Source: Paracoccus binzhouensis
GTDB taxonomy: Bacteria; Pseudomonadota; Alphaproteobacteria; Rhodobacterales; Rhodobacteraceae
Assembly: GCF_016446475.1 (NCBI RefSeq)
Contig: NZ_JAEHFP010000003.1
Location: forward strand, 1 to 64,000
Length of the DNA stretch: 64,000 bases
Direction: 5' to 3'
The notes below the pieces were generated by a model that was given only the letters and a program-made list of their open reading frames with translations, did not search any database and was not told the origin of the DNA. The position numbers and the translations under genes are program-made. Shown in pieces: positions 1-64,000 of the stretch (within the stretch, counting starts at the first letter, position 1; each line of letters begins with the position of its first letter).

Positions 1-397
1 CGGCGCCCTCGCGGCCGCGCAAGGCCAGGCGCGCCGCCAGCACCGGGGCGGGGGCGGTGACCAGCAGCACGGCCAGGCCGGGCAGGCGCGCGGCGGCCTC
101 GGCCAGGATGGCGCGGCTGGCATTGAACAGCACCGTGCCCGGCCCTGCCAATTCGTCGGCAGGGATGCCGTAATCCAGCCCATGCGCATGCCAGTGCAGG
201 GCGAAATCGCCGGCAGCCCGGCGGCGGGCGAATTCCGCCGGGGTCACGGGGTCGAAATCCTCGCCGCCGGCATTGGCGGGGCGGGTGATGACCCGGCGGG
301 CGGCGCGGATCCGGTCCGGCCGGGCGGCGCAGGCCATCGCCATCAGCGTGTCCTTGCCGGCGCCCGAGGGGCCGACGACGGCGACCAGCCGGGTCAT
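1..397 (-). CDS. phnN: Ribose 1,5-bisphosphate phosphokinase PhnN (partial, runs off the left edge)
   Basis: Reading leftwards from an ATG at 397, the frame stays open to the window edge, so about 132 N-terminal residues are present and the C-terminus is missing. It begins [19 protein letters not shown], with a P-loop (GPSGAGKDT) at residues 9-17 as in PhnN and guanylate-kinase-like enzymes. PhnN phosphorylates ribose 1,5-bisphosphate to PRPP, the step that recycles the ribosyl product of C-P lyase. The start overlaps the phnL stop by ATGA, so it is the next cistron of the phnG-N operon. Family and context agree; only the missing end limits confidence. Confidence 0.88.
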
Positions 398-1077
398 GCC
401 GCGGCCCCGGGCGTGAAGCCGGAGACATCCACCAGCCGGTCGCAGACCCGGTTGCGCGCCGCCTCGTCGTGGAAGATGCCCAGGATGGCGCCGCCGCGGG
501 CCTTGGCCTCCTCGATCAGGGCCAGCACGACCTCGCGATTGGCGGCATCCAGGCTGGCGGTGGGCTCGTCCAGCAGCAGCAGCGGATAGGGATGGGCGAA
601 GCCGCGGGCGATGTTCACCCGCTGCTGCTCGCCGCCCGAGAAGGTGGTGGGCGACAGGCCCCACAGCCGTTCCGGGATGTTCAGCCGCGCCAGCAGCGCG
701 GCGGCGCGGGCGCGGGCCTCGGATTCGGGCGTGCCGAGCAGGCGCAGCGGCTCGGCCACCACCTCGATGGTGGGGACGCGGGGGACAACGCGCAGAAACT
801 GGCTGACATAGCCCAGCCGGTCGCGGCGCAGGGCGATGATCTGGCGCGGCTGGGCCGTGACCACATCCACGCCCGCCACCCGGATCGCGCCCGAGGCGGC
901 CAGGTAATTGCCATGGATCATCCGCATCAGCGTGGATTTCCCGGCCCCCGACTGTCCGGTCAGCCCGACGCATTCGCCGGCCTCCACGGTCAGGTTCGCC
1001 CCCTCCATCACCCGCAGGATGGCACCGCCCTGGTTGTGCAGGGTAAAGGTCTTGGACAGGTTCTCGATGCGGATCAT
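394..1077 (-). CDS. phnL: C-P lyase complex ATP-binding protein PhnL
   Basis: This 227-residue ABC-type ATPase has Walker [10 protein letters not shown] at residues 41-49, signature [14 protein letters not shown] and Walker [13 protein letters not shown]. PhnL is a cytoplasmic partner of the PhnGHIJ core and is needed in vivo for making ribose-1-phosphonate triphosphate; it is not a membrane transporter subunit. It lies 4 bases after phnK and overlaps phnN by ATGA. The length matches the family (about 226 residues in E. coli). The N-terminal stretch [18 protein letters not shown] is typical of PhnL and separates it from PhnK. Confidence 0.93.
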
Positions 1078-1081
1078 GGGA

Positions 1082-1855
1082 TTACACCTGCAGGACAGAG
1101 GATACGAGAAGCTGGGTATAGGCGTGCTGCGGATCGTCCAGCACCTGGTCGGTCAGCCCGGTTTCCACGACGTGGCCCGATTTCATCACCATCAGCCGGT
1201 CGGCCAGCAGCCGCACCACCGCCAGGTCATGGGTGACGATCACCACCGACAGGCCCAGGTCGCGCACCAGTCCGCGCAACAGGTCCAGCAGCCGCGCCTG
1301 CACGCTGACATCCAGGCCCCCGGTCGGCTCGTCCATGAAGACCAGCCGCGGCCCGGTGACCAGGTTGCGGGCGATCTGCAGCCGCTGCTGCATCCCGCCG
1401 GAAAAGGCCGAGGGGCGGTCGTCGATGCGTTCGGCGGCGATCTCGACCCGACCCAGCCAGTCGGTCGCCGTGTCGCGGATGGCGCCGTAATGGCGCTGGC
1501 CGACGGCCATCAGGCGTTCGCCGACATTGCCGCCGGCGCTGACGCCCATGCGCAGGCCGTCGCGCGGGTTCTGGTGGACATAGGCCCAGTCGCCGCGCAG
1601 CAGGCGGCGGCGCTCGGCCTCGGAAAAGCCCAGCACGTCGCGGCCCTCCCACAGGATCGCGCCCTCGTCGGGCCGCTGCAAGCCCGCCAGGCAGGACAGC
1701 AGCGTCGATTTGCCCGAGCCGCTTTCGCCGACGATGCCCAGGACCTCGCCCGGCCACAGATCGAAGGCGACCTCCGCGCAGCCGATGCGCGGGCCGTAGC
1801 GTTTCGTCAGCCGCTGGACCGACAAGAGCGGCATGGTCAGGTTCGCGCCGTCCAT
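1082..1855 (-). CDS. phnK: C-P lyase complex ATP-binding protein PhnK
   Basis: A 257-residue ABC ATPase with the characteristic opening [14 protein letters not shown] and [20 protein letters not shown] (Walker A, residues 43-51), signature [15 protein letters not shown] and Walker [11 protein letters not shown]. In E. coli PhnK docks on the PhnGHIJ core. I placed the start at the ATG at 1855, which overlaps the phnJ stop by one base (TGATG) and gives the family length. The frame stays open upstream to 2008, but that part overlaps phnJ and is not conserved. It is co-transcribed with phnJ and phnL. Confidence 0.92.
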
Positions 1856-2718
1856 CACGCCACCTCCTGCGCGGAAAGCCGGCCGCGATGCCCGGCCGCC
1901 TGCCGCGCATTGCAGAAATCGGTGTCCGAGCAGACGAACATCCGGCTGCCGCGGTCGTCGGTGATGACCTCGTCCAGATAGCTCTCGGACGCGCCGCACA
2001 GGTCGCAATCGTGATCGGCCTTGGAGGCGACGAAGGGGTGATCCTCGAAATCCAGGCTGACCACCTGGCTATAGGGCGGCACGGCATAGATGCGGCTTTC
2101 GCGGCCGGCGCCGAACAGCTGGATCGCCGGATTGTCCGCCAGCTTGGGATTGTCGAATTTCGGGATGGGCGAGGGGTCCATGACATAGCGCCCCTCGACC
2201 TTCACCGGATAGGCGTAGCTGGTCGCGATCTCGCCATGGCGGGCGATGTCCTCGTAAAGCTTGACGTGCATCAGCCCGTATTCCTCAAGCTCGTGCATCT
2301 TGCGGGTCTCGGTCTCGCGCGGTTCGAGGAAGCGCAGCGGTTCCGGGATCGGCACCTGGTAGACCAGGATCTGCGCTTCGGTCAGCGGCTGTTCGGGGAT
2401 GCGGTGGCGGGTCTGGATGACGGTCGCATCAGCGGTGCGTTCCGTCACGGCCACCCCCGCCGTCCGCTGGAAGAAGCGGCGGATCGAGACGGCGTTGGTG
2501 GTGTCGTCGGCGCCCTGGTCGATGACCTTCAGCCGGTCCCCGGGCGTCAGGCAGGCCGCCGTCACCTGCACGCCGCCGGTGCCCCAGCCGTAAGGCATCG
2601 GCATCTCGCGGCTGGCGAAGGGCACCTGATAGCCGGGGACGGCCAACGCCTTCAGCAGCGCGCGGCGGATCATGCGCTTGGTCTGTTCGTCCAGATAGGC
2701 GAAGTTGTAGTCGCTCAC
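1855..2718 (-). CDS. phnJ: Alpha-D-ribose 1-methylphosphonate 5-phosphate C-P lyase PhnJ
   Basis: The radical-SAM catalytic subunit that cleaves the carbon-phosphorus bond of ribose-1-alkylphosphonate 5-phosphate. The 287-residue product shows the PhnJ cysteine pattern C-x2-C-x21-C-x5-C at C238, C241, C263 and C269, the same spacing as the [4Fe-4S] and thiyl cysteines of E. coli PhnJ. I chose the GTG at 2718 because the protein then starts SDYNFAYLDEQTKRMIRRA as in the family and a GAAAGGGGA Shine-Dalgarno precedes it. An in-frame ATG at 2808 overlaps the phnI stop (ATGA) and would add 30 low-complexity residues, so the start is the only doubtful point. Confidence 0.93.
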   Translation of the reverse strand: MSDYNFAYLDEQTKRMIRRALLKALAVPGYQVPFASREMPMPYGWGTGGVQVTAACLTPGDRLKVIDQGADDTTNAVSIRRFFQRTAGVAVTERTADATVIQTRHRIPEQPLTEAQILVYQVPIPEPLRFLEPRETETRKMHELEEYGLMHVKLYEDIARHGEIATSYAYPVKVEGRYVMDPSPIPKFDNPKLADNPAIQLFGAGRESRIYAVPPYSQVVSLDFEDHPFVASKADHDCDLCGASESYLDEVITDDRGSRMFVCSDTDFCNARQAAGHRGRLSAQEVA

Positions 2719-2804
2719 GGCGGTCCCCTTTCGGTCAGGGCGGTTTCCGGGGCGCGCCGCCCGGTCCTGCGGTGGCATGGCGCGTGACGGGGTGCGAGGG
2801 GCGC

Positions 2805-3887
2805 TCATTCGGCGGCCTCGCGCAGGGCCGTGGCCTCGGCCCGCAGGCGGCGCACCAGTTCCAGCTCGGACTGGAAATCGACGTAATGCGGCAGCTTGAT
2901 ATGTTCCAGGAAGCCGGTGGCCTGCACGTTGTCGCAATGCGACAGCACGAATTCCTGGTCCTGCGCCGGGGCGCCGGTGAAATCCTCGCCCAGTTCCTGC
3001 CAGCGCAGGGCGCGGTCCACCAGGCTCATGGAAATGGCCTTGCGTTCCGACTGGCCCATGACCAGCCCGTAGCCGCGGGTGAATTGCGGCGGCTCGGTCT
3101 TCGAGCCCTTGAACTGGTTCACCGTCTCGCATTCGGTCAGCTCGACCTCGCCGATCTCGACGGCGAAGCCCAGCTCGGGCAGCTCGACCTCGACCGCGAC
3201 GCGGCCGATGCGCAGCTCGCCAACGAAGGCATGGGTGCGGCCATAGCCGCGCTGCGTGGAATAGGCCAGGGACAGCACGAAGCCCTCGTCCCCGCGCGTC
3301 AGCGCCTGCAGGCGCAGCGCCCGGTCGGCCGGCAGTTCCAGCGGCGTCCGGGTCAGGTCGGCGGGGGCGTCCTCGCCGGGCGGTTCGGCCTCGATCAGCC
3401 CGTCGCGGTCCAGAAGCCCGGTGACATGCGGCACCGGCTCGGCCGCCGCCGCGGCGGTCGGGGCGGGCGGCACCTCGCTTTCGGCCATCAGGGCGAAATC
3501 CAGCAGGCGGTGGGTATAGTCGAAGGTCGGCCCCAGGACCTGCCCGCCCGGCAGGTCCTTGAAGGTCGCCGAGACGCGACGGTCCACCGCCATCGCCGCC
3601 GTGTCCACCGGCCGCGAGGCGCCGAAGCGCGGCAGGGTCGTGCGATAGGCGCGGATCAGGAACACCGCCTCGATCAGGTCGCCGCGGGCCTGCTTGATCG
3701 CCAGCGCGGCAAGGTCGGGATCGTAGAGCGAACCCTCGGCCATCACCCGGTTCACCGCCAGCGCCATCTGTTCGCGGATCTGGGCGACGGTCAGCTCGGG
3801 GATGGCGGGATCGCCCCGGCGCTCCTCGGCGAGCCAGGCATGGGCGGCGTCGATGGCGCGTTCGCCACCCTTGACGGCGACATACAT
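2805..3887 (-). CDS. phnI: C-P lyase core subunit PhnI
   Basis: PhnI belongs to the PhnGHIJ core and is the nucleosidase-like subunit that helps couple methylphosphonate to the ribose of ATP. The protein has 360 residues and opens MYVAVKGGERAIDAAHAW, nearly identical to the family N-terminus. The ATG at 3887 overlaps the phnH stop (TGATG) and is preceded by GGAGG at the right distance; the TTG two codons upstream (3893) is not needed. About 86 bases separate it from the GTG start of phnJ, the largest gap within the phnG-N operon, and I see no gene or hairpin in that gap. Confidence 0.93.
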   Translation of the reverse strand: MYVAVKGGERAIDAAHAWLAEERRGDPAIPELTVAQIREQMALAVNRVMAEGSLYDPDLAALAIKQARGDLIEAVFLIRAYRTTLPRFGASRPVDTAAMAVDRRVSATFKDLPGGQVLGPTFDYTHRLLDFALMAESEVPPAPTAAAAAEPVPHVTGLLDRDGLIEAEPPGEDAPADLTRTPLELPADRALRLQALTRGDEGFVLSLAYSTQRGYGRTHAFVGELRIGRVAVEVELPELGFAVEIGEVELTECETVNQFKGSKTEPPQFTRGYGLVMGQSERKAISMSLVDRALRWQELGEDFTGAPAQDQEFVLSHCDNVQATGFLEHIKLPHYVDFQSELELVRRLRAEATALREAAE

Positions 3888-4462
3888 CAGCAATCCTCCA
3901 CGATGGTGCTGCGGGGCAGGGCGGCCAGCCGGTCGCCGCAGGTCAGGATGATGTCGAAGCCCAGCGGGAACAGCGCCCGGTTGGCCCGGAAGGCGGCGGT
4001 TTCCGGCAGCGACAGCCGGGCCGTGTCCCGGATGCCGGGACCGGTCAGCCGCGGGCCGTCGGGTTCCAGCCGCTCGACCTCGACGATCAGCGTGGCCGAG
4101 CGGTCGGGAAAGGCGGGCTCGCCGATGCGGAAGCGCGTCACCGGCTGCAGATCGGGCCAGCGGCCAAGTGCGAAACCGGCATCCGCCGCCGCGGCCAGCG
4201 GCGCGCCGGTGTGGAAGGCGATCCAGCGGCGCAGGGCGTCATTGTCAAGAGCGCCGGCCAGGTGCAGGGCCGTCGTGGCATCGGTCAGCGTCAGCAGCAC
4301 CGTGGCCGCCGCTGCCGACAGCCCCGGCGCGGCGCCGCCGGACACGGCATGGATGCGGCCGGGGCGGGCCATCGCGTCCAGGACGGCGCGGAAGGCATGG
4401 GCGGCGTCGCGGGCGGGATCGGCGAAGCCGCCGGCCAGCGGCGAGGTCAGGGGGGCGTTCAT
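3887..4462 (-). CDS. phnH: C-P lyase core subunit PhnH
   Basis: PhnH is a small structural subunit of the carbon-phosphorus lyase core complex. The 191-residue length fits the family (E. coli 194). Conserved-looking stretches are the N-terminal GGFADPARDAAHAFRAVLDAM and the central GDALG-like WIAFHTGAPLA region. It starts with an ATG that overlaps the phnG stop by four bases and ends on the phnI ATG, so the three genes are translationally coupled. Position between phnG and phnI is the strongest evidence; the sequence is less conserved than phnJ. Confidence 0.9.
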   Translation of the reverse strand: MNAPLTSPLAGGFADPARDAAHAFRAVLDAMARPGRIHAVSGGAAPGLSAAAATVLLTLTDATTALHLAGALDNDALRRWIAFHTGAPLAAAADAGFALGRWPDLQPVTRFRIGEPAFPDRSATLIVEVERLEPDGPRLTGPGIRDTARLSLPETAAFRANRALFPLGFDIILTCGDRLAALPRSTIVEDC

Positions 4463-4902
4463 TGGTCCTCTCCGCGCATCATGGTGAAGAATTCGACCCG
4501 GGTGGCCGCGGCCTTTTCGGCGCGGGCGCCGCGGCGGGCCTGTGCCTCGGCGCGCAGCGGGGCGATGACCCGGGCCTCGATCCGGCCGGCCTGCTCGCCC
4601 TGCAACAGCGCGTCCAGCACCGCGGCGCGGCGGGCATGGTCGCGGTCGCGGCCCTGCACGCAGGCATGGCCGACCGCATCGCCCAGCCGGACCGAGCAGC
4701 GCGTCACCGTCATCTCGCCCAGGTTGAAGCGGCTGCCGGTGCCGCCGATCCGTCCCTCCAGCATGACGGCGCCGATCTCGGGTGCGCGCAGCAGCTCATG
4801 GGTGGGCAGGTCGGGGGCCAGGGCGGCAAGCCGGGCGGCCGGCGCCCTGGCAAGAAGCGACATCCAGTCGCGGCGGCGGGCGGTTGCTTCGGTCTGCGAC
4901 AT
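4459..4902 (-). CDS. phnG: C-P lyase core subunit PhnG
   Basis: First gene of the leftward phnG-N operon, encoding a core subunit of the carbon-phosphorus lyase complex. The family pattern is visible: RDWMSLLARAP near the N-terminus, GRIGGTGSRFNLGEMTVTR mid-protein and the C-terminal RVEFFTMMRGED. I prefer the ATG at 4902 (147 residues) because GAGG lies six bases upstream of it. A second ATG at 4917 would add five residues and has no clear Shine-Dalgarno. It is divergent from phnF, and the operator-like palindrome at 4926-4955 lies between them. Confidence 0.92.
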   Translation of the reverse strand: MSQTEATARRRDWMSLLARAPAARLAALAPDLPTHELLRAPEIGAVMLEGRIGGTGSRFNLGEMTVTRCSVRLGDAVGHACVQGRDRDHARRAAVLDALLQGEQAGRIEARVIAPLRAEAQARRGARAEKAAATRVEFFTMMRGEDQ

Positions 4903-4925
4903 TGTGTGCCTCGACATCTTGCCAG

Positions 4926-4955
4926 CTTGTCTAGATTACTATACAACTAGACAAG
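4926..4955. promoter_or_regulatory. Candidate PhnF operator between phnG and phnF
   Basis: A perfect inverted repeat CTTGTCTAG (4926-4934) and CTAGACAAG (4947-4955) with a 12-base AT-rich spacer lies in the 100-base gap between the divergent phnG and phnF. GntR/HutC-family regulators commonly bind palindromes beside their own gene. Assignment to PhnF is inference from position; the inner TATACAA could carry the -10 element of either promoter. Confidence 0.6.
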
Positions 4956-5004
4956 TGATAACCCGCCGGAGCTCCCGGCTCAAGTCCCGAGTTGTGAATT
5001 TTCG

Positions 5005-5721
5005 ATGACGACCAAGCAGCCGATCTGGAAATCCATCGCCGCCACGCTGGCGGCCGAGATCGCCGACGGGCATTACCGCCCCGGCGACAAGCTGCCGTCC
5101 GAGGCGGATCTGGCTGCCCGGTTCGGGGTCAACCGCCATACGGTGCGCCATGCCCTGGCCTCGCTGGCCGAGGCGGGGACGGTGCGCAGCCGGCGCGGCG
5201 CCGGCGTGTTCGTCGCCTCGGTGCCGACCGATTATCCGCTGGGGCGGCGGGTGCGCTTCCACCAGAACGTCGCGGCTTCGGGGCGCGCGGCCTCGCGCCG
5301 GCTGACGCTGCTGGACACCCGCGGCGCCGATGCGAAAGAGGCCGAGGCGCTGGCGCTTGCCCCCGGCGCCCCGGTGCATGTCATCGAGGGGGTGTCGCTG
5401 GCCGATGGCCAGCCGCTGGCGGTGTTCCGCTCGGTCTTCGATGCCGGCAGGTTTCCCGGCCTGCTGGCGCAGCTCGAGGCGCATGCCTCGGTCACGCGGG
5501 CGCTCGCGGAATGCGGGCTTTTCGACTATACCCGCGCCTCGACCCGGCTGACGGCGAAGATCGCGCCGGCGACCATGGCGCTGATGCTGGAACTGCCGCA
5601 GGGCGCGCCGGTGCTGCGCTCGGTGGCGATCAACGTCGATGCGGACGGACGGCCGGTCGAATTCGGCACCACCTGGTTCGCGGGCGACCGGGTGACGCTG
5701 ACCGTCGCGCCCGAGAGCTAG
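5005..5721 (+). CDS. phnF: Phosphonate metabolism regulator PhnF (GntR family, HutC type)
   Basis: A 238-residue transcription factor with an N-terminal winged helix of GntR type (FGVNRHTVRHALASLAEAGTVRSRRGAGVFV, about residues 35-70) and a C-terminal UTRA ligand-binding domain (about 95-235). PhnF proteins control phosphonate genes, usually as repressors. It is divergent from phnG, with a 30-base palindrome between them, and lies tail to tail with phnE. Its TAG stop shares a palindromic CTAG (5718-5721) with the phnE stop on the other strand, so neither gene has room for its own downstream terminator. Confidence 0.9.
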   Translation: MTTKQPIWKSIAATLAAEIADGHYRPGDKLPSEADLAARFGVNRHTVRHALASLAEAGTVRSRRGAGVFVASVPTDYPLGRRVRFHQNVAASGRAASRRLTLLDTRGADAKEAEALALAPGAPVHVIEGVSLADGQPLAVFRSVFDAGRFPGLLAQLEAHASVTRALAECGLFDYTRASTRLTAKIAPATMALMLELPQGAPVLRSVAINVDADGRPVEFGTTWFAGDRVTLTVAPES

Positions 5722-7049
5722 GCGCCCTTGATGAGCTTGCGGCGCAACCAGCCCGACAGGCTGTCCATGGCGATCACGGTCAGCACGATCAGCACCATGT
5801 AATAGGCCACGTCCTCCCAGTCCTTCTGGGTCTGGATGGCCTGGGTCAGCAACAGGCCGATGCCGCCGCCGACGATGGCGCCGATCACCGTGGCGCCGCG
5901 GGTGTTGGATTCCAGGAAATACAGCACCTGGCTCAGCAGCACTGGCGTCACCTGCGGGATCACCCCGAAGCGCGCGCGCTGCAGGGTATTCGCGCCGGTC
6001 GAGCGCAGGCCTTCGACCTGCTTCTCGTCGATGTTTTCCAGCGCCTCCGAGAACAGCTTGCCGAAGCTGCCGGTATCGGTCAGCAGGATCGCCAGCGATC
6101 CGGTCATCGGGCCGGGACCGAAGGCGCGGGCCAGAACGATGGTCCAGATCAGCGCATCGACGCCGCGGATGAAGTCGAAGACCCGGCGCAGGCCGAAGCG
6201 CAGCGGCCCCAGCGGGTTCATGTTCGAGGCCGCCAGGAAGGCCAGCGGCAGCGAGATGATCGCCGCGCCGAAAGTGCCCAGAAACGCCATCAGCACCGTC
6301 TCGAACATCGCCCAGATCACGTCGCCGTGCCGCCACATGCTGTTGGTCCAGAAGTCATGGGCCATGGCGGCGATGTTCGGCCGGTCGGGATCGACCCGCT
6401 GACCCCACAGCGCCGAGGCGGCCAGTTCCGGCCAGCTCATATGCGCAAACGGGCTGTCCAGGGTGAAGAAGAACAGCGGCCAGCCTGCCGCATAGCGGAA
6501 GGTTTCGACCTTGCTGCGGGTATAGGCGAAGCGCCCGGCCCCGGTGGTGATGCTGACGCGGCTGTCCGAGGCGTTGATCCAGTCGGGCAGCGGTTCCGGT
6601 GCATCCAGCAGCAGCCGGTTGCCGTCCGGGCGGATGGCGATGGTGCCGGCCTCGGGGTGGAGATAGCGCGCGCCCTGGGGGTCGTAGACCACGCGGTGGC
6701 CCCGGCCCAGGTCGATGGTGGTGGTGTCGCCGGCGGTGGTGACGAAATCGGGCAGCCGGCCCTCGGGCCAGGTGCCCTTGGCCTCGCCCTCGACCGCGAC
6801 GGTCAGCTTGCCGCTGCGGTTGTCGCGGGTGACATGGGTCTTGTGGCGCCAGAAATCCGACAGCAGCACCGCGGCATTGTCCATCCGCGCCCGGCTCGCC
6901 AGCCCGGCCAGGTCGAAGGCGACGGCGGCATAGGCCAGATAGGCCAGGATCGCCAGCGGCACCGCGAAAGAGATCATCCGGCGGCGCGCGAAGCCCGCCA
7001 GGATCGGCGCGGCGGGATGGGCGGCGGTCATCGGCGTTGCGTCGGTCAT
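5718..7049 (-). CDS. phnE: Phosphonate ABC transporter permease PhnE, long form with extracytoplasmic insertion
   Basis: An inner-membrane permease of 443 residues, much longer than ordinary PhnE (about 260-300). One membrane segment lies at about residues 26-48. It is followed by a hydrophilic stretch of roughly 180 residues rich in beta-type sequence (DPQGARYLHPEAGTIAIR), presumably periplasmic. The usual BPD transmembrane domain fills about 240-443, with the ATPase-contacting loop EGLRSTGANTLQRARFGVIPQ. It is the last gene of phnC-D-E-E and overlaps the preceding phnE by ATGA. The two permeases probably form a heterodimer working with PhnC. The insertion's role is unknown. Confidence 0.9.
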   Translation of the reverse strand: MTDATPMTAAHPAAPILAGFARRRMISFAVPLAILAYLAYAAVAFDLAGLASRARMDNAAVLLSDFWRHKTHVTRDNRSGKLTVAVEGEAKGTWPEGRLPDFVTTAGDTTTIDLGRGHRVVYDPQGARYLHPEAGTIAIRPDGNRLLLDAPEPLPDWINASDSRVSITTGAGRFAYTRSKVETFRYAAGWPLFFFTLDSPFAHMSWPELAASALWGQRVDPDRPNIAAMAHDFWTNSMWRHGDVIWAMFETVLMAFLGTFGAAIISLPLAFLAASNMNPLGPLRFGLRRVFDFIRGVDALIWTIVLARAFGPGPMTGSLAILLTDTGSFGKLFSEALENIDEKQVEGLRSTGANTLQRARFGVIPQVTPVLLSQVLYFLESNTRGATVIGAIVGGGIGLLLTQAIQTQKDWEDVAYYMVLIVLTVIAMDSLSGWLRRKLIKGA

Positions 7050-7924
7050 GCGTTGCGGCCTTTCACCAGGCGGGTGCGGGCGTGGTCGGACAGCCGGTCG
7101 ATGGCCACGATGGTCACGAACAGCAACAGGAAGATCGCCACCACCTCGTCATAGCGGCCCTGGCCCCATTGCATGGCGATCTTCAGGTCATAGCCGATGC
7201 CGCCCGAGCCGACGAAGCCCAGGATGGCGCTGGCGCGCACATTGATCTCGAACCGCATCAGGCCGTAGGACAGCCAGTTCGGCGCCACCTGCGGCAGGAC
7301 GCCCAGCCACATGCGCTGCCCCCAGCCGGCCCCGACCGAGGCCAGCCCCTCGACCGGCTTCGGGTCGGCATTCTCGGCCACCTCGGAGAACAGCTTGCCA
7401 AGCGCGCCGGCGGTGTGCAGCGCGATGGCGGCGACGGCGGGCACCGGGCCGCCGCCCAGGATGTAGATCAGCATCAGCGCGATGACGATTTCCGGGATGG
7501 CGCGGGTCGCGTCCATCATCCGCCGGAACAGCGGCGTCAGCCGCGGCCAGCGGGCCAGCCCGCGCGTCGAGAGCAGCGCCAGCAGCATCGCCGCCAGCCC
7601 GCCCAGCAGCGTCGAGACGGCGGCGATGTTCACCGTCTCGACCAGCGAGGGCAGGTGTTCCAGGACCATGCCGGGCAGGTTGGCGCGGTTCCGCCAGGCC
7701 TCGGACAGGACCTCGGCCGGGAAGGACAGCAGCATCGGCAGCCCGTCGACGAAGCCGCCGGCATTGCGCGCCTCGGCCAGACGGAAGCCGGACGCCATCA
7801 GCGCCACGAACAGGATCAGCAGGATGCCGCCATACATGCGGCGGCGGCGCGTCAGCTCCAGATAGGCGGATTCGATCTGGCGGGTGCCGGGGTCGCGCGG
7901 CGGTCCGAAGGCGGTGTCTACCAT
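7046..7924 (-). CDS. phnE: Phosphonate ABC transporter permease PhnE, standard form
   Basis: A 292-residue membrane permease. One N-terminal helix (ILLILFVALMASGFRLAEA) precedes the BPD transmembrane domain, which carries the coupling motif EGLASVGAGWGQRMWLGVLPQ. The frame is open further upstream, but I placed the start at the ATG at 7924 because the upstream part overlaps a hairpin and phnD. It lies 67 bases after phnD and overlaps the long phnE by ATGA. Phosphonate importers in this group often have two PhnE subunits, which fits this pair. Confidence 0.92.
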   Translation of the reverse strand: MVDTAFGPPRDPGTRQIESAYLELTRRRRMYGGILLILFVALMASGFRLAEARNAGGFVDGLPMLLSFPAEVLSEAWRNRANLPGMVLEHLPSLVETVNIAAVSTLLGGLAAMLLALLSTRGLARWPRLTPLFRRMMDATRAIPEIVIALMLIYILGGGPVPAVAAIALHTAGALGKLFSEVAENADPKPVEGLASVGAGWGQRMWLGVLPQVAPNWLSYGLMRFEINVRASAILGFVGSGGIGYDLKIAMQWGQGRYDEVVAIFLLLFVTIVAIDRLSDHARTRLVKGRNA

Positions 7925-7951
7925 GTGATCCTCGGCACGGGAAATGCGAAA

Positions 7952-7975
7952 GCCGCGCCCGGTGGGGGGCGCGGC
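7952..7975 (-). terminator. Hairpin between phnD and phnE
   Basis: A perfect 9-base-pair stem (GCCGCGCCC at 7952-7960, GGGCGCGGC at 7967-7975) with a six-base loop lies just after the phnD stop. On the transcribed strand it is followed by TTTCGCATTT, only a weak U tract. Such intercistronic hairpins after binding-protein genes commonly protect the upstream message or attenuate read-through, giving more PhnD than permease. The structure is seen directly; the function is inference. Confidence 0.6.
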
Positions 7976-7991
7976 CGGGAACAAGGGCGGA

Positions 7992-8906
7992 TCAGCTGTT
8001 CGATTCTTCCAGCTTGCGGGCGGCGACGACGCCCTCATAGGCGCTGTGATCGACCGGCACGAAATCCTTGGCCTCGCCATGGGCGACGCCGAAGGCGCAG
8101 GCCTTGTCGGTCTCGTGCAGGTCGGCGGTCAGCTGGATCACCTTGTCCTTGACCTCTTGCGGCAGGGCGTTGCGCACCACCATCGGGCCTTCCGGGATCA
8201 GCTTGGACTTCCAGATCTCGACCACGTCGTTCATGTCGACCAGCCCGGCATCGGCGGCCTTGCGCAGCGCGCCGGAATTGTAGCCGTCCTCCCAGTCGCC
8301 CAGGCCGTCGGCCCAGGTGACGCCGGCGTCGAAATCGCCATTGGCGACGCCGACGATGGTCTGCTCATGCCCGCCCGAGAAGCGCAGCTCGCCGAAATAG
8401 TCGTCCAGCGGGCCGTATTCCGCGCTCAGCTCGGCGGCCGGCACCAGGTAGCCCGAGGTCGAGTTCGGATCGGCAAAGGCGAAGCGCTTGCCCTTGGCAT
8501 CGGCGATCGAGGCGATGCCGCTGTCCTTGCGCGCCAGGCCGATCGAGTAATAGCCGGTCGAGCCGTCGATGTTCTGCTTGGTCAGCACCGGGGTCACGGC
8601 CTGGGGATCGGTCAGGTAGATCTTGGCATAGCCCGAGGCGCCCAGCCAGGCCATGTCCAGCGTGCCGCCCAGCAGGCCCTGGATGACGCCGTCGTAATCG
8701 GCCGGGGTGAAGACCTTGACCGGGACGCCCAGGGCCTTCTCGATGGCGGCGCGGTAGCATTCGTTCGAGCTCATGCGGTCCTGGGCGTTCTCGCCGCCCA
8801 GGATGCCGATGTTGAACTGCTTGATCTCCTGCGCGGCGGCGGCGATCGGGGTCAGGGCGGTGGCGGTAACGGTGGCGGCGGCAAGCGCCAGGGCAGGAGT
8901 TTTCAT
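7992..8906 (-). CDS. phnD: Phosphonate ABC transporter periplasmic binding protein PhnD
   Basis: A 304-residue secreted solute-binding protein. A signal peptide covers about residues 1-25 (MKTPALALAAATV, then AAAAQE). The mature part carries the family features QFNIGILGGENAQDR, the ligand-loop motif DMAWLGASGYAKIY and FADPNSTSGYLVP, where the Ser/Thr residues bind the phosphonate oxygens in the family. It delivers phosphonates to PhnE/PhnE/PhnC. It follows phnC by 45 bases and is separated from phnE by a strong hairpin. Confidence 0.93.
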   Translation of the reverse strand: MKTPALALAAATVTATALTPIAAAAQEIKQFNIGILGGENAQDRMSSNECYRAAIEKALGVPVKVFTPADYDGVIQGLLGGTLDMAWLGASGYAKIYLTDPQAVTPVLTKQNIDGSTGYYSIGLARKDSGIASIADAKGKRFAFADPNSTSGYLVPAAELSAEYGPLDDYFGELRFSGGHEQTIVGVANGDFDAGVTWADGLGDWEDGYNSGALRKAADAGLVDMNDVVEIWKSKLIPEGPMVVRNALPQEVKDKVIQLTADLHETDKACAFGVAHGEAKDFVPVDHSAYEGVVAARKLEESNS

Positions 8907-8951
8907 GGTCTCTCCGTGGGATGATGCCTCGGCCGGGCGGCCGGGGCGGGT

Positions 8952-9794
8952 TCAGGCCAGCATGCGCGCCGCATAGGCGTCGTCCGGGGCCTTGTCGGCG
9001 GGGATCGCGGTCGAGGTGGCGGCCTCGTTGAAACTGTCGTCGGCGCCGTAGATGTCGCGCGCCGCGCCGGTCGAAAGCTGGTCGGGGGTGCCGTCGAAGA
9101 CGATGCGGCCGTCGCGCATGCCGATCACCCGGTCGCAATAGCGCCGGGCGGTGTCCAGCGTGTGCAGGTTGGCGATGACCATGCGGCCGTCCTCGACATT
9201 GATGCGTTTCAGCGTGTCCATCACCACCTGGGCATTCATCGGGTCGAGGCTGGCGATGGGCTCATCGGCCAGGATGATCCGCGGATCCTGCATCAGGGCG
9301 CGGGCGATGGCGACGCGCTGCTGCTGGCCGCCCGACAGCGCCTCGGCCCGCTTGGGCGCCTGTTCGGCGATGCCCAGCCGTTCGAGGATGGCGATGGCCC
9401 GCAGGATGTCCTGGCGCGGCCACAGGTTGAACATCGTGGCCAGGGTCGAGCGGCGGTTCAGCAGCCCGTGCAGCACGTTCGACACCACGTCCATGCGTGG
9501 CACCAGGTTGAACTGCTGGAAGATCATCGCGCATTCGCCCTGCCATTGCCGGCGGGCCGCGCCGCGCAGCGCAAGGATGTCGCGCTCCTCGACCAGGATC
9601 TGCCCGGCGCTGGCATCGGTCAGCCGGTTCATCATGCGCAGGAAGGTGGATTTGCCGGCGCCGGAACGGCCGATCACGCCGACGAAGGCCGGCCCCTCGA
9701 CCGAGAAGCTGATATCGTCCACCGCGGCTCTGCGGCCGAAGATCCTGGTCACGTTCCTGACTTCAAGCACCGATGGCCCCTTTCCGTCGTCCAC
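8952..9794 (-). CDS. phnC: Phosphonate ABC transporter ATP-binding protein PhnC
   Basis: The ATPase of the phosphonate importer, 280 residues. Walker [10 protein letters not shown], the Q-loop stretch [23 protein letters not shown], signature [15 protein letters not shown] and Walker [13 protein letters not shown] are all present. It is the first gene of the leftward phnC-D-E-E operon. About 30 residues at the C-terminus ([19 protein letters not shown]) go beyond the core domain and look disordered. A PHO-box-like sequence lies 43-60 bases upstream of its start. Confidence 0.93.
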
Positions 9795-9836
9795 GGGGCT
9801 GATAGGCCGGCGATGTTTCAGTTCTTCGGCATTGCG

Positions 9837-9854
9837 GTGAAGTTTCCGTGACGA
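9837..9854 (-). promoter_or_regulatory. Candidate PHO box upstream of phnC
   Basis: On the minus strand TCGTCAC-GGAA-ACTTCAC forms two 7-base units 11 bases apart, the arrangement bound by PhoB, whose consensus unit is CTGTCAT. The TCA cores match; the outer bases match less well. It lies 43-60 bases before the phnC start, where an activator site would be expected. PhoB control of phn genes is established in other bacteria; this particular site is inference. Confidence 0.4.
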
Positions 9855-9993
9855 TCGCAGGACAGCCGCGGGCAGGGGCAGGGCCCCGGGACACCCGCGC
9901 CGGCCGTGTCGGGCAGGTGGCGGTCAGGCCGGCAAGGCGCGATCCGGCCACCATGCCCGATCCGGCGGGGCCGGTGCGGCGCCCGCCGGTCCT

Positions 9994-10026
9994 GCCGGCT
10001 GCCGTGCCGCAAGCGCGGCAGCCGGC
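9994..10026 (-). terminator. Hairpin after the first LIV operon
   Basis: A perfect 11-base-pair inverted repeat (GCCGGCTGCCG at 9994-10004, CGGCAGCCGGC at 10016-10026) with an 11-base loop begins seven bases after the livF stop on the minus strand. No U tract follows. It probably ends or protects the LIV operon transcript before the phnC promoter region. The rest of the 9795-10032 gap shows only the PHO-box-like site. Confidence 0.55.
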
Positions 10027-10032
10027 GAAGGG

Positions 10033-10755
10033 TCAGGCCGCGTCCTCGATATGGCCGCCCAGGAACAGCTGGCCGACGCGCGGATCCCGAAGCAGCGCGT
10101 CGGCCCTGTCGAACATCCGGGTCTGGCCCAGTTCCAGCACCAGCCCGTAATCGGACATGGCCAGCGCCGCCTTGGCGTTCTGTTCCACCATCAGCACCGT
10201 CACCCCCTGGTCGCGCAGCCGGATCAGGGTCTGGAACACCTCCTGCACCAGGTTGGGCGACAGCCCGATCGAGGGCTCGTCGATCAGGATCAGCTTGGGG
10301 TCCAGAAGCAGGGCGCGGGCGATTTCCAGCTGCTTCTGCTGGCCGCCCGACAGTTCGATGGCCTTCTGGTCGCGGCGCTCGCGCAGCATCGGAAACTGGT
10401 CCATGACCTGCTCCATCCGCTGCCGGACCTTGGATTGGTCGCGGGCGGTGATGCCGCCCAGTTCGAGATTGTGGAACACCGACAGCTGCGGCACCACGTT
10501 GCGGCCCTGCGGCACATAGGTGACGCCGCGGGCGATCATCTCGGCCGGGCGCTTGCGGGTCACGTTCTCGCCCTCCAGCAGGATCTGGCCGGAATGGATG
10601 TTCAGCAGGCCGAAGATCGCCTTGAATACCGTGGATTTCCCGGCGCCGTTCGGCCCGATCACCGTGGTGATCGAGGCCTTGGGGATGCTGAACGAGGTGC
10701 CATTCAGGATGGTGATGCGGCCATAGCCGCCGGTGAGATCCTTGAGTTCCAGCAT
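10033..10755 (-). CDS. livF: Branched-chain amino acid type ABC transporter ATP-binding protein (LivF family)
   Basis: A 240-residue cytoplasmic ATPase of the HAAT (LIV) family. It has Walker A GPNGAGKST, the LivF-type motif GVTYVPQGRNVVPQLSVFHNLELG, signature LSGGQQKQLEIARAL and Walker B LILIDEPSIGLSP. It is the last gene of the leftward operon substrate-binding protein, LivH, LivM, LivG, LivF. The substrate cannot be read from the ATPase. The adjacent catabolic genes suggest an organic acid rather than leucine (inference). Confidence 0.88.
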   Translation of the reverse strand: MLELKDLTGGYGRITILNGTSFSIPKASITTVIGPNGAGKSTVFKAIFGLLNIHSGQILLEGENVTRKRPAEMIARGVTYVPQGRNVVPQLSVFHNLELGGITARDQSKVRQRMEQVMDQFPMLRERRDQKAIELSGGQQKQLEIARALLLDPKLILIDEPSIGLSPNLVQEVFQTLIRLRDQGVTVLMVEQNAKAALAMSDYGLVLELGQTRMFDRADALLRDPRVGQLFLGGHIEDAA

Positions 10756-10756
10756 G

Positions 10757-11503
10757 TCAGCCCCCCAGATAGGCGTCGATGACCATCTGGTTCGCCCGGA
10801 TCTCCTGGGGCGAGCCTTCGGCGATGATCTCGCCCTGCGCCAGCACGATGATGCGGGTGCAAAGCGACATGACGAATTCCATGTTGTGCTCGATCACCAC
10901 GAAGGTGGTGCCGTGCTCGCGGTTATAGGTCAGCAGCCGCTCTTTCAGATGCGCCAGCATGGTCAGGTTCACCCCGCCCGCCGGCTCGTCCAGCAGCACG
11001 ATGCGGGGACCGGCCATGAAGGCCATCGCGGCATCGACCAGCTTCTGCTGGCCGTAGGAGAGCGAGCCCGCCTCGGTGTCGCGATAAGGGGTCAGGTTGA
11101 AGAACTCGATCAGCTGCTCGGCCTTGCCGGTCAGGCCCGCGTCGGACTTGCCGAACAGCCGGCTCAGCATCGAGCCCTCGTGCTCCTGCCCGGCCAGGAT
11201 GACGTTGTCGAGCACCGTCATGCGCGGAAAGACCGATAGCTGCTGGAAGGTGCGGCCGACACCCATAAGCGACAGGTCGGCCGGCCGCACGCCGTCGGTC
11301 GAGCGGCCGTTTATCTGGCAATGGCCGGCGCTGGGGCGCAGCTGGCCCAGGATGCAGTTGAACAGCGTCGACTTGCCCGAGCCGTTCGGGCCGATCAGGC
11401 CCAGGATCTCGCCCTTCTGCACGTCGAAGCTGACATCGTTCACGGCGCGGATGCCGCCGAATTGCTTCGAGATGTTGCGGACGGAAAGCACGGGGGCGGT
11501 CAT
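10757..11503 (-). CDS. livG: Branched-chain amino acid type ABC transporter ATP-binding protein (LivG family)
   Basis: A 248-residue ATPase with Walker A GPNGSGKST, the LivG-type GVGRTFQQLSVFPRMTVLDNV, signature LSYGQQKLVDAAMA and Walker B IVLLDEPAGGVN. The switch histidine lies in FVVIEHNMEFVM. I placed the start at the ATG at 11503 (MTAPVLSVRNISKQFGG), which overlaps the livM stop by ATGA; the frame remains open upstream within livM. It pairs with LivF to power one importer. Confidence 0.88.
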   Translation of the reverse strand: MTAPVLSVRNISKQFGGIRAVNDVSFDVQKGEILGLIGPNGSGKSTLFNCILGQLRPSAGHCQINGRSTDGVRPADLSLMGVGRTFQQLSVFPRMTVLDNVILAGQEHEGSMLSRLFGKSDAGLTGKAEQLIEFFNLTPYRDTEAGSLSYGQQKLVDAAMAFMAGPRIVLLDEPAGGVNLTMLAHLKERLLTYNREHGTTFVVIEHNMEFVMSLCTRIIVLAQGEIIAEGSPQEIRANQMVIDAYLGG

Positions 11504-12474
11504 AGCTGGAATCCCTTCTTCATGTCGCGGCGCGTCTCGTGCCGGGGGCGGAACTGGTTCCACAGCTTCTGACCCAGCCCGATCAGCCCCTGGGGCGAGA
11601 ACACCATCAGCACGATCACCAGCGCCGAATAGATGATGAGGTAGTAGCCCTCGGTAAAGCGCAGGAGTTCCGGCAGCAGGATGACCACGGCCGCGCCCAG
11701 CATCGGGCCGAAGAAGAAGCCGGCGCCGCCCACCACCACCATCAGAAGCAGCTTCAGCGAATGGATCAGCGCAAAGCTGCCCGGTTCGATGAACTGCACC
11801 AGCGGCGATTGCAGCGCCCCGGCCAGCCCCCCGAAGGCCGAGCCGATGGCGAAGGCCAGAAGCGTCTGGCGGCGGATCTTCAGCCCCAGGCTCTCGGCGC
11901 GGATCGGGTTCTCGCGCAGTGCCTTGAAGGCCCGGCCCCAGGGCGAGCGCAGGATCCACCACATCACGAAGGCCGAGACCAGAAAGCAGGCCAGCGCGAA
12001 ATAATAGAAGTTCAGGTTGCTGTCGGTGGCGATGCCGAAGACCGAGGGCCGAGGCATGCCGACCAGCCCGAAGGAACCGCCGGTGATCTCTTCCTCGTTG
12101 CGCAGCACCAGGAACAGCAGCGTGTTGAACGCCAGCGTCACGAAGGCCAGGAAATGGTGCTGCACGCGCAGCGCCGGCCAGCCAAGCAGCAGTCCGACCG
12201 CGAAGCAGGAGGTGATCGAGATCAGCGCCGCCGCGATCCAGGGCACGCCCGCCAGGGTCAAGAGCGCGGTGACATAGGCGCCGATGCCCATGAAGCCGGC
12301 CTGCGCCAGGCTGACCTGCCCGGCATAGCCCAGCGTCAGGTTCAGCCCCATGGCCGAGATCGAGAACAGCAGCCAGGAGGTCAGCGTATAGATGATGTAA
12401 TTGCCCTGGCCGATGGGCGCCGCGACCAGCGCCGCGATGCCCAGGGCGATCAGGATGATGCGGATGCGGGTCAT
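11500..12474 (-). CDS. livM: Branched-chain amino acid type ABC transporter permease (LivM family)
   Basis: A 324-residue inner-membrane permease with about nine to ten hydrophobic segments, starting MTRIRIILIALGIAALVAAPIG. The family motif LNLTLGYAGQVSLAQAGFMGIGAY lies near residues 45-70, and the ATPase-contact region ALRENPIRAESLGL lies past the middle. It overlaps livH by ATGA at its start and livG by ATGA at its end. It forms the channel with LivH. The frame is open upstream to 13263, but that part is antisense-like and lies within livH. Confidence 0.88.
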   Translation of the reverse strand: MTRIRIILIALGIAALVAAPIGQGNYIIYTLTSWLLFSISAMGLNLTLGYAGQVSLAQAGFMGIGAYVTALLTLAGVPWIAAALISITSCFAVGLLLGWPALRVQHHFLAFVTLAFNTLLFLVLRNEEEITGGSFGLVGMPRPSVFGIATDSNLNFYYFALACFLVSAFVMWWILRSPWGRAFKALRENPIRAESLGLKIRRQTLLAFAIGSAFGGLAGALQSPLVQFIEPGSFALIHSLKLLLMVVVGGAGFFFGPMLGAAVVILLPELLRFTEGYYLIIYSALVIVLMVFSPQGLIGLGQKLWNQFRPRHETRRDMKKGFQL

Positions 12475-13346
12475 ACGGCGCGTCCCTCCTTGGTGCCGAG
12501 CAGCCCCTGCGGGCGCAGCAGGATGATGGCGATGAGCAGGATCAGCGGCATGGCCGAGCGGTATTCGGCCGAGACATAGACCGCCGAGAGGTTGTCGATG
12601 ACGCCGATCAGCAGCCCGCCGACCAGCGCGCCGCGGATCTGGTTGAAGCCGCCGACGATGGCGGCGATGAAGGCCACCAGGCCCAGCGTCTCGCCATTCG
12701 AGAACTTGGCCAGGTAGATCGGCGAGATCAGCACCGAGGCGATGGTTGCCAGCGCCGCGTTGATCAGGAAGGTATACATCACCATCCGCTTGACATCGAC
12801 GCCCAGGATCTCGGCCACGGCGGGGTTCTGGGCGCTGGCCTGCATGCAGCGCCCGGTGCGGGTGCGGTTCAGGAACAGCTGCAAGCCGCCAATGGCAAGC
12901 ATCGACACGGCCAGGTTGCCAATATCCTGCACCGAGACGCTGGCGCCGGCGAACTGGTAGACCTTCTGCGGAAAGATCGCCGGAAAGGGCTGGGCGGTGG
13001 CGCCGTAGAATTCCTTGACGCTTTCCTTCATCAAGAGGCCAAGCGCGATGGTGGCGATGACCAGCGGCAGGGTGCCATGCGGCAGCATCGGCTCGACCAC
13101 CAGTTTCTTGAACAGCGCGCCGAGGATCAGAAGCGACAGGATCAGCGCGAAGCCGATGGCGGGCCACATCGGCAGGCCCAGCCCCATGCCGACCAGCACG
13201 AAGAAGGCCGGCAGCATGACGAATTCGCCCTGCGCGAAGTTGATGGTCTGCGACGCCTGCCACAGCAGGGTGAAGCCCACCGCGGCAAGGGCATAGATGG
13301 AACCGGCGGCAAGGCCGGAAATCAGGATCTGGATTAACTCGGCCAT
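12471..13346 (-). CDS. livH: Branched-chain amino acid type ABC transporter permease (LivH family)
   Basis: A 291-residue integral membrane permease with about eight hydrophobic segments. It opens MAELIQILISGLAAGSIYALAAVGFTLLWQASQTINFAQGEFVML, the LivH signature. The C-terminal GFNQIRGALVGGLLIGVIDNL also fits. It follows the binding-protein gene after an 82-base gap that contains a nested hairpin, and overlaps livM by ATGA. Confidence 0.88.
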   Translation of the reverse strand: MAELIQILISGLAAGSIYALAAVGFTLLWQASQTINFAQGEFVMLPAFFVLVGMGLGLPMWPAIGFALILSLLILGALFKKLVVEPMLPHGTLPLVIATIALGLLMKESVKEFYGATAQPFPAIFPQKVYQFAGASVSVQDIGNLAVSMLAIGGLQLFLNRTRTGRCMQASAQNPAVAEILGVDVKRMVMYTFLINAALATIASVLISPIYLAKFSNGETLGLVAFIAAIVGGFNQIRGALVGGLLIGVIDNLSAVYVSAEYRSAMPLILLIAIILLRPQGLLGTKEGRAV

Positions 13347-13377
13347 GAGAGCCTCACGTCAGGTTGACGGATACGGG

Positions 13378-13410
13378 GGCAGGCCGGCGGAATGCCGGTG
13401 CCAGCCTGCC
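13378..13410 (-). terminator. Nested hairpin between the binding-protein gene and livH
   Basis: An outer stem GGCAGG / CCTGCC (13378-13383 and 13405-13410) encloses an inner CCGGC / GCCGG stem (13384-13388 and 13394-13398). It sits between the binding-protein stop and the livH start, the same position as the phnD-phnE hairpin. It likely stabilises or attenuates the transcript so that the binding protein is made in excess (inference). Confidence 0.5.
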
Positions 13411-13428
13411 TCGCGCTGTGTGGGCCGG

Positions 13429-14556
13429 TCAGTTCGGCGGCAGGATGGCCTTGACCACCTGCTTGCCGTCCTGGACCTCGACGAAGAAGCTTTCGCGCGA
13501 CATTTCGCCGGTCTCGTCCCAGCTGACGTCCATCAGCACGCCGGGGCATTCGGCCACCGTCAGCGTCAGGCCGTGCATCTTGTCGGCGATGGCCTGGCTG
13601 TCCGCCTCGCCCACCATCTCGGCCACGCATTTGATGGTATAGGCGGCCGTGTAGCCCTTGATGGCGTTGTGATCGGGCGTGTAGTTGAACTTGGCCTTGA
13701 ACTTCTCGACCATCTCGGTCATCGCCGGGATGTTGGCGTCGGGGGTCAGGCCGACATGGCCCATGGCGCCGTTGGCGGCGTCGCCGGCCAGCTCGATGAC
13801 CTTGTGGCCGATCAGCGTCGTCTCGCCCACCAGCGGCAGGGTTACGCCCTGCTTGCGCGCCTCGCGCAGGAAGCGGGCGCTTTCCTCCTCGGTCAGGTAG
13901 ACGAAGGCGGCGTCGGCCTCGATGCCCTTCAGCTTGACGACATCGGCCGAGAAATCGGTCTGTGCCTGTTCGGTGGGCAGGTCGGCGACGATCTCGAAGC
14001 CATGGGCCTCGGCCTCCTTCAGGAAGGATTCGTGCCCGCCCTTGCCGAATTCGGTATTGGCCCAGACCACGGCAACCTTCTTCACGCCCATCTCATCGGC
14101 CATGTATTTGGCCATCTTGGGCACGCCCTTCTGCGAGCCGAAGGCGGTGCGGAAGATGTAGGGGTTGTTCATCGCGGTGATCGAGGGCGCCTCGGAGCCG
14201 GTGAATTGCGGGATGCCAGCCTGTTTCGCCACCAGCATGTTCACCACCGTCGAGGACGAGAACACCGTGCCGGTGATCGCCACCACGCCGTCGTCGATGG
14301 CCTTCTGCACCATGGCGCGGCTGACCTGCGGGTCAGTCTGGCTGTCATATTCGGTGACGGCGACCTGTTCGCCCAGGATGCCGCCGGCGGCGTTGATCTC
14401 CTCGAAGCCCATCCGCACGCCGTCGCGGAAATTGGTGCCGGCGGCGGCGCCGGGGCCCGAAAGCTCGACGATCGAGCCGATCTTCAGCTCGGCCAGCGCC
14501 GGCATGGCGATCAGTGCCAGCGCGGTCGCGGCGCTGGCGGTCAGAGTTCTGAACAT
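13429..14556 (-). CDS. LIV-type ABC transporter periplasmic substrate-binding protein
   Basis: A 375-residue secreted binding protein of the HAAT family (periplasmic binding protein type 1 fold). A signal peptide covers residues 1-22 (MFRTLTASAATALALIAMPALA). The mature protein begins LKIGSIVELSGPGAAAGTNFRDGVRMGFEEINAAGG, as in the family. I chose the ATG at 14556 because it gives the signal peptide and follows an AGGAAGG ribosome binding site; the frame stays open upstream to 14652. It heads the operon with livHMGF. Ligand unknown; it lies back to back with the AroE-like cluster. Confidence 0.88.
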   Translation of the reverse strand: MFRTLTASAATALALIAMPALAELKIGSIVELSGPGAAAGTNFRDGVRMGFEEINAAGGILGEQVAVTEYDSQTDPQVSRAMVQKAIDDGVVAITGTVFSSSTVVNMLVAKQAGIPQFTGSEAPSITAMNNPYIFRTAFGSQKGVPKMAKYMADEMGVKKVAVVWANTEFGKGGHESFLKEAEAHGFEIVADLPTEQAQTDFSADVVKLKGIEADAAFVYLTEEESARFLREARKQGVTLPLVGETTLIGHKVIELAGDAANGAMGHVGLTPDANIPAMTEMVEKFKAKFNYTPDHNAIKGYTAAYTIKCVAEMVGEADSQAIADKMHGLTLTVAECPGVLMDVSWDETGEMSRESFFVEVQDGKQVVKAILPPN

Positions 14557-14716
14557 GGTGTTTCCTTCCTCCCTGGTTCGGACCCTGTTTTGCATGGGAT
14601 CTCCTCTTCCTTCCGGTAATCTGCCATGGCATGCCCCGGGCGAACATTGCAAAACGTGCCGCGATGCATAATCGGCCGGTTATGAGGCGGCCCCGGGGCG
14701 TCCTTGGCGCGGCCGG

Positions 14717-15532
14717 TCAGTCCGGTTCGACCGGCCGGACCCCCATCAGCAGCTCGGCCAGCAGCAGCGCCTGCGCCTCGAACATGCCCGAGCCCGGCAT
14801 GGTGCCGCAGCCCTTCGCGCGCGCGACGGCGATCAGCGGCGGCAGGGCCGGGCGGGTGACCACGTCGGCGACGAACTGGTCTGCGGTCAGCAGGTCCGTC
14901 TCGACCGGCAGCGGGTCGCCCTCGGCCATGCCCAGCGGCGTGGCATTGGCCACCAGCGCAAAGCCGCGCGGATCGGTGCCGCCGATGCGGACCCGGCCGG
15001 GAAAGGCGGCCTCCAATCGCGCGATCAGCGCGTCACGCCGCGCCGCGTCGATGTCGTGCAGCGCCAGTTCCGAGGCGCCGCGGGCCAGGATCTCGTAGGC
15101 GATGGCCGATCCGGCGCCGCCGGTCCCGACCAGCAGCGCCGGCTTTCCGGCGACGTCGAAGCCCTGTGCGGCGATGCCGTCCATGTAGCCCTGCCCGTCG
15201 GTGGCGTCGCCGATCCAGCCGCCGTCCCGGCGCAGCATGATGTTCACCGCGCCCGCCGCCCGCGCCCGCGCCGTGAGGCGACTGCAGAAGGCCAGACAGG
15301 GCGCCTTGTGCGGCACCGTCACCACGATGCCCGGGCAGTTCTGCACCGAGCCCGCCTGTGCCAGCCAGCCGGGCAAATCCCCGGGCAGGACATGGATCGG
15401 CACCACCATGCCGTTATGGCCGCGATCCGCCATGATCTGGCTCAGCGAGGCCGGCGATTTCACCTGGCCGATCGGATGACCGATGATGGGAAAGATCGCC
15501 GTCTCTCCGTCGATGCGCAGCGGTTGTGCCAT
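14717..15532 (-). CDS. Shikimate dehydrogenase-like protein (AroE family, altered substrate site)
   Basis: A 271-residue NAD(P)-dependent dehydrogenase with an AroE-type substrate domain (about 1-115) and a Rossmann domain (LVGTGGAGSAIAYEI, about 130-145). The catalytic pair Lys76 (VTVPHK) and Asp112 (GDATDGQG) and Asn97 are present. The carboxylate-binding Ser14 of E. coli AroE is Val24 here (GQVKSP), and Asn59 is Val70. It is therefore probably a catabolic homologue acting on a related but different hydroaromatic compound, not the biosynthetic enzyme. The start at 15532 is divergent from the Gfo/Idh/MocA gene. The frame is open far upstream but overlaps that gene. Confidence 0.8.
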   Translation of the reverse strand: MAQPLRIDGETAIFPIIGHPIGQVKSPASLSQIMADRGHNGMVVPIHVLPGDLPGWLAQAGSVQNCPGIVVTVPHKAPCLAFCSRLTARARAAGAVNIMLRRDGGWIGDATDGQGYMDGIAAQGFDVAGKPALLVGTGGAGSAIAYEILARGASELALHDIDAARRDALIARLEAAFPGRVRIGGTDPRGFALVANATPLGMAEGDPLPVETDLLTADQFVADVVTRPALPPLIAVARAKGCGTMPGSGMFEAQALLLAELLMGVRPVEPD

Positions 15533-15604
15533 GGGCTGGTTCCTCTTCCCTTGCGGCGGCCGATTCCGGGCCTCCTCCTGTTCGAGATGGAAGATTGCAG
15601 AATC

Positions 15605-15682
15605 TGGAATATCATTCAATATTAAAATTGACTTCTGATTCAACTTCTGGCTTGATGCCGGCAATGCAGCAAGGAGGGAAGC
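15605..15682. promoter_or_regulatory. AT-rich divergent promoter region with an IclR-type palindrome
   Basis: The 150 bases between the AroE-like gene and the Gfo/Idh/MocA gene contain an AT-rich block unlike the surroundings. TGGAAT-ATC-ATTCAA (15605-15619) is a near-palindrome of the 15-base size used by IclR regulators. TTGACT (about 15630) could be a rightward -35. A strong AAGGAGGG ribosome binding site lies before the ATG at 15683. The link to the IclR protein encoded two genes away is inference. Confidence 0.45.
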
Positions 15683-16777
15683 ATGGATCGGATCGCTGTT
15701 GCCGTCATCGGTGCCGGTGTCATCGGGCGCACGCATATCGACACGCTGGCGCGCATGCCGGACCTGCAGCTGTCGGCGCTGGTCGATCCCGCCCCCTCCG
15801 GCCGGGCGCTGGCCGAATCGCTGGGCGTCCCCTGCCTGCCGGACGTGACGGCGCTGGTCGATTCGGGGCTGGCGCAGGCCGCCATCGTGGCGACGCCGAA
15901 CGAGACGCATCTGCCGGTCTCGACGGCGCTGCTGGCCGCCGGCATCCCGGTGCTGCTGGAAAAGCCGGTGGCCGAAAGCCTCGATTCGGCGCGGCAACTG
16001 ATCGCGGTGGCGGATGAAACCGGGGTGCCGCTGCTGGTCGGCCATCACCGGCGGCACAATCCGATCATCCGCGCCGCGCATGAGGCGATCCGCGGCGGCA
16101 TGCTGGGCGATCTGGTCATGGCGACCGTGACCTGTTCGCTGGCCAAGCCCGATGAATATTTCCAGGCGCCGTGGCGGCGCAGCAGGGGCGCGGGCGGGCC
16201 GCTGCTGATCAACCTTGTGCACGAGATCGACCTGCTGCGGCATTTCTTCGGCGAGATCGCCGAGCTGCAGGCCATCGCCAGCCATGCCCGCCGCGGCTTT
16301 CCGGTCGAGGATACGGCGGCGGTCTGCCTGCGCTTTGCGGGCGGCGGGCTGGCGACGCTGTGCATCTCGGATGCGGCGGTCGGGCCTTGGGCCTGGGACC
16401 TGACGGCGGGCGAGAACATGGCGCGGTTTCCGGCGCATCGCGTCCCGGCGCATCACTATGCCGGCAGCCGGGCGGGGCTGTCGCTGCCCGACCTGCTGTT
16501 GTGGCAGCCGCCAGGCGCGCCGGACTGGACGCAGGAGCTGCGGCCCCGTCCACTGCCCGTCCGCCATGGCGACCCCTATCAGGCGCAACTGGCGCATTTC
16601 GCCGATCTGGTGCGCCATGGTGGCGCGCCGCGGGTCTCGGCCCGCGACGCCACCGCCAACCTGATCGTGCTGGACGCCATTCGCGCGGCGGCCGAGACGG
16701 GGCAACGTGTCGCGGTTGACCTTTCGGCGCTGAATCGCGAACCTGAAACCGTCTTCAACAGCGGAAGCAGATCATGA
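15683..16777 (+). CDS. Gfo/Idh/MocA family NAD(P)-dependent oxidoreductase
   Basis: A 364-residue protein with an N-terminal Rossmann fold (VAVIGAGVIGRTHIDTL, residues 5-21), the family motif VLLEKPVAES near residue 95 and a C-terminal alpha/beta domain. Members oxidise or reduce sugars, inositols and related polyols. MVDHRRHNP-like GHHRRHNP near residue 115 is typical. It is the first gene of the rightward operon and overlaps the IclR gene by ATGA. With the AroE-like and TIM-barrel proteins nearby, a cyclic polyol or hydroaromatic acid substrate is plausible, but nothing in the sequence fixes it. Confidence 0.85.
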   Translation: MDRIAVAVIGAGVIGRTHIDTLARMPDLQLSALVDPAPSGRALAESLGVPCLPDVTALVDSGLAQAAIVATPNETHLPVSTALLAAGIPVLLEKPVAESLDSARQLIAVADETGVPLLVGHHRRHNPIIRAAHEAIRGGMLGDLVMATVTCSLAKPDEYFQAPWRRSRGAGGPLLINLVHEIDLLRHFFGEIAELQAIASHARRGFPVEDTAAVCLRFAGGGLATLCISDAAVGPWAWDLTAGENMARFPAHRVPAHHYAGSRAGLSLPDLLLWQPPGAPDWTQELRPRPLPVRHGDPYQAQLAHFADLVRHGGAPRVSARDATANLIVLDAIRAAAETGQRVAVDLSALNREPETVFNSGSRS

Positions 16778-17610
16778 GCAGCGTTCTGGAAAAAGCCCTC
16801 GCCATCGTCGAACTTCTGGTCGATCACCCGATGGGCCTGCCGGTTACCACCATCGCGGCGGTGACGGAACAGCCGGCCAGCGGCGTGCACCGCACCCTGC
16901 AGGAACTGGCGCGGTTGGGCTATGTCCGGCAGTTGCAGGCGGGCGGCGATTACGCGCTGACCATCAAGCTGCCGGCCCTGGGCCTGGGCTTCATGGGCCG
17001 CGCCGGCATCACCGATGTCGCCCAGCCGGTGCTGGACCAGCTGGCCGCCGACAGCGGCGAGCTGATCCGCCTGTCGGTAATCGACGGCGAGCGGCTGATC
17101 TGGGTGGCGGTGGCGCAGGGCGCGACGCGCGGCTTGCGCTATGACCCGGGGCAGGAGCAGGGCGTGGTCGTGCACCTTGCCAGCTCGGCCGGCGGCAAGG
17201 CCTGGCTTGCCAGCATGAACGACGACGAGGCACTGGCGCGCGTCGGCGCGCAGGGCCTGCTGCGCCAGGCCGAGGGCATGGGACCGAACGCGCCGACCAG
17301 CATCACCCTGCTGCTGCAGCAGCTGGCAGAGGCGCGGGCGCGCGGCTATGCGACGGCGGTGGACAGCTATATCGCCGGCATGGCGGCCATGGCGGTGCCG
17401 GTGCGCTATCACGGCGACGGGCCGGTGCTGGGCTGCCTGTCCATCGCTGGTCCGGCGGTGCGCATGACGCCCGAGCGGATGGCGGAACTGGCGCCGCGCC
17501 TTCAGGCCGCGGCCGGGGAACTGGGCGCCGCCGCCGCGGGAACCAAGTATTTTCAGGCAAATGTCAGGGCGATCGACGCCGATGCCGAGGACGGGCGGAA
17601 AAGCGCATAG
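16774..17610 (+). CDS. IclR family transcriptional regulator
   Basis: A 278-residue regulator. The N-terminal winged helix is seen in LEKALAIVELLVDHPMGLPVTTIAAVTEQPASGVHRTLQELARLGYVRQ (residues 4-52), and the C-terminal IclR effector domain runs from about 80 to 255. IclR proteins control aromatic and organic acid catabolism as repressors or activators. It is translationally coupled to the preceding oxidoreductase (ATGA), so it is made with the pathway it likely controls. The palindrome at 15605-15619 is a candidate target. Confidence 0.88.
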   Translation: MSSVLEKALAIVELLVDHPMGLPVTTIAAVTEQPASGVHRTLQELARLGYVRQLQAGGDYALTIKLPALGLGFMGRAGITDVAQPVLDQLAADSGELIRLSVIDGERLIWVAVAQGATRGLRYDPGQEQGVVVHLASSAGGKAWLASMNDDEALARVGAQGLLRQAEGMGPNAPTSITLLLQQLAEARARGYATAVDSYIAGMAAMAVPVRYHGDGPVLGCLSIAGPAVRMTPERMAELAPRLQAAAGELGAAAAGTKYFQANVRAIDADAEDGRKSA

Positions 17611-17648
17611 GCTTTTTCCCGGCTCGCGCCCCTGACGGGCAGGAGAGA

Positions 17649-19382
17649 ATGGACGTTTCATCCGAACGCAGGCTGGCCTGCGATGTGCTGGTCATTGGCT
17701 CGGGGGCCTCGGGGCTGGCGGCTGCGGTCACGGCGGCGCATTTCGGCCTGCGCGTGGTCCTGGCCGAGAAGGCGCCGGTCTTCGGCGGCACCTCGGCCTG
17801 GTCCGGGGGCTGGCTGTGGATCCCACGCAATCCCCTGGCCCGCGCCGCCGGTATCGACGAGCCGCCGGAAGCGCCTCGTGAATATCTGCGCAGCGAACTC
17901 GGCAACCGCGCCAGCGACCCGCGGCTGGAGGCGTTTCTGGAAAACGGCCCCGAGATGGTGGCCTTCTTTCAGGACCATACGGCAATGCGCTGGGTGGACG
18001 GCAATGCGGTCCCGGATTTCCATGAGACGCCGGGGGCGGCGAAAGGCGGGCGTTCGGTCACCGCCATGCCCTATGACGGGCGCGAACTGGGCGACTGGAT
18101 CGGCAAGCTGCGCCCGCCGCTGGACGTGGCGAGCCTGTGGGGCATGGGCATCGCCAGCGGCGCCGACATGCGGCATTTCTTCCGCGCCAGCCGCAGCCCG
18201 TGCTCGGCGCTATACGCGGCGGGGCGGATCGCGCGGCATCTGCGCGATCTGGCGCTGCACCGGCGCGGCATGCAGCTGGTCAACGGCAATGCGCTGGTGG
18301 CGCGGCTGCTGCGCTCGGCGCTGGACAAGGGCGTGGTGCTGCTCGACAGCGCGCCGGTCTTGGCGCTGGAACGGCAGGGCGGCCGCGTCGCGGGCGCGCG
18401 GCTTTCGACGCCGCAGGGCAAATTGCTGGTCGAGGCGGCGCGCGGCGTGGTGCTGGCCACCGGCGGCTTTCCGCATGATCCGGCGCGGCTGGAGGCGTTG
18501 GCCCCGCAGGCGGGCGGCGGGGCGGGGCATTTCTCGGCCGCGCCACGGGCCAATACCGGCGACGGGCTGCGGCTGGCCGAGGCTGCGGGCGCCACGGTCG
18601 ATGGCGAGCTGGCCTCGAACGTCGCGCTGGCACCGGTTTCGCTGGTGCCGCGCCGGGACGGGACATCCGCGCATTTCCCGCATCTGGTCGAACGCGCCAA
18701 GCCCGGCATCATCGCCGTGACCCCGCAAGGCCGGCGCTTTGTCAGCGAGGCGGACAGCTATCACGATTTCATGCGGGCGCTGATCGCCGCCACGCCGCCG
18801 GGTGAGGCGCCGCATTGCTGGCTGATCGCCGATCACAGGGCGCAGCGGCGCTGGGGGCTCGGCTGGTCGAAGCCCTTTCCCTTTCCGCTGGGCCCGGCGT
18901 TGCGCAGCGGCTATCTGAAACGCGGCCGCACGCTGGAGGAGCTGGCCCGCGCCTGCGCCATTCCCGGCGTGGCGCTGGCCGAGACCGTGGCCCGCTTCAA
19001 CGCCCATGCCGAACGGGGCGAAGACCCTGATTTCCACCGCGGCGAAAGCCTCTACAACCGCGTGCAGGGCGATGCGGAGCATGGGCCGAACCCCTCGCTG
19101 GGGCCGCTGCGGCGCGGGCCGTTCTACGCGGTCAGGATCGTGCCCGGCTCGCTTGGCACCTTTGCTGGGCTCAGGACCGATGCGGCGGCGCGGGTGCTGG
19201 GCCAGGACGGCCGGCCGATCCCCGGCCTTTACGCCGTGGGCAACGACATGGCCTCGGTCATGGGCGGGCATTACCCGTCGGGCGGCATCACGCTGGGGCC
19301 CGGCATGACATTCGGCTATATCGCCGGCCGCGTTCTGGCCGGCCTGCCCGTGACCGGGCTTTCACAGGAGGAAACGCCATGA
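17649..19382 (+). CDS. FAD-dependent dehydrogenase of the fumarate reductase / 3-ketosteroid dehydrogenase type
   Basis: A 577-residue flavoprotein. The N-terminal dinucleotide motif VLVIGSGASGLAAAVTAA (residues 15-32) is followed by KAPVFGGTSAWSGGWLWIPRNP, and the C-terminal GLYAVGNDMASVMGGHYPSGGITLGPGMTFGYIAG completes the FAD site. This layout is typical of 3-ketosteroid delta-1-dehydrogenase-like enzymes that remove two hydrogens next to a carbonyl or carboxyl. No signal peptide is seen. It overlaps the NIPSNAP gene by ATGA. In this operon it may desaturate a cyclic acid, the step that would aromatise a ring, but the substrate is unknown. Confidence 0.82.
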   Translation: MDVSSERRLACDVLVIGSGASGLAAAVTAAHFGLRVVLAEKAPVFGGTSAWSGGWLWIPRNPLARAAGIDEPPEAPREYLRSELGNRASDPRLEAFLENGPEMVAFFQDHTAMRWVDGNAVPDFHETPGAAKGGRSVTAMPYDGRELGDWIGKLRPPLDVASLWGMGIASGADMRHFFRASRSPCSALYAAGRIARHLRDLALHRRGMQLVNGNALVARLLRSALDKGVVLLDSAPVLALERQGGRVAGARLSTPQGKLLVEAARGVVLATGGFPHDPARLEALAPQAGGGAGHFSAAPRANTGDGLRLAEAAGATVDGELASNVALAPVSLVPRRDGTSAHFPHLVERAKPGIIAVTPQGRRFVSEADSYHDFMRALIAATPPGEAPHCWLIADHRAQRRWGLGWSKPFPFPLGPALRSGYLKRGRTLEELARACAIPGVALAETVARFNAHAERGEDPDFHRGESLYNRVQGDAEHGPNPSLGPLRRGPFYAVRIVPGSLGTFAGLRTDAAARVLGQDGRPIPGLYAVGNDMASVMGGHYPSGGITLGPGMTFGYIAGRVLAGLPVTGLSQEETP

Positions 19383-19990
19383 GCTATTACGAACTCGCCA
19401 CCCTCGACACGGTGATCTTTGGCGCGGGCAAGGCCGCGCCGGGCATCGAGGCCTGGGCGGCGCAAGGGCAGGGCCGGCTCTGCGGTGCCTGGGGCACCGA
19501 TATCGGCACGCTGAACCGGGTCTTCGTGCTGCGCGCCTTCGACAGCCTCGCGCAGCTTTATGAGGAACGCGAGCGCGCCCTGCGCTCGGACAACCCCTTC
19601 GGCTGCGCCGATGAGCTGGTGCGGCTGTCGATGGAGAGCTATCGGGCGCTGGATTTCCTGCCGCCGGTCCAGCCCGGCAGCTTCGGCCCGGTCTACGAGT
19701 TCCGCACCTACAAGACCAAGGTGAACGGCATCCTGCCCACGATGGAGAAATGGCGCGCGGCGGTGCCGGAGCGCGAGGCCTATTCGAAGCTGACCGTCGC
19801 CATGTATGGGCTGGACGGCGAGCCGCGCCTGACCCAGATCTGGCCTTATGAAAGCCTGGCCGCGCGCAGCGAGGCGCGGGCGAAATCGGTCGCGGACGGC
19901 AAATGGCCGCCCAAGGGCGGACCGGACTGGCTGTCGCCCGACATGACCAGCCAGATCGCGCTGCCGCTTGGCTTCTCTCCGCTGCAGTGA
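19379..19990 (+). CDS. NIPSNAP family protein
   Basis: A 203-residue protein with two ferredoxin-like NIPSNAP units: residues about 3-95 (YYELATLDTVIFGAG) and about 100-200 (VYEFRTYKTKVNGILPTMEKWRAAVPER, ending in TQIWPYESLAAR). NIPSNAP proteins often accompany catabolic enzymes in proteobacteria, but their biochemical function is not settled. It is coupled to the FAD dehydrogenase by ATGA overlap and lies eight bases before the TIM-barrel gene, so all are one operon. Confidence 0.8.
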   Translation: MSYYELATLDTVIFGAGKAAPGIEAWAAQGQGRLCGAWGTDIGTLNRVFVLRAFDSLAQLYEERERALRSDNPFGCADELVRLSMESYRALDFLPPVQPGSFGPVYEFRTYKTKVNGILPTMEKWRAAVPEREAYSKLTVAMYGLDGEPRLTQIWPYESLAARSEARAKSVADGKWPPKGGPDWLSPDMTSQIALPLGFSPLQ

Positions 19991-19997
19991 GGCTGTG

Positions 19998-20819
19998 ATG
20001 ACGCATCCGCTTTCGCTGGCCTTCCTGACCACATTCGAGGTCGGCCCCGCCGAGGCTGTCCGCATCGCCGCCGCCACCGGCTATCAGATGGTCGGGCTGC
20101 GCATCCTGCCCGCCGCGCCGGGGGCCGAGCCGGATTATCCCTTGCTGACCGACGACCGGCTGCTGGCCGAGGTGCGCGCGGCGCTGGACGATACCGGCAT
20201 CCGGGTCGGCGATGTCGAGATCATCCGGCTGAAGCCGGAAAACGACTGGGATCTGTTCGCCCGGTTCTGCGCCCGCTGCGAGGCGCTGGCGGCGCGCCAC
20301 GTCCTTGTCGCCGGCGACGATCCGGACCTTGGCCGGCTGACCGACAGCTTTGCGCGTTTCTGCGATCTGGCCGCGCCGCACGGGCTGACGGCGGACCTGG
20401 AATTCATGCCCTGGACCGCCGTGCCCGACCTGACCGCGGCGCTGCGCATCGTCGAGGCGGCCGGCCGGCCGAATGGCGGCGTGCTGGTCGATGCGCTGCA
20501 TTACGACCGCTCGGCCACCACGCTGGCGCAGATCGCGGCGCTGCCGCGGCAAAGGGTGAACTATGTGCAGTTCTGCGACGGCGCCGTGCCCTATGACCCC
20601 AGCGACGAGGGCCTGATCCGGGTGGCGCGGGGCGAGCGGCTGTTTCCGGGGTTGGGCGGCATCGACCTGATCGGCCTGGCCCGGGCGATCCCCGACGGCG
20701 TTACCGTCAGCGTCGAGGTGCCGCATCGCGCCCTGGCCGGCAAGATCGACGCGCCTGGTCGCGCCGCCATGGCCCATGCCGCGACCATGGCGATCCTGCG
20801 CGCGGCGGGCCGGGCCTGA
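19998..20819 (+). CDS. TIM-barrel protein of the sugar phosphate isomerase/epimerase family, 3-dehydroshikimate dehydratase-like
   Basis: A 273-residue AP-endonuclease-2-type TIM barrel. Likely metal ligands are Glu135 (DLEFMPW), Asp165 (VLVDALHYD), Gln191 (VNYVQFCDG) and Glu240 (SVEVPH). The VQ-x2-D form, with Gln instead of His, resembles QuiC-type dehydroshikimate dehydratases (recalled family feature), and ERLFPGLGGIDL also fits. If correct it would convert 3-dehydroshikimate, or an analogue, to protocatechuate, the substrate of the pca operon 11 kb away. Other isomerase or epimerase roles remain possible. Start at the ATG at 19998; the frame is open 30 bases upstream. Confidence 0.75.
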   Translation: MTHPLSLAFLTTFEVGPAEAVRIAAATGYQMVGLRILPAAPGAEPDYPLLTDDRLLAEVRAALDDTGIRVGDVEIIRLKPENDWDLFARFCARCEALAARHVLVAGDDPDLGRLTDSFARFCDLAAPHGLTADLEFMPWTAVPDLTAALRIVEAAGRPNGGVLVDALHYDRSATTLAQIAALPRQRVNYVQFCDGAVPYDPSDEGLIRVARGERLFPGLGGIDLIGLARAIPDGVTVSVEVPHRALAGKIDAPGRAAMAHAATMAILRAAGRA

Positions 20820-20880
20820 ACCGCATCGGCAGGGCGAATTTCCGCAAGAAATCCGCCCCGTTCCCAGCTAGGATCGGCGC

Positions 20881-21807
20881 ATGAAGGAACTGACTCTCCG
20901 CCAGGTCGAGGTGATCCGCGCCGTGATGATGGCCGGCACGATCCAGGGCGCGGCCAAGCTGCTGAACGTCTCGGCCCCCGGCATTTCCCGGCTGGTCAAG
21001 CATACCGAGGAATCGCTGGACATCCGGCTGTTCGAGCGCAAGGCCGGGCTGTTCGTGCCCTCGACCGAGGCGGCGGCGATCTTCGAGATGGTGCATCAGG
21101 TCCATCGCCAGATGGAGAACCTGAACACTGCCGTGGCATCATTGCGCAAGGGCGAGGACGTGCGGCTGTCCTTCGCCTCGGCGCCCTCGATCGCGCAGTT
21201 CATCGCCGCCCGCGCGATCCGCGGCATCCGCACCCGCTTTCCCGACCTGTTCATCGACCTGAACATCCTGAAGATCGAGGAGACTTCGGACTATCTGCTG
21301 CTGGAGCGCGGCGAATTCGTGCTGATGAGCTCGGCCATCGACAATTCGGCGCTGTCCAGTGCGCCGCTGGCGCATGGCCGGCTGGTCGCCATCGTTCCCG
21401 AGGGGCACCGGCTGGCCAGGCAGCGGGCAATCTCGGTCCACGACCTGGCGCGCGAGCCCTTCGTCGGCGTCGATCCGGCCGATCCCTATGGCGAGATCCT
21501 GGCCCAGCCGTTCCGAGAGGCGGGGATCGAGCCGCGCTATTCCATGCGCGGCCGTTTCGCGCAGACCGTGGTCAGCCTGGTGCGGCACGGGCTTGGCGTG
21601 GCGGTGATCGACGAATTCTCGGTGGCCGAAGTCTATATGCCCGGCGTGGTGCGCCGGCCCTTGGCGGAGCCGGGCGGCATCACCGCCTGGGTGGTGACCA
21701 AGAAGGACCGGCAGCTGTCCAGCTTTGCCGAATATGCCATCGGCCGGTTTCGACGCGAACTTGCCGCCGCCGTGGCGCGGGAAAGCTGGGACGCGGCGCC
21801 GGACTGA
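20881..21807 (+). CDS. LysR family transcriptional regulator
   Basis: A 308-residue LysR protein. The winged helix-turn-helix is seen in LTLRQVEVIRAVMMAGTIQGAAKLLNVSAPGISRLVKHTEESL (residues 4-46), and an effector-binding domain runs from about 90 to 295. It follows the TIM-barrel gene by 61 bases on the same strand and ends at a bidirectional hairpin. It may respond to the pathway intermediate or control the nearby tct operon. The sequence resembles LysR proteins next to organic-acid and opine catabolic genes; no specific ligand can be inferred. Confidence 0.85.
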   Translation: MKELTLRQVEVIRAVMMAGTIQGAAKLLNVSAPGISRLVKHTEESLDIRLFERKAGLFVPSTEAAAIFEMVHQVHRQMENLNTAVASLRKGEDVRLSFASAPSIAQFIAARAIRGIRTRFPDLFIDLNILKIEETSDYLLLERGEFVLMSSAIDNSALSSAPLAHGRLVAIVPEGHRLARQRAISVHDLAREPFVGVDPADPYGEILAQPFREAGIEPRYSMRGRFAQTVVSLVRHGLGVAVIDEFSVAEVYMPGVVRRPLAEPGGITAWVVTKKDRQLSSFAEYAIGRFRRELAAAVARESWDAAPD

Positions 21808-21827
21808 CCGGCCTCGGCGCATACGGA

Positions 21828-21849
21828 AATGCTGCCCGAAGGCGGCATT
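21828..21849. terminator. Bidirectional terminator-like hairpin
   Basis: AATGCTGCC (21828-21836) pairs with GGCGGCATT (21841-21849) as nine pairs with one G-U, closed by a CGAA tetraloop. It lies between the convergent LysR gene and the small DUF1127-like gene and could serve both strands. No long U tract follows on either strand. Confidence 0.5.
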
Positions 21850-21893
21850 GGAACGCGACGGCGCAAGGGCCAGCCGCGATCACAGCGGGGCGA

Positions 21894-22046
21894 TCACAGA
21901 TGGATGCTGCGGAAGGCCGATTGCGAGATGCCCAGTTTCTTCAGGTCGCGGACATCCGGGGTGCGGTGCATGTCCACCGCGGCGGCGACATGGACGGCGG
22001 CGCGGAAGGTGCCGAAGAACGAGCGAAGGGACTGAAGGGCAGTCAT
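21894..22046 (-). CDS. Small DUF1127-like protein (50 residues)
   Basis: A 50-residue protein starting MTALQSLRSFFGTFRAAVHV and ending DVRDLKKLGISQSAFRSIHL. The C-terminal D-L-x-x-L-G-I-x-x-x-x-F pattern is that of DUF1127 (YjiS-like) proteins. In other alphaproteobacteria arginine-rich members of this group act in RNA-related and phosphate responses; this short copy is less basic. The start at 22046 follows ACAGG about nine bases upstream, and the longer open frame to 22136 is not needed. It stands alone between the LysR gene and tctA. Function unknown. Confidence 0.65.
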   Translation of the reverse strand: MTALQSLRSFFGTFRAAVHVAAAVDMHRTPDVRDLKKLGISQSAFRSIHL

Positions 22047-22177
22047 TTGATTTGCCTGTCTGGTCAATGTTTCAACGACAGACAGATGGGCCCGCTGGTG
22101 CGCTTCTGCAACGCAGCATTTGGTCAAGGCCGCCATGACCCTAGATCATGGCGGCCCGGTTCCGGTCCGGCCGGGGC

Positions 22178-23695
22178 TCAGTCCTCGTCCCCGGCCAGCT
22201 GCGCCAGCACCTGGCCCTTGCCGCGCGCCCGCAGGATCAGCGGCACGATCAGCGCCAGCGCAGCCAGGCCCAGCAGCGTGGCGGCGATGGGCGAGTGCAG
22301 CAGATAGCCCCAGTCGCCCTGGCTGATCGACAGCGCCCGGCGCAGCTGCTGCTCGGCCATCGGGCCCAGGATCAGGCCGACGACGATGGGCGCGATGGGA
22401 TAGCCGAACAGCCGCATCACATAGCCCAGCACGCCGAAGCCGAGCAGCATCCCCAGCTCGAAGGTCGAGGGGTTGGCGCCGATGGTGCCCAGCGTGGCGA
22501 AAAGCAGGATCCCCGCATAGAGCCAGGGCTTGGGAATGGTCAGCAGCCTGACCCACAGCCCGATCAGCGGCAGGTTCAGCACCAGCAGCATGGCATTGGC
22601 GATCAGCAGGCTGGCGATCAGCCCCCAGACCAGCGTCGGGTTGGTGGCAAAGAGCAACGGTCCCGGTTGCAGCCCGAATTGCTGGAAGCCCGCCAGCATG
22701 ATCGCCGCGGTGGCCGAGGTCGGCAGGCCCAGCGTCAGGAGCGGCACCAGCGTTCCGGCGGCGCTGGCGTTGTTGGCGGCCTCGGGGCCGGCGACGCCCT
22801 CGATGGCTCCATTGCCGAATTCCTCGGGGTACTTCGTCAGCTTCTTTTCGGTCGCATAGGACAGGAAGGTGCCGATCTCGGCCCCGCCCGCCGGCATGGC
22901 GCCGATGGGAAAGCCGATGACGGTGCCGCGCAGCCAGGGTTTCCACGAGCGCGCCCAGTCCTGGCGGTTCATCCAGACCGAGCCCTTGACGGCGGTCACC
23001 TCGTCATCGACCTGCACGCGCTGGCCGGCGATGAACAGCGCCTCGCCCAGGGCGAACATGGCGACGGCCATGGTGGTGACCTCGATCCCGTCCAGCAGTT
23101 CCGGCACGCCGAAGGACAGCCGTGCCTGGCCGGTCAGCTGGTCGATGCCGACGCAGGCCAGCGCCAGGCCCAGGAACAGCGAGGTGAGCCCGCGCAGCGC
23201 CGAATCGCCGAAGGCGGCCGAGACGGTGACGAAGGCGAGCACCATCAGCGCGAAATATTCCCGCGGGCCGAAGACCAGCGCCAGCTTGACGATGGTCGGC
23301 GCCAGGAAGGCCAGAAGCAGCGTTGCCACCAGCCCGGCGATGAAGCTGCCGATGGCGGCGGTGGCCAACGCGGGGCCGCCCCGGCCCTTGCGGGCCATCT
23401 TGTTGCCTTCCAGCGCGGTGATGATCGAGGCGCTTTCGCCCGGCGTGTTCAGCAGGATCGAGGTGGTCGAGCCGCCATACATGCCGCCGTAATAGATGCC
23501 GGCGAACATGATGAGCGAGCCGGCCGGGTCCAGCCGGTAGGTGACGGGCAGAAGCAGCGCCACGGTCAGCGCCGGGCCGATGCCGGGCAGAACGCCCACG
23601 GCGGTGCCCAGCGTCACGCCGATCAGCGCGTAAAGCAGCAGCATCGGGTCGGCCGCGGTGGCCAGACCCTGCAGCAGGAAGTCTAAGGCGCCCAT
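22178..23695 (-). CDS. tctA: Tripartite tricarboxylate transporter large permease TctA
   Basis: A 505-residue inner-membrane protein with about 11-12 hydrophobic segments. The family signature is clear: [24 protein letters not shown] near the N-terminus and [23 protein letters not shown] near residue 90. A second, inverted copy of the pattern is at [25 protein letters not shown]. TctA is the main translocator of TTT carriers, which import carboxylates using an extracytoplasmic binding protein and a sodium or proton gradient. It is the last gene of tctC-B-A, three bases after tctB. Confidence 0.92.
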
Positions 23696-23698
23696 GGC

Positions 23699-24193
23699 TC
23701 AGCCCCCCGGGAAGAACAGCTGCTCCAGCGGCCCGGCGGGCAGGTGCAGCATCAGCAGTTGCGAGAAGATCGTCCAGACCACGAAGGCGAAGACGATGCC
23801 GATGGGAATGGTCATGGCCAGGTTGCGCTTGCCGAAGGCCCGGGCGGTAAAGGCGAACAGGATGCCGGTGGCGATCGAGAAGCCGGCCGTGTGCAGCAGC
23901 ATCAGCTGCACGGCCAGTCCGGCGACGATCCACAGCACCGGCGCCGGGTTCTGCGCCGGGCGTTCGGGGAAATCGCCGCGCAGCCCCTCGACGGCGGTCC
24001 AGGCGGCCAGGCCGATCAGGCCCCAGGCCACGACGCGCGGCACGCTGGCGGGGCCGACGCCGGAATAGCCGCCCAGGTCGGCCAGGCGCGCGCTGTCCCA
24101 CAGCATCACGCCGCCGATCACCGCCAGGCCGGCGGCGACGATCAGCGCCGCCGTATCCCGGCGGCGCGGCGGTTCATGGCGCTGGACGCTCAT
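23699..24193 (-). CDS. tctB: Tripartite tricarboxylate transporter small permease TctB
   Basis: A 164-residue membrane protein with four hydrophobic segments (about residues 14-32, 46-62, 86-108 and 118-145), the topology of TctB. The motif GYSGVGPASVPRVVAWGLIGLA fits the family. It forms the membrane complex with TctA. The start overlaps the tctC stop (ATGA), and the end is three bases from tctA. Confidence 0.88.
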   Translation of the reverse strand: MSVQRHEPPRRRDTAALIVAAGLAVIGGVMLWDSARLADLGGYSGVGPASVPRVVAWGLIGLAAWTAVEGLRGDFPERPAQNPAPVLWIVAGLAVQLMLLHTAGFSIATGILFAFTARAFGKRNLAMTIPIGIVFAFVVWTIFSQLLMLHLPAGPLEQLFFPGG

Positions 24194-25131
24194 TTCACCA
24201 GACCGATGTCCTTGAGGATGGCGGCGGTCGATTCGATGTCCTTGTCAAGCTGGGCCTCGAATTCGGGACCGGCCAGCCAGGTGTCCATCCAGCCCTTGTC
24301 GGCCAGTTGCTTCTGCCAGTTTTCCGACTTGGCCATCTTCTCGATATCGGCGGTGACCTTGGCCTTCTGCTCGTCCGAGAGGCCGGGGGCGGCGGCGACC
24401 ATGCGCCAGTTCTCGACCGCGACGTCCAGCCCGGCCTCTTTCAGGGTGGGGGCATCGACGCCCTCAAGCCGCTCGGGCGAGCTGACCGCCAGCAGGCGCA
24501 GGGTGCCGGCCTGGATCTGGGCCTCGAATTCGCCCAGGGACGAGATGCCCGCCGTCACCTGGTTGCCCAGGATCGCCGCCAGCGCCTCGCCGCCGCCGGA
24601 ATAGGCGATGTAGTTGATCTTGGTCGGATCGACACCCGCCGCCTTGGCGATCAGGCCCACGGCGATATGGTCGGTGCCGCCGGCCGAGCCGCCGGCCCAG
24701 CTGACCGCGCCGGGATCGGCCTTCAGCTTCTCGATCAGCCCGGCCATGTCCTGGATGGGCGAGGCGGCGGGCACCACGATCGCCTCGTATTCGCCGGTCA
24801 GCCGGGCGATGGGGGTCACGTCCTTCAGCGAGACGGGCGAGTTGTTGGTCAGGATGGCGCCGACCATCACATAGCCGCCGACGATCAGCGCATCCGGGTT
24901 GCCCTTGTTCTGGCTGGCGAATTGCGCCAGGCCGATGGTGCCGCCGGCGCCGGGCACGTTCTGGACCTGCACCGATGGCGAGATGCCTTCCTCTTGCAGC
25001 ACGGTCTGCATGGTGCGCGCGGTCTGGTCCCAGCCGCCGCCGGGATTGGCCGGCGCGATGATGGTGTAATCGGCCATGGCCGGCAGCGCCATGGCGCCGG
25101 CGAAGAGGCTGACGAGAACGAGATGCTTCAT
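24190..25131 (-). CDS. tctC: Tripartite tricarboxylate transporter substrate-binding protein TctC (BUG family)
   Basis: A 313-residue periplasmic binding protein. A signal peptide covers residues 1-19 ([20 protein letters not shown]). The family motifs [18 protein letters not shown] and [14 protein letters not shown] (ligand loop) are present. I placed the start at the ATG at 25131 because the upstream open frame (to 25266) lacks a signal peptide and is basic. The ligand is probably a carboxylate. The TctD/TctE-like pair encoded nearby probably controls this operon, as in other tct loci. Confidence 0.9.
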
Positions 25132-25273
25132 GGTTTTCCTCCGCATCGACCGGGCGCGTCGGCGCCGGTCCCGTTTCTGTTTTTTCTGGCTGCGGCCTGC
25201 ATCTCTCCCGGAATGCGGGCGCTCCTCCGTGAGTCCGGAAACCGGACCCTGCGCCCTTTTCAGCACAGAAACC

Positions 25274-25289
25274 TGTCACGGACCTGACA
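25274..25289. promoter_or_regulatory. Palindrome upstream of tctC
   Basis: TGTCA (25274-25278) and TGACA (25285-25289) form an inverted repeat with a six-base spacer, about 145 bases upstream of the tctC start and 26 bases beyond the end of the orphan binding-protein gene. It could be the target of the TctD-like regulator. Read as a direct repeat (CTGTCAC-GGAC-CTGACAT) it also resembles a PHO box, so its identity is open. Confidence 0.35.
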
Positions 25290-25314
25290 TGTCGCGAAAA
25301 AGCCGCGAAAAAAT

Positions 25315-26400
25315 CTAGCGGCCCGACAGCGCGCGGTTCCAGCGCGCCAGCAGCCGGGCGCGGGTCGCCTGGTCCAGATAGGCCAGCAGGCCGGGGCTGA
25401 CCGGCACCGGCTTCAGCCGCAGCCCGGCCAGGTCCTGCATGCCGCCCGCCGGCGTCGGCTGGCCCGCCACCTCGAGGCTGACGGCGGAAAGCCGCAGCGT
25501 CCTGGACAGCAGCCCCTGACCCTCGGGCGACATCAGGAAGGCCAGGAAGCCCGCGCCCTGTTCGGGATTGCGCGCCGCCGTGGGCACCAGCGCTACGCGC
25601 GAGACGACGACGGTGAAGTCGCGCGGCAGGATCAGCCCGATATCGGGATGCCGCCGCGCCCAGTCGGTGACATAGGAGCCGAGCAGGTTGTAGCCGAGCG
25701 CCAGCCGGCCGTCGGCGATCCGCTCCAGCAGCGCGCCGGTGGTGGCGTATTGGCGCACCCCGGCGCGGCCCATCGCTTCGGCCACCGCCCAGATGCCGGG
25801 ATAAAGCTCCTGGTCGCGGGCCAGGAACAGGTAGCCCACGCCCGAGCGCGCCGGATCGTAGGTGCCGATGCGGCCCTGCGCCTCGTCCGGGTGCTCGGCC
25901 AGCCAGCGGATCAGGTCGGCGCGGGTGGCGGGGGGCTCCTGCCCGGCGAAGCTGGGCTTGTGATAGGCGAAGACCGCCGGCTCGAAGGTCAGCGCATAGA
26001 CGGTGTCGCGCCAGTTCGCCCATTCCGGCCAGTCCGGCGTGTCGGGCGTGACCACCGGCCGGGCGAAGCCGTCATTCGCCAGCTTGACCTGCAGGTCCAT
26101 GGCCGAGGAAAAGACGAAATCGGCCGTGCCGCCGGCCCCTTCGCCCGCCGTCTGGCTTTCGGCGACGATGCGGTCGTGCAGCGCGCCGGTCAGCAGGTCC
26201 TCGTAGCGCACCGCCAGGTCGGGATGCGTCCGCTGGAAGGCGACGATCAGCGGCCGGGCCAGGTCGCTGTCCAGCGAGGAATAGATCACCAGCTCCTCGC
26301 TCGTCCGGCCGGATGGGGGCGGGAAAAGCGTGGTCTCGGCAAGGCTCGCCCCGGCGGCAAGGACAAGGGCGATTGCTGGCAGAAGGGCGGGCAGGCGCAT
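25315..26400 (-). CDS. Orphan ABC-type extracellular solute-binding protein (family 1, ferric-binding-like)
   Basis: A 361-residue secreted protein. A signal peptide covers about residues 1-21 (MRLPALLPAIALVLAAGASLA), and a family 1 binding fold follows (LVIYSSLDSDLARPLIVAFQRTHPDLAVRYEDL). No permease or ATPase gene is adjacent. It is divergent from a TctD/TctE-like two-component pair, with 109 bases between. Binding proteins in this position often feed signals to the kinase rather than to a transporter, which I favour here (inference). Start at the ATG at 26400; the open frame upstream overlaps the divergent promoter. Confidence 0.82.
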   Translation of the reverse strand: MRLPALLPAIALVLAAGASLAETTLFPPPSGRTSEELVIYSSLDSDLARPLIVAFQRTHPDLAVRYEDLLTGALHDRIVAESQTAGEGAGGTADFVFSSAMDLQVKLANDGFARPVVTPDTPDWPEWANWRDTVYALTFEPAVFAYHKPSFAGQEPPATRADLIRWLAEHPDEAQGRIGTYDPARSGVGYLFLARDQELYPGIWAVAEAMGRAGVRQYATTGALLERIADGRLALGYNLLGSYVTDWARRHPDIGLILPRDFTVVVSRVALVPTAARNPEQGAGFLAFLMSPEGQGLLSRTLRLSAVSLEVAGQPTPAGGMQDLAGLRLKPVPVSPGLLAYLDQATRARLLARWNRALSGR

Positions 26401-26509
26401 GATCGGGCCAGCTTGCCCGAGCCGCGCCGCGTTCACAAGCGCCCCCTTCACAAGCCCCGGTTCACAAGGCCTCCGCGCGCCGCTAGGCTGGCGGCGGGAA
26501 GGGGACGTC

Positions 26510-27181
26510 ATGCGCATCTTGCTGGTCGAGGACAATCTTTCGCTGGCCGAAGGGCTTGCGCAGCTGCTGCGCCAGTCGGGCTATGCGGTGGACGTGGTGC
26601 ATGACGGCGCCTCGGCCGAGGCCTTGGCGGCGGCGGAAAGCTTCGATCTGGTGATTCTGGACCTGAACCTGCCTCAGATGGACGGGCTCTCGGTGCTGCG
26701 CGCCATGCGGGCGCGGCGCAACCCGGCCGCGGTGATGATCCTGACCGCGCGCGGCACGCCCGAGGAGCGGGTGCGCGGCCTTGACCTTGGCGCCGACGAC
26801 TACCTGATCAAGCCCTTCGACATCGGCGAGTTCGAGGCGCGCATCCGCTCGCTCCTGCGCCGGCAGGCGGGGCTGCGCACGGCGACGGTCAGCTTCGGCG
26901 GGCTGACCTTCGACCAGAACAGCCGCAGCTTCGCGGTGGGCGAGCAGCCGCTGGACCTGCCGGCGCGCGAGCGCGGGCTGCTGGAACTGCTGATCACCCG
27001 CGCCGGCAAGGTGGTGCCGCGCGAAAGCATCGTGCAATCGCTGACCTCGCTGGAAGACGACCTGTCCGCAAATGCCATCGAGCAATATGTCAGCCGGCTG
27101 CGCAAGCGGCTGGCGCCGGCCGGGCTGACGGTCAGGACCGCGCGCGGCATCGGCTATTTCCTGGACCGGGCCGAGCCTTGA
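26510..27181 (+). CDS. OmpR/PhoB-type response regulator, TctD-like
   Basis: A 223-residue response regulator. The receiver domain (1-115) has the acidic pocket VEDN, phosphoacceptor Asp51 (LVILDLNLP) and the lysine in YLIKPFD. The C-terminal winged helix (about 125-220) includes SANAIEQYVSRLRKRL and TARGIGYFL. The start at 26510 follows a GAAGGGGA ribosome binding site; the frame is open further upstream into the divergent gene. It overlaps the kinase gene by TTGA. It probably activates tctCBA and/or the binding-protein gene when phosphorylated. Confidence 0.88.
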   Translation: MRILLVEDNLSLAEGLAQLLRQSGYAVDVVHDGASAEALAAAESFDLVILDLNLPQMDGLSVLRAMRARRNPAAVMILTARGTPEERVRGLDLGADDYLIKPFDIGEFEARIRSLLRRQAGLRTATVSFGGLTFDQNSRSFAVGEQPLDLPARERGLLELLITRAGKVVPRESIVQSLTSLEDDLSANAIEQYVSRLRKRLAPAGLTVRTARGIGYFLDRAEP

Positions 27182-28590
27182 GCGCCGGCCTGCAGCCAGC
27201 GCATCGCGGCGCGCATCCGCCGGGCCGCCCCTTCTCGATCCGCCGGCGGCTGCTCTTGTGGCTGCTGGTGGCCACGGCGGTCTTCGGCGCGCTGGCGCTG
27301 CTCGACACCTGGCGCGAGGCCAAGCGCATGGCGACGGCGCTGGCGGACCGGGTGCTGGCCGGTTCGGCCCTGGTGATCGCCGAGCGCGCCTCACTGGACG
27401 AGGACGGGCGGATCGCCATCGAGATCCCCTATGGCGCGCTGGAAATGCTCAGCTCGGCGGCCGAGGACCGGGTGTTCTATCGCGTCGACGGCCCGCCCGG
27501 ACGGCTGGTCACCGGCTATGGCGACCTGCCGGTGGCGGCGGCTGTGCCGGGCGGCGACCCGGCCTTTTCGGACGGCAGCTTCCGCGGCGAGCCGGTGCGG
27601 GTGGCCAGCCTGGCCCGCGCCGCCTCGACCGGCATCGACGAGGTGCCCTTCATCGTCACCGTGGCCGAGACCACCAGCGCGCGCGAGGAACTGACCCGCA
27701 CCATCCTGATGCGCTCGGCGCTGCGGCTGGTGTTGATGATGCTGGGCGCGGCGCTGATCGTCGGCATCGCGGTCACGGTCTCGCTGCGGCCGCTGCACCG
27801 GCTGGGCGAGGCCATCGCCACCCGCAGCCCCGACGACCTGGGCCCGGTCGAGACACCGGTGCCTTCGGAAGTGCGCGGGCTGGTCGGCACGATCAACGGC
27901 TTCATGCTGCGGCTGAAATCGGCGCTGGACGGGCTGCGCAACTTCACCGGCAATGCCGGGCACCAGCTGCGGACGCCGCTGGCGGTGGTGCGCACCCAGC
28001 TGGCGCTGGCGGCGCGGGCCCCGACCCTGGTCGAGGCGCAAGCCGCCGCCGCCAAGGGCGATGCCGCCGTCGCCCATGCCGAGCGCATCCTGGCGCAGTT
28101 GCTGCTGCTGGCCAAGGTCGATGCGGCGGCCGGGCGGGCCCTGGCGCCCATCGACCTGGCCGCGCTGGCCCGCGACCTCGCCGCCGAGCAGATCCCCGCC
28201 GCCGCCGAATCCGGCATCGACCTGGGCTTCGAGGGGCAGGGGCCGCTGCCCATCCGCGCCGAGCCGCTGCTTCTGGGCGAGGCGCTGCAGAACCTGGTTT
28301 CGAACGCAATCCTGCATGCCGGGCGCGGCGCCGTGGTCACCATCCGCGTGCGGCGCGAGGCGGGCACGGCCTTGGTCGAGGTCGAGGACGACGGCCCCGG
28401 CATCCCCGCCGAGGCCCGCGCCGCCGCCGTGGGCCGCTTCGCCCGCGGCCAGACCCAGGGGCCCGGCATGGGGCTGGGCCTGCCGGTCGTGGACGAAATC
28501 GCCCGGCTGTTCGGCGGCGAGCTGAGCCTGCACGAGGGCGCAGGCGGGCGCGGGCTTTGCGCGCGGATCCGCTTCCCGCTGGCCGGCTGA
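27178..28590 (+). CDS. Sensor histidine kinase, TctE-like
   Basis: A 470-residue membrane kinase starting with TTG, overlapping the regulator stop as TTGA. Membrane segments at about 25-43 and 183-204 flank a periplasmic 2CSK_N-type sensor of about 140 residues (VFYRVDGPPGRLVTGYGDLP). Downstream are a HAMP-like linker and the dimerisation box with His262 (FTGNAGHQLRTPLAVV). The ATP-binding lid shows the N box NLVSNAILHA and the G box DDGPGIP. The family senses carboxylates such as citrate in TctE. The orphan binding protein may present ligand to the periplasmic domain (inference). Confidence 0.87.
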   Translation: MSAGLQPAHRGAHPPGRPFSIRRRLLLWLLVATAVFGALALLDTWREAKRMATALADRVLAGSALVIAERASLDEDGRIAIEIPYGALEMLSSAAEDRVFYRVDGPPGRLVTGYGDLPVAAAVPGGDPAFSDGSFRGEPVRVASLARAASTGIDEVPFIVTVAETTSAREELTRTILMRSALRLVLMMLGAALIVGIAVTVSLRPLHRLGEAIATRSPDDLGPVETPVPSEVRGLVGTINGFMLRLKSALDGLRNFTGNAGHQLRTPLAVVRTQLALAARAPTLVEAQAAAAKGDAAVAHAERILAQLLLLAKVDAAAGRALAPIDLAALARDLAAEQIPAAAESGIDLGFEGQGPLPIRAEPLLLGEALQNLVSNAILHAGRGAVVTIRVRREAGTALVEVEDDGPGIPAEARAAAVGRFARGQTQGPGMGLGLPVVDEIARLFGGELSLHEGAGGRGLCARIRFPLAG

Positions 28591-28595
28591 CCGCC

Positions 28596-28615
28596 CGCGC
28601 CGCGACAACGGCGCG
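28596..28615 (+). terminator. Hairpin after the two-component operon
   Basis: CGCGCCG (28596-28602) and CGGCGCG (28609-28615) form a seven-base-pair stem with a six-base loop, five bases after the kinase stop. No U tract follows, so termination would be weak. The next gene starts about 100 bases later. Confidence 0.4.
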
Positions 28616-28716
28616 CTTGGGCCGGGGCCGCATGCATTCTTTCCCTGCGCCCCCTTTCCCTGCGCGCCCGAACCGGGCAGTTTCGCTGCACCGTCCCTTG
28701 CCCTGGATCCCCGCGC

Positions 28717-29406
28717 ATGTCCTATGTCCTGCCCGCTCCCGTCACGCCCTCGGTTCCCGTCGCCGGCCGCGCCGAGCGTTTCGCGGTGCGCCGCATCTTC
28801 TGCGTCGGCCGCAACTATGCCGACCATGCGCGCGAGATGGGCCACGACCCGGAGCGCGAGCCACCCTTCTTCTTCTCCAAGCCGGCCGATGCGCTGCTGA
28901 CCGACGATGCGCCGCTGCCCTATCCGCCGCTGACCGCCGACCTGCATTACGAGGCCGAGCTGGTTGTCGCCCTCGGCCACGGCGGCAGCGACATCCCGGT
29001 CGGGCAGGCGCCGGATCACGTCTGGGGCTATGCCGCCGGCAACGACTTCACCCGCCGCGACCTGCAGGCCGAAGCGAAGCGGCTGGGCCGGCCCTGGGAC
29101 ATGGCCAAGGGCTTCGACCATTCCGCCGCCTGCGGGGCGATCACCCCGGCGGCAGCATTGGCGGGGCCGCCGGACCATGGCCGCATCGCCTCGACGGTCG
29201 ATGGCGTGCTGCGCCAGCAGGGCGACCTGTCCCAGATGATCTGGTCGGTGCCCGAGATCGTCGCCATCCTGTCGCGCCATGTCCGCCTGGCGGCGGGCGA
29301 CCTGATCTTCACCGGCACGCCGGCGGGGGTTGGCGCGCTGTCCCGCGGCGCGCTGGTGGTGGTCGAGATCGACGGCCTTGCCCCGCTGCACACCCGGGTG
29401 ATCTGA
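28717..29406 (+). CDS. Fumarylacetoacetate hydrolase family protein (maleylpyruvate / fumarylpyruvate hydrolase-like)
   Basis: A 229-residue single-domain FAH-fold protein. RRIFCVGRNYADHAREMGHD is the conserved N-terminal motif. The metal-binding acidic residues are in YEAELVVALG, the catalytic region is GYAAGNDFTRRDLQ with MAKGFDHSAACG, and GDLIFTGTPAGVG closes the fold. This short form usually hydrolyses maleylpyruvate or fumarylpyruvate in gentisate breakdown, or an acylpyruvate. No gentisate dioxygenase lies in this window, so the pathway is uncertain. It is convergent with pcaQ (46-base gap). Confidence 0.85.
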   Translation: MSYVLPAPVTPSVPVAGRAERFAVRRIFCVGRNYADHAREMGHDPEREPPFFFSKPADALLTDDAPLPYPPLTADLHYEAELVVALGHGGSDIPVGQAPDHVWGYAAGNDFTRRDLQAEAKRLGRPWDMAKGFDHSAACGAITPAAALAGPPDHGRIASTVDGVLRQQGDLSQMIWSVPEIVAILSRHVRLAAGDLIFTGTPAGVGALSRGALVVVEIDGLAPLHTRVI

Positions 29407-29452
29407 GCGGCGTGGCCGGGTCCGGGCCGGCGGGTGATCCGAGGGGCGCGGC

Positions 29453-30367
29453 TCAACCCCGCTCGCGGGCGATGTCGCGGGCGATGCGGGCGAAATCCGC
29501 CAGGCCAGGCGCGACGGTTTCCTGGCGCTGGGTGATGCCGACCGCGCCCGACAAGAAGCCCGCGCCGGTCGGCAGCTCGACCAGTTCGCCCTGCGCGATC
29601 TCGTGCACCACCACCCCGCGCGAGATGAACCACAGCGCCTCCGAGCCCAGGCAGATGCCGCGCCCCAAAGCCAGCGAGACGGTCTCGATCAGCGGCCGCA
29701 GCCCCGACAGCCCGTTTGCGGCCAGGTAGTCGTCGACCTGCGGCCGGATCAGCGCCGTGGTCGGCGGCAGGATCACCGGAGAGGCGGCCAGAGCCTCGGG
29801 GGCGGGCAGGGCGCGGGCGGGATGATCGGCGCGGGCGACCAGGGTGATCTCGTCCTCGTAGAGATGGTCGAAGCTCAGTCCCGCCATCTCGGCGGCGCCG
29901 GGCAGGCGGCCGACGACCAGATCGACCGCGCCTTCGCGCAAAAGCCGCATCAGGTGGAAATGTGGCCCGGTCTCGGCCGCCAGCAGGATCTCGGGGCGCA
30001 GGGCGTGAAAGCGCAGCACCACCTGGGGCAGGAAGCGGGTGGCGACGGTCGGCAGCACGCCGACGCGCAGCGCGCCGCCGCTGCCGGGCCGCAGGGCCGC
30101 CGCCCCGGCCTCGAGCGATTGCAGCGCCGCGCTGGCATGGCGGCGGAACAGCGCCCCCGCCTCGGTCAGCAGCAGCCGGCGGCCCTGGCGCAGGAACATG
30201 GGCTGGCCCAGCAATGTCTCCAGCTCGGCCAGGGTGCGGGACAGGGCCGGCTGCGAGATGCCCTGCGCCCGCGCCACGGGCGACAGCCCGCCTTCGGCCG
30301 CGATAGCTAGAAAGGCGCGGATATGGCGCAGCTTGATCCCCGGATGGATAACCGCATGATTATTCAT
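29453..30367 (-). CDS. pcaQ: pca operon transcriptional regulator PcaQ (LysR family)
   Basis: A 304-residue LysR regulator. The helix-turn-helix is in LRHIRAFLAIAAEGGLSPVARAQGISQPALSRTLAELETLLGQPMF (residues 13-58), and the effector domain runs from about 95. PcaQ activates pcaDCHGB in response to beta-carboxymuconate or its lactone in rhizobia. It is divergent from pcaD with 66 bases between, the standard arrangement. The ATG at 30367 has a weak ribosome binding site. I could not identify the known PcaQ half-sites at their usual spacing in the gap. Confidence 0.9.
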   Translation of the reverse strand: MNNHAVIHPGIKLRHIRAFLAIAAEGGLSPVARAQGISQPALSRTLAELETLLGQPMFLRQGRRLLLTEAGALFRRHASAALQSLEAGAAALRPGSGGALRVGVLPTVATRFLPQVVLRFHALRPEILLAAETGPHFHLMRLLREGAVDLVVGRLPGAAEMAGLSFDHLYEDEITLVARADHPARALPAPEALAASPVILPPTTALIRPQVDDYLAANGLSGLRPLIETVSLALGRGICLGSEALWFISRGVVVHEIAQGELVELPTGAGFLSGAVGITQRQETVAPGLADFARIARDIARERG

Positions 30368-30433
30368 TTCGGTTCATTTAGCATTATCCAAGCGATTTCC
30401 CTTATGCCAGATTATGAATCGAGGGAGATAGCC

Positions 30434-31213
30434 ATGCAAGTTCTGATACGCCCCTGGGGGGCGATGCATTACCGGATCGACGGGCCCGCCGATGGGCTGC
30501 CGGTGCTTTTCGCCAATTCGCTGGGCACCGATCTGCGCCTGTGGGATCCGTTGCTGGCCGAGATGCCGGGCATTCGCGCCATCCGCTTCGACAAGCGCGG
30601 CCACGGCCTCTCCGACGAGGGCGGGGCCTTCCGCATCGAGGACCTGGCCGATGATGCGGCGGCGCTGATCGCGCATCTGGGCCTGGGCCCGGTGGCGCTG
30701 GTCGGCCTGTCCATCGGGGGCATGATCGCCCAGAGCCTGGCCGCGCGCCGGCCCGATCTGGTGCGTGCCGCCGTGCTGTCCAACACCGCAGTCCGCATGG
30801 GCAGTGCCGAAAGCTGGGCCGAGCGCATCGCCGCCATCCGCGCGGCCGGGATCGGTTCGATCGCCGACACGATCATGCAGCGCTGGTTCGCGCCCGGCTT
30901 CCGCGCCCGAGCCGAGCTTGCCGCCTGGCGCAACATGGTGGTGCGCACCTCGGCCGGCGGCTATGTCGCCGCTTGCGAGGCGCTGGCCGCCGCCGACCTG
31001 ACCGAGGGCGCCCGGGCGCTGCGCCTGCCGGTGCTGGTGATCGCGGGCGACCGGGACGGCTCCTCCCCGGCAGAGCTGGTCGGGGCGACCGCCGCGCTGA
31101 TCCCCGGCGCCGGATTTCATGTCATCGCCGATGCCGGCCATCTTCCTTGCGTCGAACAACCAAAGGTTTACGCCGCAATCTTGAAGCGCTTTCTGCAGGA
31201 AATCGCCCGATGA
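30434..31213 (+). CDS. pcaD: 3-oxoadipate enol-lactonase PcaD
   Basis: Hydrolyses beta-ketoadipate enol-lactone to beta-ketoadipate. A 259-residue alpha/beta hydrolase with the nucleophile elbow GLSIGGMI (Ser near residue 95), acid residue region [12 protein letters not shown] and catalytic His in [11 protein letters not shown]. The oxyanion-side [13 protein letters not shown] motif is typical of PcaD. The start at 30434 follows a GGAG ribosome binding site; the frame is open 111 bases upstream across the divergent promoter. It is the first gene of the pca operon and overlaps pcaC by ATGA. Confidence 0.93.
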
Positions 31214-31590
31214 CGACACGCTACGACCAGGGCATGGCCACCCGCCGCCGGGTGCTGGGCGATGCCCATGTGGACCGGGCCGAGGCCGGCAAGACCGCCT
31301 TCGACGCGCCCTTCCAGACCCTGATCACCGAATCCGCCTGGGGCTCGGTCTGGTCGCGCGACACCATCAGCCCGCGCGAGCGCTCGATGCTGACCATCGC
31401 GCTGCTGGCGGGCCTGGGCAACGATCACGAGCTGGCCATGCATATCCGCGCCACCGCCAATACCGGCGCCACGCCCCAGGACGTGCTCGAGGCGCTGCTG
31501 CATGTCGCCATCTATGCCGGCGTGCCGCGCGCGAACCACGCCATCAGGATCGCCAAGGAGACATTCGCCGAAATGGAGGAAAAGCGATGA
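31210..31590 (+). CDS. pcaC: 4-carboxymuconolactone decarboxylase PcaC
   Basis: Decarboxylates gamma-carboxymuconolactone to the enol-lactone used by PcaD. A 126-residue all-helical CMD-family protein: [20 protein letters not shown] at the N-terminus and the family stretch [35 protein letters not shown] in the middle. Length matches stand-alone PcaC. It overlaps pcaD and pcaH by four bases each (ATGA), so translation is coupled through the operon. Confidence 0.93.
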
Positions 31591-32324
31591 CCCTCAGCCA
31601 TTCCATCGACCGCGGGCCGCTGTTCTTCCGCGACCGCGACTGGCACCCGCCGGCCTATACGCCGGGCTACAAGACCTCGATGACCCGGGCGCCGCATCGG
31701 GCGCTGGTGGCGCTCGGCTCGACGCTCAGCGAGGAAACCGGCCCCGCCTTCGGCCATGACATGCTGGGCGAGCTGGACAACAACCTGATCGTGAACTTCA
31801 CCGGCCAGCCCGCCATCGGCGAACGCATCATCATGCACGGCCGGGTGCTGGACGAGAACGGCCGCGGCGTGCCGAACGTGCTGGTCGAGATCTGGCAGGC
31901 CAATGCCGGCGGCCGCTACCGCCACAAGAAGGACGGCTACCTGGCGCCGCTCGATCCGAACTTCGGCGGCTGCGGGCGCACCGTCACCGCGCAGGACGGT
32001 TCCTACGAATTCCTGACCGTGCGCCCCGGCGCCTATCCCTGGCCGAACCACGTCAACAACTGGCGGCCGATGCATATCCATGTCTCGATCTTCGGCACCG
32101 GCTTCGGCCAGCGCCTGATCACCCAGATGTATTTCGAGGGCGACCCGCTGATCGCCAGATGCCCGATCGTCAACACCATCGGCCAGGACCGCGCCATCCA
32201 GGCGCTGGTCGCGCCGCTTGACATGAACCGGGCGATCCCGATGGATTGTCTGGCCTACAAGTTCGACATCGTGCTGCGCGGCCGCCGCCAGTCGTTCTTC
32301 GAGAACCGCAAGGAGGGGATGTGA
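31587..32324 (+). CDS. pcaH: Protocatechuate 3,4-dioxygenase beta subunit PcaH
   Basis: The iron-bearing subunit of the intradiol ring-cleaving dioxygenase, which opens protocatechuate to beta-carboxy-cis,cis-muconate. The 245-residue protein keeps the four Fe(III) ligands: Tyr in [10 protein letters not shown], Tyr in RPGAYPWPN, and two His in [11 protein letters not shown]. The intradiol signature [25 protein letters not shown] is present. It overlaps pcaC by ATGA and pcaG by one base (TGATG). Confidence 0.95.
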
Positions 32325-32929
32325 TGCAACGGCTGGACTATCTCAAGGAAACCCCCTCGCAGACCGCCGGCCCCTATGTCCATATCGGCCTGACCCCGAA
32401 CAAGCTGGGCAATGCCGGCATCTATCCCGCCGACCTGGGCGAAAGCCCGATCCGGCCGGGCGCGCGCGGGCAGGAGATCACCATCACCGGCACGGTGCGG
32501 GACGGCGCCGGCATGATCCTGCGCGATGCCCTGATCGAAAGCTGGCAGGCCGATGCCGAGGGCATCTTCCCGGGCAACGACCCGCGCGGCCCGGCCGATC
32601 CGAACGTCACCGGCTGGGCGCGGATCATCGCCGATTTCGACTCGGGCGAATGGACGCTGCGGACCGTCAAGCCGGGCCGGGTGCCGTTCCATGACGGCCG
32701 GCCGATGGCGCCGCACATCTCGCTCTGGATCGTGGCGCGCGGCATCAATCTCGGCCTGCAGACCCGGATCTATTTCGAGGACGAGGACAATGACTCCTGC
32801 CCGGTCCTGCAGCGCATCGAGCATCGTGAGCGCATAGGCACCCTGATCGCCCGCAAGACCGGCGCGCAGGCCTATCGCTTCGACATCATCCTGCAGGGTG
32901 AGAACGAAACCGTCTTCTTCGACCTGTGA
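32324..32929 (+). CDS. pcaG: Protocatechuate 3,4-dioxygenase alpha subunit PcaG
   Basis: A 201-residue partner of PcaH, homologous to it but without the iron ligands. It starts [23 protein letters not shown], the family N-terminus that helps form the substrate pocket at the interface, and carries ALIESWQADAEGIFPG and FHDGRPMAPHISLWIVARG. The ATG at 32324 overlaps the pcaH stop (TGATG) and follows AGGAGGGG. Six bases separate it from the next gene, so the BKACE gene belongs to the same operon. Confidence 0.94.
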   Translation: MQRLDYLKETPSQTAGPYVHIGLTPNKLGNAGIYPADLGESPIRPGARGQEITITGTVRDGAGMILRDALIESWQADAEGIFPGNDPRGPADPNVTGWARIIADFDSGEWTLRTVKPGRVPFHDGRPMAPHISLWIVARGINLGLQTRIYFEDEDNDSCPVLQRIEHRERIGTLIARKTGAQAYRFDIILQGENETVFFDL

Positions 32930-32935
32930 GGCATC

Positions 32936-33784
32936 ATGCTGGATCTGTCCGACAAGCCCTGCATCATCTGCGTCGCCATCACCGGCTCGCTGCCGACCAA
33001 GCACAACAACCCCGCGGTGCCGATCACCGTCGCCGAGCAGATCGAGTCGACCCATGAGGCTTTCGAGGCCGGCGCCAGCATCGCCCATTGCCATGTCCGC
33101 GACGACGAGGGCCGGCCGACCTCCGACCCGGAACGCTTCGCGCGGCTCAAGGAAGGGCTCGAGAAGCACTGCCCCGGCCTGATCGTCCAGCTTTCGACGG
33201 GCGGACGCTCGGGCGCAGGCAGGACCCGCGGCGGCATGCTGCCGCTGCGGCCCGACATGGCCTCGCTCTCGGTCGGCTCGAACAACTTCCCGACCCGGGT
33301 CTACGAGAACCCGCCGGACCTGGTCGACTGGCTGGCCGCCGAAATGCTGAAATACGGCGTCAAGCCGGAAATCGAGGCCTTCGACCTCAGCCATATCCTG
33401 CAGGCGGCGCAGATGCACCGGGACGGCCGCATCAAGGACCGCCCCTATGTGCAATTCGTCATGGGGGTGAAGAACGCCATGCCCGCCGACCGCGAGGTCT
33501 TCGACTACTACGTCCACACCGTCCGGCGGCTTTTCGGCGCGGACGTGCCCTGGTGCGCGGCGGGCATTGGCGCCAGCCAGATCCTGCTCAACGACTGGGC
33601 AATCTCCTCCGGCGGTCATGCCCGCACGGGGCTTGAGGACAATGTGCGCCTCGACCGCGACCGGCTGGCGCCCTCGAACGCTGCGCTGGTGAAGCGCGCC
33701 GTCGACCTCTGCGGGAAATACGGCCGCCCCGTGGCGACGGTGCAGCAGGCCCGGCAGATCCTCGGCCTGCGCGCCGCCGCCTGA
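32936..33784 (+). CDS. Beta-keto acid cleavage enzyme (BKACE, formerly DUF849 / 3-keto-5-aminohexanoate cleavage family)
   Basis: A 282-residue TIM-barrel Zn enzyme. The metal-binding His-x-His is seen in SIAHCHVRDDEGRPTSD near residue 46, STGGRSG is the substrate loop, and PEIEAFDLSH and AGIGASQ are conserved. BKACE enzymes cleave a beta-keto acid with acetyl-CoA to give acetoacetate and a new acyl-CoA. Placed six bases after pcaG and before pcaB, the likely substrate is beta-ketoadipate, giving succinyl-CoA plus acetoacetate. That would bypass PcaIJ and PcaF, which are not seen here. Family is firm; substrate is inference. Confidence 0.88.
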   Translation: MLDLSDKPCIICVAITGSLPTKHNNPAVPITVAEQIESTHEAFEAGASIAHCHVRDDEGRPTSDPERFARLKEGLEKHCPGLIVQLSTGGRSGAGRTRGGMLPLRPDMASLSVGSNNFPTRVYENPPDLVDWLAAEMLKYGVKPEIEAFDLSHILQAAQMHRDGRIKDRPYVQFVMGVKNAMPADREVFDYYVHTVRRLFGADVPWCAAGIGASQILLNDWAISSGGHARTGLEDNVRLDRDRLAPSNAALVKRAVDLCGKYGRPVATVQQARQILGLRAAA

Positions 33785-33789
33785 CCGCC

Positions 33790-33842
33790 CGTCTTTCCGT
33801 TTCCCCAATACCCTCGGGGGTCCGGGGGCAGACAGCCCCCGG
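33790..33842 (-). repeat. GC-rich hairpin repeat, copy 1 (reverse orientation)
   Basis: In the minus direction this reads CCGGGGG-CTGTCTG-CCCCCGG (33822-33842, seven-base-pair stem), ACCCCCGAGGGTATTG and then GGAAACGGAAAGACG. It matches the copy at 59090-59142 almost base for base. It occupies most of the gap between the BKACE gene and pcaB, pointing against the operon. It may act as a transcript-stability hairpin. Confidence 0.75.
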
Positions 33843-33868
33843 CGCCACCCCGACAAAAGGATCCGCCG

Positions 33869-35182
33869 ATGCCCGCCGCACTCGCCGACAGCGCCATCTA
33901 TCGCAGCCTGTTCTCGGACGAGGCCACCGCCGCGCTGTTCACCGACAGCGCCGAGATCCGCGCCATGCTGCTGGTCGAGGGCGCGTTGGCCCGCGTGCAG
34001 GGCCGGCTGGGCCTGATCCCGGAAACCGCCGCCGCCTTCATCGACCGCGCCGCGCGCGAGGTGCAGATCGACCCCGCCGCGCTGGCCGCCGAGACCGCGA
34101 CCAACGGCGTGCCGGTTCCGGCGCTGGTCGCCGCCTTCCGCAAGGCGATGCAGGCGCCCGACCATGCGCAATACCTGCATTGGGGCGCCACCAGCCAGGA
34201 CATCATGGAAACCGGGCTGGCCCTGCGGTTGCGCCGCGCGACCCAGATCTGGGACGAGCGGCTGCGGGATCTGGTCCGCGCCCTTGGCCGGCTGGCGGGC
34301 GACCATGCCGATCTGCCCATGGCGGCGCGCACCTATGGCCAGGCGGCGACGCCCACCAGCTTCGGCGCCGTGGTCGCCGGCTGGGGCCATCCGCTGATCC
34401 GCCACCGCCGGCGGCTGGACGAGATCCGCGCCGGGATCGCCACCGTCTCGCTGGGCGGCGCCGCGGGCACGCTGTCGGCCATGGGTCCCGAGGGGCCCGC
34501 CGTCCGCGCCGCGCTGGCCGAGGCGCTGGAACTGGCCGATCCGGGCCATGGCTGGCATGCCGAACGCGACCGCATCGGCGGTTTCGCCGCCTGGATGGCG
34601 GGACTGGCCGCCAGCCTCGGCAAGATGGGCGAGGATCTCATCCTGATGAGCCAGTCCGGCATCGACGAGATCCGGCTGCAAGGCGCGGGCGGTTCCTCGA
34701 CCATGCCGCAGAAGCAGAACCCGGTCGGCCCCTCGGTCCTGGTGGCGCTGGCCCGGCAGGCGGCGGCGCTGGCCGCGGCCATCCAGGCCGCCGGCATCCA
34801 CCGCCAGCAGCGCGACGGCGCCGCCTGGTTCGTCGAGTGGCTGACCCTGCCGCAGCTTTGCATCTCGACCGGGCGCGGCATCGCGCTGGCGCTGGACCTG
34901 GCGGGACGCATCACCCCCGATGCCGCGGCCATGGCGCGCGGGCTCGAGGGCGGCTGCGGGCTGATCCATGCCGAGGCCTTCACCTTCGCCCTGGCCCGCC
35001 ACATGCCGCGCCCCGAGGCGCAGGCAAGGATCAAGGCGCTGTGCAAGGAGGCCTTGGCGACGGGCACGCCCTTGCCGGGCCTGGTCAACCGCGATTTCCC
35101 GGATCTGGATCTCTCGGCGGCGGGTGGCCTCGGCACCGCCCCCGCCGAGGCCCGCGCCTTCGCCGCGGCCGCGCTGGCGTGA
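33869..35182 (+). CDS. pcaB: 3-carboxy-cis,cis-muconate cycloisomerase PcaB
   Basis: Lactonises beta-carboxymuconate to gamma-carboxymuconolactone. A 437-residue member of the fumarase/aspartase superfamily with the signature GGSSTMPQKQNPVGP (about residues 273-287), the catalytic loop Ser in it, and HWGATSQDIMETGLAL near residue 105. It is the last gene of the pca operon, separated from the BKACE gene by 84 bases that contain the hairpin repeat. Length is typical for proteobacterial PcaB (about 350-450). Confidence 0.93.
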   Translation: MPAALADSAIYRSLFSDEATAALFTDSAEIRAMLLVEGALARVQGRLGLIPETAAAFIDRAAREVQIDPAALAAETATNGVPVPALVAAFRKAMQAPDHAQYLHWGATSQDIMETGLALRLRRATQIWDERLRDLVRALGRLAGDHADLPMAARTYGQAATPTSFGAVVAGWGHPLIRHRRRLDEIRAGIATVSLGGAAGTLSAMGPEGPAVRAALAEALELADPGHGWHAERDRIGGFAAWMAGLAASLGKMGEDLILMSQSGIDEIRLQGAGGSSTMPQKQNPVGPSVLVALARQAAALAAAIQAAGIHRQQRDGAAWFVEWLTLPQLCISTGRGIALALDLAGRITPDAAAMARGLEGGCGLIHAEAFTFALARHMPRPEAQARIKALCKEALATGTPLPGLVNRDFPDLDLSAAGGLGTAPAEARAFAAAALA

Positions 35183-35269
35183 TCCCCGGATCGGAAAAAG
35201 GGGGCCTCGCGCCCCGGCGCACACCGCACCTGCCGGCCACCTGCGATGGCACGAGGCGGGGCAGGGGCT

Positions 35270-36880
35270 TCAGCCCCGGGCATCCTCCAGCATCATCCGC
35301 GCCGCCTTTTCGGCGATCATCATCACCGGGGCGTTGGTATTGCCGCTGGTGATCGTCGGCATGACCGAGGCGTCGGCGATGCGCAGCCGGCCAAGCGCCC
35401 GCATCCGCAGCCGGGGATCGACCACCGCGCCGTCATCGGCGCCCATGCGGCAGGTGCCGACCGGGTGGAAGATGGTGGTGCCGACCGCGCCGGCCGCCTT
35501 GACCAGGTCTTCGTCGGTCTGGAAGGCGATGCCGGGGACATATTCCTCGGGGTCGAAGCGGTTGAAGGCCGGCTGCGCGGCGATCTTGCGCGCCAGGCGG
35601 ATGGCGCGCACCGCCACCTCGCGGTCGGCCTCGGCCGAAAGGTAGTTCGGCCGGATCGCGGGATGGGCGCGGAAATCCGGCCCGGCGACATGGACCGAGC
35701 CGCGGCTTTCCGGCCGCAGGTTGCAGACCGAGGCGGTCATGGCCGGGAAGGGATGCACCGGGTCGCCGAACTTGTCCAGGCTGACCGGCTGGACGTGGAA
35801 TTCCAGGTCCGGCGTCGCCTTGTCCGGCCCGGATCGGGTAAAGATGCCCAGCTGGCTCGGCGCCATCGACATCGGTCCCGAGCGTTTCAGCAGATATTCC
35901 AGCCCGATCGCCGCCTTGCCCAGCAGATGCGAGGCCTTCTCGTTCAGCGTCGGCACGCCGCGGACCTTGTAGACCAGTCGCAATTGCAGATGGTCCTGCA
36001 GGTTCTCGCCCAGGGACGGGACCTCGACCTGCGGGGCGATGCCGGCGGCCTGAAGCACCTCGCCGCGCCCGACGCCGGACTGTTCGAGGATCTGCACCGA
36101 GCCGATGGAGCCCGCCGCCAGCACCGTCTCGCGCAAGGCGCGGACCTCGCGGCGCTGGCCCTGATGGTGAAAGACGACGCCCGCGACCTCGCCCGCCTCG
36201 ATCACCAGCCGCTCGACCTCGGCGCCGGTCAGGATGCGCAGGTTGGGGCGGTTTTTCACTGGGCCCAGGAAGGCGCGGGCGGCGCTCCAGCGCCAGCCGG
36301 CTTTCTGGGTCACGTCGAAATAGCCGCCGCCTTCATTGTCGCCGCGGTTGAAGTCGTCCGTGCGCGGGATGCCGGCCTGCTCGGCCGCGTCCATGAAAGC
36401 GTCGAGCACAGCCCAGCGGACCCGCGCGGTTTCCACCCGCAGCTCGCCGCCGGCGCCGTGCATGGCGTCGCCGCCGCGATAATGGTCCTCTTGCGCCTTG
36501 AACAGCGGCAGCACGTCGTCCCAGCCCCAGCCGGTGCAGCCCAGCTGGCGCCAATGGTCGTAATCCGCCGCCTGGCCGCGCATGTAGATCATGCCGTTGA
36601 TCGAGGAGCAGCCGCCCAGCACCCGCCCGCGCGGATAAAGCAGCGCGCGGCCGTTCAGCCCCGGCTCGGGCTGGGTGCGGAAGCCCCAGTCGGTGCGCGG
36701 GTTGCCGATGCAGTAGAGATAGCCGACCGGGATATGGATCCAGTGGTAATTGTCGCGCCCCCCGGCCTCCAGCAACAGCACGCGGGTGCCGGGATCGGCG
36801 CTGAGGCGGTTGGCCAGCACGCAGCCGGCGCTGCCCGCGCCGATCACGATGTAGTCATAGCTTTCCATCGGATACTCCAT
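35270..36880 (-). CDS. GMC family FAD-dependent alcohol dehydrogenase (choline dehydrogenase-like)
   Basis: A 536-residue flavoprotein with the N-terminal FAD motif DYIVIGAGSAGCVLANRLS, GMC signature 1 (YPRGRVLGGCSSINGMIYMRG) and signature 2 (ETVLAAGSIGSVQILEQSGVG). The C-terminal active-site pair is in FHPVGTCRMG and TSGNTNAPVMMIAEKAA. GMC enzymes oxidise alcohols such as choline, polyethylene glycols or long-chain alcohols. It lies 34 bases after livM of a LIV transporter and is probably in that operon, suggesting that the imported compound is its substrate. Start at 36880, with GGAGG six bases upstream. Confidence 0.87.
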   Translation of the reverse strand: MEYPMESYDYIVIGAGSAGCVLANRLSADPGTRVLLLEAGGRDNYHWIHIPVGYLYCIGNPRTDWGFRTQPEPGLNGRALLYPRGRVLGGCSSINGMIYMRGQAADYDHWRQLGCTGWGWDDVLPLFKAQEDHYRGGDAMHGAGGELRVETARVRWAVLDAFMDAAEQAGIPRTDDFNRGDNEGGGYFDVTQKAGWRWSAARAFLGPVKNRPNLRILTGAEVERLVIEAGEVAGVVFHHQGQRREVRALRETVLAAGSIGSVQILEQSGVGRGEVLQAAGIAPQVEVPSLGENLQDHLQLRLVYKVRGVPTLNEKASHLLGKAAIGLEYLLKRSGPMSMAPSQLGIFTRSGPDKATPDLEFHVQPVSLDKFGDPVHPFPAMTASVCNLRPESRGSVHVAGPDFRAHPAIRPNYLSAEADREVAVRAIRLARKIAAQPAFNRFDPEEYVPGIAFQTDEDLVKAAGAVGTTIFHPVGTCRMGADDGAVVDPRLRMRALGRLRIADASVMPTITSGNTNAPVMMIAEKAARMMLEDARG

Positions 36881-36914
36881 GCAGGGCCTCCGCTGGCGGG
36901 CGAGGGCCGCGACA

Positions 36915-37916
36915 TCACGATTCCGCCCTGAACCCGAGCCTTCTGCCGATTTTTGTTGCGAAGAACTCGCCCACCAGGCCTCTGCGGAACAGCAGGACGC
37001 AGACCATGAAGACGACGCCGGTGATGATGGTGACGGGGAAGTCGGAGGTGGCGAGGTAGTTCTGCAAGGTGACCACCAGGCCGGCGCCGACGATGGGGCC
37101 CAGGAGCGTGCCGATGCCGCCCAGCAGCGTCATCAGGATCACCTCGCCCGACATCTGCCAGGTCACGTCGGTCAGCGTCGCGAACTGGAAGATCAGCGCC
37201 TTGACCCCGCCGGCGAGCCCGGCCAGCGCCGCCGACATCACGAAGGCGCCCAGCTTGTAGCGCTGCACCGAATAGCCCAGCGAGATCGCGCGTTGCTCGT
37301 TTTCCCGGATCGACTTCAGGATCATGCCGAAGGGCGAGTTCACGAAGCGCCGGATGATCAGCAGACCCAGGACAAAGACCGCCAGCACGAAGTAATACAT
37401 GTTCATCGGCCGGTTCAGGTCGATCAGCCCGAAGAGATGCCCGCGCGGCACAGACTGGATGCCGTCCTCGCCATGGGTGAAGGGGGCCTGCAGGCAGAAG
37501 AAGAAGAACATCTGCGACAAGGCCAGGGTGATCATGGCGAAATAGATGCCCTGGCGGCGGATGGCGATGGCGCCCATCACCAGCCCCAGCAGGGCGGCGC
37601 CGGCGACGCCCAGCAGGATGCCCGCCTCGGGCGACCAGCCCCAGACCTTGACCGCATGGGCGGTGAAATAGGCCGCCCCGCCGAAGAAGGTGGCATGGCC
37701 GAAGGACAGAAGCCCGGTATAGCCCAAGAGCAGGTTGAAGGCCGAGGCGAAGAGCGCGAAGGCCAGCAGCTTCATCAGGAAGATCGGATAGAGGAACATC
37801 GGCGCCACCAGCAGCCCGGCCAGGGCGAGGGCGACCAGCACCAGCTGGACCTGCCCGGCGCGGGGATGGGCCGTGACATGGTCCTCCGAAGCGACGGTTT
37901 CGGATTTTGCGGCCAT
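36915..37916 (-). CDS. livM: Branched-chain amino acid type ABC transporter permease (LivM family), second system
   Basis: A 333-residue inner-membrane permease with about nine to ten hydrophobic segments. Motifs are FNLLLGYTGLLSFGHATFFGGAAYF and the coupling region SIRENEQRAISLGYSVQRYKLGAF. I prefer the ATG at 37916, which lies one base after the livH stop with GGAAAGG nine bases upstream. The ATG at 37925 would add three residues and overlaps livH. It forms the channel with the LivH encoded just upstream. Confidence 0.88.
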   Translation of the reverse strand: MAAKSETVASEDHVTAHPRAGQVQLVLVALALAGLLVAPMFLYPIFLMKLLAFALFASAFNLLLGYTGLLSFGHATFFGGAAYFTAHAVKVWGWSPEAGILLGVAGAALLGLVMGAIAIRRQGIYFAMITLALSQMFFFFCLQAPFTHGEDGIQSVPRGHLFGLIDLNRPMNMYYFVLAVFVLGLLIIRRFVNSPFGMILKSIRENEQRAISLGYSVQRYKLGAFVMSAALAGLAGGVKALIFQFATLTDVTWQMSGEVILMTLLGGIGTLLGPIVGAGLVVTLQNYLATSDFPVTIITGVVFMVCVLLFRRGLVGEFFATKIGRRLGFRAES

Positions 37917-37917
37917 G

Positions 37918-38805
37918 TCAGGCATCCTTTCCGAAAAGGCCCGCGGGCCGCAGGATCAGGACGATCGCCATGATGACGAAGATCACGATGTTCGAGGCCT
38001 CGGGGTAGAAGACCTTGGTCAGCCCCTCGACCACGCCCAGCAGATAGCCGGTGACGATGGCGCCGAGGATCGAGCCCATGCCGCCGACCACCACCACGGC
38101 GAAGACGATGATGATCAGGTTCGAGCCCATCAGCGGGCTGACCTGATAGACCGGCGCTGCCAGCACCCCGGCGAAACCGGCAAGCCCGGCGCCGAGCGCA
38201 TAGGTCAGGGTCAGGAGCAGGGGCACGTTGACGCCGAAGGCCTGAACCAGCACCGGGTTCTCGGTCGCGGCGCGCAGATAGGCGCCGAGCTTGGTCTTCT
38301 CGATCAGCAGCCAGACCGCGATGCAGACCGCCAGCGAGGCGATGACCACCCAGCCGCGATAGATTGGCAGGAACATGAAGCCCAGGTTCACCGCGCCGGT
38401 CAACTGCGCGGGCGGCGCATAGGGCTTGCCCGAGGCGCCGAAGAAATAGCGGAACGTTCCCTCGATCGCCAGGGCCAGGCCGAAGGTGAACAGCAGGCCG
38501 TAGAGATGGTCGAGCTTGTAAAGCCGCGACAGCATGGTCTTCTCGACCACGGCGGCCATCAGCCCGACGATCAGCGGCGCAAGGATCAGCGCCAGCCAGT
38601 AGTTGATGCCGCCCCAGTTCAGAAGCAGCAGCGCCGCGAAGGCGCCCAGCATGTATTGCGCGCCATGCGCGAAGTTGATGACGCGCAGCAGGCCGAAGAT
38701 GATGGCGAGGCCCAGGGACAAGAGCGCATAGAACGAGCCGTTGATCAGCCCGACCAGCAGCTGCCCCATCAGCGCCTGGACGGGAATGCCGAAGATCATG
38801 GTCAT
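37918..38805 (-). CDS. livH: Branched-chain amino acid type ABC transporter permease (LivH family), second system
   Basis: A 295-residue permease with about eight hydrophobic segments. It carries the family motif LVGLINGSFYALLSLGLAIIFGLLRVINFAHGAQYMLGAF near the N-terminus and GGMGSILGAIVTGYLLGVVEGL near the C-terminus. It follows livF by one base and is followed by livM. The gene order here is K-G-F-H-M, unlike the K-H-M-G-F order of the first system, so the two are separate paralogous operons and not a recent duplication. Confidence 0.88.
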   Translation of the reverse strand: MTMIFGIPVQALMGQLLVGLINGSFYALLSLGLAIIFGLLRVINFAHGAQYMLGAFAALLLLNWGGINYWLALILAPLIVGLMAAVVEKTMLSRLYKLDHLYGLLFTFGLALAIEGTFRYFFGASGKPYAPPAQLTGAVNLGFMFLPIYRGWVVIASLAVCIAVWLLIEKTKLGAYLRAATENPVLVQAFGVNVPLLLTLTYALGAGLAGFAGVLAAPVYQVSPLMGSNLIIIVFAVVVVGGMGSILGAIVTGYLLGVVEGLTKVFYPEASNIVIFVIMAIVLILRPAGLFGKDA

Positions 38806-38806
38806 C

Positions 38807-39508
38807 TCACACCCCCAGTTCGCGATGCAGCAGGTCCATCTGCTGCGGCAGGTCGGCCACGGGGAATTCCGCCGTCATCCGGCCGTGGTCCATCAGGTAG
38901 AAGCGGTCGGCGACCTTGGCGGCGAAGCGGAAGTTCTGCTCGACCAGCACCACGGTCATGCCGCGGCCCTTCAGCTTCTGCAGCACCTCGCCGATGGCCT
39001 GGATGATGACCGGCGCCAGCCCCTCGGTCGGCTCGTCGAGCAAAAGGCAGCGCGCCCCGGTGCGCAGGATGCGCGCCATGGCCAGCATCTGCTGCTCGCC
39101 CCCCGACAGCTTGGTGCCCTGCGAATTGCGGCGTTCCTGCAGGTTCGGGAACAGCGCATAGATCTCCTCGACCGACATGCCGCCCGGGGCGACCCTGGGC
39201 GGCAGCATCAGGTTCTCCTCGACCGAGAGGCTGGCGAAGATGCCGCGCTCCTCGGGGACGAAGCCCAGGCCGGCGCGGGCGGTCTGGTGCAGGGGCAGCG
39301 CCATCATGTCGCGCCCGGCGAATTCGATCCGGCCCGTGCGCTTGCGCAGGATGCCCATGATGCTGCGCAGGGTGGTGGTCTTGCCCATGCCGTTGCGGCC
39401 CAGGATGCAGATGGTCTCGCCCTCGGCGACGGTCAGGTTCACGCCGTGCAGGACATGGCTTTCGCCATACCAGGCCTGCAGGTTCTCGACGGACAGAAGC
39501 GCGCTCAT
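38807..39508 (-). CDS. livF: Branched-chain amino acid type ABC transporter ATP-binding protein (LivF family), second system
   Basis: A 233-residue ATPase with Walker A GRNGMGKTT, LivF-type GLGFVPEERGIFASLSVEENLML, signature LSGGEQQMLAMARIL and Walker B CLLLDEPTEGLAP. The switch histidine of most LivF proteins is replaced in VVLVEQNFRFAAK, as is usual for this branch (EQN). Its start overlaps the livG stop (ATGA), and it ends one base before livH. Confidence 0.88.
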   Translation of the reverse strand: MSALLSVENLQAWYGESHVLHGVNLTVAEGETICILGRNGMGKTTTLRSIMGILRKRTGRIEFAGRDMMALPLHQTARAGLGFVPEERGIFASLSVEENLMLPPRVAPGGMSVEEIYALFPNLQERRNSQGTKLSGGEQQMLAMARILRTGARCLLLDEPTEGLAPVIIQAIGEVLQKLKGRGMTVVLVEQNFRFAAKVADRFYLMDHGRMTAEFPVADLPQQMDLLHRELGV

Positions 39509-40284
39509 GCCTCGGACCCCATATAGGCGCTGCGCACGCGCGGATCGGCCGAGACGGTGGCATAGTCGCCCGCCGCGATGATCTCGCCGCGCTGCAGCAC
39601 GGTGACGTGGTGGCAGATATCGGCCACGACGCTCAGGTTGTGCTCGACCATCAGCACGGCGCGCTCGGTGGCGAGGTCGCGGATGATGCCCGCGACCATG
39701 GCCACGTCCTCCTGGCCCATGCCGGCCATCGGCTCGTCCAAGAGCAGCACCTCGGGGTCCAGTGCCAGCGTGGTGGCGATCTCCAAGACGCGCTTCCTGC
39801 CATAGGACAGGTCGGCGGCGCGGTGGTCGCGATACGGCGCCAGGCCCAGTTGCTCGATCAGCTGATCGGCCCGCGCGTCCAGCCGGTCGAGCGACGAGAG
39901 TGGCAGCCAGAACTGCACCGCCAGCCCGGCGGGGCGCTGCAGGGCGACCTTGACGTTCTCGCGCACGGTCAGGTGCGGGAAGACGGCCGAGATCTGGAAG
40001 CTGCGCACCAGCCCCATGCGCGCCACCTTGTCGGGCGGCGTGCGCGTGATGTCCTGGCCCAACAGCGTGATCTGGCCCCGCGTCGGCTGCAGGAACTTGG
40101 TCAAGAGGTTGAAGACCGTGGTCTTGCCCGCGCCATTCGGCCCGATCAGGGCGTGGATGCGGGCGTGCTCCACGTCCAGATCCACGTTGTTCACCGCCGT
40201 GAAACCCGCGAAATCCTTGCCCAGGCCGCGGGCGGATAGCACCACCCGCGGCTCGGCCTGCGTTGCCAGGGACGCCGCCATCAC
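39505..40284 (-). CDS. livG: Branched-chain amino acid type ABC transporter ATP-binding protein (LivG family), second system
   Basis: A 259-residue ATPase with Walker A GPNGAGKTT, LivG-type GLVRSFQISAVFPHLTVRENVKVAL, signature LSYGRKRVLEIATTLA and Walker B VLLLDEPMAGMG, and the switch His in LMVEHNLSVVAD. It is coupled to the binding-protein gene (stop overlaps its ATG) and to livF. It couples ATP use to import through LivH/LivM. Confidence 0.88.
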   Translation of the reverse strand: MMAASLATQAEPRVVLSARGLGKDFAGFTAVNNVDLDVEHARIHALIGPNGAGKTTVFNLLTKFLQPTRGQITLLGQDITRTPPDKVARMGLVRSFQISAVFPHLTVRENVKVALQRPAGLAVQFWLPLSSLDRLDARADQLIEQLGLAPYRDHRAADLSYGRKRVLEIATTLALDPEVLLLDEPMAGMGQEDVAMVAGIIRDLATERAVLMVEHNLSVVADICHHVTVLQRGEIIAAGDYATVSADPRVRSAYMGSEA

Positions 40285-41480
40285 TTGACCAGCGGGCAGC
40301 CGCTTTCAGCCGGGTCCAGATAGGCCTGATCGCCCGGAATGGTGGCGACGACCTTGTAATAGTCCCAGTCCTCGGTCACCTCGTCGGGCTTCTTGACCTC
40401 CATGAGATAGACGTCCGAGATCATCCGGCCGTTGGCCGCGACCTTGCCGTTCTGGGTGAAGACATCGCTTACCGGCAGTTCGTGCAGCTTGGCGGCGACG
40501 GCCTCGGTCTCGTCGGTGCCGGCGGCTTCGATGGCCTTCAGATACTGGGTGACGGCCGAATAGGTGCCGGCATGGACCATGTTCGGCATGACGCCGGTGC
40601 GTTCCTTGAAGCGCTTGCCGAACTCGGCCGATTCCGGGGTGCGGTTCCAGTAGAAGCTTTCCGTCAGGTTCAGCCCCTGCGCGGCATCGAGCCCGAGCCC
40701 GTGCACCTCGGCAATGGTGAAGAGCAGCGCGGCCAGCTTCTGCCCGCCCTGGGTGATGCCGAACTCGGACGCCTGCTTGATGGCGTTCTGCGTATCCATG
40801 CCGGCATTGGCCAGGCCGATCACCTTGGCGCCCGAGCTTTGCGCCTGCAGCAGGAACGAGGAATAATCCGTCGTCGCCAGCGGGTGGCGGACCGAGCCCA
40901 CCACCTGACCGCCCTTTTCCTTGACGAAATTCGCGGTCTGCTCCTCCAGCGAATAGCCGAAGGCATAGTCGGCGGTCAGGAAGAACCAGCTGTCGCCGCC
41001 GGCCTCGACCAGCGCGCCGCCGGTGCCCACGGCCAGCGCATGGGTGTCATAGGCCCAGTGGAAACCCAGCGGCGAGCATTGCGCGCCGGTCAGCTCGGTC
41101 GTGGCCGCGCCGGTGGTGATGGTGACCTTGTTCTTTTCCTTGCTCAGCGCCTGCACCGCCAGCGCCACCGAGGAGGTGGTCAGCTCCATGATCGAATCGA
41201 CCTGCTCGGTGTCATACCATTGCCGGGCGATATTCGAGGCGATGTCGGGCTTGTTCTGGTGGTCGGCGGTGACGACCTCGATCGGCGCGTCCAGCACCTT
41301 GCCGCCGAAATCCTCGACCGCCATCCGCGCGGCCTCATAGGAATACTTGCCGCCGAAATCGGCATAGACCCCGGACTGGTCGTTCAGGATGCCGATCTTG
41401 ACCACCCCGTCCGAGATCTCGGCCAAGGCGGGCGTGGCGGCAAGGCCGACCGCAGCGGTCGTGAGCAGAATGTTTCGCAC
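40281..41480 (-). CDS. LIV-type ABC transporter periplasmic substrate-binding protein, second system
   Basis: A 399-residue secreted binding protein with a signal peptide at about 1-20 (MRNILLTTAAVGLAATPALA). The mature part begins ISDGVVKIGILNDQSGVYADFGGKYSYEAARMAVEDFGG, the HAAT binding-protein pattern. It heads the leftward operon with livGFHM and probably the GMC dehydrogenase. Relatives of this subfamily bind compounds other than amino acids, but the ligand cannot be read from sequence. It is divergent from a LysR gene, which likely controls it. Confidence 0.87.
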   Translation of the reverse strand: MRNILLTTAAVGLAATPALAEISDGVVKIGILNDQSGVYADFGGKYSYEAARMAVEDFGGKVLDAPIEVVTADHQNKPDIASNIARQWYDTEQVDSIMELTTSSVALAVQALSKEKNKVTITTGAATTELTGAQCSPLGFHWAYDTHALAVGTGGALVEAGGDSWFFLTADYAFGYSLEEQTANFVKEKGGQVVGSVRHPLATTDYSSFLLQAQSSGAKVIGLANAGMDTQNAIKQASEFGITQGGQKLAALLFTIAEVHGLGLDAAQGLNLTESFYWNRTPESAEFGKRFKERTGVMPNMVHAGTYSAVTQYLKAIEAAGTDETEAVAAKLHELPVSDVFTQNGKVAANGRMISDVYLMEVKKPDEVTEDWDYYKVVATIPGDQAYLDPAESGCPLVK

Positions 41481-41616
41481 GTTTTCCTCCCCAGGATAGT
41501 CCCTTCCGGCGGTTCGTCTTGCCTGCCGGTTCGGGACGCTTTCTCACATGGGGGCCGCCTTCATGTCGGCCGCCTCCCTGACGGAACGATGCAGCGGAAT
41601 CGGCTTTGACACAAGC

Positions 41617-41661
41617 GTTCAGAGAAGTTTAATTTCATACAGATCCTGTGCATTTCTGAAC
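41617..41661. promoter_or_regulatory. Candidate LysR operator in the livK-LysR divergent region
   Basis: GTTCAGA (41617-41623) and TCTGAAC (41655-41661) form a perfect seven-base inverted repeat with a 31-base spacer containing AT-rich DNA (AAGTTTAATTTCATACAG). It ends two bases before the LysR start, so binding would repress the LysR gene and could activate the divergent transporter operon. The remainder of the 183-base gap shows nothing else clear. Function is inference. Confidence 0.4.
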
Positions 41662-41663
41662 AG

Positions 41664-42569
41664 ATGGCCAATCTCGACTGGGACGACCTGCAATTCTTCC
41701 TGGCGGTGATGCGCGAGCGGCAGCTGTCGCGCGCCGCGCGGCTGCTGGGCACCTCGCATGTCACCGTCTCGCGGCGCATCGACCGGCTGGAACAGGCGCT
41801 GAACACCCGGCTGTTCGAGCGCAATCCCCGCGGCTACGAACCCACCGCCGCCAGCCTGCGGCTGCTCGAGACCGCCGAGCGCATGGAGGAGGCGGCCAGC
41901 CAGATCCCGCTGGACCGCGGTGCCGCGGCCGGGCAGGTCCGCTCGCTGCGGCTGGCGATGCCCGAGGGGTTCGCCAGCCTGTTCTCGACTCATCTGCTGC
42001 CCGAGTTCCTGGCGCGGTTCCCGCTGCTCTCGCCCGAGCTGATCACCATGCCGCAGGTGCTGTCGCTGTCCCGGCGCGAGGCGGATATCTGGATCACCCT
42101 GGACCCGGTGACCAACGGGCCCTACCGCTCGGAACGGCTGGCGGATTACACCCTGCATCTTTACGCGACGCGCGACTATCTGCGGGCCATGCCGCCGGTC
42201 CAGGCCCCCGCGGACCTGCGCCCGCACCGCATCATCGGCTATATCGAGGAGATGATCTTCGCGCCCGGCCTCGACTATCTGGGCGAGGTGCATCCCTCGC
42301 TGCGGGCGACAGTGAAAAGTTCCAGCATCTTCAACCAGCTCGCGGCGGTTCGCAACGGGCTGGGGATTGGCGTGCTGCCGCATTACATCGCCCGGAAATA
42401 TCCCGAACTGCAGATCGTGCTGCCCGACCAGGTGCGGCTGACGCGGACCTATTGGCTGACCTGCCACCGCGACGTGCGGATGATGCAATGGGCGGGGCAG
42501 GTCATCGCCTTTCTGGCCGCCAGCCTGCGGGCGCGGGGCGAGGAACTGGCCTTGCGGCTGCCGGAGTGA
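41664..42569 (+). CDS. LysR family transcriptional regulator
   Basis: A 301-residue LysR regulator. It begins MANLDWDDLQFFLAVMRERQLSRAARLLGTSHVTVSRRIDRLEQAL (helix-turn-helix residues 8-50), in the group where a DDLQFFLAV start is common. The effector domain runs from about 95 to 295. There is no good Shine-Dalgarno before the ATG, only CTGAACAG, so the start is slightly uncertain. It is divergent from the second LIV operon and convergent with the nucleotidyltransferase gene. Confidence 0.86.
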   Translation: MANLDWDDLQFFLAVMRERQLSRAARLLGTSHVTVSRRIDRLEQALNTRLFERNPRGYEPTAASLRLLETAERMEEAASQIPLDRGAAAGQVRSLRLAMPEGFASLFSTHLLPEFLARFPLLSPELITMPQVLSLSRREADIWITLDPVTNGPYRSERLADYTLHLYATRDYLRAMPPVQAPADLRPHRIIGYIEEMIFAPGLDYLGEVHPSLRATVKSSSIFNQLAAVRNGLGIGVLPHYIARKYPELQIVLPDQVRLTRTYWLTCHRDVRMMQWAGQVIAFLAASLRARGEELALRLPE

Positions 42570-42614
42570 TGGCCGGCAGGGTGCTCGAAGAATTGCAGAT
42601 TGTTGTTTCAAGAT

Positions 42615-42638
42615 GCTGATAAATATGTATTTATCGGC
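42615..42638. terminator. AT-rich hairpin in the LysR / nucleotidyltransferase convergent gap
   Basis: GATAAATA (42618-42625) and TATTTATC (42628-42635) form a perfect eight-base palindrome with a two-base gap, and GC pairs can extend it. It lies in a 136-base gap (42570-42705) that is far richer in A and T than its surroundings. It may be a weak bidirectional terminator or an intrinsically bent site. No gene is visible in the gap. Confidence 0.4.
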
Positions 42639-42705
42639 GCATGGCGGAACATTTTGCCGGATTTGGGAATCCATGCAGTATTTTCATGTTGTTGCGGATA
42701 TTATT

Positions 42706-43719
42706 TCACATAGTTTCGAGGATATGCCGCAGATGCGGCAGCCGGTTCAGGCTGGATTGCAACCGTGCCCGCCATGAGGGGCCTTTTCCCCTGGCCGTCT
42801 CATAAGCCTCGCGCAGGTCTTCCGGGCGTTCTCGCGCCAGCACCCCGATCAGGAATTCGGCCTGGGCGCGATCCTTGCGGGCCTTGAGCGCGTCGGGCCC
42901 GTCGCGTCGCCGGTCGGCGACGATCAGCTTGTGGATGGCATAGCGCTCGGGGCGGGGCACCTGGATCAGGAAGCCGGCACGATAGAGCAGCGGCACCTGG
43001 ATTGGCTCGGCGATCAGGTAGTTGAGGTAATGCAGGCTCTGCGCCGAGACGCCAAGCGCCGGCAGTTCGCGCAGGCCCTCGGCCGCGTCGAAGCAGGGGG
43101 TCAGGAACTCGACCAGCGTCTGCTGCGTGCTCTGGCGCCAGCGCCAGACATGCCGGCCCTCGGCCGAGGGCAGGGGGGCGAAGTCGAGGTCGCGGAATAC
43201 TTCGGCCAGCGGCTCGGTCACCTGGTCGCCGAGGGCGATGGACAGCCGCTCGAAACTGGCGATGTCCACGTCATCGGTCATCGCCGCCTGGTCGAAGCCG
43301 ATGCGCACGCCCAACTCGCCCTCGTAGCAGCGAAAGGCTTGCGTCCCGATCAGCGTGCCGCCCAGCCGGAACACGCCGCTGCGCGCCATGGCCGAGATCA
43401 CCTGGCCCGAGCCGCGATCGGTCATCAGGCAGCCCTCGGCCCGCAGGATACGCATCAGGCGCGAACGCTCGGCCTGGCCTTGCTTTTCGGCGGCGCGGAT
43501 GCGTTCGGCGCGCTCGAGCCGGGCGCGCAGTTCGGGGCCGTCCTCGCCGATATAGCGGTCGACGGTCTGGTCGCCGATGCGGAAATGGTCGTACCAGTAG
43601 GATTTCTGCCCGACCTTCTTCAGCCGCGGCGTGCCGCGCAGCTCACCCACCGCCGCATCGCGCAGGTGCCGCAGCAGGTCGGTCCAGGCGGCGACCGCCA
43701 CCGGCGAGAGATCCTTCAC
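42706..43719 (-). CDS. Nucleotidyltransferase-fold protein of the GSU2403 / NTP_transf_8 type
   Basis: A 337-residue protein of unknown function. The nucleotidyltransferase core is visible as LGGTLIGTQAF (GG at 120-121) followed by TDDVDI (acidic D-D-x-D at 149-152), the pattern of DNA polymerase beta-like transferases. Residues 1-110 are helical and charged. I chose the GTG at 43719 because the ATG at 43761 lies inside a good promoter (-35 at 43775-43780, -10 at 43752-43757). Two identical palindromes bracket that promoter. Similar NTase folds occur in toxin-antitoxin systems, but nothing here proves such a role. Confidence 0.75.
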   Translation of the reverse strand: MKDLSPVAVAAWTDLLRHLRDAAVGELRGTPRLKKVGQKSYWYDHFRIGDQTVDRYIGEDGPELRARLERAERIRAAEKQGQAERSRLMRILRAEGCLMTDRGSGQVISAMARSGVFRLGGTLIGTQAFRCYEGELGVRIGFDQAAMTDDVDIASFERLSIALGDQVTEPLAEVFRDLDFAPLPSAEGRHVWRWRQSTQQTLVEFLTPCFDAAEGLRELPALGVSAQSLHYLNYLIAEPIQVPLLYRAGFLIQVPRPERYAIHKLIVADRRRDGPDALKARKDRAQAEFLIGVLARERPEDLREAYETARGKGPSWRARLQSSLNRLPHLRHILETM

Positions 43720-43725
43720 CGCGCC

Positions 43726-43753
43726 TACCCCACGCTTTCCGATCCGTGGGGTA
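43726..43753. promoter_or_regulatory. Inverted-repeat operator, proximal copy
   Basis: TACCCCAC (43726-43733), 12 bases, GTGGGGTA (43746-43753). Both arms are identical to those of the distal copy and the spacer length is the same. It lies between the -10 element, which it overlaps by two bases, and the GTG start of the nucleotidyltransferase gene, where a bound protein would block transcription. Confidence 0.7.
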
Positions 43754-43780
43754 TATAACATGCCGCGTCTTACCCCACAA
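43752..43780 (-). promoter_or_regulatory. Sigma-70-type promoter of the nucleotidyltransferase gene
   Basis: On the minus strand TTGTGG (43775-43780) and TATATA (43752-43757) are separated by exactly 17 bases. Transcription would begin near 43745, leaving a leader of about 25 bases before the GTG at 43719. The two operators overlap the -35 and -10 ends. Confidence 0.6.
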
Positions 43781-43798
43781 ATTATTTGTCGTGGGGTA
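43771..43798. promoter_or_regulatory. Inverted-repeat operator, distal copy
   Basis: TACCCCAC (43771-43778), 12 bases, GTGGGGTA (43791-43798). It covers the -35 element. Its centre is 45 bases from that of the proximal copy. Two perfect copies with equal spacers around one promoter are a clear sign of a dedicated repressor, which is not encoded next door unless the gene regulates itself. Confidence 0.7.
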
Positions 43799-43849
43799 GG
43801 CGTGCGCCAACGAGGGATCCCAGGTCCGTAGCTCGGTCCCGGGGCAGCG

Positions 43850-43931
43850 GGCGGGGGCGCTGCCCCCACGCTGCGCCGCCCCTGCGGGACCGCGCAGCGT
43901 TCCCCGGGGTATTGGGAAAACGGAAAAGCGC
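43850..43931. repeat. GC-rich hairpin repeat, copy 2 (variant), also the likely minE terminator
   Basis: It contains GGGGGCGCTGCCCCC and a perfect nine-base-pair stem ACGCTGCGC (43868-43876) / GCGCAGCGT (43892-43900). The shared tail CCCCGGGGTATTGGGAAAACGG then runs up to the minE stop. Read on the minus strand, TTTTCCGTTTTCCC and then the hairpin follow minE, so it probably ends the minCDE transcript. It shares its tail with copies 1, 3 and 4. Confidence 0.65.
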
Positions 43932-43935
43932 AGGG

Positions 43936-44196
43936 TCAGGCGGTCTTGCGGAGGCCCGGCATCTCGATGTTGATCTCGAGGCTCGACAGGTCGTCGCTGC
44001 GTTCCAGCTTGATGTCGACCGCGTCGCCATCGACATCCATGTGGCGGCGCACCACCTCGAGGATGTCGCGCTGCAGAAGCGGCAGGAAATCGGGGCCGGA
44101 ATTGCTGGTGCGCTCATGTGCAAGCAGGATCTGCAGGCGCTCCTTGGCGGTCTGCGCCGAGCTGGGCTTGCGCTGGCGGAACGAGAAACCGAACAT
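43936..44196 (-). CDS. minE: Cell division topological specificity factor MinE
   Basis: An 86-residue protein. The N-terminal membrane-targeting stretch MFGFSFRQRK is followed by the MinD-contact helix region SAQTAKERLQILLAHERT (about 14-32) and the dimerisation domain FLPLLQRDILEVVRRHMDVDGDAVDIKLERSDDLSSLEINIEMP. It drives pole-to-pole oscillation of MinCD and so places the division site at mid-cell. It lies two bases after minD. Length matches alphaproteobacterial MinE. Confidence 0.94.
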   Translation of the reverse strand: MFGFSFRQRKPSSAQTAKERLQILLAHERTSNSGPDFLPLLQRDILEVVRRHMDVDGDAVDIKLERSDDLSSLEINIEMPGLRKTA

Positions 44197-44198
44197 GG

Positions 44199-45020
44199 TC
44201 AGGCCGTCCGTCCCAGCAGCCGCTGGAAGAAGCCGCGCCGCTGTTCGCCGGGGTTCACCCGCATCTCGATCTGCTCGCCGACCAAGCGGCCGACGGCATC
44301 CATATAGGCCTTGCCGGCCGGCGATTTCTCGTCCAGCGATACCGGCGTGCCCTCGTTCGAGGCCTTCAGCACCGAGGTGCTTTCCGGGATAATGCCCAGA
44401 AGCGGGATGGCCAGGATCTCGAGCACGTCCTGCACGCTCATCATCTCGCCATTGGCCGAGCGGTTCTGGTCGAAGCGCGTGAGCAGCAGCTGCGCCTTGA
44501 CGGCGCTGCCGTCGCCCTTTTCCGCCAGGAAGGTCTTGGAGTTCAAGAGCCCCAGCACCCGGTCGCTATCGCGCACGGACGAGACTTCCGGATTGGTGAC
44601 CACCACCGCCTCGTCGGCGTAATACATCGCCAGATGCGCGCCGCGCTCGATCCCGGCCGGGCTGTCGCAGACGATATAGTCGAATTCCTCGCGCAGCTCG
44701 TCCAGCACCGCCTTGACGCCCTCGGTGGTCAGCGCGTCCTTGTCGCGGGTCTGCGAGGTCGGCAGCACGTAGAGGTTTTCCAGCCGGCGGTCCTTGATCA
44801 GCGCCTGCTTCAGCTTGGCGTCGCCCTGGATCACGTTGATGAAGTCGAAGACCACCCGGCGCTCGCAGCCCATGATCATGTCGAGGTTGCGCAGGCCCAC
44901 GTCGAAATCGATCACGACCGTCTTGTGCCCGCGCATGGCGAGACCCGCGGCGATGGCGGCAGAGGAGGTCGTCTTGCCGACGCCGCCCTTGCCCGAGGTG
45001 ACTACGATAACCTTGCTCAC
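44199..45020 (-). CDS. minD: Septum site-determining ATPase MinD
   Basis: A 273-residue ParA/MinD ATPase. The deviant Walker A KGGVGKTT (residues 11-18, signature lysine first), the switch motif DFDVGLRNLDMIMG and CDSPAGIERGAHLAMYYADEAVVVTNPEVSSVRDSDR are conserved. A C-terminal amphipathic helix (RRGFFQRLLGRTA) is the membrane-targeting sequence. It recruits MinC to the membrane and is displaced by MinE. It lies 23 bases after minC. Confidence 0.95.
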   Translation of the reverse strand: MSKVIVVTSGKGGVGKTTSSAAIAAGLAMRGHKTVVIDFDVGLRNLDMIMGCERRVVFDFINVIQGDAKLKQALIKDRRLENLYVLPTSQTRDKDALTTEGVKAVLDELREEFDYIVCDSPAGIERGAHLAMYYADEAVVVTNPEVSSVRDSDRVLGLLNSKTFLAEKGDGSAVKAQLLLTRFDQNRSANGEMMSVQDVLEILAIPLLGIIPESTSVLKASNEGTPVSLDEKSPAGKAYMDAVGRLVGEQIEMRVNPGEQRRGFFQRLLGRTA

Positions 45021-45043
45021 GAGCGTTTCCTTTCGATCATGGG

Positions 45044-45790
45044 TTATTTCAGCGATTCAATGCGCAGCCGCTCGCCGTCGAGCCAGACCTGCACCAGCTC
45101 TCGCGGCGTATCCGGGCCCAGGTCCTCGCTGGTGCGGTAGAGGCCGGCGATGGCCAGCAGTTCGGCATCGAGCGCGTGACAGAAGATCCGGGCCGAACTG
45201 TCGCCGTTTACGCCGGCCAGGGCGCGGCCGCGCAGTCGGCCATAGACATGGATGTTGCCGGTGGCGATCACCTCGGCGCCCGAACTGACCGAGCCGACGA
45301 TCACCAGGTCGCCGCGATCGGCGAAGATCAACTGCCCCGAGCGCACTGGCTGGGTGATGAGCTTCGAGGACTGCGGAAGTTCCCTGACCACCTGGACCGC
45401 CTCAGGGCGGCTGCCCTGGCGCGACACCCGCTCCAGCGGCACGTCGCGGCCGCCGGGCAGCGAGATCAGCCCGGCCTTGGCCGCAGCCCGCGCCTGGGCG
45501 GCGGTGCCGCTTTGCACGCCGAAGACCGAAAGCTTGCGGGCGCGCAGGTCGGCGGTGAACTGCAGCAGCTCGTCGGCGCTGTCCATGCCCTCGGCCTGTT
45601 CCAGGTCGATGACCAGCGGGGCATTGTCGAAGAACAGCGGCGTCTGCGCCAGCCGCGCATCCAGCGCGTCGAAGAAGGTCCGATCCGGCCGTCCGGTCAG
45701 ATGCAGCGCCACCGCTGTGAAGAAGCGGCCGCGGATTTGTAATGGTCTCACGGTCGCGACTCGCTCGGTCGCGCGCTTGCCGGATTGCAT
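45044..45790 (-). CDS. minC: Septum site-determining protein MinC
   Basis: The FtsZ assembly inhibitor, 248 residues. The N-terminal domain (about 10-105) includes [15 protein letters not shown] and [16 protein letters not shown]. The C-terminal beta-helix domain (about 140-240) includes [48 protein letters not shown], with the RSGQ motif that binds MinD. I placed the start at the ATG at 45790. An in-frame extension to 46045 spans a strong hairpin and has no family match. Confidence 0.93.
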
Positions 45791-45881
45791 TCTCGTCTGC
45801 TCGGTTGTGCTCGATTCTGTGCCGCGCTGGATTGCGGCGCTTTGATCCGTCTTCCTAATACGTCGGGGCGGCAGCGTCCAT

Positions 45882-45918
45882 GCGGTTCTGCCGCCGTTCA
45901 CGATTTCGGCAGAACCGC
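45882..45918. repeat. Perfect 12-base inverted repeat in the minC upstream region
   Basis: GCGGTTCTGCCG (45882-45893) and CGGCAGAACCGC (45907-45918) with a 13-base spacer, 92-128 bases before minC. It would form a very stable hairpin in the minC leader, or be an operator. The surrounding stretch from 45791 to 46050 shows no gene. Confidence 0.6.
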
Positions 45919-46054
45919 GCCGGCGACCGGACCGGTTTGGGCGGGAATCCGTCATCTGGCGCCGGGATGCGATATTGGTTACATAAGACGGATTATCCAT
46001 ATCAAGCCGGCTGGATTGCGCGCGGCGGAGTGCAAGGCCAGGCAATGCAGGACC

Positions 46055-46070
46055 CTACCAGATATTTGGG
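46055..46070 (+). promoter_or_regulatory. Candidate NrdR box, distal
   Basis: CTACCAGATATTTGGG partly matches the 16-base NrdR consensus (acaCwAkATaTwGtgt) around its ATAT core. Its centre is exactly 32 bases, about three helical turns, from that of the second box, as in other nrd promoters. NrdR represses ribonucleotide reductase genes when dATP is high. Confidence 0.5.
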
Positions 46071-46086
46071 GATACTTCGCCCTACC

Positions 46087-46102
46087 CCACTAGATATGGA
46101 TT
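46087..46102 (+). promoter_or_regulatory. Candidate NrdR box, proximal
   Basis: CCACTAGATATGGATT, the better-matching box of the pair, lies about 30 bases before the riboswitch. It overlaps a TACCCCAC octamer (46083-46090) identical to the arms of the operators at 43726-43798, which may be coincidence. Confidence 0.5.
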
Positions 46103-46129
46103 GACCAGCCCGCTCAGCCGTGGCTTACT

Positions 46130-46300
46130 GGCCGGGTCGTGGTTAACCCGGAGCGATCCGGGGGACGAAGAGGGAAGCCGGTGCGAATCCGGCACTGCCC
46201 CCGCAGCTGTGAGCGGAGAGCGACGCTGGAGCACCACTGGGCAACCGGGAAGGCCAGCTGAGCCGAGACCTGCGAGTCAGAAGACCTGCCATGACGCGAA
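46130..46300 (+). ncRNA. Cobalamin (B12) riboswitch upstream of nrdHIEF
   Basis: The conserved elements occur in order: GGGAAGCCGGTGCGAATCCG (46172-46191), ACTGCCCCCGCAGCTGTGAG (46194-46213), CACTGGG (46235-46241), GGGAAGGCC (46247-46255) and the B12 box GAGACCTGCGAGTCAGAAGA within 46262-46290 (GCCGAGACC to ACCTGCC). The ends of the P1 helix are approximate. It lies in the leader of nrdH about 100 bases before the start codon. Adenosylcobalamin binding would switch off this B12-independent reductase when a B12-dependent one can work. Confidence 0.93.
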
Positions 46301-46365
46301 AGGACGAAACCGTGCGGCGGGCGCGGGCTGGATCGGTTCGAAGGGCGCTGCCTTCGGCCTCGGCC

Positions 46366-46398
46366 TGCCTTTGTCGCGACCATGAAGGAGCAGAGGCA
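46366..46398 (+). promoter_or_regulatory. Possible ribosome-site-masking helix of the riboswitch
   Basis: TGCCTTTG (46366-46373) can pair with CAGAGGCA (46391-46398) through eight pairs with one G-U, placing AGGAG (46386-46390) in the loop and the first base of the nrdH ATG in the stem. This would be a translational expression platform. Pairing is seen; its use by the riboswitch is inference. Confidence 0.45.
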
Positions 46399-46619
46399 TG
46401 ACCATCACCGTTTACTCCAAGCCCGCCTGCGTGCAATGCACCGCCACCACCCGCGCCCTGGATGCGCGCGGCCTGGACTATCACCTGGTCGACCTGACCG
46501 AGGACGAGGCGGCGATGGAACTGGTCACCTCGCTGGGCTATCGCCAGGCGCCGGTCGTCATCGCCGACGAGGCGCATTGGGCCGGCTTCCGCCCCGACAT
46601 GATCGGCCGCCTGTCCTGA
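46398..46619 (+). CDS. nrdH: Glutaredoxin-like protein NrdH
   Basis: The dedicated electron donor of class Ib ribonucleotide reductase, reduced by thioredoxin reductase. The 73-residue protein starts [21 protein letters not shown] with the C-V-Q-C redox pair at residues 11-14, and ends near [12 protein letters not shown], the NrdH-type (WSGFRPD) tail. The start at 46398 lies seven bases after AGGAG. It is the first gene of nrdHIEF, under the cobalamin riboswitch. Confidence 0.95.
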
Positions 46620-46627
46620 CCGGGGCC

Positions 46628-47025
46628 ATGGGCGGGCTGGTCTATTTCTCCTCGGCCTCGGGGAATACGGCGCGTTTCGTGGCGCGGCTCGGCCTGCCGG
46701 CCGGGCGCATCCCGATTTCGCCCAAGGGCGCGATGCCCGCACCCGCCCTGCCCTATGTGCTGATCTGCCCGACCTATGCCGACGGCGCGGGGCGCGGCGC
46801 GGTGCCCAAGCAGGTCATCCGCTTCCTGAACGATCCCGACCGCCGCGCCGGCTTGCGCGGCGTCATCGCCACCGGCAACCGGAATTTCGGGGCGACTTAC
46901 GCCTTGGCCGGTCGGGTGATTTCCGACAAATGCAACATCCCCGTGCTGTATCGATTCGAGCTGGCGGGGACCGATCTGGACATTGCCCGCATCCGGGCGG
47001 GGCTTGAAAAATTCTGGGGGACGGA

Positions 47026-47044
<19 letters not shown>
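46628..47044 (+). CDS. nrdI: Flavodoxin-like protein NrdI
   Basis: A 138-residue flavodoxin-fold protein that supplies the oxidant (superoxide or peroxide) needed to build the Mn(III)2-tyrosyl radical in NrdF. The FMN phosphate loop is [13 protein letters not shown] (residues 5-17). Other flavin contacts are in [21 protein letters not shown] and [18 protein letters not shown]. The start at 46628 lies eight bases after the nrdH stop; the longer open frame from 46382 is out of phase with NrdH and not real. It overlaps nrdE by 19 bases. Confidence 0.94.
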
Positions 47045-50222
<3,178 letters not shown>

Positions 50223-50226
50223 CGCC

Positions 50227-51138
50227 TCAGCCCTGGTCGGCGGCCCGGCTGCGGTCCTCGAGCGCCTCGACGATCCGGGCAGTCAGAGATTGCGGTGGCG
50301 GCGGCTCCAGGTCGCCCCAGCCGCGCTCCCGCGCCGCATCGAGGCCGAAGGCCGAAGCGCGGGGGATGCGTTCCAGCTCCTGCCAGGTCACCGGGCAGGC
50401 CACCGGCGCGCCGGGCCGGGCGCGGATCGAGAAGGGCGCGATGGCGGTGGCGCCGCGTTCGTTCCGCAGCCAGTCGATGAAGATGCGGCCCTTGCGGCCG
50501 GCCTTGGCCATGCTGGCGGTGAACCGCTCGGGCTGGCGCTCGGCGGCCAGCACCGCCACACCGCGGGCGAAACGCTTCAGCCGGTCCCAGCCCAGGATGC
50601 GGCGCAGCGGCACCACAAGGTGAATGCCCTTGCCGCCGGTCAGCAGCGGCCATGAGGAGAGGCCCAGATCCGCAAGCAGGTCGCGCAGATCCAGCGCCGC
50701 GCGGCGCACCGCGGCGAAGTCCAGCCCCTCGTCGGGATCGAGGTCCAGCACCAGCCGGTCGGGCCGCTCCAGCCGGTCGCGACGCGCCGCCCAGAGATGG
50801 AACTCGACGCTGCCCATCTGCACAGCGCCGACGATGCCGGCGGCATCGTTGACATAGGCATAGGGTGCCGCGGCGCCGTCGCTTTCGGTGATCTCGACCG
50901 TCTTCACCGCCTCGGGGAAGCCCTTGCCGGGATGTTTCTGGAAGAAGCGCTCGCCGGCCATGCCCTCGGGCAGGCGCAGAAGCGACAGCGGGCGGTCGGC
51001 CATCTCGCGCAGCATCGGCCCGGCCACCGCCTGGTAATAGCGCGCCAGATCCGCCTTGGTCAGGCGCGGCTTCTCGAAGATCACCCGCGCGCCGCTGCTG
51101 AGCGGGATCCCGGCGATCCGGATGGCATCCTGGGACAT
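50227..51138 (-). CDS. Stand-alone LigD-type DNA polymerase/primase domain protein
   Basis: A 303-residue archaeo-eukaryotic primase-type polymerase. The metal-binding D-x-D is in LVLDLDPDEG, the nucleotide-binding HLVV in TGGKGIHLVVPL and the third acidic residue in RIFIDWLRNERGATAIAPFSIRARPGAPVACPV. This domain fills in DNA or RNA ends in bacterial non-homologous end joining, usually fused to ligase and nuclease domains in LigD. Here it stands alone with no ku or ligase gene near. It is convergent with nrdF (four-base gap). Start at 51138 after GGAGGG. Confidence 0.88.
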   Translation of the reverse strand: MSQDAIRIAGIPLSSGARVIFEKPRLTKADLARYYQAVAGPMLREMADRPLSLLRLPEGMAGERFFQKHPGKGFPEAVKTVEITESDGAAAPYAYVNDAAGIVGAVQMGSVEFHLWAARRDRLERPDRLVLDLDPDEGLDFAAVRRAALDLRDLLADLGLSSWPLLTGGKGIHLVVPLRRILGWDRLKRFARGVAVLAAERQPERFTASMAKAGRKGRIFIDWLRNERGATAIAPFSIRARPGAPVACPVTWQELERIPRASAFGLDAARERGWGDLEPPPPQSLTARIVEALEDRSRAADQG

Positions 51139-51186
51139 GCTTCCCTCCTTGCGGGTCAACGCCGCCGGGCCGGACCGGTTCAGCGC

Positions 51187-52116
51187 TCAGTCATCCAGCC
51201 GCGGCAGGAAGCCGCCTTGCTGGGCCAGGATGTGGTCATGGACGCGCTGCCCGGCCGGGGACAGCGCCATGTCCTCGCGCCGGAGCAGGAACCAGCTGCG
51301 CTGGATCGGCAGGCCGTTGGCCCTGACCGCCACCAGCCGGCCCGAGCGCAGTTCCTCGGTCACGGTATGCTGCGAGATCAGCGCGATGCCCAGCCCGGCG
51401 ATCACCGCCTGCTTGATGGTCTCGTTCGTGCCCATCTCGACCATGCGCCAGGGGGTGCCGTCGCCGATGCGGTCCAGGAAGCGCGTCATCAGGATGCGGG
51501 TGCCCGAGCCCGGCTCGCGCGCCAGGAAGGTCTCGGCCAGCAGGTCCTGGGGCATGGCCGGGTCGGCCTGGGCCAGCGGATGGTCGGGCGGCGCCACGAT
51601 GATATGCGGATGCGGGCCGATGGGCTCGGCCTGCACGGCCGGGCTGCGCGGCGGCCGGCCCATGATCGCCAGGTCCAGGGCCCGCGACTGCAGCCACTGG
51701 ATCACGCTGTCGCGGTTGCCGATGCGCAGCGTCACCTCGACCTCGGGCAGCGCCCGGCGCAGTTCGGCCACCAGCCGCGGCGCGAAATATTTCCCGGTCG
51801 AGACCACCCCCAGCGCGACATTGCCGACATGGCCGCTTTGCAGTGCCGCCACCCGGCGGGCGCAGCCCTCCAGCGCCACGGCGATCTGCGCCTCGGCTGC
51901 CAGCACCGCCCGGCCTTCCTCGGTGGCCAGGAACACGCCATGCTCGCCGCGCATGACCAGGGGCGCCGCCATCAGATCCTCGAGCGCGCGCAGCTGGCCA
52001 TGCACCGCCGGCGGACTGAGGCGCAGGTCGGCCGCTGCCGCGGTCAGCGAGCCGTTCTCGACCACGGCGCGCAGGGCGCGCAATTGGCGCAGGGTGATGG
52101 CGTCGATGCGGGACAT
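51187..52116 (-). CDS. cbbR: LysR family regulator CbbR of the Calvin cycle operon
   Basis: A 309-residue LysR protein with its helix-turn-helix in ITLRQLRALRAVVENGSLTAAAADLRLSPPAVHGQLRALEDLM, the CbbR form with SPPAVxxQ. The effector domain includes GNVALGVVSTGKYFAPRLVAE and GPHPHIIVAPPDHPLA, close to CbbR of related bacteria. It is divergent from cbbF. The ATG at 52116 (MSRIDAITLRQ) is preferred. An ATG at 52134 would add six residues encoded by a perfect palindrome (52116-52130). Confidence 0.92.
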   Translation of the reverse strand: MSRIDAITLRQLRALRAVVENGSLTAAAADLRLSPPAVHGQLRALEDLMAAPLVMRGEHGVFLATEEGRAVLAAEAQIAVALEGCARRVAALQSGHVGNVALGVVSTGKYFAPRLVAELRRALPEVEVTLRIGNRDSVIQWLQSRALDLAIMGRPPRSPAVQAEPIGPHPHIIVAPPDHPLAQADPAMPQDLLAETFLAREPGSGTRILMTRFLDRIGDGTPWRMVEMGTNETIKQAVIAGLGIALISQHTVTEELRSGRLVAVRANGLPIQRSWFLLRREDMALSPAGQRVHDHILAQQGGFLPRLDD

Positions 52117-52130
52117 TCGGAAATTCCGAA
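52116..52130. promoter_or_regulatory. Palindrome at the cbbR start
   Basis: TTCGGAAATTCCGAA is a perfect palindrome (two seven-base arms around one base) touching the cbbR start codon. It could be an autoregulatory site or the binding site of a second regulator. If the ATG at 52134 is used, it would be coding. Confidence 0.4.
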
Positions 52131-52146
52131 ACATGCTTCTGCATTA

Positions 52147-52161
52147 TTAAATGTTCCTTAA
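52147..52161. promoter_or_regulatory. Candidate CbbR operator between cbbR and cbbF
   Basis: TTAA-N7-TTAA (TTAAATGTTCCTTAA) contains the LysR T-N11-A core and matches the TNA-N7-TNA pattern described for CbbR sites. It lies 31 bases before the cbbR ATG and 52 bases before the cbbF ATG, in the 97-base divergent gap, as expected for control of both genes. Confidence 0.65.
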
Positions 52162-52213
52162 GGCCCGGCCATGTCAACAACGAAGCGGGACATGGGCCAG
52201 GGGAGAGGGGACG

Positions 52214-53206
52214 ATGACCGCCGACAGGATCGACAGCGAGCGGATTCCCGAGGGATTGCGCCCGGTGATGCAGGCGCTGGCCGGGGCGGGGGCCGGGCTG
52301 GCCCGGCTGATCCGCCGCGGCGGCGATCTGGGCGCGCCGGTCGGCACCAATGCCGATGGCGACGGGCAGAAGGCGCTGGACCTGCTGGCCGATGACCTGT
52401 TCCACCATGCGCTGGCCGGGGTCGGGGTGCGCTGGTTCGCGTCCGAGGAGCAGGAGGAGGCGCTGGCGCTGGACCCGCAGGGGGCGCTGGCCCTGGCGCT
52501 GGACCCGCTGGACGGCTCGTCGAACATCGACACCAACCTGACCATCGGCACGATCTTCTCGATCTACCCGGCCGAGGCGACGGCCGAGGCCAGCTTCCTG
52601 CGCCCGGCCCGCCAGCAGATCGGCGCCGGCTACATCATCTATGGCCCGCGCTGCGCCATGATGGTCAGCTTCGGCGACGGCGTGCAGCATTACGCGCTGG
52701 ACCCCGACAGCGGCCGCTTCCAGCTGGTGGACGGTCGGCTGGCCATGCCGGACTGTTCGTTCGAATTCGCCATCAACGCCTCGAACTACCGGCATTGGGC
52801 GCGTCCGGTCCGGGCCTATATCGACGATTGCCTGGCCGGGATCGATGGCCCGCGCGAGCGGAACTTCAACATGCGCTGGCTCGCCTCGCTGGTGGCCGAG
52901 GCGCATCGCATCCTGATGCGCGGCGGCGTGTTCCTGTATCCCGCCGACGCCCGCAAGGGCTATGAGCGCGGCCGGCTGCGGCTGCTCTACGAATGCGCGC
53001 CCATCGCCTTCCTGATCGAGCAGGCGGGCGGTCGGGCCACCGACACTTCCGAGCCGATCCTGGACCTGGTCACCACGGCCTTGCACCAGCGCACGCCCTT
53101 CGTCTTCGGCTCGGCCGAGAAGGTCGCGCGCATCGCCGCCTATCACGACCTGCCCGAAACCGAGATCTCGGCGCTGTTCGGCAATCGTGGCCTGTTCCGG
53201 GCCTGA
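52214..53206 (+). CDS. cbbF: Class I fructose-1,6-bisphosphatase CbbF
   Basis: Hydrolyses fructose 1,6-bisphosphate (and probably sedoheptulose 1,7-bisphosphate) in the Calvin cycle. The 330-residue protein has the metal site [26 protein letters not shown] (about 100-125) and the class I substrate motif [18 protein letters not shown] chose the ATG at 52214 ([17 protein letters not shown]) preceded by GGGGAGAGGGG; the open frame upstream covers the operator. It is the first gene of cbbFPTALSX. Confidence 0.94.
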
Positions 53207-53227
53207 TCTGGAAAACCGGGGGACACC

Positions 53228-54100
53228 ATGAGCAAGAAACATCCGATCATCTCCGTCACCGGCTCGTCGGGGGCCGGCACCACCACGATCAAGAACACCT
53301 TCGACCAGATCTTCCGCCGCGAGAGCATCACCGCCGTCAGCATCGAGGGCGATGCCTTCCATCGCTACGACCGCGCCGCGATGAAGGCCGAGCTGGCCCG
53401 GCGGACCGAGGCCGGCGACCACACCTTCAGCCATTTCAGCATCGAGGCCAACGAACTGGCCAAGCTGGAACAGGTGTTCCGCAGCTATGGCGAGACCGGC
53501 ACCGGCATGACCCGGCACTATGTCCACGACGAGCGCGAGGCGGAACGCTACGGCGCCCTGCCCGGCCATTTCACCGAATGGGCCGAATTCGAGCCGGGCT
53601 CGGACCTGCTGTTCTACGAGGGGCTGCATGGCGCGGTCAGGACCGACGGCATCGACATTGCCGGCCAGGCCGACCTGAAGATCGGCGTGGTGCCGGTCAT
53701 CAATCTGGAATGGATCCAGAAGATCCACCGCGACAAGGCCAGCCGCGGCTATTCGACCGAGGCCGTGACCGACGTGATCCTGCGCCGGATGCATGCCTAT
53801 GTGCATGTGATCTGCCCGCAATTCACCCAGACCGACATCAATTTCCAGCGCGTGCCGGTGGTCGATACCTCGAACCCGTTCATCGCCCGCTGGATCCCGA
53901 CCCCGGACGAAAGCCTGGTCGTCATCCGCTTCAGGAACCCGCGCGGCATCGACTTCCCCTACCTGACCTCGATGATCCAGGGCTCGTGGATGAGCCGCGC
54001 CAATTCAATCGTCATTCCGGGGCCCAGGATGGACCTCGCCATGCAGCTGATCTTCACGCCGATGGTCACGCGCATGGTCAGCGAATCGAAACGCGCCTGA
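53228..54100 (+). CDS. cbbP: Phosphoribulokinase CbbP
   Basis: Makes ribulose 1,5-bisphosphate, the RuBisCO substrate, from ribulose 5-phosphate and ATP. The 290-residue length and sequence are of the octameric proteobacterial type: P-loop [17 protein letters not shown] (residues 9-25), catalytic acid region [26 protein letters not shown], and [11 protein letters not shown] with the Walker B acid. It follows cbbF by 21 bases and precedes cbbT by 13. Confidence 0.96.
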
Positions 54101-54113
54101 ACAGGAGGAGAGG

Positions 54114-58674
<4,561 letters not shown>

Positions 58675-58685
58675 GGGAGGATCAC

Positions 58686-59075
58686 ATGCGTATCACTCAG
58701 GGCTGTTTTTCCTTTCTGCCCGACCTCACGGACGAGCAGATCCGCGACCAGGTCGAATATATCCTGTCGAAGGACTGGGCGGTCGGGATCGAGTTCACCG
58801 ACGAGCCGCATCCCCGCAACACCTATTGGGAGATGTGGGGCAATCCGATGTTCGACCTCCGGGACGCCAAGGGCGTGATGATGGAGCTGGACGACTGCCG
58901 CAAGGCGCATGGCGACAGCTATATCCGCATCAACGCCTTCGACAGCACCCGGGGATGGGAGACGGTGATGATGTCCTTCATCGTCAACCGGCCCAAGTCG
59001 GAGCCGAGCTTCCGGACCTGGCGGATGGAGGCCGACGGCCGGCATATCCGCTATACGCATGAGCTCATCGGCTGA
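58686..59075 (+). CDS. cbbS: Ribulose-bisphosphate carboxylase small subunit, form I
   Basis: A 129-residue small subunit that caps the L8 core. It starts [27 protein letters not shown] and contains the conserved [27 protein letters not shown]. The C-terminal extension ([25 protein letters not shown]) forms the beta-hairpin typical of red-type small subunits. It lies 11 bases after cbbL with GGGAGGATC upstream. The hairpin repeat copy 4 follows before cbbX. Confidence 0.96.
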
Positions 59076-59089
59076 TGGCACGGCCGCGA

Positions 59090-59142
59090 CCGGGGGCTGT
59101 CTGCCCCCGGACCCCCGAGAGTATTTGGAAAACGGAGAAAGC
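59090..59142 (+). repeat. GC-rich hairpin repeat, copy 4, leading into the cbbX ribosome binding site
   Basis: The stem CCGGGGG-CTGTCTG-CCCCCGG (59090-59110) is followed by ACCCCCGAGAGTATTTGG and then AAAACGGAGAAAGCCCG, whose GGAGAAAG is the ribosome binding site of cbbX (ATG at 59146). It is almost identical to copy 1. Placed after cbbS, it probably lowers cbbX expression relative to the very abundant RuBisCO subunits. Confidence 0.75.
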
Positions 59143-59145
59143 CCG

Positions 59146-60060
59146 ATGGATGGCGATGTGAGCGAGAAAACCGCCACGGTCGATCTGAAGGCCGAGTATG
59201 AATCCTCGGGCGTGCGCGAGATCCTGGACGAGCTGGACCGCGAACTGATCGGGCTGGCGCCGGTCAAGCAGAGGATCCGCGAGACCGCGGCGCTGCTGCT
59301 GGTGGACCGGGCGCGGCGCGAGCTGGGGCTGGCCTACGAGGTGCCGACCCTGCACATGAGCTTCACCGGCAATCCCGGCACCGGCAAGACGACGGTAGCC
59401 TTGAAGATGGCCGGGTTGCTGCACCGGCTGGGCTATGTGCGCAAGGGCCATCTGGTCAGCGTCACCCGCGACGACCTGGTCGGGCAATATATCGGCCATA
59501 CCGCTCCCAAGACCAAGGAGGTGCTGAAGAAGGCCATGGGGGGCGTGCTGTTCATCGACGAGGCCTATTACCTCTACAAGCCCGACAACGAGCGCGACTA
59601 TGGCCAGGAGGCCATCGAGATCCTGCTGCAGGTGATGGAGAACAACCGCGACGACCTGGTGGTGATCATGGCCGGCTATGCCGACCGGATGGACCGCTTT
59701 TTCTCGGCCAATCCGGGTTTCCGGTCGCGCATCGCCCATCACATCGAGTTTCCCGACTATACCGACGCGGAACTGGCGCGGATCTCGGCCTCGATGCTCG
59801 AGGGCCAGGGCTATGCCTTCGACGCCTCGGGTCGCGAGGCGATGGCGGACTATATCCGCCTGCGCCGCGAGCAGCCGCATTTCGCCAATGCGCGCTCGAT
59901 CCGCAACGCCCTGGACCGGGCCCGGCTGCGGCAGGCGAACCGGCTGTTTTCCGGCGACGCCCCGGTCGATGCGCAGGCGCTTTCCACCATCACCGGCGCC
60001 GATCTGCGGGCGAGCCGGGTGTTCTCGGGCGGGCTGGACGTCGACGGCCTGCGCGGCTGA
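59146..60060 (+). CDS. cbbX: Red-type RuBisCO activase CbbX
   Basis: An AAA+ ATPase of 304 residues that remodels inhibited RuBisCO by pulling the large-subunit C-terminus. Walker [10 protein letters not shown] (about 83-91), the pore loop around [18 protein letters not shown], Walker [14 protein letters not shown], sensor 1 [11 protein letters not shown] and the arginine finger region [17 protein letters not shown] are all present. The start at 59146 follows the repeat-borne ribosome binding site. It is the last recognisable gene of the cbb operon. Confidence 0.95.
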
Positions 60061-60123
60061 GGCGCTGGAGGCCCGCGCCGGAACCCGCTATGCCTGTCGG
60101 GCAGCGATGCGAGGGGGGCGCGG

Positions 60124-61242
60124 GTGGAACAGGTGGAATGCGTCGTCGCCGGGGCCGGGGTGGTCGGCCTGGCCATCGCCCGCGCCCTGGCGCTGCGCGG
60201 CATCGAGGTGCTGATCCTGGAAGCCGAGGCGGCCTTCGGCACCGCAACCTCGTCGCGCAATTCCGAGGTCATCCATGCCGGCATCCATTACCCGCCCGGC
60301 AGTCTGAAGGCCCGGCTGTGCCTGCGCGGCCGCGACCTGCTTTATGCCTATTGCGCGGAACATGCCGTGCCGCATCGGCGCTGCGGCAAGCTGATCGTCG
60401 CTACCACCCCCGACCAGCAGGCGATGCTGGAGACGATCCGCGACCGCGCCATGGCCGCCGGTGCCGGCGCGCTGCAGCTGATCCCGGGACGCGAGGCGAT
60501 GGCGATGGAGCCGGCGCTGTCCTGCCATGCGGCGCTGCATTCGCCGCTGACCGGCATCGTCGACAGCCATGCGCTGATGCTGTCGCTGCTGGGCGAGGCC
60601 GAGGCGCATGGCGCGGTGCTGAGCCCGAACAGCCCGGTCGCTGCGGTCGAGGCCGGGACCGGCCGCTTCGTGGTCGAGAGCCGCGATGCGGCCAGTGGCG
60701 CGCGCTACCGGCTGGGGGCGCGGCTGTTCGTGAATGCCGCGGGGCTGGCCGCATCGGAGGTGGCACGGGCCATCCGGGGCCTGGATCCGGCATCGGTGCC
60801 GCAGACGCGCTACGCGCGCGGCAGCTATTTCGGCCTGCCGGGCCGGGCGGCCTTCTCGCACCTGATCTATCCGGTTCCCGAACCCGGCGGGCTGGGCGTC
60901 CACCTGACGCTGGACCTGGCCGGGGCGATGCGCTTCGGGCCGGATGTCGAGTGGATCCCGGACATCGACTATCGGGTCAGCGCGGCCCGGCGCGCGCATT
61001 TCGAGGCCGAGATCCGCAAATACTGGCCCGCCCTGCCCCGCGACGCCCTGGCCGCCACCTATTGCGGCATCCGGCCCAAGCTGTCGGGGCCGGGCGAGCC
61101 GCCGGCGGATTTCCGCATCGACGGCCCTGCCTTTCACGGCATTCCGGGGCTGGTCAACCTGTTCGGCATCGAGAGCCCCGGCCTGACCGCCGCGCTGGCG
61201 ATCGCCGAGCATGTCGCGGCGCTTTGCACCGCCCCGGCCTGA
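60124..61242 (+). CDS. FAD-dependent oxidoreductase, L-2-hydroxyglutarate oxidase-like
   Basis: A 372-residue DAO-type flavoprotein starting with GTG at 60124. The FAD motif is [20 protein letters not shown] (residues 7-26), followed by [24 protein letters not shown], a signature of the L2HGDH/LhgO family. The C-terminal [10 protein letters not shown] and [18 protein letters not shown] also fit. It lies 63 bases after cbbX on the same strand and may be co-transcribed. L-2-hydroxyglutarate or another 2-hydroxy acid is the likely substrate. A link to glycolate or other Calvin cycle side products is speculative. Confidence 0.83.
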
Positions 61243-61245
61243 TGC

Positions 61246-62550
61246 TCAGATCCCCAGCCGGTCGCGCAGCCCATACCACCAGGAGCCGATCACCGAATAG
61301 GGCACGCGCAGCATCCGCCCGCCCGGAAAGGGGATCCAGGGCACGGCGGCGAAGGTGTCGAAGCGCGTGCTGTCGCCGTGGATCGCCTCGGCCAGGATGC
61401 GGCCGAAGGTATGGCTGCCGGTGACGCCATGGCCCGAATAGCCATGGGCGAAATAGGTGTTTGCGCCGATCCGGCCCATCTGCGGCACCCGGCTGAAGGA
61501 CAGCGCGAAATTCCCCGACCAGGCATGGTCGATCCGCACCCCGCCAAGCTGCGGGAACACCTTGAGCATGTTGCGCCGCAGCTTGGCCTGGATGTCGCGG
61601 GGATCGGCGCCGCCATAGACCGTGCCGCCGCCGAACAGCAGCCGGTGATCCGCCGACATGCGGAAATAGTCGAGGATGTAGCGCACGTCCTCGACGCAGG
61701 CATCCGAGGGCATCAGGGCGCGGGCCCGCGCCTCGCCCAGCGGCTCGGTCGCCATGATCTGGGTCGAGACCGGCATCACCCGCCGTTCCAGCGCCGGCAC
61801 GACATGGCCCAGATAGGCATTGCCGCACAGCACCAGCACCCTGGCCCGGACCTCGCCCGTGGCGGTGCGCAGGCGGGGGGCCGCGGCCTCGTGATCGACC
61901 GAGATCGCAGGCGACATCTCGAAGATGGTGCCGCCCAGGCTTTCCAGCGCCGCGGCCTCGCCCAGGGCCAGGTTCAGCGGGTGCATGTGCCCGCCCTTGT
62001 GGTCGATCATGCCGCCGACATAGCGGTCGGTGACGACATGGTCCTGCATCCGGGCGGCGTCGAGCATCTCCTGGCTGTCGATGCCGTAGCTGCGCCAGAG
62101 CGTCCAGCGGGCCTCGAGCTCGCGCATATGCGCGCCGGTCAGCGCCGCAAAGACGTTGCCGGGCTTGAGGTCGCACCGGATGTCATAGGTCGCGACGCGC
62201 TCGCGGATGATGTCGCCGCCCTCCATGACCAGCCCGGCGACGAAGCGCGCCGTGTCCTGGCCGTAGCGCCGGGCGATGGTCTGCAGGCTGGCATTCAGCC
62301 CGTTGACGATCTGCCCGCCATTGCGTCCCGAGGCGCCCCAGCCGATGCGCGCGCCCTCGATGACCGTGACCTTGTAGCCCTTTTCGGCCAGGTGCAGGGC
62401 GGTCGAAAGCCCGGTATAGCCGGCGCCGAGGACGCAGATCTCGGTCTCGTGCAGCCCGGTCAGCGCGGGGCGCAGCGGCGCGGGATTGGCCGAGGCGGCG
62501 TAATAGCTGGCGGGATAGGCGCCGCTGCCGGCATAGGACGTCGCGGGCAT
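61246..62550 (-). CDS. puuB: Gamma-glutamylputrescine oxidase PuuB-like
   Basis: A 434-residue DAO-family flavoprotein. It starts MPATSYAGSGAYPASYYAASANP, typical of PuuB-like proteins (the SYYAASAN stretch). The FAD motif is EICVLGAGYTGLSTALHLAEKG (about 38-59), followed by GARIGWGASGRNGGQIVNG. The C-terminal GYSGHGVTGSHTFGRILAEAI completes the flavin site. It oxidises gamma-glutamylputrescine to the aldehyde in putrescine breakdown. The ATG at 62550 overlaps the puuA stop (TGATG). It is convergent with the LhgO-like gene. Confidence 0.86.
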   Translation of the reverse strand: MPATSYAGSGAYPASYYAASANPAPLRPALTGLHETEICVLGAGYTGLSTALHLAEKGYKVTVIEGARIGWGASGRNGGQIVNGLNASLQTIARRYGQDTARFVAGLVMEGGDIIRERVATYDIRCDLKPGNVFAALTGAHMRELEARWTLWRSYGIDSQEMLDAARMQDHVVTDRYVGGMIDHKGGHMHPLNLALGEAAALESLGGTIFEMSPAISVDHEAAAPRLRTATGEVRARVLVLCGNAYLGHVVPALERRVMPVSTQIMATEPLGEARARALMPSDACVEDVRYILDYFRMSADHRLLFGGGTVYGGADPRDIQAKLRRNMLKVFPQLGGVRIDHAWSGNFALSFSRVPQMGRIGANTYFAHGYSGHGVTGSHTFGRILAEAIHGDSTRFDTFAAVPWIPFPGGRMLRVPYSVIGSWWYGLRDRLGI

Positions 62551-63899
62551 CAGACGGCCTCGAGATAGGAGTGGTATTCGAATTCGGTGACGTGGCGGGT
62601 GAAGCGGCGCAACTCCTGCTGCTTGCATTGCACGAACATGCGCCGCAGCCGCTTGCTGAAGATGCGCTCGACCAGCGCCCCGCGCGAAAAGGCCTCGATG
62701 GCCGAGGCCCAGTCGGGCGGCAGCGAGTCGAGATCCAGCGAATAGGCGTCGCCGGTTATGGGCGGCGGCGGCTCCCACTGGTTCTCGATGCCGAGCAGCG
62801 CGCCGCCCAGGATCGAGGCCAGCACCAGATAGGGATTGGCGTCTGCGCCGGCCACGCGATGCTCGATCCGCCGCGCCCTGGGGCTGCCGCCGGGGATGCG
62901 GATGGCGGCGGTGCGGTTCTCATAGCCCCAAGCCACGGCCGAGGGCGCATGGGCACCGGGCAGCAGCCGGCGGAAGCTGTTTTCATGCGGCGCGAAGACC
63001 AGCGCGTTTTCCTGCATGGTGCGGATCAGCCCGGCAACGGCATGGCGCAGGATCCCGGTCCCCTCCTCGCCGCCATTGTCGAAGACGTTCCGGCCCTCGG
63101 CATCGTTGAGCGAGAAATGCACGTGCATCCCCGATCCGGCCCGCTCGCCATAGGGCTTGGCCATGAAGGTGGCGGCGAAGCCGTGCTTGCGGGCGATGCC
63201 GCGCACCAGCCGCTTGAACAGCACCGCGTCGTCGGCGGCCTCCAGCGGGTCGGCGACATGCAGCAGGTTGATCTCGAACTGCCCGGCGCCGTTTTCCGAG
63301 ATCGCCGCATCGGCCGGGATGCCCTGCGCGGCGCAGCAGTCATAGACCTCGTTCAGGAAGGCGTCGAAATGCTGCAACTCGTCCAGAGACAGCGCGCCGT
63401 CCGAATCCAGCCGCTTGCCGGTGATCGGGGAACGCGGCGGCTGCGGCACCGGCCCCGAGGGATCCACGACGTAGAATTCCAGCTCGGTCGCCACCACCGG
63501 GGTCAGGCCGCGCGCCTTGTAGCGCTCGACCACCGCGGCCAGCGCCCGGCGCGGGTCGCCCGGAAAGGGCGTGCCGTCTTCCTGCCGCATCCACAGCTGG
63601 GCGAAGGCGGCCGGCCGCGTGGTCCAGTCCACCGGGCTCAGCGGCCGGCCGGTGAATTCGCAGATGCCGTCCGCATCGCCGGTATCCCAGACCAGCTCGT
63701 TGCCCTCGATATCCTCGCCCCAGATATCCATGCCCAGCAGCGACAGCGGCATGCGCAGCGCGCCCGAGGTGATCTTGTCCAGCTGATCGACCGGCACGCG
63801 CTTGCCGCGCATCACGCCGTTCAGGTCGCAGATGCAGGCGAAGATCGTCTCGATCTCCGGCCGGTCGGCAAGCCAGGCCGTGGCATCCACGGTTGTCAT
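62550..63899 (-). CDS. puuA: Gamma-glutamylputrescine synthetase PuuA-like (glutamine synthetase family)
   Basis: A 449-residue glutamine synthetase-fold enzyme joining glutamate to putrescine (or another amine) with ATP. Seen are the N-terminal beta-grasp RPEIETIFACICDLNGVMRGKRVP, the metal-site motif GMHVHFSLND, and the catalytic loop GAHAPSAVAWGYENRTAAIRIPG with VAGADANPYLVLASILGG. The lack of the adenylylation loop of GlnA and the PuuB partner support PuuA. Other glutamylamide synthetases remain possible. The upstream gap carries TGTGAT repeats. Confidence 0.87.
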   Translation of the reverse strand: MTTVDATAWLADRPEIETIFACICDLNGVMRGKRVPVDQLDKITSGALRMPLSLLGMDIWGEDIEGNELVWDTGDADGICEFTGRPLSPVDWTTRPAAFAQLWMRQEDGTPFPGDPRRALAAVVERYKARGLTPVVATELEFYVVDPSGPVPQPPRSPITGKRLDSDGALSLDELQHFDAFLNEVYDCCAAQGIPADAAISENGAGQFEINLLHVADPLEAADDAVLFKRLVRGIARKHGFAATFMAKPYGERAGSGMHVHFSLNDAEGRNVFDNGGEEGTGILRHAVAGLIRTMQENALVFAPHENSFRRLLPGAHAPSAVAWGYENRTAAIRIPGGSPRARRIEHRVAGADANPYLVLASILGGALLGIENQWEPPPPITGDAYSLDLDSLPPDWASAIEAFSRGALVERIFSKRLRRMFVQCKQQELRRFTRHVTEFEYHSYLEAV

Positions 63900-63916
63900 G
63901 ATCGCGCTCCTTGAAG

Positions 63917-63958
63917 ATCACATACGAAATTTTGTGATAGCATTTCTTATGATGTGAT
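63917..63958. promoter_or_regulatory. TGTGAT repeats upstream of puuA
   Basis: ATCACA (63917-63922) and TGTGAT (63933-63938) form an inverted repeat with a ten-base spacer, and a further TGTGAT lies at 63953-63958. All are in the AT-rich 100 bases before puuA. They may be operator half-sites for a polyamine-responsive regulator encoded beyond the right edge (inference). Confidence 0.45.
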
Positions 63959-64000
63959 GGATTAATGCCTTGAGTCAAGTCGGCACCTGCGTCATTCTGG

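Follow-up and report, generated by a model that had tools for sequence, protein, structure and literature searches.

What is a gene for a beta-keto acid cleavage enzyme (BKACE) doing in the middle of a protocatechuate operon, and which enzymes finish beta-ketoadipate in a bacterium that carries it there? The locus that raises this question lies in a window of 64,000 nucleotides from Paracoccus binzhouensis, where the genes pcaD-C-H-G-kce-B follow one another on the plus strand beside a divergent pcaQ-like LysR gene. The features and their scores against family models are as follows.

29453..30367, minus strand: regulator of the LysR type, pcaQ-like and divergent from the operon (best family TIGR02424 with 275.8 bits, under the cut-off of 303.8)
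30434..31213, plus strand: pcaD, 3-oxoadipate enol-lactonase (TIGR02427, 292.4 bits; cut-off 255.85)
31210..31590, plus strand: pcaC, 4-carboxymuconolactone decarboxylase, start inferred (TIGR02425, 195.6 bits; cut-off 155.7)
31587..32324, plus strand: pcaH (TIGR02422, 351.6 bits; cut-off 296.4)
32324..32929, plus strand: pcaG, protocatechuate 3,4-dioxygenase alpha, start inferred (TIGR02423, 224.7 bits; cut-off 126.25)
32936..33784, plus strand: BKACE (kce), predicted 3-oxoadipate:acetyl-CoA acetyltransferase (NF053568, 494.4 bits; cut-off 350; Pfam BKACE; solved close relatives 3fa5, 3chv and 3no5)
33869..35182, plus strand: pcaB (TIGR02426, 339.9 bits; best family, under the cut-off of 355.75)

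The start of pcaD was set at the ATG at 30434, the listed reading frame opening at 30323, and PcaQ and PcaB are named here by best match and context, both scores being just below the curated cut-offs. The kce gene is intact from its ATG at 32936 to its stop at 33784 and encodes 282 aa; it starts 6 bp after the stop of pcaG and is followed after 84 bp by the start of pcaB. The first-pass annotation had put a BKACE gene between pcaG and pcaB, and its coordinates, strand and neighbours were all right. By gene order and strand, kce belongs to the putative pca operon. The promoter and terminator scan of 30200-35400 returned 1 and 2 sites, respectively, all on the minus strand, and shuffled sequences gave 0.5 and 1.5.

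Near the operon and on the minus strand, a branched-chain-type ABC transporter is encoded at 36915-41480 (two BPD_transp_2 permeases, two ABC ATPases and a Peripla_BP_6 binding protein), which could serve in the import of aromatic acids. Besides, a GMC-family oxidoreductase gene convergent with pcaB (35270-36880) is similar to choline dehydrogenase models with scores under their cut-offs, and a fumarylacetoacetate-hydrolase-family gene near pcaQ (28717-29406) scores under the cut-offs of all seven NCBIfam models that it matched.

The kce product matches the Pfam family BKACE (PF05853) with 311.5 bits (cut-off 24.8) over positions 1-274 of 274, and its match to NF053568 is full-length; the activity for which that NCBIfam model stands, 3-oxoadipate:acetyl-CoA acetyltransferase, is already a named family. 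Against the equivalog for the Kce of lysine fermentation, the protein scores 247.9 bits, under the cut-off of 382. A chance reading frame was ruled out by the Pfam and NF053568 scores and by the GC content at the three codon positions (0.68/0.47/0.91), which is similar to that of the neighbouring genes. All 17 aligned BKACEs, among them a 32%-identical second copy from the same genome, share the residues H51, H53, E147, R230, E234 and D235, and S87 falls in the 90% class of the same alignment. By analogy with Kce, H51, H53 and E234 would be the metal ligands and R230, D235, E147 and S87 catalytic residues; the metal-binding His-x-His that had been pointed out earlier is present as H51-C-H53. 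Among solved structures, the nearest are 3fa5 (552 bits), 3chv (475) and 3no5 (400), followed by Kce itself (2y7d, 169).

We propose that PcaHGBCD would make beta-ketoadipate and that the BKACE-family (DUF849/Kce) metal-dependent enzyme would then convert beta-ketoadipate and acetyl-CoA into succinyl-CoA and acetoacetate. The acetoacetate would be activated by ScoAB, the 3-oxoacid CoA-transferase encoded at C269:14830-16154, and its thiolysis would yield two acetyl-CoA, with the classical enzymes of a pcaRIJF set coexisting as a second ending, perhaps for the benzoate/catechol branch. We consider this assignment of the kce product likely on the sequence evidence, from which its activity, its physiological role and the way in which the two endings may share the work are predicted. 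The classical PcaIJ/PcaF ending turns beta-ketoadipate and CoA into succinate and acetyl-CoA, and BKACE, ScoAB and acetoacetyl-CoA thiolase acting in series give the identical net balance, as the use of acetoacetate requires ScoAB (or a ligase) and a thiolase. The idea of a route that needs no CoA transferase or thiolase, put forward in the first-pass annotation, is therefore rejected by stoichiometry, and also by the presence of ScoAB genes beside BKACE in relatives; the BKACE route swaps dedicated enzymes for housekeeping ones, and the transferase and thiolase steps stay. The cleavage reaction predicted in the same annotation fared better: its support comes from the family equivalog, from the place of the gene in the operon, from the conserved residues and from the ScoAB genes that adjoin BKACE in relatives.

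We then asked which genes for the two endings the genome holds (4.83 Mb in 270 contigs, 99.98% complete). That no PcaIJ or PcaF genes were in sight, as first noted, held within the window, in which a phmmer search of the genome's own proteins against reading frames of at least 90 aa (E 1e-8) found no PcaI, PcaJ or PcaF match. The genome-wide check for pcaIJ and pcaF that had been recommended along with this observation went the other way: pcaI, pcaJ and pcaF lie together and without internal stops on the minus strand at C240:9990..7390, adjoined by a divergent gene for a PcaR/PcaU-type regulator (331.6 bits, cut-off 284.75), and the PcaF scores 671.6 bits (cut-off 597). A genome without pcaIJF is thus rejected, and a BKACE ending in place of PcaIJF, for which no dedicated PcaIJ/PcaF should be found in the genome, does not describe this strain. 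The NCBIfam transferase-subunit models cannot tell Pca from Sco, and the name PcaIJ is used because the identities are two-peaked (PcaI versus ScoA-type) and the neighbours are PcaF and the PcaR/PcaU-type regulator. For the use of acetoacetate, the genome carries ScoAB and several thiolase-family genes, and a second PcaF-type thiolase is encoded on C220.

The same genome encodes a second branch to beta-ketoadipate in a benABC-catA-catB cluster that includes a BenM/CatM-like LysR gene (G000:C249:36000-52000), with BenA scoring just below its cut-off and BenB, BenC, CatA and CatB above theirs. With two branches, protocatechuate and benzoate/catechol, and the genes for two endings, beta-ketoadipate can arise in two ways and be finished in two ways; the catechol branch is perhaps the one served by pcaIJF. 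Another intradiol dioxygenase, about 284 aa long (L181:6342-7193), scores under the catechol and chlorocatechol cut-offs. The second BKACE of the genome, on C255 (L048:176-1039), belongs by sequence to another subfamily, with 32% identity to the window BKACE and scores below the cut-offs of all four NCBIfam models matched at E 1e-40.

The intact pcaIJF set means that BKACE may be redundant or minor in this strain. We looked at how the two endings are distributed in 198 genomes of the same family, taken to be Rhodobacteraceae from the names of the nearest relatives; the sample represents 197 genera and was drawn from a larger group. A true PcaI was defined as at least 57% identical to the PcaI of this genome, the next matches, at 52% or less, being taken as ScoA-type. 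Over the cut-offs, pcaH was found in 126 genomes and NF053568 in 141, and true PcaI was present in 30. Among the 126 pcaH genomes, BKACE occurs in 117 and true PcaI in 24 (98 with BKACE and no PcaI, 19 with both, five with PcaI only and four with neither, two of these four being only 64% and 78% complete). BKACE lies on the same strand as pcaH and within 6 kb of it in at least 76 of the 126, and within 1 kb in 65. The figure of 76 is a lower bound, as nine of the 141 BKACE genomes have no listed coordinates and were counted as having BKACE but not as pcaH-linked.

Mutual exclusion of BKACE and PcaI was considered and is weak. The pcaH-linked BKACE is independent of PcaI (14 of 76 linked genomes with PcaI versus 10 of 50 others, Fisher p 0.82, uncorrected for ancestry), and a tendency towards exclusion is seen only when BKACE anywhere in the genome is counted (PcaI in 19 of 117 genomes with BKACE and in 5 of 9 without, p 0.012, likewise uncorrected). 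It is possible, though in our view rather doubtful, that the classical PcaIJ/PcaF carries beta-ketoadipate from both branches here and that BKACE is a redundant backup kept by operon inheritance. The intact pcaI-pcaJ-pcaF with its adjoining regulator and the 14 linked genomes that also have PcaI are in keeping with this; it is opposed by the preserved catalytic positions of the window BKACE, by the higher frequency of BKACE than of PcaI in the family, and by the one sampled genome of the same genus (G023), which has a BKACE inside its pca operon and showed no PcaI-grade match (best E 6.7e-51). Both endings were also found on plasmids and can be combined: BKACE matches occur in 81 plasmid records, the best being from Paracoccus yeei (89%), and PcaI matches in 351, of which 296 reach at least 60% identity, many in Rhizobium. 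The PcaI of P. yeei (83-84%) is on different plasmid records from its BKACE.

The neighbourhood of kce was then compared in the best 80 loci of at least 570 confirmed relatives among named GTDB genomes, mostly from Rhodobacteraceae with some from Bradyrhizobium, Bosea and Methylobrevis. The exact order PcaG-Kce-PcaB is found in 17 of these loci and 23 others hold pcaH, G or B, with Kce being the next match after PcaG in 36 of the 80. In the remaining 40, the stretch fetched contains none of pcaH, G and B, some stretches being short; together with the promiscuity of the BKACE family, whose enzymes are reported to have acted on other groups' substrates (PMC4922564), this would suit an enzyme acting on another beta-keto acid, such as dehydrocarnitine, 5-amino-3-ketohexanoate or a ketodeoxy acid, and placed in the operon by chance. 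We think this very improbable, given the 494 bits to the 3-oxoadipate equivalog against 248 for the lysine-fermentation Kce model and the recurrent linkage of BKACE to pcaH in the family.

An enzyme that releases acetoacetate predicts neighbours which use it, and ScoA genes follow BKACE in relatives. Within the stretches fetched, none of the 80 loci has PcaI, PcaJ or PcaF as a best match, and 12 have ScoA 3' of Kce on the same strand, 10 directly and two after PcaB; ScoB then follows in nine, and the three without it end at contig ends soon after. The count of 12 is based on a loose score, a stricter one giving 11 (ScoA of L098, the twelfth, is truncated at a contig end and has a lower score), and the 12 are not independent, since they include two sets of closely related loci, L062/L065 (Donghicola) and L124/L126 (Ruegeria). 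By our estimate, about 0.3 such neighbours would be expected in 1.16 Mb, given about one ScoA-ScoB pair per genome; some of the loci are close relatives. In the family sample, at least two genomes have Kce followed by ScoA, one within the pca operon (G072) and one with ScoB (G099).

The proposed BKACE and ScoAB ending bears on published genetics of Roseovarius nubinhibens. In this bacterium a CoA transferase named pcaIJ (ISM_RS03130/35) is needed for growth on 4-hydroxybenzoate, no effect can be seen when either pcaF or an acyltransferase alone is lost, and the double mutant of the two reaches a lower final OD, other thiolases being thought to compensate (PMC12442348). The paper cites the BKACE paper only for beta-ketoadipate maybe going to other metabolites, and the words "acetoacetate" and "cleavage enzyme" are absent from its text (PMC12442348). 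In 79 genomes taken to be of the genus Roseovarius, NF053568 passes its cut-off in 58 and PcaI at 69-72% identity is present in two, the other PcaI matches among those listed being at 46% or less.

One of these 79 genomes, G259, is probably R. nubinhibens. Its pcaQ is followed, after exactly 159 bp, by the start of a DctP gene, and the TRAP genes of R. nubinhibens are reported 159 bp from the pca cluster (PMC12442348); the transferase, pcaB-like gene and thiolases of G259 also lie roughly where the published locus tags predict. As nearest position was the criterion for matching thiolases to locus tags, there is some circularity in those points, and ISM_RS07170 fits a weak thiolase match at about 1.481 Mb more closely than a strong match at 1.415 Mb, which is 62 kb off; the remaining six tag points are within 13 kb, and the DctP gap and the positions of the transferase and the pcaB-like gene are independent of the thiolase assignment. 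The operon of G259 reads pobA-pcaD-pcaC-pcaH-pcaG-kce, with 469 bits for its kce product to NF053568 and a PcaB that is only pcaB-like (289.8 bits against the cut-off of 355.75). A single transferase was found in this genome with the PcaI query; this protein and its partner are 81% and 88% identical to ScoA and ScoB of P. binzhouensis, against 45% and 51% for PcaI and PcaJ of the latter.

An ending by BKACE and then ScoAB could account for the essential transferase and the dispensable PcaF of R. nubinhibens, and other explanations exist. According to one, ScoAB itself transfers CoA to beta-ketoadipate in relatives without PcaI and general thiolases finish the pathway ("pathway crosstalk", PMC12442348), BKACE being a side activity; we rate this as conceivable rather than expected. 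The failure of the transferase mutant on 4-hydroxybenzoate and the lower OD of the double mutant agree with it, and in Acinetobacter ADP1, which uses the classical route, other thiolases can rescue the loss of pcaF (PMC4213383). A dispensable pcaF is consequently not by itself a sign of BKACE, and our reading of R. nubinhibens is weakened to that extent. Against crosstalk, the transferase of G259 is ScoAB-type, BKACE follows pcaG in its operon, and the published phenotypes would also follow from the BKACE route.

In Phaeobacter, Leisingera and Ruegeria, pcaIJ was noted to be missing, its place apparently taken by a 3-oxoacid CoA-transferase (PMC5064897), and PcaIJ and PcaF are named in the benzoate pathway of Sulfitobacter D7 (PMC9873259), which, as we found, also carries a BKACE on a plasmid. 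A wider proposal, which we hold to be as likely as not, is that BKACE plus housekeeping ScoAB is the default protocatechuate ending of the family. The "pcaIJ" of R. nubinhibens would then be ScoAB acting on acetoacetate from an overlooked BKACE, the crosstalk would be thiolysis of acetoacetyl-CoA and not of 3-oxoadipyl-CoA, and strains with two endings may split them, BKACE for the protocatechuate branch and PcaIJF for the catechol branch. If true, this would account for the step that the search for pcaIJ in roseobacters was meant to fill and would revise a recent genetic interpretation, and it would affect lignin engineering, flux depending on the handling of acetyl-CoA and acetoacetate. If the survey holds, many soil and marine bacteria, a large group, finish a textbook pathway in another way.

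The different ending of the pathway offered in the first-pass annotation is already in print for the same gene position (PMC8963497, PMC12379598); the idea is sound and not new. In 2019, a COG3246 protein of the catechol regulon of Ralstonia eutropha H16 was suggested to cleave beta-ketoadipate, and COG3246 homologues adjoining protocatechuate dioxygenase genes were already noted (PMC6449761). In Methylobacterium, a DUF849 gene sits between pcaG and pcaB in an operon without pcaIJF (PMC8963497), and the reaction proposed here has been stated for its kce (PMC12379598). The M. nodulans pcaHGB-L and kce genes, without pcaIJF, let M. extorquens PA1 grow on protocatechuate, much more slowly than M. 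nodulans, with no kce-minus control in the available part of that text (PMC12379598). Another Methylobacterium island lists PcaIJ and PcaF (PMC12542667), and in SAR11 a BKACE is described in a carnitine/betaine island, ketoadipate and protocatechuate going unmentioned in the available part of that paper (PMC12421898). In a literature that was mainly open-access, no paper was found that links BKACE to the transferase and thiolase results in roseobacters. What this analysis adds is that, across the sampled family, ending the pathway by BKACE looks to be the rule and that ScoAB adjoins it in some relatives.

Compared with known systems, the window BKACE shows no difference from the NF053568 family at family level, and its near full-length structural matches, 3fa5, 3chv and 3no5, were deposited as DUF849 or uncharacterized protein. 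Kce (2y7d) belongs to the same family and its metal and catalytic positions align, their roles being presumed as above, but it differs in substrate group, the window protein staying below the Kce equivalog cut-off. For the COG3246 protein of R. eutropha H16, the same cleavage of beta-ketoadipate was proposed as here, though its gene sits with cat genes and not with pca genes (PMC6449761). The DUF849/kce gene of Methylobacterium occupies the same position between pcaG and pcaB, in operons without pcaIJF, whereas P. binzhouensis has pcaIJF on another contig (PMC8963497, PMC12379598).
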